Below, in pieces: positions 1-33,527 of a stretch of 33,527 nt of DNA. Position numbers and translations under genes: made by a program. Below the pieces are notes generated by a model. It searched no databases. It was not told the origin of the DNA and saw only the letters and a program-made list of their open reading frames with translations. The DNA lies in NCBI GenBank assembly GCA_034926675.1, contig JAYFQW010000031.1:1-33527 (forward strand), read 5' to 3'. This DNA is from Clostridia bacterium. GTDB taxonomy: Bacteria > Bacillota > DTU025. How positions within the stretch are numbered: the stretch's first letter is position 1; every line of letters begins with the position of its first letter.

Positions 1-296
1 ACATTTCTCTTGGCAGCTGCCATCGTGGTTACCCCCTCGGATTGTATTGCTTTACACCCGAAGAGAACCACATGGCGGCTGTCCCTGTCAATACGCCCAG
101 GATCCTTCCGCCGAATTTACACCACTACCTAAGACACTAACCTCTTCCTGCCCACCGAGTCCGGAAAGCCCAAGCATCCGGACTCAACGGCATGATCATT
201 GCTTCTCGTATGTGACGCCTGCGTGCGATAGATGCCCATAGCCCATATTGGAACACCTGGTAGCCTCTCCTATACACGCCAGGAGGTCCAGCTGTC
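1..296. other. Left-end region without a convincing gene
   Basis: No reading frame here has a credible ribosome binding site or recognisable product. The one visible structure is an 8-bp perfect inverted repeat (157-164 with 178-185, 13-nt loop) with no following T-run, so it is not a clear terminator. The last bases hold the AGGAGG ribosome binding site (281-286) of the next gene. Confidence 0.5.
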
Positions 297-1283
297 ATGA
301 CACGACACGTTGCAGCACTCATACGGCAAGCCGTCAATCAACTGCCGGAGAGTTTCATCATCCTCGACAATAGTGGGGACGTGGCATTCCTCAACCAGAA
401 GGCCATGGAGATGGACTTCGCGGAGAAGATGAACGCAAGGGCGCATCTGAACCTCGGGTGCACCGCCGGCGAGTGGGCATCAGACATCAAATCGATCCTC
501 TGTCACCTTCGAACGAGCAACAGAAGCAATCTCACGACTACCGCCGAGGACCCCAAGAGCGGACGCGTATTTTGCAGTACGTTCTCCATGCTTCGAGACG
601 CGAGTGGACGCCATATGGGCACAGTGGTCATGTCGAAGGAGATCGCGGCGCTCAGATACATCAGCTTTGCAGCAGCCGACTGCGCCAACCACGAGACGAT
701 GTCGCATCGACTCGGCGCGTTGCTCGTGGAATGCCTGGAGACTCTATCGGATGTACTCGATTCTCACGAGCCGTATACCCTGGGCCATTCGTTGCGAGTG
801 CGAGACTTAGCGGTAGCTATGGCGAAGGAGCGCTGGGGCGCCTCGGCAGACCTTGAGGTAGTATCATTGGCAGGGCAGCTCCACGATATCGGCAAAGTGG
901 CCGTTAAACCAGAAATACTGACCAAGCCCGGCAGGCTGACGGATGAGGAATGGAGCATTGTGAAAACTCACCCCGTGGTGGGTGAGCTGATTATGAAGCC
1001 AATCGCACGTCTGGGAGAAATCGCCAAAGTCATAAGGCATCATCACGAGCGATTCGACGGATCCGGATACCCCGACCACCTCGTCGGCAATGCCATCCCA
1101 GCCTTGGCCAGAATCCTCGCAATAGCAGATAGCTACGATGCCATGACCTCGGCAAGGCCGTACCGAGAGGCCATCCCGTCTTCAGAAGCTATCGAGGAGA
1201 TCCAGGCAAACGCCGGCACTCTGTACGATCCAGACTGGGTGAGAGTGTTCGTGACGCTTATGAGGCGCAGCAAGGACAGCTGA
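297..1283 (+). CDS. PAS/HD-GYP domain protein, predicted c-di-GMP phosphodiesterase
   Basis: A 328-residue cytoplasmic signalling protein. Residues about 10-120 resemble a PAS sensor domain. Residues about 140-325 form an HD-GYP domain, which in characterised members hydrolyses cyclic di-GMP. Visible motifs are a metal-binding His at 164, HD at 196-197 within HDIGK, a His triplet at 248-250, and the signature DGSGYP at 254-259, followed by the conserved DSYDAMTSARPYR segment. No membrane segment or receiver domain is seen, so the PAS region is the likely signal input. The ATG is supported by AGGAGG ten bases upstream. It is a lone + strand gene facing a minus-strand operon. A second c-di-GMP protein (GGDEF/EAL) is encoded at 14737-16770. 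Function is inferred from intact motifs; the signal sensed is unknown. Confidence 0.9.
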   Translation: MTRHVAALIRQAVNQLPESFIILDNSGDVAFLNQKAMEMDFAEKMNARAHLNLGCTAGEWASDIKSILCHLRTSNRSNLTTTAEDPKSGRVFCSTFSMLRDASGRHMGTVVMSKEIAALRYISFAAADCANHETMSHRLGALLVECLETLSDVLDSHEPYTLGHSLRVRDLAVAMAKERWGASADLEVVSLAGQLHDIGKVAVKPEILTKPGRLTDEEWSIVKTHPVVGELIMKPIARLGEIAKVIRHHHERFDGSGYPDHLVGNAIPALARILAIADSYDAMTSARPYREAIPSSEAIEEIQANAGTLYDPDWVRVFVTLMRRSKDS

Positions 1284-1303
1284 TCAGGCAACTGCATTTC
1301 CGC

Positions 1304-1426
1304 TCATCTCTGGGGGCTATACGGCTTCCCGGCCGCCTCGGGCCCGCTCGCGCTGTTCACACCCAGACTGAGAGATACCACAAACACCAGCGCCACTGCC
1401 ATAATAGCAGTCAACCTGGACTTCAC
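1304..1426 (-). CDS. Small signal-peptide-like protein, 40 residues
   Basis: A short open frame starting GTG at 1426 and ending TGA at 1304. The product has a basic start (Lys-Ser-Arg), a hydrophobic stretch of about 18 residues rich in Ala, Val and Leu, then a short polar tail with Gly, Pro and Tyr. This is the layout of a secretion signal followed by a short peptide, or of a single-pass membrane peptide. GGAGGG lies six bases before the GTG, and the gene begins one base after the stop of the YczE-like gene, so it is probably translated with it. No family is recognised. It may be a real secreted peptide or the remnant of a longer secreted protein. Confidence 0.45.
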   Translation of the reverse strand: MKSRLTAIMAVALVFVVSLSLGVNSASGPEAAGKPYSPQR

Positions 1427-1427
1427 T

Positions 1428-2006
1428 TCACACCCTCCATTCCCCTCTTGTGATAAAGAACTGGATCAGCGGGCCGATGAGCACAGCCGCCGCCAGCGTG
1501 CCCACCCCTACCTTGCCTCCAAGAGCAGCCCCTACAGACACCGCGATTCCGTCAGTTACTATTCTGGCTATACCGATCTTCGTGTGAAGCAGACGGCCCA
1601 TGGTGAAACCCCAGCCGTCTATGGGCCCTCTACCCAGATCAGCGTGTATGTACGCAGCTGAGCCAAGGGCCATTAGGACCATGCCTGCCAGTTGCGCCAT
1701 CCACCTCACGAAAAGCCCGCCGGGAATCCCAACCACCGGGGTGAGCAGGTCGATAAACCATCCCACCAGCACAATGTTGAAAGCGGCGCCTATGCCCGGC
1801 TTCTGCTTGCCTACAAGATAGTTGGCGCATACCAACGCCAGCATCGTCAACTGAGTGACCCGACCGTTGGTCAAGCCGGTTGCATTACTCCAGCCCAGGG
1901 TGAACGCGGTCCACGGATCCGCCCCCAGGCTCGCGTGAATCATGAGCACCACTCCAAGCGCAATAATGGCCTGCGACATAGCAGCAACAGTAACCTTCCG
2001 AATCAA
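1428..2006 (-). CDS. YczE/YitT-like integral membrane protein
   Basis: A 192-residue, strongly hydrophobic protein with about five membrane-spanning segments. It resembles the YczE/YyaS family (DUF6198): an early motif ASLGADPWTAF corresponds to the family's G-L-G-x-x-P-W-D-x-F pattern, and the second half repeats a similar DLGRGPIDGW motif. The molecular function of this family is not established, though members often sit beside transport or regulator genes. Translation starts at TTG directly after the TGA of the preceding degenerate amidohydrolase (TGATTG), with GGGAG upstream, so it appears coupled to the operon. It looks intact, unlike its two upstream neighbours. Confidence 0.75.
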   Translation of the reverse strand: MIRKVTVAAMSQAIIALGVVLMIHASLGADPWTAFTLGWSNATGLTNGRVTQLTMLALVCANYLVGKQKPGIGAAFNIVLVGWFIDLLTPVVGIPGGLFVRWMAQLAGMVLMALGSAAYIHADLGRGPIDGWGFTMGRLLHTKIGIARIVTDGIAVSVGAALGGKVGVGTLAAAVLIGPLIQFFITRGEWRV

Positions 2007-2453
2007 TCAATCAGCTCCCAACACACCAGGCCCGGACGTGGGTATGCTCTCTTTTCGCATTACCTCCTTCGCCCTCTGCGCCACCGTGCGCGTGTCCACG
2101 GTGAGATGGACACCATCTTCAACAACAATGCGCCCGTCTATCATCACGAACCTCAGATCCCTTGTGGATCCGGCGAACACCAGGTTGGAGAGAAGCGCGT
2201 GCGGATCGGCGGCCGCGAGCCTGGGCGAGGACAGGTCGAAACCCACGATATCCGCCGCGGCGCCCGCAACGAGCTGGCCGACGCCCGCACCCCCGCCTGC
2301 GGTAGCCGACCCTGCATCGTAACTGTGCGCCCACCCGGCGGCTCGCGCGCCTTCGCCGGAGAATATGTAAGCGTTCTTTAACAGGATGCGCTCCGCTGGG
2401 TGTCGCGCTGGGCGCCCTGCTAGGCGTCCTGCTGGGTCCGACCTGAGCCGCAC
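2007..2453 (-). pseudogene. Internally deleted amidohydrolase (deaminase-like) remnant
   Basis: The open frame of 148 residues keeps only the C-terminal beta-sandwich part of a COG0402-type metal-dependent amidohydrolase. It has a G-Q-L-x-x-G-x-x-A-D-I-V-x-F-D-L stretch and the downstream FVMIDGRIVVEDG motif typical of the end of guanine or cytosine deaminase-like enzymes. About 20 residues in, ILLKNAYIFSGEG resembles the N-terminal strand of the same family. The roughly 300 residues between, including all metal-binding His and Asp residues (HxH, two His, Asp), are missing. It therefore cannot be a working enzyme. It sits between a deleted nucleoside phosphorylase and the YczE gene in one operon. 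The call as a fused remnant is inference from motif order. Confidence 0.65.
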
Positions 2454-3051
2454 CTCCTATCCATCTTGGCTGCTGCCCGGAGAGCCATTCGGATCATGAG
2501 GTCGATTGCATGGCATATCTCATCCGAGCGCCTGATCTCTTCTCCCGTTAGGCAAATGGAGATTCCATGTAGAAGGCATCATGAGTCCGGATTACCCCGA
2601 GGTGATACGACGCGCCGAGTTCATCAGCCGCGTCGACCAGGGCGCGAACCAGGTGGAAATCGGCTACAGCTGGGTAGCTCATATCGATGTACTCGGGAGT
2701 AGTGCCGTCGCCGCGGACCGCGGCAGTGGCGATGACCAGGTCTCCCGGGTGAACATTCGGTTGCATGGCCCCGCAGGTCCCAACCCGTATCATGTTGCGC
2801 GCTCCGACCTTGATGGCCTCTTCCACCACGATTGAGGCGGCCGGCGCCCCAACTCCGGTGGATATGACCGACACGGGCACGCCCTGATATCCACCTGTGT
2901 AGGTGTCGAATTCCCTACTGGACGCCACATGCCTGGGGTTGTCCATATAGCTTGAGATCAGCTGGGCCCTCTTGATGTCGCCCGGCAGAAGAACTGAACG
3001 TCCCAGGTCGCCGGGCTTGCACTTGATGTGGTGTTGAAGCTCCATGTTCAC
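2420..3051 (-). pseudogene. Degenerate nucleoside phosphorylase (DeoD/Udp type) with internal deletion
   Basis: The first 167 codons encode a clear purine-nucleoside/uridine phosphorylase: LLPGDIKRA near the start (phosphate and fold motif), a STGVGAPA glycine motif, and IRVGTCGAM. The frame stops with TAA at 2548, right after HDAFYMESPF. The next frame (2551 to 2420) encodes LTGEEIRRSDE followed by IDLMIRMALRAA, which matches the normal C-terminus of these enzymes. About 45 residues between, including the G-V-E-M-E ribose-binding motif and the Ser-Asp catalytic segment, are absent. The gene is therefore broken by an internal deletion with a frameshift. Its start overlaps the stop of the GntR regulator by four bases (ATGA), so it was the first enzyme gene of that operon. 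Confidence 0.75.
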
Positions 3052-3797
3052 GGCGCCTGCCTTTTCTCAACTATCAGTTTGATCTTTGGAGACTGTTGCG
3101 CTGCGTACCGTCGGGAATAGACAGATGCGCGGCCTGTGGAGTCGAGGCCTACCTGCTCTACCAGGAGAGACGCCGAGTCGGCGGGGATTGCCAGGTATCG
3201 GGCGTCGGATTCCGACATCCTAGCCGAGCTAATGCTCACATCCCACCTGACGATCCTCACTCCGGCCTCGGTGAGCAGATCATAGGTGGAGCTGATCCCG
3301 TTGGACTGCATGCGTTCGAGCGCCATGGGCACGACCTTGTGAGGGATGAAGTCCACTGAGTACACGGAAGGAACGCCTTCGATTTCCGTGACAGACTGGA
3401 CTATCAGGACGCGATCACCGCGCTCCAGCCCCAGTTTGGCGCGGGCTACGGAGCCCGCTTCTTGATCATAGGCAGACACGAGCCGGTAAGTGGAAGGACT
3501 GCCTTCGGCCGCGAACAGGTCGGCAACGTCGCCTGCGCACACAAGACCGATGGCGGCAGGGCGTTTCCCTGGCCCGATCACGGTACGGCCAATGCCCCGC
3601 TGGTTGAGGATGACGCCGTCCTGTTCGAGCAGTATGAGCGCCTCGCGGAGCACATTGCGGCTCACCTTGAGCAATCGCGACAGTTCCGGCTCCGATGGCA
3701 GGCGCGAACCCACAGGCAGCTTCCCCTGGGATATTAGCTCGAGGAGCTGCTCATAGACCAGCACACGCAGGGGTTTGAAGTCCTCACGCACATGCAT
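3048..3797 (-). CDS. GntR-family transcriptional regulator with UTRA ligand domain
   Basis: About 249 residues from the chosen ATG at 3797, which has GGAGG ten bases upstream; a TTG at 3830 would add 11 residues with weaker support. Residues about 5-70 form a GntR winged helix-turn-helix, with the typical GSRLPSEPELSRLLKVSRN segment and ALILLEQDGVI. The remaining 170 residues fit the UTRA ligand-binding fold of HutC-type regulators (for example VDFIPHKV and a C-terminal VYSRRYA strand). It heads the operon containing the broken phosphorylase and amidohydrolase, so its effector was probably a nucleoside, a base or a derivative; that is inference. A sigma-A-like promoter and an inverted repeat just upstream suggest autoregulation. 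Confidence 0.88.
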   Translation of the reverse strand: MHVREDFKPLRVLVYEQLLELISQGKLPVGSRLPSEPELSRLLKVSRNVLREALILLEQDGVILNQRGIGRTVIGPGKRPAAIGLVCAGDVADLFAAEGSPSTYRLVSAYDQEAGSVARAKLGLERGDRVLIVQSVTEIEGVPSVYSVDFIPHKVVPMALERMQSNGISSTYDLLTEAGVRIVRWDVSISSARMSESDARYLAIPADSASLLVEQVGLDSTGRASVYSRRYAAQQSPKIKLIVEKRQAP

Positions 3798-3848
3798 TGG
3801 CCGATAGCCTCCACGAATCACGCGATGCAACTGTTGCGAAGATGAAGA

Positions 3849-3865
3849 CCAACATCAGTTGTTGG
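3849..3865. promoter_or_regulatory. Putative operator of the GntR/UTRA regulator
   Basis: CCAACATCAGTTGTTGG is an inverted repeat with 6-bp arms (CCAACA/TGTTGG) and a 5-bp centre. It lies just downstream of the predicted -10 box of the minus-strand promoter and about 50 bp before the regulator's start, a classic position for an autorepressor site. Confidence 0.45.
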
Positions 3866-3878
3866 ACATCCTACGCCC

Positions 3879-3907
3879 AATTTACCATTTCGGGCATGTC
3901 GCGTCAA
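3879..3907 (-). promoter_or_regulatory. Predicted sigma-A promoter of the GntR operon
   Basis: On the minus strand, TTGACG (3907-3902) is followed after 17 bp by TAAATT (3884-3879). The -35 box matches consensus at five of six positions and the -10 at four of six. Spacing and orientation fit transcription into the regulator gene. Confidence 0.5.
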
Positions 3908-4067
3908 GGGAAGGGGACGGGCGCGCGCGGCAGTCGGGACACGGGAGACGGGGAAGCTATCCAGGTCTGCTGCACTCAGCCAATACTCTGCTCCAATGGC
4001 AACAGGACAACTAGCCTCCGCCTCGTCGATAGGTGGAGGCCATTTGACGCTTACGCCGGTACGATGT

Positions 4068-4319
4068 CAGTACGGAATTCGTACTGGGTCGTCGCTTAAC
4101 CAGTACGGAATCCGTACGACACTAGACCTCATTCGAGGCAAATCGGGTCCGGCGGACCGAAAACGAACCGCAAAATGGGAATTATCGCCCGGAATACGGC
4201 CTGCGGCGCTCTTTTCGCGGGCAATAACGCGGTTTTCGGAGCCCGTCCGTCGGACTTGGCTTCTGCGCAGTACGGAATCCGTACTGGTGTCCCGTGTTGC
4301 CTGTACGGAATCCGTACTG
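4068..4319. repeat. Four 19-bp palindromes in two equally spaced pairs
   Basis: Copies lie at 4068-4086, 4101-4119, 4268-4286 and 4301-4319. The best copy is CAGTACGGAATCCGTACTG, a near-perfect palindrome with 9-bp arms and one central base. Within each pair the start-to-start distance is 33 bp (14-bp spacer), and the pairs are exactly 200 bp apart. Between them, two near-identical 11-bp palindromes (GTCCGGCGGAC at 4147 and GTCCGTCGGAC at 4245) and the inverted octamers CCGAAAAC (4157) and GTTTTCGG (4232) make the whole block roughly symmetric about position 4195. The regular spacing suggests cooperative binding of a dimeric protein. The spacer sequences differ, so it is not a simple duplication. 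Confidence 0.85.
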
Positions 4320-4565
4320 AGTCTCGGAAAAACTGGGCGCGCTTCGTATGTAGCTCTGCACTTGGGTTCTAGCTTGCGTCTCCGCTCGTCTGGGCTTACC
4401 GGCACCCGGATGATACAGGGCTTCCCCGGTTAAGTCCGTTTGCCTGGACACGAACCCGTCCGTGTTGCCAGCGACGCCCTTTCCTACTGGTTGTCTTCCC
4501 GCTGGTTAGGTGATAGGACCTCTTTCAGTCCATCGGCTCAACAAACATGCCGGACGAACGCAATA

Positions 4566-4587
4566 GGGGCAGCCGTGTGACTGCCCC
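4566..4587 (-). terminator. Terminator-like hairpin downstream of tRNA-Leu
   Basis: GGGGCAGCC and GACTGCCCC flank a 4-nt loop and form nine pairs, one of them a wobble. On the minus strand it is followed by TATTGCGTT, a weak T-rich tail. It lies about 130 bp beyond the tRNA 3' end and could end that transcript. Confidence 0.35.
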
Positions 4588-4716
4588 GTCTTCTCACTTG
4601 TTCCGTTCAGTGTCATGTAAGCACAGCCAATATCGCCTAATTGTGTTATCGGGATGTTATCTTTACACCCCGGAATCCATACGCTTCTGCCCATTGAGCT
4701 GGCCGTACGATAAAAA

Positions 4717-4803
4717 TGGTGCCGAAGGCGGGACTCGAACCCGCATGGCCTTTCGACCGGTTGATTTTGAGTCAACTGCGTCTGCCGATTCCGCCACTTC
4801 GGC
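4717..4803 (-). tRNA. tRNA-Leu (anticodon CAA)
   Basis: Reading the minus strand from 4803, a 7-bp acceptor stem (GCCGAAG with CTTCGGC), discriminator A and an encoded CCA are visible. The anticodon stem GTTGA/TCAAC encloses loop CTCAAAA, giving anticodon CAA for leucine codon UUG. The D-arm, a long variable arm and the T-arm GCGGGTTCGAGTCCCGC fit a class II leucine tRNA. Confidence 0.95.
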
Positions 4804-4811
4804 GCTCCATT

Positions 4812-4840
4812 ATTCTACCATGGAGGCTGCTGCCGCGCAA
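4812..4840 (-). promoter_or_regulatory. Predicted promoter of tRNA-Leu
   Basis: On the minus strand TTGCGC (4840-4835), a 17-bp spacer and TAGAAT (4817-4812) lie immediately upstream of the tRNA, placing the start of transcription a few bases from the mature 5' end. Confidence 0.5.
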
Positions 4841-4937
4841 CCACACCATGCGGCTTGCGGCCCGGTGCACTTGCGGCTCGGTGCGCTCAACGATTGCCGC
4901 GCTCAGAAGTGCCGTTAACCCCTTGAACGCGCTCCGG

Positions 4938-4977
4938 ATGCTGTCTGCCTAATGCTGTCTGCCTAATGCTGACTGCC
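4938..4977. repeat. Short tandem repeat, 14-bp unit
   Basis: Two perfect copies of ATGCTGTCTGCCTA (4938-4951 and 4952-4965) and a third partial copy with one change (4966-4977) stand in the gap between tRNA-Leu and the spoVT terminator. Nothing else is recognisable in 4841-5046 except GC-rich inverted bits near 4977-5000. Confidence 0.85.
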
Positions 4978-5046
4978 CCGAGAGATTCCCCGGGGAGTGC
5001 GCTCACCCCGCAAGAGGAACCCCGCGTTCTCCGCCGGGCCATGCCG

Positions 5047-5086
5047 AAAACAACACAGCCCCAGGCGTCCTGCTTAGCCTGAGGCT
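5047..5086 (-). terminator. Rho-independent terminator of spoVT
   Basis: On the minus strand AGCCTCAGGC (5086-5077) pairs with GCCTGGGGCT (5066-5057) through ten pairs including one wobble, followed by GTGTTGTTTT. It lies about 25 bp after the spoVT stop. Confidence 0.65.
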
Positions 5087-5112
5087 CTGAGACTCGTTTT
5101 CATCTGAATAGC

Positions 5113-5646
5113 CTAGTGGAGAAGCTGTTTTCCGAGGAATGCGGCTGCTGTCTCAACAAGCTTGACCTCAGTCGCCCCCATCTGCCTCGGCTCTTTCGAC
5201 ATGAGCACTACCACTCCAGCGGGGTCGCTGCCCGCAACGATGGGCGCCATCACCTGCGCTGCGAATTGGGCGCCATCTACTGCCGGTTTCTCGTTCGGCG
5301 CCGTAGCCACGAATGTCTTGTTGGATTTCATCACTTCCTGGGCGTACTCAGAAACCCTCTTCTCCATATACGCTTTCCTTGGAGCACCGCTTACCGCGAC
5401 GACCTCTGCATCATCTGCAATGAGCGCGATGCATCCAGTAGAATCGTTAAGGGAATCAGTGTACTCCTGGGCGAAGAAGCTTAGGTCGGTCATGGGCGAG
5501 TACTTCTTGAGGATCACTTCGCCGTCTCGATCAGTGAATATCTCAAGAGGGTCGCCTTCCCGGATCCTCAGCGTCCTCCTGATTTCCTTCGGTATGACCA
5601 CCCTGCCGAGGTCATCTATACGTCTGACTATCCCGGTCGCTTTCAA
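5113..5646 (-). CDS. spoVT: Stage V sporulation protein T (SpoVT), AbrB-type regulator
   Basis: A 177-residue DNA-binding regulator which, in Bacillus and Clostridia, modulates forespore gene expression late in sporulation. The N-terminal swapped-hairpin AbrB domain is nearly canonical: KATGIVRRIDDLGRVVIPKE, then RRTLRIREGDPLEIFTD and ILKKYSP. Residues about 55-177 correspond to the GAF-like C-terminal domain. I chose TTG at 5646 because it gives the usual MKATG start and lies seven bases after GGAGG; a GTG one codon earlier (5649) is too close to that site. A hairpin terminator follows the stop, so it is probably monocistronic. Together with dpaA it is the main evidence for a spore former. 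Confidence 0.95.
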   Translation of the reverse strand: MKATGIVRRIDDLGRVVIPKEIRRTLRIREGDPLEIFTDRDGEVILKKYSPMTDLSFFAQEYTDSLNDSTGCIALIADDAEVVAVSGAPRKAYMEKRVSEYAQEVMKSNKTFVATAPNEKPAVDGAQFAAQVMAPIVAGSDPAGVVVLMSKEPRQMGATEVKLVETAAAFLGKQLLH

Positions 5647-5764
5647 CACTAGCCCTCCCCACCTGAATTCCGCCGTCCCCGGTCATATTCTGCCGTAATG
5701 CGAACGGCCATATGCAGGGCTCAGACTGCTCCGAGCTCCCAGCATGCCCGCTAGTCCCCGGGGT

Positions 5765-5799
5765 GGCCCGTCGCGCCAGGTCTCCCATGGCGCGGGGCC
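5765..5799 (-). terminator. Hairpin after pfkA, weak terminator candidate
   Basis: GGCCC plus CGCGCCA pair with TGGCGCG plus GGGCC around a 9-nt loop, with a 2-nt bulge (12 pairs). No T-run follows on the minus strand, so it may be a processing or attenuation hairpin instead. It sits just after the pfkA stop. Confidence 0.35.
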
Positions 5800-5802
5800 G
5801 TG

Positions 5803-6801
5803 CTACAGATTCGACAGCATGTTCGCAAGTTCATAGTAGTCCATGTTAATTGGCCGCTTCATGTCCAGCGCCTCATCGAAACCAAATACCCGCACTTCGT
5901 TGCCGAACAGGCCCAACGCCGCGCTTGTTCCTCCGCCAAGCAGCACATCAACGGCTTTTGCTCCGAGGGTAGTGGCAAGGATCCGGTCGCGCATCGATGG
6001 AGCCCCGCCCCTTTGTATGTGCCCGAGCACTATGATCCTAGTGTCGAACCCTGTGATCTCCACTATCTGCTGGCCTATCCGATTTGCGCATCCCTCGCTG
6101 ACGCCTCTTCCGGGCGCGGGGTTCCCATCTGCGCCCTCAGCGACTACGACTATGCTGTGGCTCTTGCCCTCTCTGGCGCCTTCCATAATCCTGCTGCACA
6201 CTTGCTGGATATCGAACTCCACTTCAGGCACGAGGATGCTCTCTGCGCCTCCTGCGAGCCCAGTCGCCAGTGCAATGTGGCCCGAGTTCCTCCCCATCAC
6301 CTCGACTACATAGGTACGCTCATGCGACGTAGCCGTGTCCCGTATCTTGTTGATGGCGTCGAGCACCGTGTTGCATGCTGTATCGAATCCGATGGCGTAC
6401 TCAGTCGATCCGATGTCATTATCGATGGTGGCTGGCACTCCAATGGTGGCCACCCCCATCTTGGACAGGAGATCCAAGCCCTTGTAGGTGCCATCTCCGC
6501 CTATCCCGACCACGCCATCTATCTCGCAGGTTCTGATCTGAAGGAGCGCCTTTGCGCGCCCTTCCTCGGTCTTGAACTCCTCAGACCTGGCAGACTTCAG
6601 AATAGTGCCACCTCTCTGGAGGATATCTCCCACTGAACGCGACTTCATCTCCATGAAGTCCCCCACGACCAGCCCGTGGAACCCCCGCCTGACCCCCACT
6701 ACCTCCAGGCCGTGGTACAACGCCTTTCTCACCACCGCCCGTACACAGGCGTTCATGCCGGGGGCGTCTCCTCCGCTTGTAAGCACTGCTATTCGTCTCA
6801 T
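5803..6801 (-). CDS. pfkA: ATP-dependent 6-phosphofructokinase
   Basis: A 332-residue enzyme, close to the usual 320-330, which phosphorylates fructose 6-phosphate to fructose 1,6-bisphosphate in glycolysis. Visible motifs are the N-terminal nucleotide loop TSGGDAPGMN, GIGGDGTYKG near residue 100 (Gly after GGD, as in ATP rather than pyrophosphate users), the catalytic PATIDND, VMGRNSGHIA, and the substrate-binding LGHIQRGGAPS. The ATG is preceded by GGAGG at seven bases. It lies downstream of dnaE and a small DUF2007-like gene on the same strand; dnaE-pfkA linkage is common in Clostridia, where pyruvate kinase often follows, but here spoVT follows instead. Confidence 0.96.
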   Translation of the reverse strand: MRRIAVLTSGGDAPGMNACVRAVVRKALYHGLEVVGVRRGFHGLVVGDFMEMKSRSVGDILQRGGTILKSARSEEFKTEEGRAKALLQIRTCEIDGVVGIGGDGTYKGLDLLSKMGVATIGVPATIDNDIGSTEYAIGFDTACNTVLDAINKIRDTATSHERTYVVEVMGRNSGHIALATGLAGGAESILVPEVEFDIQQVCSRIMEGAREGKSHSIVVVAEGADGNPAPGRGVSEGCANRIGQQIVEITGFDTRIIVLGHIQRGGAPSMRDRILATTLGAKAVDVLLGGGTSAALGLFGNEVRVFGFDEALDMKRPINMDYYELANMLSNL

Positions 6802-6846
6802 GCCGATTCCTCCAGTGGCACCGTTCGCGCCTACGGTGTGACAAAC

Positions 6847-7044
6847 CTAGATCACCGATGAGTCGAGGATATCGTGCGCCTCCTCGGCCTCAGTCTCAGG
6901 AACGAGAACCTCCACATTGGCGGAATCGCCGAGCTGAGGCACTCCTATGGGTCTGAGCGTTACCAGTAGGCCTTCCACTTCAAGCATGTTCTTCACCAGC
7001 TCGGCCTCTGACCTGTTAGGTGCGATGTAGACTACTGTCCACAC
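6847..7044 (-). CDS. Small DUF2007-like putative signal-transducing protein
   Basis: A 65-residue protein starting GTG with GGAGGG eight bases upstream. It begins VVYIAPNRSEAELVKNMLE, then contains VPQLGDSANVEVLVPETEA. This matches the short DUF2007/PII-like alpha-beta fold: a strand, a helix that places residues after 'EAE', and a C-terminal V-P-x-x-x-x-x-E-A-x-x-I-L segment. The biochemical role of the family is not established. It lies between dnaE and pfkA on the same strand with small gaps, and similar tiny genes occur at this spot in other Clostridia. No membrane segment is seen. Confidence 0.75.
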   Translation of the reverse strand: MWTVVYIAPNRSEAELVKNMLEVEGLLVTLRPIGVPQLGDSANVEVLVPETEAEEAHDILDSSVI

Positions 7045-7140
7045 GTCAGTTGCCCTCCTCGAAATCTCATACCCGCTTAGGTAGTATGTCCGTTCTTCTA
7101 TGCCAATGCCGAATCTCCTTCAGTGCCTGACCCATTGTCC

Positions 7141-14736: not shown

Positions 14737-16770
14737 GTGTATGCTTTGCCAACTACCACCACTTCGTCGGCAATCAAGGGCAGCGGGTTTCGCGGCGGTC
14801 CGTATGGAATAGACACACGAGGAATCCTGTTTCACTCTATAGCTGTCGCCATGCTGCTATCCGCCGTCGGCTGGTTCGCGGCTGTGGTCACTATGCATCG
14901 CATGGACCAGCAGGTAAAGCGCAGCCTGGCCATTAGGGCTGCTGGCGCCGCATCACTCTTGGATTCGAAGAGGGCAGCAGATCTTCTGGATCCCTCGTCA
15001 CCTGAGTACGGGAGCAGCCTTGCTCTGATTGGAGCGAGGCTCAGGGCATTGCGCAACGCCTCACCAGACGCGCACTTAATCTACATCGCCCGGGTAGAGC
15101 AGGGTCGGATGTACATGCTCGTCGACAGCGAACCTGAGGCATCCTCAAGCCATTCACCTCCAGGTCAGGCCCTCTCGGTTCTCAGCCCCGACGCCATGGC
15201 TCTGATATCTGGCGGCAGATGTGCCGTGCTGGGCCCGATACACGACCGGTGGGGCGTGTGGGTGACCGGACTATCTCCAATTGCCTCCACGACTACAGGG
15301 GACGCCTACGCCGTCCTTGCGCTGGATATCAACGCCGCCAACTGGCCAAGGCGATTGCGTGGTCCGTGGAGCATTCCACTCCTGCTGGCTTTGTTCACCG
15401 GCGCTCTGGCTGCCACGCTCATCCTCATGAGAAACCGCCAATCCGTCCAGCAGGCGCGGTGGCTTTCCACACACGACCATCTCACAGGCCTGCCCAACAG
15501 GTCCGTGCTTTCCGAATGCATAGAAGCAGCGATCGAGGAAGCAAAGCGCGGGAAACCAAGCACACTCGTTCTCATAGACATCGACAACTTCAAGATTGTG
15601 AACGACACCCTGTCTCACCTCGCGGGCGACGAGGTTCTCATCCGAGTCGCCCGCTGCATCCGAGGCATGATCCGAGAGACCGATCTCGTTGCAAGGCTCG
15701 GAGGCGATGAATTCGTAGTATTGCTTCAGGGTGTGCCAGTTCAGAGTGCGCTGACTACAGCTGAGCGGATTCGGGAGTCCGTTGAGGATCTCAAGATGGA
15801 GATAGATGGGGCAACCGTTGACGTGACGCTGAGTGTGGGGCTGACTCAGATAGATGGTCTGTGCGATCAGAGGGGCATAACACTCAGCGCCGACGCCGCC
15901 CTGTACCACGCCAAGGACAACGGAAAGAACCGAGTGACCTATCCTGGCGCAGGCGACGAGGCGGGGCATGGGCGCCCAAACGTCTATGATAGAGTGAGCA
16001 TGATCAAGGATGCACTTCGCGATGACCGGTTCCTTCTGCAATTCCAGCCGATAGTATCGGCGGGCTGCGGACCAGGCATGAGATCCGCCAAACCCGAAGG
16101 AATCCGCTGGTACGAGGCGTTGGTCCGCATTGTCTGCCCGTCGAGGGGGATGGTCCTTCCCGGGGAGTTCATCCCGTGGGCCGAGAGGTTCGGCCTCATC
16201 ACGCAGATCGACAGGTGGGTCGTTAATGCCGCTCTGCAGGTTCTGGCCAATAGAGACAGTATTGGCCTCTTCATCAATCTATCCGTAAGGAGCATCAGCA
16301 GCGCATCTTTCCTCACCCATGTCGAGGAGGCCGTGGCAGCCAGCGGAGTGGCGCCATGCCGGATCGGCTTCGAGATCACCGAGACAACGGCCTTGGGCGA
16401 TGTGGATGAGGCACGGGAGTGGATACAGCGCCTACGCGCCCTGGGCTGCCTTTTCGCTGTTGATGATTTCGGAGCTGGCTACTCCACCATGTCGGTTCTT
16501 AGCAGCCTCCCTGTTGACATCGTGAAGATCGATGGATCAGTGATACGCGCCGTCGGCAGCGAGCCTGCCCACCGGCTCATAGTGGAGGCCATCAACTCGG
16601 TCGCGCACTCCATCGGCGCCCGCACCGTTGCTGAATGCGTAGAGGATGCGGAATCGCTGGCCGCTTTGGATCAAATGGGAGTGGACTACGTGCAAGGCTA
16701 CTACATAGCTCGCCCGGCTTCGCTTGAGGCTCATGCAAACGAGCCCACAGGGACCCTCGCCACTGTGTGA
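14737..16770 (+). CDS. Membrane GGDEF-EAL protein, c-di-GMP cyclase/phosphodiesterase
   Basis: 677 residues. Two membrane segments (about 30-53 and 212-231) flank an extracytoplasmic sensor of about 155 residues that I do not recognise. The cytoplasmic part has a diguanylate cyclase domain with intact GGDEF at 322-326 and an RxxD inhibitory site (RETD, 313-316) five residues before it. A phosphodiesterase domain follows, with EAL at 460-462, FINLS, FEITET, DDFGAG at 576-581, VKIDG and a C-terminal VQGYYIARP. Both catalytic sites appear intact, so it could make and degrade c-di-GMP; which activity dominates cannot be told. It starts GTG with a weak AGGGG site close by. The next genes, on the other strand, are tRNAs. 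Confidence 0.92.
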   Translation: MYALPTTTTSSAIKGSGFRGGPYGIDTRGILFHSIAVAMLLSAVGWFAAVVTMHRMDQQVKRSLAIRAAGAASLLDSKRAADLLDPSSPEYGSSLALIGARLRALRNASPDAHLIYIARVEQGRMYMLVDSEPEASSSHSPPGQALSVLSPDAMALISGGRCAVLGPIHDRWGVWVTGLSPIASTTTGDAYAVLALDINAANWPRRLRGPWSIPLLLALFTGALAATLILMRNRQSVQQARWLSTHDHLTGLPNRSVLSECIEAAIEEAKRGKPSTLVLIDIDNFKIVNDTLSHLAGDEVLIRVARCIRGMIRETDLVARLGGDEFVVLLQGVPVQSALTTAERIRESVEDLKMEIDGATVDVTLSVGLTQIDGLCDQRGITLSADAALYHAKDNGKNRVTYPGAGDEAGHGRPNVYDRVSMIKDALRDDRFLLQFQPIVSAGCGPGMRSAKPEGIRWYEALVRIVCPSRGMVLPGEFIPWAERFGLITQIDRWVVNAALQVLANRDSIGLFINLSVRSISSASFLTHVEEAVAASGVAPCRIGFEITETTALGDVDEAREWIQRLRALGCLFAVDDFGAGYSTMSVLSSLPVDIVKIDGSVIRAVGSEPAHRLIVEAINSVAHSIGARTVAECVEDAESLAALDQMGVDYVQGYYIARPASLEAHANEPTGTLATV

Positions 16771-16784
16771 ACAGCGGGCAGGAC

Positions 16785-16816
16785 AAAAAAGAAACACTCC
16801 GCCTTAGCAGAGTGTT
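16785..16816 (-). terminator. Rho-independent terminator of the tRNA operon
   Basis: On the minus strand AACACTCTGC (16816-16807), loop TAAG and GCGGAGTGTT (16802-16793) form ten pairs with one wobble, followed by TCTTTTTTG. This is a textbook terminator six bases after the tRNA-Glu CCA. Confidence 0.9.
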
Positions 16817-16822
16817 CGAAAT

Positions 16823-16898
16823 TGGTAGCCCCGACGGAGTTCGAATCCGTGTCTTCGCCTTGAGAGGGCGACGTCCTAGGCCACTAGACCACGGGGCC
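16823..16898 (-). tRNA. tRNA-Glu (anticodon CTC)
   Basis: The acceptor arms GGCCCCG and CGGGGCT pair with a terminal G-U, followed by discriminator A and an encoded CCA. The anticodon stem TCGCC/GGCGA encloses CTCTCAA, giving anticodon CTC for GAG. The T-arm is ACGGATTCGAACTCCGT. Confidence 0.95.
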
Positions 16899-16904
16899 AC
16901 TATA

Positions 16905-16978
16905 TGGCTGGGGAGGAAGGATTCGAACCCTCGCAATCAGATCCAGAGTCTGACGTCCTACCACTAGACGACTCCCCA
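16905..16978 (-). tRNA. tRNA-Gln (anticodon CTG)
   Basis: The acceptor arms TGGGGAG and CTCCCCA are followed by discriminator G and an encoded CCA. The anticodon stem TCAGA/TCTGA encloses CTCTGGA, giving anticodon CTG for CAG. It is first in the pair; only six bases separate it from tRNA-Glu, so both come from one transcript. Confidence 0.95.
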
Positions 16979-17001
16979 ACGCTGATGCAGTTCCAAGCGT
17001 G

Positions 17002-17030
17002 ATTATAGCAAAGGCCGAGGTGTTTGTAAA
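17002..17030 (-). promoter_or_regulatory. Strong promoter of the tRNA-Gln/Glu operon
   Basis: On the minus strand TTTACA (17030-17025), a 17-bp spacer and a perfect TATAAT (17007-17002), about 24 bp before the first tRNA base. The -35 box and most of the spacer lie inside the 32-bp palindrome at 17011-17042. Confidence 0.8.
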
Positions 17031-17042
17031 CACCTCGGCCTT
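17011..17042. repeat. 15-bp-arm perfect palindrome overlapping the tRNA promoter
   Basis: AAGGCCGAGGTGTTT (17011-17025) and AAACACCTCGGCCTT (17028-17042) are perfect inverted arms with a 2-bp centre. As RNA from the minus strand it would end the upstream carbohydrate-binding gene's transcript, though only three T residues follow. As DNA it overlaps the tRNA promoter. Confidence 0.85.
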
Positions 17043-17103
17043 CGATTCGCTCTGGATTCGCCTTGTTCGCCTTCGGTCCTAACCTCTCACCGCAGCCCGC
17101 ATT

Positions 17104-17562
17104 CTACATCTGCCCGTTGTGCACTTCGAGGCTCCAGTTCAGACCGTAGTTGTTGTCCCAGTTTTCCGCACGGTCTTTGAAACAGAAATTGAGCCTGGAG
17201 TTCTCATTTGGATCCAGCGACAGAGCAGCCTTCCACGTTCCAGGCTTCTCCTGGGTCATTGGAACATCCGCGACATTTCTCCATTCCCGAGCGCCGAAAC
17301 CTGCATGCAGGTAAACCGAGTCCGCTCCCGACTGCGCCAGAAGCCCATTGTACTTCACGGTGATCCTCTCTCCGGCAGTGACAGGCATGGGAGACACTGC
17401 CACTCCTCCGGCGAGGAAGCTATTCTCCCCAGTGTTCTTGCGCGCAGTCTTCTTCGCTCCAGTAGAGCGGGTCGTCTTGCCCGACGAGCCAACCCCCGAC
17501 GGGGTCAGCTCAGAGGCAAATTCGGCATCATTCTCGGCGCCGAAGCGCCTTAACCAGAACAC
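17104..17562 (-). CDS. Carbohydrate-binding-domain (CBM25-like) protein
   Basis: 152 residues starting GTG with AGGGGG nine bases upstream. The first 50 residues are polar and basic without a signal peptide. Residues about 55-150 resemble a family 25 type starch-binding beta-sandwich: a V-x-x-G-E-x-I-T-V-K-Y-N-G-L-L strand, a VYLHAGFG segment, and the ending LNFCFKDRAENWDNNYGLNW typical of these domains. Without a signal it is probably cytoplasmic, so glycogen or another internal glucan is a possible ligand (inference). It is the last protein gene of the long minus-strand run, 92 bp after mtaD, and a strong palindrome follows. Confidence 0.7.
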   Translation of the reverse strand: MFWLRRFGAENDAEFASELTPSGVGSSGKTTRSTGAKKTARKNTGENSFLAGGVAVSPMPVTAGERITVKYNGLLAQSGADSVYLHAGFGAREWRNVADVPMTQEKPGTWKAALSLDPNENSRLNFCFKDRAENWDNNYGLNWSLEVHNGQM

Positions 17563-17654
17563 CCGGCTAGACCCCCTTTCAGGTTCTAGTCTGCCGCCCG
17601 GCGTTCCAGCTTATGAGGAGAAGTGCATTCCTTCTGAGGCAGCTAGGGCACGCA

Positions 17655-18962
17655 CTAGACAGAGGCAAGCCTATAGGTGCGTTTCTCCACCTCAGCCATG
17701 ACCTCCCGTTCATCAATGGTTGTAAGACGCCTGTTCTCCATCACGAGAGCTCCATCGATGATCACGGTAGTCACATCAGAGCCTTCCGCTGAGTAGACGA
17801 TATGGGACAACGGATCTGCCACACACGATGGAGTGAGGTGAGGAACGGCGAAATCGAACAGGACGATGTCAGCTTTCTTCCCTACCTCAATAGACCCAAT
17901 GTAGTCGGAAAGCCCAATACAGGCCGCGCCTCCCCTAGTTGCCATTTCAAGACATGTAAGGGCCGGCATGGCGGTGGACTCCGCGCTCGCAACTTTATGG
18001 AGCAGCGCTGCAAGGCGCATCTCCTCAACCATGTCGAGGTTGTTGTTGCTGGCAGCCCCATCTGTGCCCAGGCCCACATCCATGTGGCGTTTGAGCATCT
18101 TGGCGATGGGAGCGGTTCCTGAGGCCAGCTTCATGTTCGATCCCGGGTTGTGCGCCACCTTCACTCCGTGCTGAGCCAGTATGTCCATGTCCCGATCAGA
18201 CACTGCCACGCAGTGAGCTGCGAGAACCTGAACATCGAGGAGTCCGCTCGCCTCCACAAACTCCACCGGGCTCATGCCGTGCAGGAGCTTGATGTCACGG
18301 ACTTCCCGGAACGTTTCGGAAATGTGGGTATGCACACCCACTCCGAGAGCCTCTGCGCGCGCCGCCACCGCTCCCATGAACTGCCGGGAGCAGGTATATG
18401 GAGCGTGTGGCGCTAGCATCGTAGTTATCCTTCCCCCAGCGGCGCCGTGCCATCTTTCGCAGAATCCAGCGCCTCGGGCTAAGGCATCATCGCCGCGTCC
18501 ACTTGCAGATGTCATACCCTCTGAGAGGCTTGCACGCATCCCGGAGGCCTCAACAGCTCGGGCTGCTTCATCCATGTGAAAATACATGTCAGCGAACGCA
18601 GTGGTTCCGGATCTGATCATCTCGGCACAGGCCAGCATCGCCCCCCAGTACACATCGTCCCGAGTCAGCCGCGCCTCCACCGGGAATATCTTGGTTTCGA
18701 GCCATTCCTGAAGCGGCAGATCGTCGGCATATCCACGGAACAGCACCATTGCCGAGTGGGTGTGCGCGTTCACCAGGCCCGGAGTTGCCACCTGACCACG
18801 CCCGCATATCCTTGGCACTTCCGGCAGGCCTTGCGGCAGGTCACTAGATGGACCCACGAAAGTGATTATCCCCGAATCCGCCACAATGGCGCCATTCCGA
18901 ATGACCCGCCTCTCCGCGTCCATGGTGATTATGGTGACGTCTTCTATCAAGAGGCTGTTCAC
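17655..18962 (-). CDS. mtaD: 5-methylthioadenosine/S-adenosylhomocysteine deaminase
   Basis: A 435-residue amidohydrolase, the normal length for MtaD. Members deaminate S-adenosylhomocysteine and methylthioadenosine to the corresponding inosine compounds, releasing ammonia. Metal and substrate motifs seen are GLVNAHTHSAM (HTH at 67-69), the FRGYADDLPLQEWLE loop, MLAPHAPYTCS, VHTHISET, LAAHCVAVSD, and GLGTDGAASNNNLDM carrying the catalytic Asp. A C-terminal KADIVLFDF strand completes the composite domain. The GTG start has GGGGGG six bases upstream. It follows ahcY after 32 bp, and with the mtnP-like gene it forms a recycling module for products of S-adenosylmethionine reactions. Confidence 0.93.
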   Translation of the reverse strand: MNSLLIEDVTIITMDAERRVIRNGAIVADSGIITFVGPSSDLPQGLPEVPRICGRGQVATPGLVNAHTHSAMVLFRGYADDLPLQEWLETKIFPVEARLTRDDVYWGAMLACAEMIRSGTTAFADMYFHMDEAARAVEASGMRASLSEGMTSASGRGDDALARGAGFCERWHGAAGGRITTMLAPHAPYTCSRQFMGAVAARAEALGVGVHTHISETFREVRDIKLLHGMSPVEFVEASGLLDVQVLAAHCVAVSDRDMDILAQHGVKVAHNPGSNMKLASGTAPIAKMLKRHMDVGLGTDGAASNNNLDMVEEMRLAALLHKVASAESTAMPALTCLEMATRGGAACIGLSDYIGSIEVGKKADIVLFDFAVPHLTPSCVADPLSHIVYSAEGSDVTTVIIDGALVMENRRLTTIDEREVMAEVEKRTYRLASV

Positions 18963-18994
18963 TCATATCCCCCCAAAATCCAGCATGCCGTTCC

Positions 18995-20266
18995 TCAATC
19001 ACGCGCTGTTCCCGATTCCCAACCCGCAAGATAGCCCCGCTGTGCCAGAGAGAGGCTGTCAATGCTGATGCCCGCGGCATCAAGGGCGAGCCTTGCCACC
19101 TTCTCATCCACTTCAGCTGGGACTGGGAGAACCCCGGGCGCCAGATCCCCGCCGCATCGGATTATGTGCCGAATGGACAGGGCCTGGATCCCAAAGCTCA
19201 TGTCCATCACCTCAATCGGGTGGCCATCCCCTGCAGCAAGGTTGACCAATCGCCCTTCTGCAAGAAGATACAGCCTCCGTCCATCGTACATCCGATACTC
19301 CTGGATATTCCGGCGCACAGTGCGGGGCGGTTCTGGGCAGGCCGCTGCAAGGTCGGGCTTCGATATCTCTACATCGAAATGGCCCGCGTTCGCAAGCACA
19401 GCGCCGTCACGCATCAGAGCGAAATGTTCGCCCCTGATCACATCGCGGCAGCCGGTTGCCGTTACGAAGAAGCCTCCCTCAGCGGAGGCTCGCTCCATCG
19501 GCATCACTCGGAACCCATCCATGCGCGCCTCGCAGGCTGCGACTGGGTCGACCTCGGTCACGATGACGTTGGCGCCGAGCCCGCGCGCTCTCATTGCAAG
19601 ACCCTTGCCACACCAGCCGTAACCTGCCACAACAACAGTGCTCCCAGCGATGGAAAGGTTCGTGGTGCGCATTATTCCATCCCATGCAGACTGCCCTGTG
19701 CCGTATCTGTTGTCGAACAGGTGCTTCATTTTCGCATCGTTCACCGCAATCATCGGGAACCCAAGCTTGCCCGCGGAAGCCATGGCACGCAACCGGCAGA
19801 GACCGGTGGTGGTCTCCTCACATCCTCCGGAAATCCTTGGCAGAAGGGCTCGTTTGGAGGTGTGAACCATGCTCACTAAGTCTCCCCCATCGTCCATGAG
19901 CACGTCTGCCCCATCTCCCAGAGCCATCGACAGATGCTCCAGGTATTCCTCGCCTGTGGATCCATGCCACGCGTACACATCCACGCCGGGCGTTTCCGCC
20001 AGAGCAGCCGCCACATCATCCTGAGTGGAAAGGGGGTTGCTGCCCGTCACCGCCACCGATGCCCCTCCGACCGCAAGGGCCATGGCCAGCCTCGCAGTCT
20101 TGGCCTCGAGGTGGCAGCAGACGACTATTCGCTTCCCAGCGAAAGGTTTTGCATCTACGAACTCCCTCTCGATGGCCATCATGAGCGGCATGTGGGCCCT
20201 GGCCCATTCGATCTTCAGCTTGCCTTCTGGCGCAAGGCTACTGTCGCGTATGACGGACACGCTCAT
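18995..20266 (-). CDS. ahcY: Adenosylhomocysteinase, short Thermotoga/archaeal type
   Basis: 423 residues, matching the short class of S-adenosylhomocysteine hydrolases that lacks the long insertion and C-terminal tail of the eukaryotic type. Seen are DDGGD at 125-129, EETTTG at 150-155, the catalytic NDAKMKHLFDNRYGTGQS around 176-193, the NAD-binding GYGWCGKG at 215-222, and EGRLVNLAAGDGHP near the end. The base-recognition segment reads HLEAKTA (52-58), where common enzymes have H-M-T-x-Q/E-T-A, so the residue contacting the adenine amino group is Lys. This is compatible with S-inosylhomocysteine as substrate, as reported for a methanogen enzyme. The ATG abuts the TAG of the mtnP-like gene, so they are coupled. 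Confidence 0.92.
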   Translation of the reverse strand: MSVSVIRDSSLAPEGKLKIEWARAHMPLMMAIEREFVDAKPFAGKRIVVCCHLEAKTARLAMALAVGGASVAVTGSNPLSTQDDVAAALAETPGVDVYAWHGSTGEEYLEHLSMALGDGADVLMDDGGDLVSMVHTSKRALLPRISGGCEETTTGLCRLRAMASAGKLGFPMIAVNDAKMKHLFDNRYGTGQSAWDGIMRTTNLSIAGSTVVVAGYGWCGKGLAMRARGLGANVIVTEVDPVAACEARMDGFRVMPMERASAEGGFFVTATGCRDVIRGEHFALMRDGAVLANAGHFDVEISKPDLAAACPEPPRTVRRNIQEYRMYDGRRLYLLAEGRLVNLAAGDGHPIEVMDMSFGIQALSIRHIIRCGGDLAPGVLPVPAEVDEKVARLALDAAGISIDSLSLAQRGYLAGWESGTARD

Positions 20267-21094
20267 CTAGACGGCCCCTTCCTTGCCCCAGTGGGCCTCC
20301 CTATACTGGTCGAGCCAGGGCATAGCAACGCCCGCCGCCGCGCAGGAGCACCCGCGAGACGCAGGCATGGCTTCGATTGCAGCGATGATCAGCGAACGCA
20401 GCTTCTCCCCATTGGCCTGCATTATCTCGACTACCTCGTGGTGAGTGAGAGCGGTCTTGGAGATGCCAGCCGCCCAGTTGGTCGCCATGGCGATGGAGCT
20501 GTAGCAGATCTGCGCCTCACGAGCAAGAACGGTCTCCGGCACGCTCGTCATCCCAACTACATCTCCACCCATCAGTTTGAACATGCGGATCTCGGCTGGG
20601 GTCTCGAAACGGGGTCCATCGGTGCATACGTAACACCCGCCATCAGCCGCCTGAATTCCAAGCTCACGTGCCTTTGCCGCTAGAATCCCGCGGATTTCCG
20701 GGCAGTATGGCTCGGTATAATCCATATGCACCAGCCCGTGTTCCCCCCCATCGAAGAACGTGTGGACCTGCAGCTTGGCGAAATCGATAAACTGATCGAG
20801 AAACACGAACGAACCAGGCTGGATCCTGGGGTTCAGGGTCCCCACTGCTGATGTGGCAATCACCCTCTGCACGCCAAGCATCTTCAGAGCAGCTATGTTC
20901 GCCCTGTGATTGATCATGTGCGGAGGCACCGTATGGCCAGCTCCGTGCCTAGTAAGGAAGGCCACCTCCTCGCTCCTGAGCTCACCTATCCTAACACTGG
21001 CGGCGCCATATGGGGTATCGACTGTCCTCTCCCGGATGTTCGAGAGCATGCTTGGGTCGTAGACTCCCGTGCCGCCGATAATGCCTACTCTCAT
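20267..21094 (-). CDS. mtnP: Methylthionucleoside phosphorylase (MTAP family, probably methylthioinosine)
   Basis: 275 residues from ATG at 21094, with GGAG eight bases upstream; a GTG at 21103 is too close to that site. It is a trimeric-type MTAP/PNP: phosphate loop GIIGGTGVYD, TRHGAGHTVPPHMINHRAN, TSAVGTLNP, the sugar-binding TDGPRFETPAEIR and VGMTSVPE. At 206-208 it has Asn-Trp-Ala, where human MTAP has Asp-Tyr-Asp. Those Asp residues bind the adenine amino group, and Asn/Ala marks 6-oxopurine users such as the Pseudomonas methylthioinosine phosphorylase. With mtaD two genes away, methylthioinosine is the likely substrate. Annotation as plain methylthioadenosine phosphorylase would be the usual automatic call. 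Confidence 0.85.
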   Translation of the reverse strand: MRVGIIGGTGVYDPSMLSNIRERTVDTPYGAASVRIGELRSEEVAFLTRHGAGHTVPPHMINHRANIAALKMLGVQRVIATSAVGTLNPRIQPGSFVFLDQFIDFAKLQVHTFFDGGEHGLVHMDYTEPYCPEIRGILAAKARELGIQAADGGCYVCTDGPRFETPAEIRMFKLMGGDVVGMTSVPETVLAREAQICYSSIAMATNWAAGISKTALTHHEVVEIMQANGEKLRSLIIAAIEAMPASRGCSCAAAGVAMPWLDQYREAHWGKEGAV

Positions 21095-21120
21095 TGCTGT
21101 CACTCCAGCCTTTCGCTCTT

Positions 21121-22311
21121 CTACTTCATATCGGCGAGGGCCCGCTCGATTCTTCCCAGGCCTTCTTCTATCTTCTCCATCGAAGTTGCATACGAAAGCC
21201 TTACGTAGTCGTCGGAGCCGAAACCAGCCCCTGCCACGACTGCCACGTGCGCCTGTTCGAGAAGGGCGTCAGCGAAGCTGACCGAACCGGTGACCTTCAC
21301 TCCGCCGAGAGACTTGCCGAAGCAACTCGACACCTTCGGGAAGCAGTAAAACGCACCGGCGGGTTTCACGCACTCAATACCAGGCATGGCGGCCAGCCTC
21401 TTGTGCATGTAGACGCCTCGAGCGCGGAACTCCCGAACCATGCGGCAACAAGGCTCATCCGATCCGGCCAGGGCGGCCAGAGCAGCCTTCTGAGAGATCG
21501 AGCAAGGATTAGAGGTGCTGTGGGCCTGTATGTTGCTCATAGCGGCAATGACTTCTCGCTCTGCCGCGGCGTAACCGATCCTCCAGCCAGTCATGGCGTA
21601 GGTTTTCGAAACGCCGTTCACCACGACTGTCCTCGTCTTGATCTCATCGCTCAGAGATGCTATGGACACGAACTCCATACCCTCAGCAAGCAGACTTTCG
21701 TAGATATCGTCGGAGATCACAGCCAAATCGTGGGCAATGGCTATGTCGGCGATCTTCGCAAGGTCTTCCCTGGAGTAGATGACGCCGGTCGGGTTGGATG
21801 GAGAGTTGATGACCATCGCGCGAGTATTCGGAGTTATCGCGCCTTCGAGCGCTTCGGGAGTAAGCCTAAAGGCTGTAGCTGCGGTGTCGATAATCACCGG
21901 CACTGCTCCGGCCATTCTGACCTGATCGGGGTAGCTTACCCAATATGGCGCAGGGACAATGACCTCATCCCCTGGGCCCACCAATGCCTGGAACGCGTTG
22001 TACAGGCTGTGCTTGGCGCCACAGGACACGATGATCTGGGATGGTTCATAGTGAAGCCCGTTGTCCCTCTCGAACTTGGCGACTATGGCGCGCTTCAGCT
22101 CAGGTATGCCAGCAGTAGGAGTATACCTTGTGAAACCCTGGTTGATCGCCTCAATCCCGGCAGCCCGGATATGCTCCGGAGTGTCGAAATCGGGCTCGCC
22201 CGCGCCGAACCCCACAATTTCGATCCCACGTTTGCGCATCTCGGCCGCTTTCGCCTCAACTGCGAAGGTTGGCGATGGCTTGATCGCCTTTGCTCTGTCG
22301 GAAAGCCTCAT
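21121..22311 (-). CDS. Class I pyridoxal-phosphate aminotransferase (aspartate aminotransferase-like)
   Basis: 396 residues, the usual length. Features are GFGAGEPDFDTPEHI near the start, YTPTAGIPELK, INSPSNPTG, the ISDDIYESL segment, and the Schiff-base lysine in GVSKTYAMTGWRIGY; GAFYCFP and YVRLSYATS lie near the C-terminus. This matches the subgroup Ib aspartate/prephenate aminotransferases. It sits 18 bp before the mtnP-like gene, so a role as the final aminotransferase of methionine salvage is possible, but the sequence alone points only to an aspartate-aminotransferase-type enzyme. ATG with AGGGGG upstream. Confidence 0.9.
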   Translation of the reverse strand: MRLSDRAKAIKPSPTFAVEAKAAEMRKRGIEIVGFGAGEPDFDTPEHIRAAGIEAINQGFTRYTPTAGIPELKRAIVAKFERDNGLHYEPSQIIVSCGAKHSLYNAFQALVGPGDEVIVPAPYWVSYPDQVRMAGAVPVIIDTAATAFRLTPEALEGAITPNTRAMVINSPSNPTGVIYSREDLAKIADIAIAHDLAVISDDIYESLLAEGMEFVSIASLSDEIKTRTVVVNGVSKTYAMTGWRIGYAAAEREVIAAMSNIQAHSTSNPCSISQKAALAALAGSDEPCCRMVREFRARGVYMHKRLAAMPGIECVKPAGAFYCFPKVSSCFGKSLGGVKVTGSVSFADALLEQAHVAVVAGAGFGSDDYVRLSYATSMEKIEEGLGRIERALADMK

Positions 22312-22381
22312 TCTTAAACCCCCTGATACGATAATGATAGCGCTCTACACGCGGCGCTTTCAGCCCGCATACGGCCTGAGC

Positions 22382-23701
22382 CTACTCAGCGGGGCCGGCC
22401 TCTACGTGGCAGTTCAGGGCAATCCCTGGGTTCGGATGATCCGAATCCAGTCCAAACCTAGAGCCATCAGCCTGAAGCGCGTCGAAGAAATTGCCGGATA
22501 TCACGGCTTTCACCGCCCCAGCGAACCGGCCATCTCGAATTAGGATGGAATCCGGCGCCGCAAGCGAGAAGTTGCCCGTGGCCGGGTCCTGAGTGTGCAT
22601 GCCAAGCACCGTGGATACAAGCAGCGAATCGCACGCTCCGTGCATCATGTCTTGCCAGGCCTCCATCTGCCTGGTGCAGAGCAGCATGCCAGCGTGACCC
22701 GCTGATAGCCCTGCCGCCGGAACAGGAGTCGGCGCCATTCCGCATCTTCTCGAGTACTTCGCGTCGAGGATCGGCGTCACAAGCCGTCCGCCCTCCGCCA
22801 GGGCCGCTCTTCCCGATGGTATGCCCTCTGGGGTGCATGGGGATGACCCCGAACCAAATGGAATCACGGTATCGACCAGTAGGTCCAGGTCATGCCTGAA
22901 GGCCATGTCCCCCGACCGGAACTGGTCGAGGCTGTATCTGGATCTTCTCTCCGCCACGGCCTCGCCGTTCATGTTCGACGCCAGATAGTGCCCGATGAAG
23001 CTATCAGCGACCTCAGGCGCCAGCAAGACCGTCATATCTCGCGATGGCAGAGAGCCGACTGTTTTCGACGCCATTGCCCGCTCCGCTGTGCCTGATACAG
23101 ACCTCTCCAGAGCCTGCCACGATTCCAGGCTCCTTCCCAGCCTGGAATCGCCGAATGTTTTGTCAAGATCCCACTCGCACCAGGCCATCGTCTCGGGATA
23201 CTTCACCCATAGCCCTCTGGAGGTGGCCACTATGGTCTCTGAGGCAGAGCACCCTGCCTGAGCATCGATTACCTCTGCCCCACCTTCACGCGCTGCTGAG
23301 GCGATCTCGGCCAGGGTTTCGAACACACTCGTGCTGCTTCCGGAGGCGACCTCCCCAATTCGGGGATCTACAAGTTCTACGCTTGTAGGAGGAGCAAGCT
23401 CAGCAATGTACGCCGCATCATCATCTCGGTAGGCAAGAGATCTCCACATCTCCATGTTCTGTGGCAGCCTGTGTATGGTGCGGGAATCAATCTTGCCCCT
23501 ACTGCAGGAACCGTCCTGCCAGATGATGAAGACCCCACCGGATATCTCCGATTGCGATCTAGGGGGCGAATACGCTCCACCAAGCCTATTGTCGTCGATT
23601 CCAACCCTCACTGAATGAGCGGATCTTATCGTGAACCTCCAGCCCTTGGCCCCGGAGAGCGCCCGCGCGAGCGACTCGCCAATCTCTATCACGACCGACA
23701 T
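22382..23701 (-). CDS. tldE: TldE/PmbA-type subunit of the TldD-TldE protease
   Basis: A 439-residue partner of TldD. In characterised systems TldD and TldE form a heterodimer that cleaves unfolded peptides, such as modified-peptide leaders and the CcdA antitoxin; TldE lacks the zinc-binding motif. Consistent with that, no HExxxH is seen here. Recognisable parts include VLLAPEVADSFIGHYL and a C-terminal region with IRDGRFAGAVKAVISGNFFDAL. The ATG follows directly on the TGA of tldD, with GGAGGAGT a few bases upstream, so the subunits are co-translated. The N-terminal half is divergent, which is normal for Bacillota. Confidence 0.85.
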   Translation of the reverse strand: MSVVIEIGESLARALSGAKGWRFTIRSAHSVRVGIDDNRLGGAYSPPRSQSEISGGVFIIWQDGSCSRGKIDSRTIHRLPQNMEMWRSLAYRDDDAAYIAELAPPTSVELVDPRIGEVASGSSTSVFETLAEIASAAREGGAEVIDAQAGCSASETIVATSRGLWVKYPETMAWCEWDLDKTFGDSRLGRSLESWQALERSVSGTAERAMASKTVGSLPSRDMTVLLAPEVADSFIGHYLASNMNGEAVAERRSRYSLDQFRSGDMAFRHDLDLLVDTVIPFGSGSSPCTPEGIPSGRAALAEGGRLVTPILDAKYSRRCGMAPTPVPAAGLSAGHAGMLLCTRQMEAWQDMMHGACDSLLVSTVLGMHTQDPATGNFSLAAPDSILIRDGRFAGAVKAVISGNFFDALQADGSRFGLDSDHPNPGIALNCHVEAGPAE

Positions 23702-25192
23702 TCATACTCCTCCGATCGTAATCTCCTCGTTCTGCTCGATAACGAGGAACATGTTCCCGCCTCCGCTCGAGGGCGCCCCCTGCCCGGCCTTGCCGCAGGT
23801 TCCCATGGCATCTATCATCGGACGGCCTATTCCGGCCATTATCGCTCCAAGAGCCGATAGGACCTTCCCGCTGAAAATTGCAGGCTGGCATAGATGAATG
23901 GCATTCGGGGTCAGTTGGCATATGGCGGAGCAGTTGAACACGAAATCACCCTTGGCAGGGTTCACCTGCCCTCCCTTGTACCCCGACAGATACAGCACAG
24001 GCTCATCATCGCGCAGCAGCCCGGCGCGCCCCAACGTGTCACGGACATCTTCCGGGGTCACGTCCTCGAAAGCCTTTTCCAGGGAGAGTGGATGATCAAC
24101 AGTGAGGCGGATGTTCGACATCCTCGGCAACGGTATGTTCCGGAAACTCTCGGCTCTCCCCGCGCCCGTAATGGGCGAACCCGCTCGCGCCGCGGAGAAC
24201 ACATCAGCCAGAGCCCTGCCCAACACTCCGTTTCTCACTATATCGACCGTCTCGCGGATCACCCCATTCGCAGAGATGGGCTGGTAGGCGTAGTCTCCCT
24301 CCACGGGTCCATCAACTATGGAGACGAAATCCGGCGCCACCACACGCCCTGCCTGGAACCTCCCATCTCGGCCGAGGATGGACGAGTCCATGCAGTCCGA
24401 CTCCGCAGCATGGCCGAACGCCTCATGGGCCAGGCCCTTTGCAAGAGCGTAATCTATAACGATCCGATAGGATCCGGCACGGACCCTTGGTGCGCCAAGG
24501 AGTGCGATTGCCGTGTTTGCCGCCTTCCTGGTGCGTTTCTCAAGCGCATTCCAGCCCTTCTCCGAGGCGATGATGGAAGCATCCTCTCCCGACACCGAGG
24601 CGTTCACACTCGCTGCATGTCCATCGCTCCTGGCGGTGATCATGTTCATCAGAGCCGCTCTGGGCATTGAGAACATCACGTCAGTCCCGTCGCTCCTGAC
24701 TATCCTCCACTCCTCGTCCACTATCCGGTAGTTAGTGCGCACCGCGAGCCTCGGGTCGACCTCGGCGCCGGTTCGGCACGCACTCAGCGCGAGTTGTTCC
24801 TCACGTGCAGGGGACAATGCATCGAAGCCCATTTCTGTTTCACGCGGAAGCTCGCGGATCAGCGGACGAATCTTGTAAATCTCTCTGGATGGTTCCGCCC
24901 CGAAGCCAGCGGAGGCGCGTGCAAGGATTGTGGCCGATTCCACCAGCCTTTCGGCCGACTCAGGGGTTATCATGTCAGACGAGGCAAATCCGGAGAAGCC
25001 CTCCGGATTGAACACCTGCACACCAAGGCCGGACGACATCTGGACACTCACTAGGTCGGTGTGGCCATTCACAACGCCCACAACCCGCTCTCGATTGTCC
25101 TGCGCGCGAAGGATAGCGTAGACCCCAAGAGCTCTGGCGCGCCCCATTGCCCTGTTGCACGCCTCTGTGAACGCGAAAACCCTCAAGCTCAC
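23702..25192 (-). CDS. tldD: TldD metalloprotease subunit
   Basis: 496 residues. The zinc site of TldD is visible as GLAHEAFGHAAESD, giving HExxxH, and the C-terminal signature MGTCGKAGQGAPSSGGGN is present, as are YKGGQVNPAKGDFVFN and RMSNIRLTVD. It forms the catalytic half of the TldD-TldE heterodimer with the gene directly downstream. The GTG start overlaps the last codons of the ABC-F gene by four bases, so these genes belong to one transcript. No modified-peptide precursor or RiPP maturase is recognised nearby, so a housekeeping peptide-degradation role is most likely. Confidence 0.92.
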   Translation of the reverse strand: MSLRVFAFTEACNRAMGRARALGVYAILRAQDNRERVVGVVNGHTDLVSVQMSSGLGVQVFNPEGFSGFASSDMITPESAERLVESATILARASAGFGAEPSREIYKIRPLIRELPRETEMGFDALSPAREEQLALSACRTGAEVDPRLAVRTNYRIVDEEWRIVRSDGTDVMFSMPRAALMNMITARSDGHAASVNASVSGEDASIIASEKGWNALEKRTRKAANTAIALLGAPRVRAGSYRIVIDYALAKGLAHEAFGHAAESDCMDSSILGRDGRFQAGRVVAPDFVSIVDGPVEGDYAYQPISANGVIRETVDIVRNGVLGRALADVFSAARAGSPITGAGRAESFRNIPLPRMSNIRLTVDHPLSLEKAFEDVTPEDVRDTLGRAGLLRDDEPVLYLSGYKGGQVNPAKGDFVFNCSAICQLTPNAIHLCQPAIFSGKVLSALGAIMAGIGRPMIDAMGTCGKAGQGAPSSGGGNMFLVIEQNEEITIGGV

Positions 25193-27219
25193 TCCGTGCG
25201 CCCCCCAATCGTGTCAATCTCGGCGAGGGCCTTCTCCCATGCCTCATATAGCACCTCAAGCTTCCCCTGAATGCGCCTTTGCTCGAGCACTGCCTCGCGC
25301 GCACGCTCGCCGCCGTCAGCATACAGTTCGCCCGATGCCAAGGACGCCTCCACCTCCGCGAGGCATGCCTCCGTATCCTCAATCTCCTGCTCGATCCTGG
25401 CGGCCTCAGCCTCAGCCGGGTTCATCACAGGTCCGCGCGACCGTTTGCTCCGCCGCTCCGTTCCAGCTGCTAACGACCTTCGATCTCCTCTCCTGGGCTG
25501 CCCCGGACCATGAGCGCCACTCCCCGAGGTCCCCCCGGCCTCAGCTGATTCGGCAGCACGAGCGGCGGAAGCACCGGCGGCGCCAACGGCGCCAGCAGCG
25601 CCAGCAGCGGCCTCGGAAGACTTCCTCTCCCTGTAGAAACTGTAGTTCCCCTGGTACAAACGAGCGCGGCCATCTGCGATCTCGAGGATTGCCGTGGCGA
25701 CCTGATCGAGGAAGTACCTGTCATGGCTTGCACAGATGACCGTTCCATCGTACTCCGCCAGGGCCTGCTCCAATCCATGGCGGGACGGGATGTCTAGGTG
25801 GTTCGTGGGCTCATCGAGCAGCATCAGGTTCGGAGCGGACAGTATGAGCTTAGCGAGGATCAGCCGGTTGCGCTCCCCACCTGAGAGCACCCTGATCTGC
25901 TTGAACACGTCTTCACCTCTGAAGAGGAAACGCGCCAGGTAGCTTCTGGCCTCGCCTAGGGTCCAATCCCGCATCCTGTGCAGTTCCTGCAGCACCGTGG
26001 AGTTGTCATCGAGACCTCCGAGATCCTGCCAGAACACGCCCGGCACGACGTTCTCGCCTAAAGCCACGGAGCCTGTGTCCGGGTCAAGGTCACCCGCTAT
26101 GATCCTCAGGAAAGTGGTTTTGCCTGACCCATTCGGCCCAACCACGCCCAGCCTCTCGCCGCGCTCAATCGCCAGCTCAACATCTGAGAACAGCTTCCTC
26201 TGGCCGAAGCTCTTAGAGAGCCTGGCAGCGACCACTGCAAGCCTTCCCGATCGCACTGCCTTTCCGAACGCCGCCTTCATGGACGGGCCATCGGTAGGTT
26301 TCTGGATTCGCTGAATCCTGGCGAGCATTTTCTCACGGCTCTGCGCCATGGTCGCGCGGTTTCCAGCCTTGTAGCGGCGAATGTAATCTTCCAGTTTCTG
26401 TATCTGCTCCTGCTGACGGGAGTACTCCTCAGCCTGCTGCTCCCGAGCCAGGGCTTTCGCGTTCATGAAGAAGGTGTAGTTCCCGGGGTAGTCGACTATC
26501 CTGAGGCCGTCGAGATCCCAGGTCCTCTCTATGGCAGCATCAAGGAAGTAACGGTCGTGGGACACAACTATGAAAGCGCCGCGAAATGATTTCAGATACG
26601 CCTCAAGCCACTCGCAGGCATCCATGTCCAGATGGTTGGTGGGTTCATCAAGGAGCAGAAGATCCGGATCCGACACCAGCATTCGGGCCAGGGCCACGCG
26701 CACCTTCTGCCCCCCGCTCAGGGTATCGATGACACGACTTAGGTCCTCTTCTCGGAAGCCCAGCCCGAACAGGGTAGTCTTTATCCTCACATCGTGATCG
26801 TACCCGCCCAGCCTCTCGTGCTCAGCCGAAATCTCAGAGTACCTTCGCATCACGTCGGCAAGGGCGGATTCGGACGCCATGACCGTCGGATCGCCCATTC
26901 TCTGCTCCAGCTCGCGCATCTCCCGAGCGGCGCTTGCCGCGCCCCCGAAAGCGAGCAGCATCTCCTGATACAGGGTATTGCCCGAGGTGTACTCCTTGCC
27001 CTGCGGGAGATAGCCGATGGCTCGATTCGAAGCCAGGGACACCAAGCCCGAGTCGCAATCATCGAGCCCTGCAATGATGCGAAGGAGGGTGGTCTTGCCG
27101 GAACCATTCGGTCCGACGAACCCGATCCTATCCCGATTTGCCACAGAGAGGGTGACTCCATCCAGTATCAACTCGGCGCCATATGATTTTGTGACCGAGG
27201 TTATCTCAAGCAGCGACAC
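25189..27219 (-). CDS. ABC-F family ATPase (ribosome-associated, Uup/EttA-like)
   Basis: 676 residues with two ABC domains and no membrane part. The first Walker A is GPNGSGKTT near residue 36, with signature LSGGQ and LLLLDEPTNHLD; the second copy repeats GPNGSGKTT, then LSGGE and LMLLDEPTNHLD. A linker of charged helices (EEYSRQQEQIQKLEDYIRRY) between them is typical. ABC-F proteins act on the ribosome in translation rather than in transport. The C-terminal part has an Ala/Gly/Ser-rich low-complexity stretch (about residues 542-577), then a coiled coil (about 610-665). The gene starts GTG directly after the folE2 stop and overlaps tldD. Whether it gives antibiotic protection or is a housekeeping factor cannot be decided. 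Confidence 0.92.
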   Translation of the reverse strand: MSLLEITSVTKSYGAELILDGVTLSVANRDRIGFVGPNGSGKTTLLRIIAGLDDCDSGLVSLASNRAIGYLPQGKEYTSGNTLYQEMLLAFGGAASAAREMRELEQRMGDPTVMASESALADVMRRYSEISAEHERLGGYDHDVRIKTTLFGLGFREEDLSRVIDTLSGGQKVRVALARMLVSDPDLLLLDEPTNHLDMDACEWLEAYLKSFRGAFIVVSHDRYFLDAAIERTWDLDGLRIVDYPGNYTFFMNAKALAREQQAEEYSRQQEQIQKLEDYIRRYKAGNRATMAQSREKMLARIQRIQKPTDGPSMKAAFGKAVRSGRLAVVAARLSKSFGQRKLFSDVELAIERGERLGVVGPNGSGKTTFLRIIAGDLDPDTGSVALGENVVPGVFWQDLGGLDDNSTVLQELHRMRDWTLGEARSYLARFLFRGEDVFKQIRVLSGGERNRLILAKLILSAPNLMLLDEPTNHLDIPSRHGLEQALAEYDGTVICASHDRYFLDQVATAILEIADGRARLYQGNYSFYRERKSSEAAAGAAGAVGAAGASAARAAESAEAGGTSGSGAHGPGQPRRGDRRSLAAGTERRSKRSRGPVMNPAEAEAARIEQEIEDTEACLAEVEASLASGELYADGGERAREAVLEQRRIQGKLEVLYEAWEKALAEIDTIGGRTE

Positions 27220-28008
27220 CTACACCATCCTCTTGTGTTCCATGTGGCAGGCGAAAGCAGAGTGGTTATGAATCGATTCGTGGCTCTCGCACTCCGCATC
27301 GAACCACCTTACGCGCGATTCCGACCTGAGAGCTATCACCACATCGCGTAGGATATCCTCGACGAACTTGGGGTTGCTGTATGCGGCCTCAGTAACGTAT
27401 TTCTCGTCCTCTCGCTTCAGAAGCGGGAATATCTCGCAACTGCCCTGGGATTCCAGTAGAGCGATCAGATCCTCAAGCCACAGAAACCCGGCAGAGCTGA
27501 ACCGCACCCGCGCACGGATCATCGTTCTTTGGTTGTGCGCTCCGAACTCCGATATCTCCTTGCTGCACGGGCAGCACGATGTGACTGGAACTTCCACACC
27601 CATTACAAAGGTGTGCCGCCGACCGTCGAGACTCGCACTGAACTCGCAGTTGTAATCGAGAACACTCTCTTTGCCGCTCACTGGAGCGCACTTCGTAACG
27701 AAATACTTGAACCTTATGGAAATGTCTGCACGCCTCGCCGATAGCGCATCGCAGGTGTCTTTCAGTATCGCAACAATCTCCTGGTTAGAGATTGGCTTCT
27801 TGCTCCACGGAAGGAGGACCTCCATGAACCTGCTCATGTGGGTCCCTTTGAACTGCATTGGGAGCTCAACCGATAGTGCGATATTCCCTAGCACCGACTG
27901 CCACGCGCCTTCCTTGGTGGCTATCTGCAGCGGCAAGTGCACATTCTTCACTCCGACCTTTTGGATGTCTATTCCCCGGTCGTCTGGGCGGTTCTGCACG
28001 TCCTGCAC
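27220..28008 (-). CDS. folE2: GTP cyclohydrolase FolE2 (type IB)
   Basis: 262 residues from GTG at 28008, chosen because AAGGGGG lies about eight bases upstream and the product then starts with DVQNRPDDRGIDIQKVGVKN, the normal FolE2 N-terminus. The frame extends 110 codons further upstream but that part has no family character. The enzyme converts GTP to dihydroneopterin triphosphate for folate and queuosine-type pathways, and is the metal-flexible, zinc-independent form. Seen are MSRFMEVL, the active-site CCPCSKEIS and GAHNQRTM segments, and KYVTEAAYSNPKFVED with conserved acidic residues. It is the first gene of the long minus-strand run. Confidence 0.92.
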   Translation of the reverse strand: MQDVQNRPDDRGIDIQKVGVKNVHLPLQIATKEGAWQSVLGNIALSVELPMQFKGTHMSRFMEVLLPWSKKPISNQEIVAILKDTCDALSARRADISIRFKYFVTKCAPVSGKESVLDYNCEFSASLDGRRHTFVMGVEVPVTSCCPCSKEISEFGAHNQRTMIRARVRFSSAGFLWLEDLIALLESQGSCEIFPLLKREDEKYVTEAAYSNPKFVEDILRDVVIALRSESRVRWFDAECESHESIHNHSAFACHMEHKRMV

Positions 28009-28046
28009 GCCCACGCCCCCTTTCCGTGCTGTTCGTCTTTCTACGG

Positions 28047-28067
28047 ATGCAGGCTCTATCCCTGCAT
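28047..28067. promoter_or_regulatory. Inverted repeat upstream of folE2
   Basis: ATGCAGG and CCTGCAT are perfect 7-bp arms around a 7-nt centre, about 40 bp before the folE2 start. It could be an operator or a leader hairpin. I see no convincing promoter boxes in the 198-bp gap between the divergent folE2 and nucleotidyltransferase genes. Confidence 0.35.
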
Positions 28068-28206
28068 ACAACTTGAAAGGACTTGCCCCAATTCCCGTCG
28101 AAAGACCGAGGGTAAGCCCCGGCGGCGCCGAGGCAAAGAACAGCCGCCAGCCTTCACCAGTTAGCATTCCGAACGCGGCGGCACACATGGGGGGGTGGAG
28201 ACCGTC

Positions 28207-30708
28207 ATGAAGGCTATGCTCCTGGGAGCAGGCGAAGGAACTCGCCTCAGGCCGATAACGGCCACCAGGCCGAAACCGATGATCCCGGTCGTGAACCGTC
28301 CTATCATGGAGCACATACTCCTTCTTCTCAAGGCGCACGGGGTCAGGGAAGTCTACTCCAACCTCTACTACCTAGCTGATCAGATCGAATCATACTTCGG
28401 CGATGGATCGTCCCTGGGAATGACGGTGAAGTTCAAGGTGGAGGAACGGCTGCCTGGCACAGCGGGCGGCGTCAAGAACCTTGAAGACCACTTCGACGAG
28501 ACTTTCATAGTCATCTCAGGGGATCTCCTCACCGATTTCGACCTCACCCGGGCCCTTGAGTTCCACAGAAATCGGGGCGCAATCGCTACGATACTGCTAA
28601 CCCGCATCGACAATCCACTGGAATACGGTGTCGTGATCACCGACAGAGCCGGCCGAGTACAACGTTTCCTTGAGAAGCCCGACTGGTCGGAGGTGTTCTC
28701 CGATACCATCAACACGGGCATCTACATCCTGGAACCAGAGGTCCTGGAGTACATCCCCGCCGGGCAGGATTTCGACTTCTCCCGCGACCTTTTTCCTCTC
28801 CTTCTCAAGGAGAACAAGCCCCTGTTTGGCTGCGTAGCGGATGGCTACTGGTGCGATGTCGGCAACATCGACACGTATCTCAAAGCACAGGTCGACGCGA
28901 TCTCCGGCAAGGTCAAGGTCAGCATCCCTGGCGAGCAGATCGCCCCCGGCATATGGGCCGGCAAGTCCGCCAAGATAAGCTCCAGGGCGGATCTGAAAGG
29001 CCCGATGGTGTTGGGAGAGAACTGCGAGGTAGCGCCAGGCGCAAGGCTTCGGGAGTACTGTGTGGTGGGCGACAATGTCATCGTCGCGCCGAACTCCTTT
29101 CTCGTTCGGTCCACCGTGTTCGGCAACTCATACATAGGCGAAGGCTCAGTAGTATCCGGCTCCATAATATGCAAGAACGTGGTGCTCAAGGATAGCGTCC
29201 GCGTCGGCGAAGGCGCGGTAGTGTCAGACGACTGCATCCTGAACACTGCGGTTACCGTAAAGCCCGGAGTGCGAGTCTGGCCTGGCAAGGTCATTGATGA
29301 AAGCGTAGTGCTGTCATCGAGCGTTGTTTGGGGGCAGCGACTCCGGCGCGAGCTCTTCCACGGGGGAGGCATATCCGGATTGGTGAACTTCGAGTTCACC
29401 CCGGAGTTCGCCGTCAGGTTGGGCAGCGCCATAGGCGGAACCCTCAGAAAAGGCGCGAGCGTGGTCGTGAGCCGCGATCCGAGCCGAACCGCGCGGATGA
29501 TGAAGCGAGCGCTTGTGGCGGGGCTTTCCAGCTCGGGAGTGTCAGTCTGCGACCTGCAGGGCGTCCCACTTCCGATTCTCACCCACATGGCAAAGCGCAC
29601 CGAACACAGCTGCGCCATACACACCCAGCTTTCCGAATCGAACTACGAGGCCGTGGATATCAAGGTTTTCGACAAGGACGGGCTCGCCATCTCCCGCGAC
29701 GAGGAGCGCAAGATCGAGACCCTTCTCTCCCGGGAAGACCCGCGGCGAACAAGCGCACGCGAAGTCGGAGGCATAAGCTACTTCGAGCGATCGGTCTCCC
29801 TGTACACAGAGGACTGCCTATCAAGAATCGATGTTGAAGCTGCGAAGTCCAATAGGATGAAGCTCGTTGTGGACTGCGGGTTCGGCCTCGGAGGCAGCCT
29901 GCTCCCGTCGATGCTCGTCAAAATGGGCGCCGACGTTACAGCGATCAACGCCATCGAGCATGAGACTAAGATGCCCAAGACGGCTCAGCAGTTCAAGGAG
30001 GCCCTAGATGAGCTGGCGCTGATCGTGAAGACGATCCGAGCCGACATGGGGATTCTCATCGACCCGCAGGGCGCCAAGATGTGGGCAATTGACGATTCCG
30101 GACGGGTTCTCACTGACCTTGAACTCGCCTACCTGTTCTCGCTCCTCCGGGTAAGAGCGAGCACCGGCGGGTCCAGCGGAGTGACAATGCCCAGCTACAC
30201 CCCTTCTGTTTTCATTCGAACTCTAACTGCAAACGGCGCCACAGTATACCGGGCGAAATCGCACACGAGGAGCCTCGCGGATCTGGCCAGAACCAGCGCT
30301 TCCAGCGTCGCCTCGGACCTTGCCGGAGGTTTCGTCCTGCCCGAGATCCACAACTCCTTCGATGCCATATTCGGCGCAGCCAAATTCGTTGAGCTAGTGG
30401 CCTCTGACGCCGCACCCCTCTCCCAGCTGGCCCAGCTCGTTCCCGAGCACCACTTCGTGCGGGACGCAATCCCCTGCCCATGGGAGTTCAAGGGGCAGGT
30501 AATGCGCGAGCTCCTAGGGCGGCTTGACGATGCATCGGTCGACACCTTCGACGGCTACAGGAAAGGCTCCCCGGATGCCTGGTACATGGTGCTTCCAGAT
30601 CCCTCCCGCCCCTCGTTCACCATCTACGCAGAGGGAAGCACCAGAGCAGAGGCTCTGGAGATGCTGCAACTGGCGGCGAAGGAGGTCGACGTGAAGGCAC
30701 AAAACTGA
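28207..30708 (+). CDS. Sugar nucleotidyltransferase fused to degenerate phosphomannomutase domain
   Basis: 833 residues from ATG at 28207 (GGTGGAG six bases upstream). Residues 1-235 are a nucleotidyltransferase with LGAGEGTRLRPITATRPKPM, ISGDLLTDFDL and YWCDVGNIDTY. About 240-370 form a left-handed beta-helix of hexapeptide repeats. The rest resembles phosphomannomutase but lacks its active site: the phosphoserine loop T-A-S-H-N-P is replaced by HTQLSESNYE, and the metal loop DGDGDR by DPQGAK. Such fusions are usually annotated mannose-1-phosphate guanylyltransferase; the first domain probably makes an NDP-sugar for cell-surface polysaccharide, while the second is structural or regulatory. 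The exact sugar and nucleotide are not decidable here. Confidence 0.88.
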   Translation: MKAMLLGAGEGTRLRPITATRPKPMIPVVNRPIMEHILLLLKAHGVREVYSNLYYLADQIESYFGDGSSLGMTVKFKVEERLPGTAGGVKNLEDHFDETFIVISGDLLTDFDLTRALEFHRNRGAIATILLTRIDNPLEYGVVITDRAGRVQRFLEKPDWSEVFSDTINTGIYILEPEVLEYIPAGQDFDFSRDLFPLLLKENKPLFGCVADGYWCDVGNIDTYLKAQVDAISGKVKVSIPGEQIAPGIWAGKSAKISSRADLKGPMVLGENCEVAPGARLREYCVVGDNVIVAPNSFLVRSTVFGNSYIGEGSVVSGSIICKNVVLKDSVRVGEGAVVSDDCILNTAVTVKPGVRVWPGKVIDESVVLSSSVVWGQRLRRELFHGGGISGLVNFEFTPEFAVRLGSAIGGTLRKGASVVVSRDPSRTARMMKRALVAGLSSSGVSVCDLQGVPLPILTHMAKRTEHSCAIHTQLSESNYEAVDIKVFDKDGLAISRDEERKIETLLSREDPRRTSAREVGGISYFERSVSLYTEDCLSRIDVEAAKSNRMKLVVDCGFGLGGSLLPSMLVKMGADVTAINAIEHETKMPKTAQQFKEALDELALIVKTIRADMGILIDPQGAKMWAIDDSGRVLTDLELAYLFSLLRVRASTGGSSGVTMPSYTPSVFIRTLTANGATVYRAKSHTRSLADLARTSASSVASDLAGGFVLPEIHNSFDAIFGAAKFVELVASDAAPLSQLAQLVPEHHFVRDAIPCPWEFKGQVMRELLGRLDDASVDTFDGYRKGSPDAWYMVLPDPSRPSFTIYAEGSTRAEALEMLQLAAKEVDVKAQN

Positions 30709-30738
30709 CTCAGCTGGAAGCACCGCTAGTCACGTCAC

Positions 30739-30789
30739 GCCCACCTCTCTCATAGAATTGCTTGGAGGCCTTATGTGAGGGAGGTGGGC
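30739..30789 (+). promoter_or_regulatory. Stem-loop covering the dpaA ribosome binding site
   Basis: GCCCACCTCTCTCA (30739-30752) pairs with TGAGGGAGGTGGGC (30776-30789) through 14 pairs with a single T-G wobble. The right arm contains GGAGGTG (30780-30786), the best ribosome binding site for the TTG start at 30793. A second GGAGG (30763-30767) lies in the loop, in front of a GTG at 30775. Confidence 0.7.
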
Positions 30790-30792
30790 CAT

Positions 30793-31686
30793 TTGGCCGA
30801 CTTGAACGGACTGTGCCTCTGCGTGATGGGCGGTGACCGCCGCGAGGTGGAACTTGTGCGAGTGCTCGCAGAATCCGGCGCGAATGTGCGCTCCTACGGC
30901 GTGCCCCAGGCGGGCCTGAACGGTCCCCTTCGCGCCTGCTCGCTCGCAGCGAACGCGGAGGAGGCCTGCGCAGGGGCGGACGCGATAATTCTTCCACTTT
31001 CGGGAACTGACGCCTCTGGGTGTGTTCGGATAAGCGCGTCACCAGTGTGCATCACGCGCGAACTGCTATCGGTGCTGAGGCCCGGGGCTGCCCTGTTCTC
31101 TGGAACCATCGTGGCTTGGGTCCGCGATGCGTGCGCCGCGGCGGGCGTGCGTATGGTGGAGACGGGCAATGATGATGAACTCGCCATTCTCAACTCCATT
31201 CCCTCTGCCGAAGGCGCAATCCAGATGGCCATGCAGGCCACACCCTTCACAATACACGGGAGCAACTGTTTGGTGCTTGGGCTCGGCCGCACTGGCGCCA
31301 CCCTCGCGAGGATGCTCCGCGGGATTGGCGCCAATGTGTGGGCCGCTGCCCGGAAGCCCAAGGACCGCGCCCGCGCCACTGAGATGTGTTTGGCGCCTGT
31401 GAGCTTCTCTGACCTTCCCGCGTGTCTGCCCCAGATGGACATCGTCTTCAACACCGTTCCTGCCGTAGTACTCAATCGTGAGCTCATCTACGTCATGAGA
31501 CGAACAGCAGTCATCATCGATCTCGCCTCTGCGCCCGGGGGGACTGACTTCGCGTCAGCTGCAGAACGTGGCATCCATGCAGAGCTGGCGCCCGGATTGC
31601 CAGGCAAGGCGGCGCCCCTCACGGCGGGCCGGATTCTGTCGCGCGTGATTCCAGAGATCGTCGAAGCCAACCTGCGGAGGAGCTGA
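30793..31686 (+). CDS. dpaA: Dipicolinate synthase subunit A
   Basis: Closely matches SpoVFA/DpaA, the subunit that with DpaB oxidises dihydrodipicolinate-derived precursor to dipicolinic acid in the mother cell for spore cores. Seen are CVMGGDRREVELVR near the start, NSIPSAEGAIQMAMQ, TIHGSNCLVLGLGRTGATLA (NAD-binding), FNTVPAVVLN, IIDLASAPGGTDFASA and LAPGLPGKAAPLTAGRIL. I prefer TTG at 30793: it gives 297 residues, equal to the Bacillus protein, and has GGAGGTG six bases upstream; GTG at 30775 would add six residues. The ribosome binding site lies within a 14-bp stem. No dpaB follows; a FAD enzyme gene does. Confidence 0.93.
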   Translation: MADLNGLCLCVMGGDRREVELVRVLAESGANVRSYGVPQAGLNGPLRACSLAANAEEACAGADAIILPLSGTDASGCVRISASPVCITRELLSVLRPGAALFSGTIVAWVRDACAAAGVRMVETGNDDELAILNSIPSAEGAIQMAMQATPFTIHGSNCLVLGLGRTGATLARMLRGIGANVWAAARKPKDRARATEMCLAPVSFSDLPACLPQMDIVFNTVPAVVLNRELIYVMRRTAVIIDLASAPGGTDFASAAERGIHAELAPGLPGKAAPLTAGRILSRVIPEIVEANLRRS

Positions 31687-31724
31687 GGAGGAGCTGAGGA
31701 AAGGCAGTAGGAGGCGATAGATGA

Positions 31725-32996
31725 ATGGCCAGAACCGTGGCGGTGGTAGGCGGCGGATGGGCGGGATGCGCCGCAGCCGTCGCGGCGGCGCAGGCGGGCG
31801 CGGAAGTCATCCTGATCGAGAGGACCAACCTCCTGTTAGGAACGGGCCTTGTAGGAGGCATAATGAACAACAACGGGAGGTTCACAGCCGCCAGGGAGCT
31901 ATCCGCGATGGGCGGAGGCTACCTCTTTGATGTGATCGATCAGGTCACGATCCACAGGCGGGTGGACTTCCCTGGCCACAACCACGCCAGCCTCTACGAT
32001 GTGACCCGCGTCGAATCCGAGGTTAGGACTGCTCTGTCCGATCTCAATATCCACATCATGCTCGAGTCGCGAGCTGTTGATGTGGCCATGGATGGGCCTA
32101 AGATCAAGTGCATCGTGCTGGCGGATGGCGACCGAGTCCCGGCCGATGCGTTCGTGGAGGCCACTGGAACCGCCGGCCCTCAGGGAAACTGCGTTCGAGT
32201 AAGCGGCGGGTGCGTGATGTGCATACTCCGCTGCCCCACTTTCGGGCCCAGAGTGAGCGTAGCCAGCAAGGCCGGGGTGTCCGAGGTATCAGGAAGCCTG
32301 TTTGAGGCTGTGAGCGGCTCTTGCAAACTGCAGAAGAAATCGCTCTCGGCGTGGCTAGTTCGGCAGCTCGAAGAACGCGGAGTGCTCGTAATACCCGTCC
32401 CTCGGTACGTAATACGGACAGACAAGACCACACGCAAGGCGTGTCAGCAGTATGCGCTTCCCGAATACTACGAGAATATCATCCTCCTGGATACCGGGCA
32501 CGCGAAGCTCATGGCGCCGTTCTTCCCACTCGAGCAGCTCCGACTGATCCCAGGGTTCGAATCCGCCCTTTTCGACGATCCCTACGCAGGCGGACGAGGA
32601 AACTCCGTGCGATACACGGTGATCACCCCTCACGACTGCGCCCTCAAGGCAACAGGGGTGGATAACCTGTTCTGCGCAGGTGAGAAAGTGGGCCTCCTGG
32701 TGGGACACACGGAGGCGATATGCACCGGAACCCTCGCCGGGCACAACGCTGTGCGACGTGCTGCAGGGCGTGAGCTTTTGGCGCTTCCCACATCCCTCGC
32801 ATGCGGCGACATAATCGCCTTCATAGATGAATCGTTGAAGACGCCAGCCGGGTTCGGCGATAAGTACACATTCGCCGGAGGGGTCTACTTCAACCGTATG
32901 TACGAAAACGGCCTATACACCACGGATCTCCGCCGAATCAGCGACAGGGTGCGCGCTGCAGGAATGGAGGGCGTGTTCCAGCAGAAGATCACATAG
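31725..32996 (+). CDS. FAD-dependent oxidoreductase with CxxCxxxC cluster
   Basis: 423 residues. The N-terminus is a Rossmann FAD-binding motif (VAVVGGGWAGCAAAVAAAQA ... VILIERTN), followed by GTGLVGGIMNN. The region near the C-terminus, DNLFCAGEKVGLLVGHTEA then GTLAGHNAVRRAAG, resembles TrmFO/GidA-like flavoproteins, in which it closes the FAD site. Three cysteines at 163, 166 and 170 (CVMCILRC) could bind a metal or iron-sulfur cluster or act in redox. I recognise the fold but not the substrate. It starts ATG with AGGAGG about nine bases upstream, 38 bp after dpaA on the same strand, so it may be co-expressed during sporulation; that is inference. Confidence 0.8.
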   Translation: MARTVAVVGGGWAGCAAAVAAAQAGAEVILIERTNLLLGTGLVGGIMNNNGRFTAARELSAMGGGYLFDVIDQVTIHRRVDFPGHNHASLYDVTRVESEVRTALSDLNIHIMLESRAVDVAMDGPKIKCIVLADGDRVPADAFVEATGTAGPQGNCVRVSGGCVMCILRCPTFGPRVSVASKAGVSEVSGSLFEAVSGSCKLQKKSLSAWLVRQLEERGVLVIPVPRYVIRTDKTTRKACQQYALPEYYENIILLDTGHAKLMAPFFPLEQLRLIPGFESALFDDPYAGGRGNSVRYTVITPHDCALKATGVDNLFCAGEKVGLLVGHTEAICTGTLAGHNAVRRAAGRELLALPTSLACGDIIAFIDESLKTPAGFGDKYTFAGGVYFNRMYENGLYTTDLRRISDRVRAAGMEGVFQQKIT

Positions 32997-33043
32997 GGCG
33001 CGGCGCCAAGATATTCGACACCCACGAGGCCGCAGTCGCCAGC

Positions 33044-33319
33044 TCCAGGGACGAGTAGGTGAGCTGCGAATCTGTCTGCATTCAGCTCGTCAGGCTGCCT
33101 ATCGGAGAACTGCACGGCCGTGCACACTCGGCCAGTCATTCCCTCACTGAATCTCAAGTGGTGCAGCTCATGTGCAGCTGTGAAGAACTGATGTCCTAGC
33201 GTCCTACCGCTGTTCAGCACTATGAGAACGGAGTCGCCCTTACGTGCGAACAGCCCCGATGCCCTGGAACCCATATTCAGCACCCTCGGGCCTTGAATCG
33301 CTTGGTTTTCAGAGGAAAC
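33044..33319 (-). pseudogene. ImmA/IrrE-type metallopeptidase fragment
   Basis: This stretch encodes the core of an ImmA/IrrE zinc peptidase: SVLIVLNSGRTLGHQFFTAA, the zinc motif HELHH, and DELNADRFAAHLLVPG, which carries the third ligand and the usual end of the domain core. The N-terminal portion is not in frame with anything convincing, and after HLLVPG the frame runs antisense into the end of the FAD gene with no family character. ImmA-like proteins cleave repressors in mobile elements, and this looks like a truncated remnant of one. The gene may have continued beyond the deletion points. Confidence 0.7.
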
Positions 33320-33527
33320 GGTTTTCTTGCGGAATTGTGATGTAGACCGCCGGCGATACTCCCAGAGCCCGGAACATCTTATCCGGGAACAGTTTTGATT
33401 CAGAAAGCAGCCGACTGCCATCAGGAAGCTGAACAACGATGACAGCATCAAACGAATCCAATATCATCCGTGCTGTAGGCCGTTTTGTTGTCCTCTTGCC
33501 CGGGATTGGCAACTCCTCGTTAGTAGC
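33309..33527 (-). pseudogene. Partial ORF, possible C-terminus of an IS1634-like transposase
   Basis: An open frame runs from the window edge to a stop at 33309. Its product includes TKRPTARMILDSFDAVIVV and ends with FRALGVSPAVYITIPQE. The R/K-P-T-A-R segment followed by a hydrophobic strand and a late L-G-x-x-x-x-x-Y resembles the C-terminal tail of IS4/IS1634-family transposases. The match is from memory and short, so the call is tentative. The rest of the gene, if present, lies outside the window. It overlaps the ImmA fragment by a few bases in another frame. Confidence 0.35.

Follow-up and report, generated by a model that had tools for sequence, protein, structure and literature searches.

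Four palindromes at fixed spacing form a dispersed intergenic array, a putative protein docking site, in the genome of a Clostridia bacterium

Introduction

The parS/ParB, matS/MatP, and RacA ram systems use palindromic sites that occur about 10–25 times on one chromosome. Multi-site operators that loop DNA are known from lambda OR/OL, from LacI/GalR, and from the paired sites of NrdR or NtrC. Dispersed miniature elements include MITEs and TIMEs, the latter being Tn3-derived inverted-repeat miniature elements. REPs are short palindromes that usually number more than 100 copies per genome and are accompanied by a tyrosine transposase (PMC2817692).

Here we analyzed an array of four palindromes found in a 33,527-nucleotide stretch of DNA from a Clostridia bacterium, referred to as the window in the following. 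The array is unusual in that, at 18 places in one genome, the four sites and their spacing (within 1–2 bp) have stayed fixed, although drift has reduced the overall sequence to about half identity.

Results

Four palindromes form one repeated unit

The block at positions 4068–4319 of the window measures 252 bp and comprises four GTACG-N5-CGTAC palindromes with spacings of 33, 167, and 33 bp, i.e., exactly 200 bp from pair to pair (Table 1). Palindromes and spacing are exactly as the first-pass annotation had claimed, and shuffled sequence gave no match to the site pattern at up to three mismatches. The same annotation had pointed to two inner 11-bp palindromes and to a set of inverted octamers. 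These are present in the window but are not conserved in other copies of the array, and we hence conclude that the inner palindromes, like the octamers, lie outside the common design. Its statement that the spacers are unrelated is true between the two pairs; from copy to copy across the genome, in contrast, the spacers are homologous. The middle segment of the window copy contains an A/T-rich patch around 4171–4185.

Table 1. Features of the window array, its neighbors, and the second palindrome family (positions refer to the window unless contigs are given).
Feature	Location	Strand	Remarks
GntR/UTRA-family regulator, neighbor	3048..3830	-	start 238 bp from site 1
Minimum repeat-unit extent, window copy	4059..4343		87.7% identity with locus L036 (the contig C18 copy)
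Palindromic site 1, outer left	4068..4086		CAGTACGGAATTCGTACTG; perfect GTACGG outward, GTACGA inward
Left-pair spacer, 14 bp	4087..4100		sequence diverged at conserved length (sites 33 bp apart, or 32 bp in L040/L041)
Palindromic site 2, inner left	4101..4119		CAGTACGGAATCCGTACGA
Middle segment, 148 bp	4120..4267		length 147–149 bp in all copies, sequence strongly diverged
11-bp palindrome GTCCGGCGGAC	4147..4157		conserved in the closest copies only
11-bp palindrome GTCCGTCGGAC	4245..4255		palindromy not kept in other copies
Palindromic site 3, inner right	4268..4286		CAGTACGGAATCCGTACTG
Right-pair spacer, 14 bp	4287..4300		
Palindromic site 4, outer right	4301..4319		CTGTACGGAATCCGTACTG
tRNA-Leu (CAA), neighbor	4717..4803	-	3′ end faces the array; synteny in relatives stops there
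CTCA-N4-TGAG family, genome G000	contigs C1, C3, C9, C10, C16, C17, C29, C42, C49, C54, C69, C70, C76, C80, C83, C87, C89		loci L277-L291, L295-L314

We searched the window's own genome, a 3.38-Mb draft of 90 contigs that is 97% complete. The site was matched about 70 times per strand, versus 1–4 times in the reversed control. Arrays were found at 19 intergenic loci on 17 contigs; 18 of them are complete, and the 19th, on contig C45, is cut by the contig start. Site 1 is kept in 18/18 complete copies, all of which have a spacing of 33 bp (32 bp in L040 and L041), then 167 or 168 bp, then again 33 bp. The paired-site pattern gave 35 matches, which among the matches listed all fell within the 19 loci, and none in the reversed control. 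Partial or gene-carrying versions of the array were not found in this genome. Neither were isolated pairs, from which we conclude that the four-site array is the unit. The first-pass annotation had considered that the 19-mer might be scattered without paired spacing; we found the opposite, i.e., every copy in the genome keeps the spacing and there are no extra pairs.

Homology between copies continues past the outer sites, over distances from nearly zero to more than 300 bp that vary by pair and side. The arrays are therefore related by descent, and they form subfamilies. The repeat unit spans at least about 285 bp in the window copy, and one subfamily has about 390 bp of common sequence. Copies L040 (L040:198-763) and L041 have a 300-bp flank in common (13/300 differences). 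Part of this flank is the 3′ end of a gene that, by eye, is nitroreductase-like; on the other side of the array, the common sequence of the two copies ends close to site 4. The common flank indicates that the two arose by one segmental duplication and then diverged in place.

Conserved sites and spacing in otherwise divergent DNA

In an alignment of the 18 arrays, the mean pairwise difference was 6.5% in the sites, 38.5% in the pair spacers (where the 14 bp were counted together with the two adjoining bases at each end), and 47.4% in the middle segment. On a tree built from non-site columns, with a total of 5.2 substitutions per site, 0.43 changes fell on each site column versus 3.61 on each middle column, and the GTACG/CGTAC arms had a single change in all 40 columns. 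Six disjoint young pairs of copies had 7/360 site changes versus 131/908 changes in the middle (p = 5e-13, where related copies are taken as partly independent). Since their duplication, L040 and L041 have accumulated 12/151 differences in the middle and 0/60 in the sites; selection therefore seems to act on the copies in place. Sites were likewise unchanged (0/60) in L029/L031 and in L030/L042. Moreover, array length is 251–253 bp in all complete copies despite several mutually cancelling indels. Purifying selection on the sites and the spacing of a four-site DNA element is thus well supported as a reading of the sequence. With words and distances nearly fixed and the DNA between them free to change, the arrays look like purpose-built landing sites for a protein.

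Gene conversion, or a repair of palindromes templated by hairpins, might keep neutral repeats similar, and both palindromes and multiple nearby copies are correctable by template switching. However, conversion would homogenize spacers and middle segments too, yet these have diverged by 39% and 47%, respectively. Templated repair would perfect the palindromes, but 42/72 inward halves are imperfect and the outward half is kept. As the overall length of 251–253 bp would also be left unaccounted for, we consider neutral maintenance very improbable.

Half-site polarity suggests a dyad protein complex

The outward half-site is exactly GTACGG in 66/72 sites and the inward half in 30/72 (p = 1e-10, a value that takes related copies as partly independent and, because the copies are related, is only indicative). 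This asymmetry indicates a mirror-symmetric protein complex on the DNA, and it is the signature predicted where DNA-bound dimers join in a dyad complex. Neither the middle segment nor the spacers were clearly more symmetric than by chance, hence only the sites are mirror-symmetric. The dyad proposed in the first-pass annotation can accordingly be retained for the sites, while the inner palindromes and octamers that had been counted toward it are subfamily-specific coincidences.

Every palindrome could also fold as a hairpin, as would be expected if the array were a structured RNA or an RNA-based element. Against this, no compensatory changes were found across the arrays (covariation term -0.2 kcal/mol), there was no Rfam match for the array, and variable positions would yield A-C mismatches on either strand. 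A conserved promoter or terminator was not found either. An RNA element was therefore rejected for want of covariation and of an Rfam match, and its probability is minimal in our view.

The array family was found in a single genome

No array was found in the 60 nearest relatives, nor in the other 397 genomes of the phylum sample, which overlaps these 60. The exact site did not occur once in 11 other genomes of the order, and plasmid and phage collections had no match to the array. Also, about 1.1 Mb from two same-family genomes contained no other palindrome arrays resembling these. Conservation in relatives, which the first-pass annotation had named as a check, was thus not observed: all relatives searched are without both the sites and the spacing. 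Because the evidence for constraint within the genome is strong, we read this absence as lineage specificity.

We also scanned a collection of named genomes, which may omit records of the source organism itself and hence is no proof of absence elsewhere, with the paired pattern. Among the matches listed were unrelated GTACG...CGTAC hairpins, mostly from methanotrophs, and Streptomyces repeats; a scan of viral sequences gave two contigs, whose hairpins resemble those of the methanotrophs. Methanotroph genomes of Methylococcaceae and relatives (L056-L174, L175, and L176, among the matches listed) have many inverted hairpin pairs of the form GTAGGGTACG...CGTACC / GGTACG...CGTACCCTAC with a spacing of about 33 bp, which look like REP/BIME elements. 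The text returned by a literature search for the site sequence concerned only nucleosome work, which we take as a coincidence.

Genome G001, from a sister genus, has the orthologous pair of convergent YkuD and NifU genes with about 144 bp between them, versus about 500 bp, and with no array; this is one junction, and its intergenic bases are too diverged to place insertion ends. Four same-family genomes are syntenic with the window through phosphofructokinase and SpoVT, and synteny ends at tRNA-Leu. The DnaE-phosphofructokinase-SpoVT-tRNA-Leu order (window 4717-7055) is conserved in same-family genomes and stops beside the array at the 3′ end of tRNA-Leu.

The array-free junction, the confinement to one lineage, the inverted arrangement of the two pairs, and the common descent of dispersed copies with subfamilies would all fit a non-autonomous, MITE-like element, in which the paired palindromes bind a transposase or recombinase in trans and only intact copies move. 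In contrast, there are no discrete ends common to all copies, and the extent of homology differs by pair. Target-site duplications were absent from every common boundary: all boundary pairs, examined up to 120 bp outward for 4–9 bp, showed no excess over permuted flanks. The genome holds no partial or gene-carrying array version, and no transposase of the IS200/RAYT type, the family searched, was found (Y1 (HUH) domain PF01797, 0 matches in the genome). Site pairs that would match the ends of a parent transposase do not occur outside the 19 arrays, in a 97% draft that may miss collapsed insertion sequences. Moreover, the sites are intact between L040 and L041, i.e., between copies from one segmental duplication. 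The suggestion in the first-pass annotation of a mobile element without its own gene hence keeps the array-free junction in its favor and has the lack of ends, of target duplications, and of an IS200/RAYT-type transposase against it; we regard such an element as a real possibility, at about one chance in three.

Arrays lie beside unrelated genes

By ORF calls, about seven arrays lie between convergent genes, eight between co-directional genes, and one between divergent genes. Pfam assignments of the flanking genes have no common theme and include oxidoreductases, transporters, peptidases, ribonucleotide reductase, RarA, a microcompartment protein, and others. Such unrelated and often convergent neighbors speak against a regulon operator. 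The operator complex suggested in the first-pass annotation, taken as a local control site for its adjacent gene, is not supported: the 19 copies stand beside unrelated genes, and about seven are flanked by convergent ones.

Nevertheless, a repressor or activator bound to the four sites could loop the DNA onto adjacent promoters of a regulon. Sites about three turns apart, in clusters about 19 turns apart, would suit such an operator, and this geometry is typical of looping regulators, e.g., LacI/GalR or lambda CI. Also, some copies are located upstream of gene starts (238 bp from gntR in the window; the response regulator at L039; L033). However, the neighbors have no common function, a position upstream of functionally related genes is not consistent, and at least six convergent copies have no adjacent gene start. 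Scans for sigma-54 and sigma-70-like promoters revealed no conserved promoter, and isolated or two-site operators are absent from the genome. Regulon operators are therefore improbable.

A sigma-54 promoter was found near none of 17/18 arrays, and downstream of L040 there were three weak, repeat-derived matches; a sigma-54 enhancer was rejected on this basis. The window array contains no sigma-70-like site above chance. An association with tRNA genes was rejected as well, since the window copy alone is near a tRNA. Gene-free gaps had no degenerate coding remnants at L029 (six frames) or L034 (four frames). A 6S RNA gene is located beside rarA (L038:5618-5799), about 1.4 kb from one array copy, and a SECIS element (L031:7487-7524) near a DUF5940/fatty-acid-synthesis-like gene suggests a selenoprotein.

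A second palindrome family in the same genome

A search for palindrome arrays in samples of the same genome yielded CTCA-N4-TGAG triplets with a spacing of 31/32 bp at about 20 loci. Tandem arrangement is frequent (period 228 or about 282 bp), and each unit of the 282-bp type has a GC-rich hairpin, GGCGGCGCACCCGCGCCGCC. Paired matches numbered 49, with 0 in the control. Gaps between triplets are 165/166 bp (one type), 208/209 bp, or 217–221 bp; the shortest is near the 167/168 bp of the arrays and the others are off by roughly four and five helical turns, which is suggestive only. In the order, this family is essentially absent, with one weak match in G008.

Discussion

We tentatively favor, at slightly less than an even chance, that the array is a chromosomal docking site for one putative dimeric DNA-binding protein, with chromosome organization as the likeliest role. 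Four dimers would bind the four palindromes (15 bp each, or 19 bp with flanks), and dimers on each 33-bp pair, i.e., about three helical turns apart, would do so cooperatively. The two pairs, 200 bp or about 19 turns apart, may then meet through looping or wrapping of the middle segment, which the fixed spacing gives sound reason to expect. In such a dyad complex, the subunits would touch outward and inward half-sites differently. Duplication would have carried the unit into gaps between genes, in this lineage alone, and its role would be to anchor or loop the chromosome at places away from promoters, not to control its neighbors locally. Cooperative dimer binding and looping at a specific nucleoprotein site, as the first-pass annotation had suggested from sequence, are well supported by the rigid spacing, the conservation of the sites, and the polarity of the half-sites.

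We put chromosome organization first, given that the arrays show no tie to promoters and stand beside unrelated genes; this role, named as the most likely, is at the same time the least certain step in the docking reading. A mobile-element role ranks only just below it, given the lineage specificity of the family and at least one junction that is without the array in a relative. Against a docking site, the arrays occur in just one genome from the phylum sample, which is unusual for a core chromosome function, and the common descent and subfamilies of the copies fit a mobile element too. Counting in favor of docking is the independent second family of like logic in the same genome. A bolder proposal, which we consider rather unlikely, is a new chromosome-architecture system, in which four dimers of a lineage-specific protein would assemble on a rigid 252-bp dyad site about every 180 kb and form stereotyped loops or wraps; the CTCA-N4-TGAG triplets would then be a second, orthogonal set of sites.

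If the arrays are docking sites, they provide a natural series of 18 different middle segments on the same geometry for studying looping or wrapping by dimers. They would then also point to a putative protein, either architectural or belonging to a mobile element, in a lineage with SpoVT-like genes. Moreover, one genome alone suffices here to tell the drift of an element from selected protein contacts.

Comparison with known systems

The arrays resemble REP/BIME elements with RAYT transposases in being dispersed intergenic palindromes in alternating orientation, and some REP/BIME elements are bound by host proteins (PMC2817692). In contrast, the array family has 19 copies, a fixed four-site geometry, and no Y1 transposase, and its half-site variation breaks hairpin pairing. 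The GTAG/GGAG tetranucleotide that marks REP/BIME elements 5′ of the hairpin was not found at the palindromes, whose flanking bases vary. A REP/RAYT system was rejected from the absence of PF01797 in the genome. With MITEs and TIMEs, the arrays have in common a size of about 250–400 bp, inverted terminal-like arms, and lineage-specific dispersal. They differ in having no defined ends or target duplications, in homology that passes beyond the inverted arms, and in sites that are conserved after duplication.

The Lrp/AsnC site format, with 5-bp half-sites around an A/T triplet, fits the array. However, the Lrp/AsnC domain PF01037 had 0 matches in this genome and in 11 relatives, with positive controls, and an Lrp/AsnC (FFRP) octamer was rejected because the genome has no such protein. 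Canonical parS (TGTTTCACGTGAAACA-type) is present as three sites on contig C9, which are unlike the array sites in sequence. As the genome's parS is located elsewhere, we conclude that the array is not a canonical partition site, which excludes parS from the partition role considered in the first-pass annotation.

The parS, matS, and ram families are similar to the arrays as repeated palindromic sites on one chromosome at a similar count; theirs are single sites, whereas here four sites are arrayed at fixed spacing. In looping operators, too, dimers bind palindromic sites that lie within a few turns of each other, and separations are on the scale of a loop. The arrays, in contrast, are attached to no regulon or conserved promoter, and they repeat one four-site design at 19 unrelated places.
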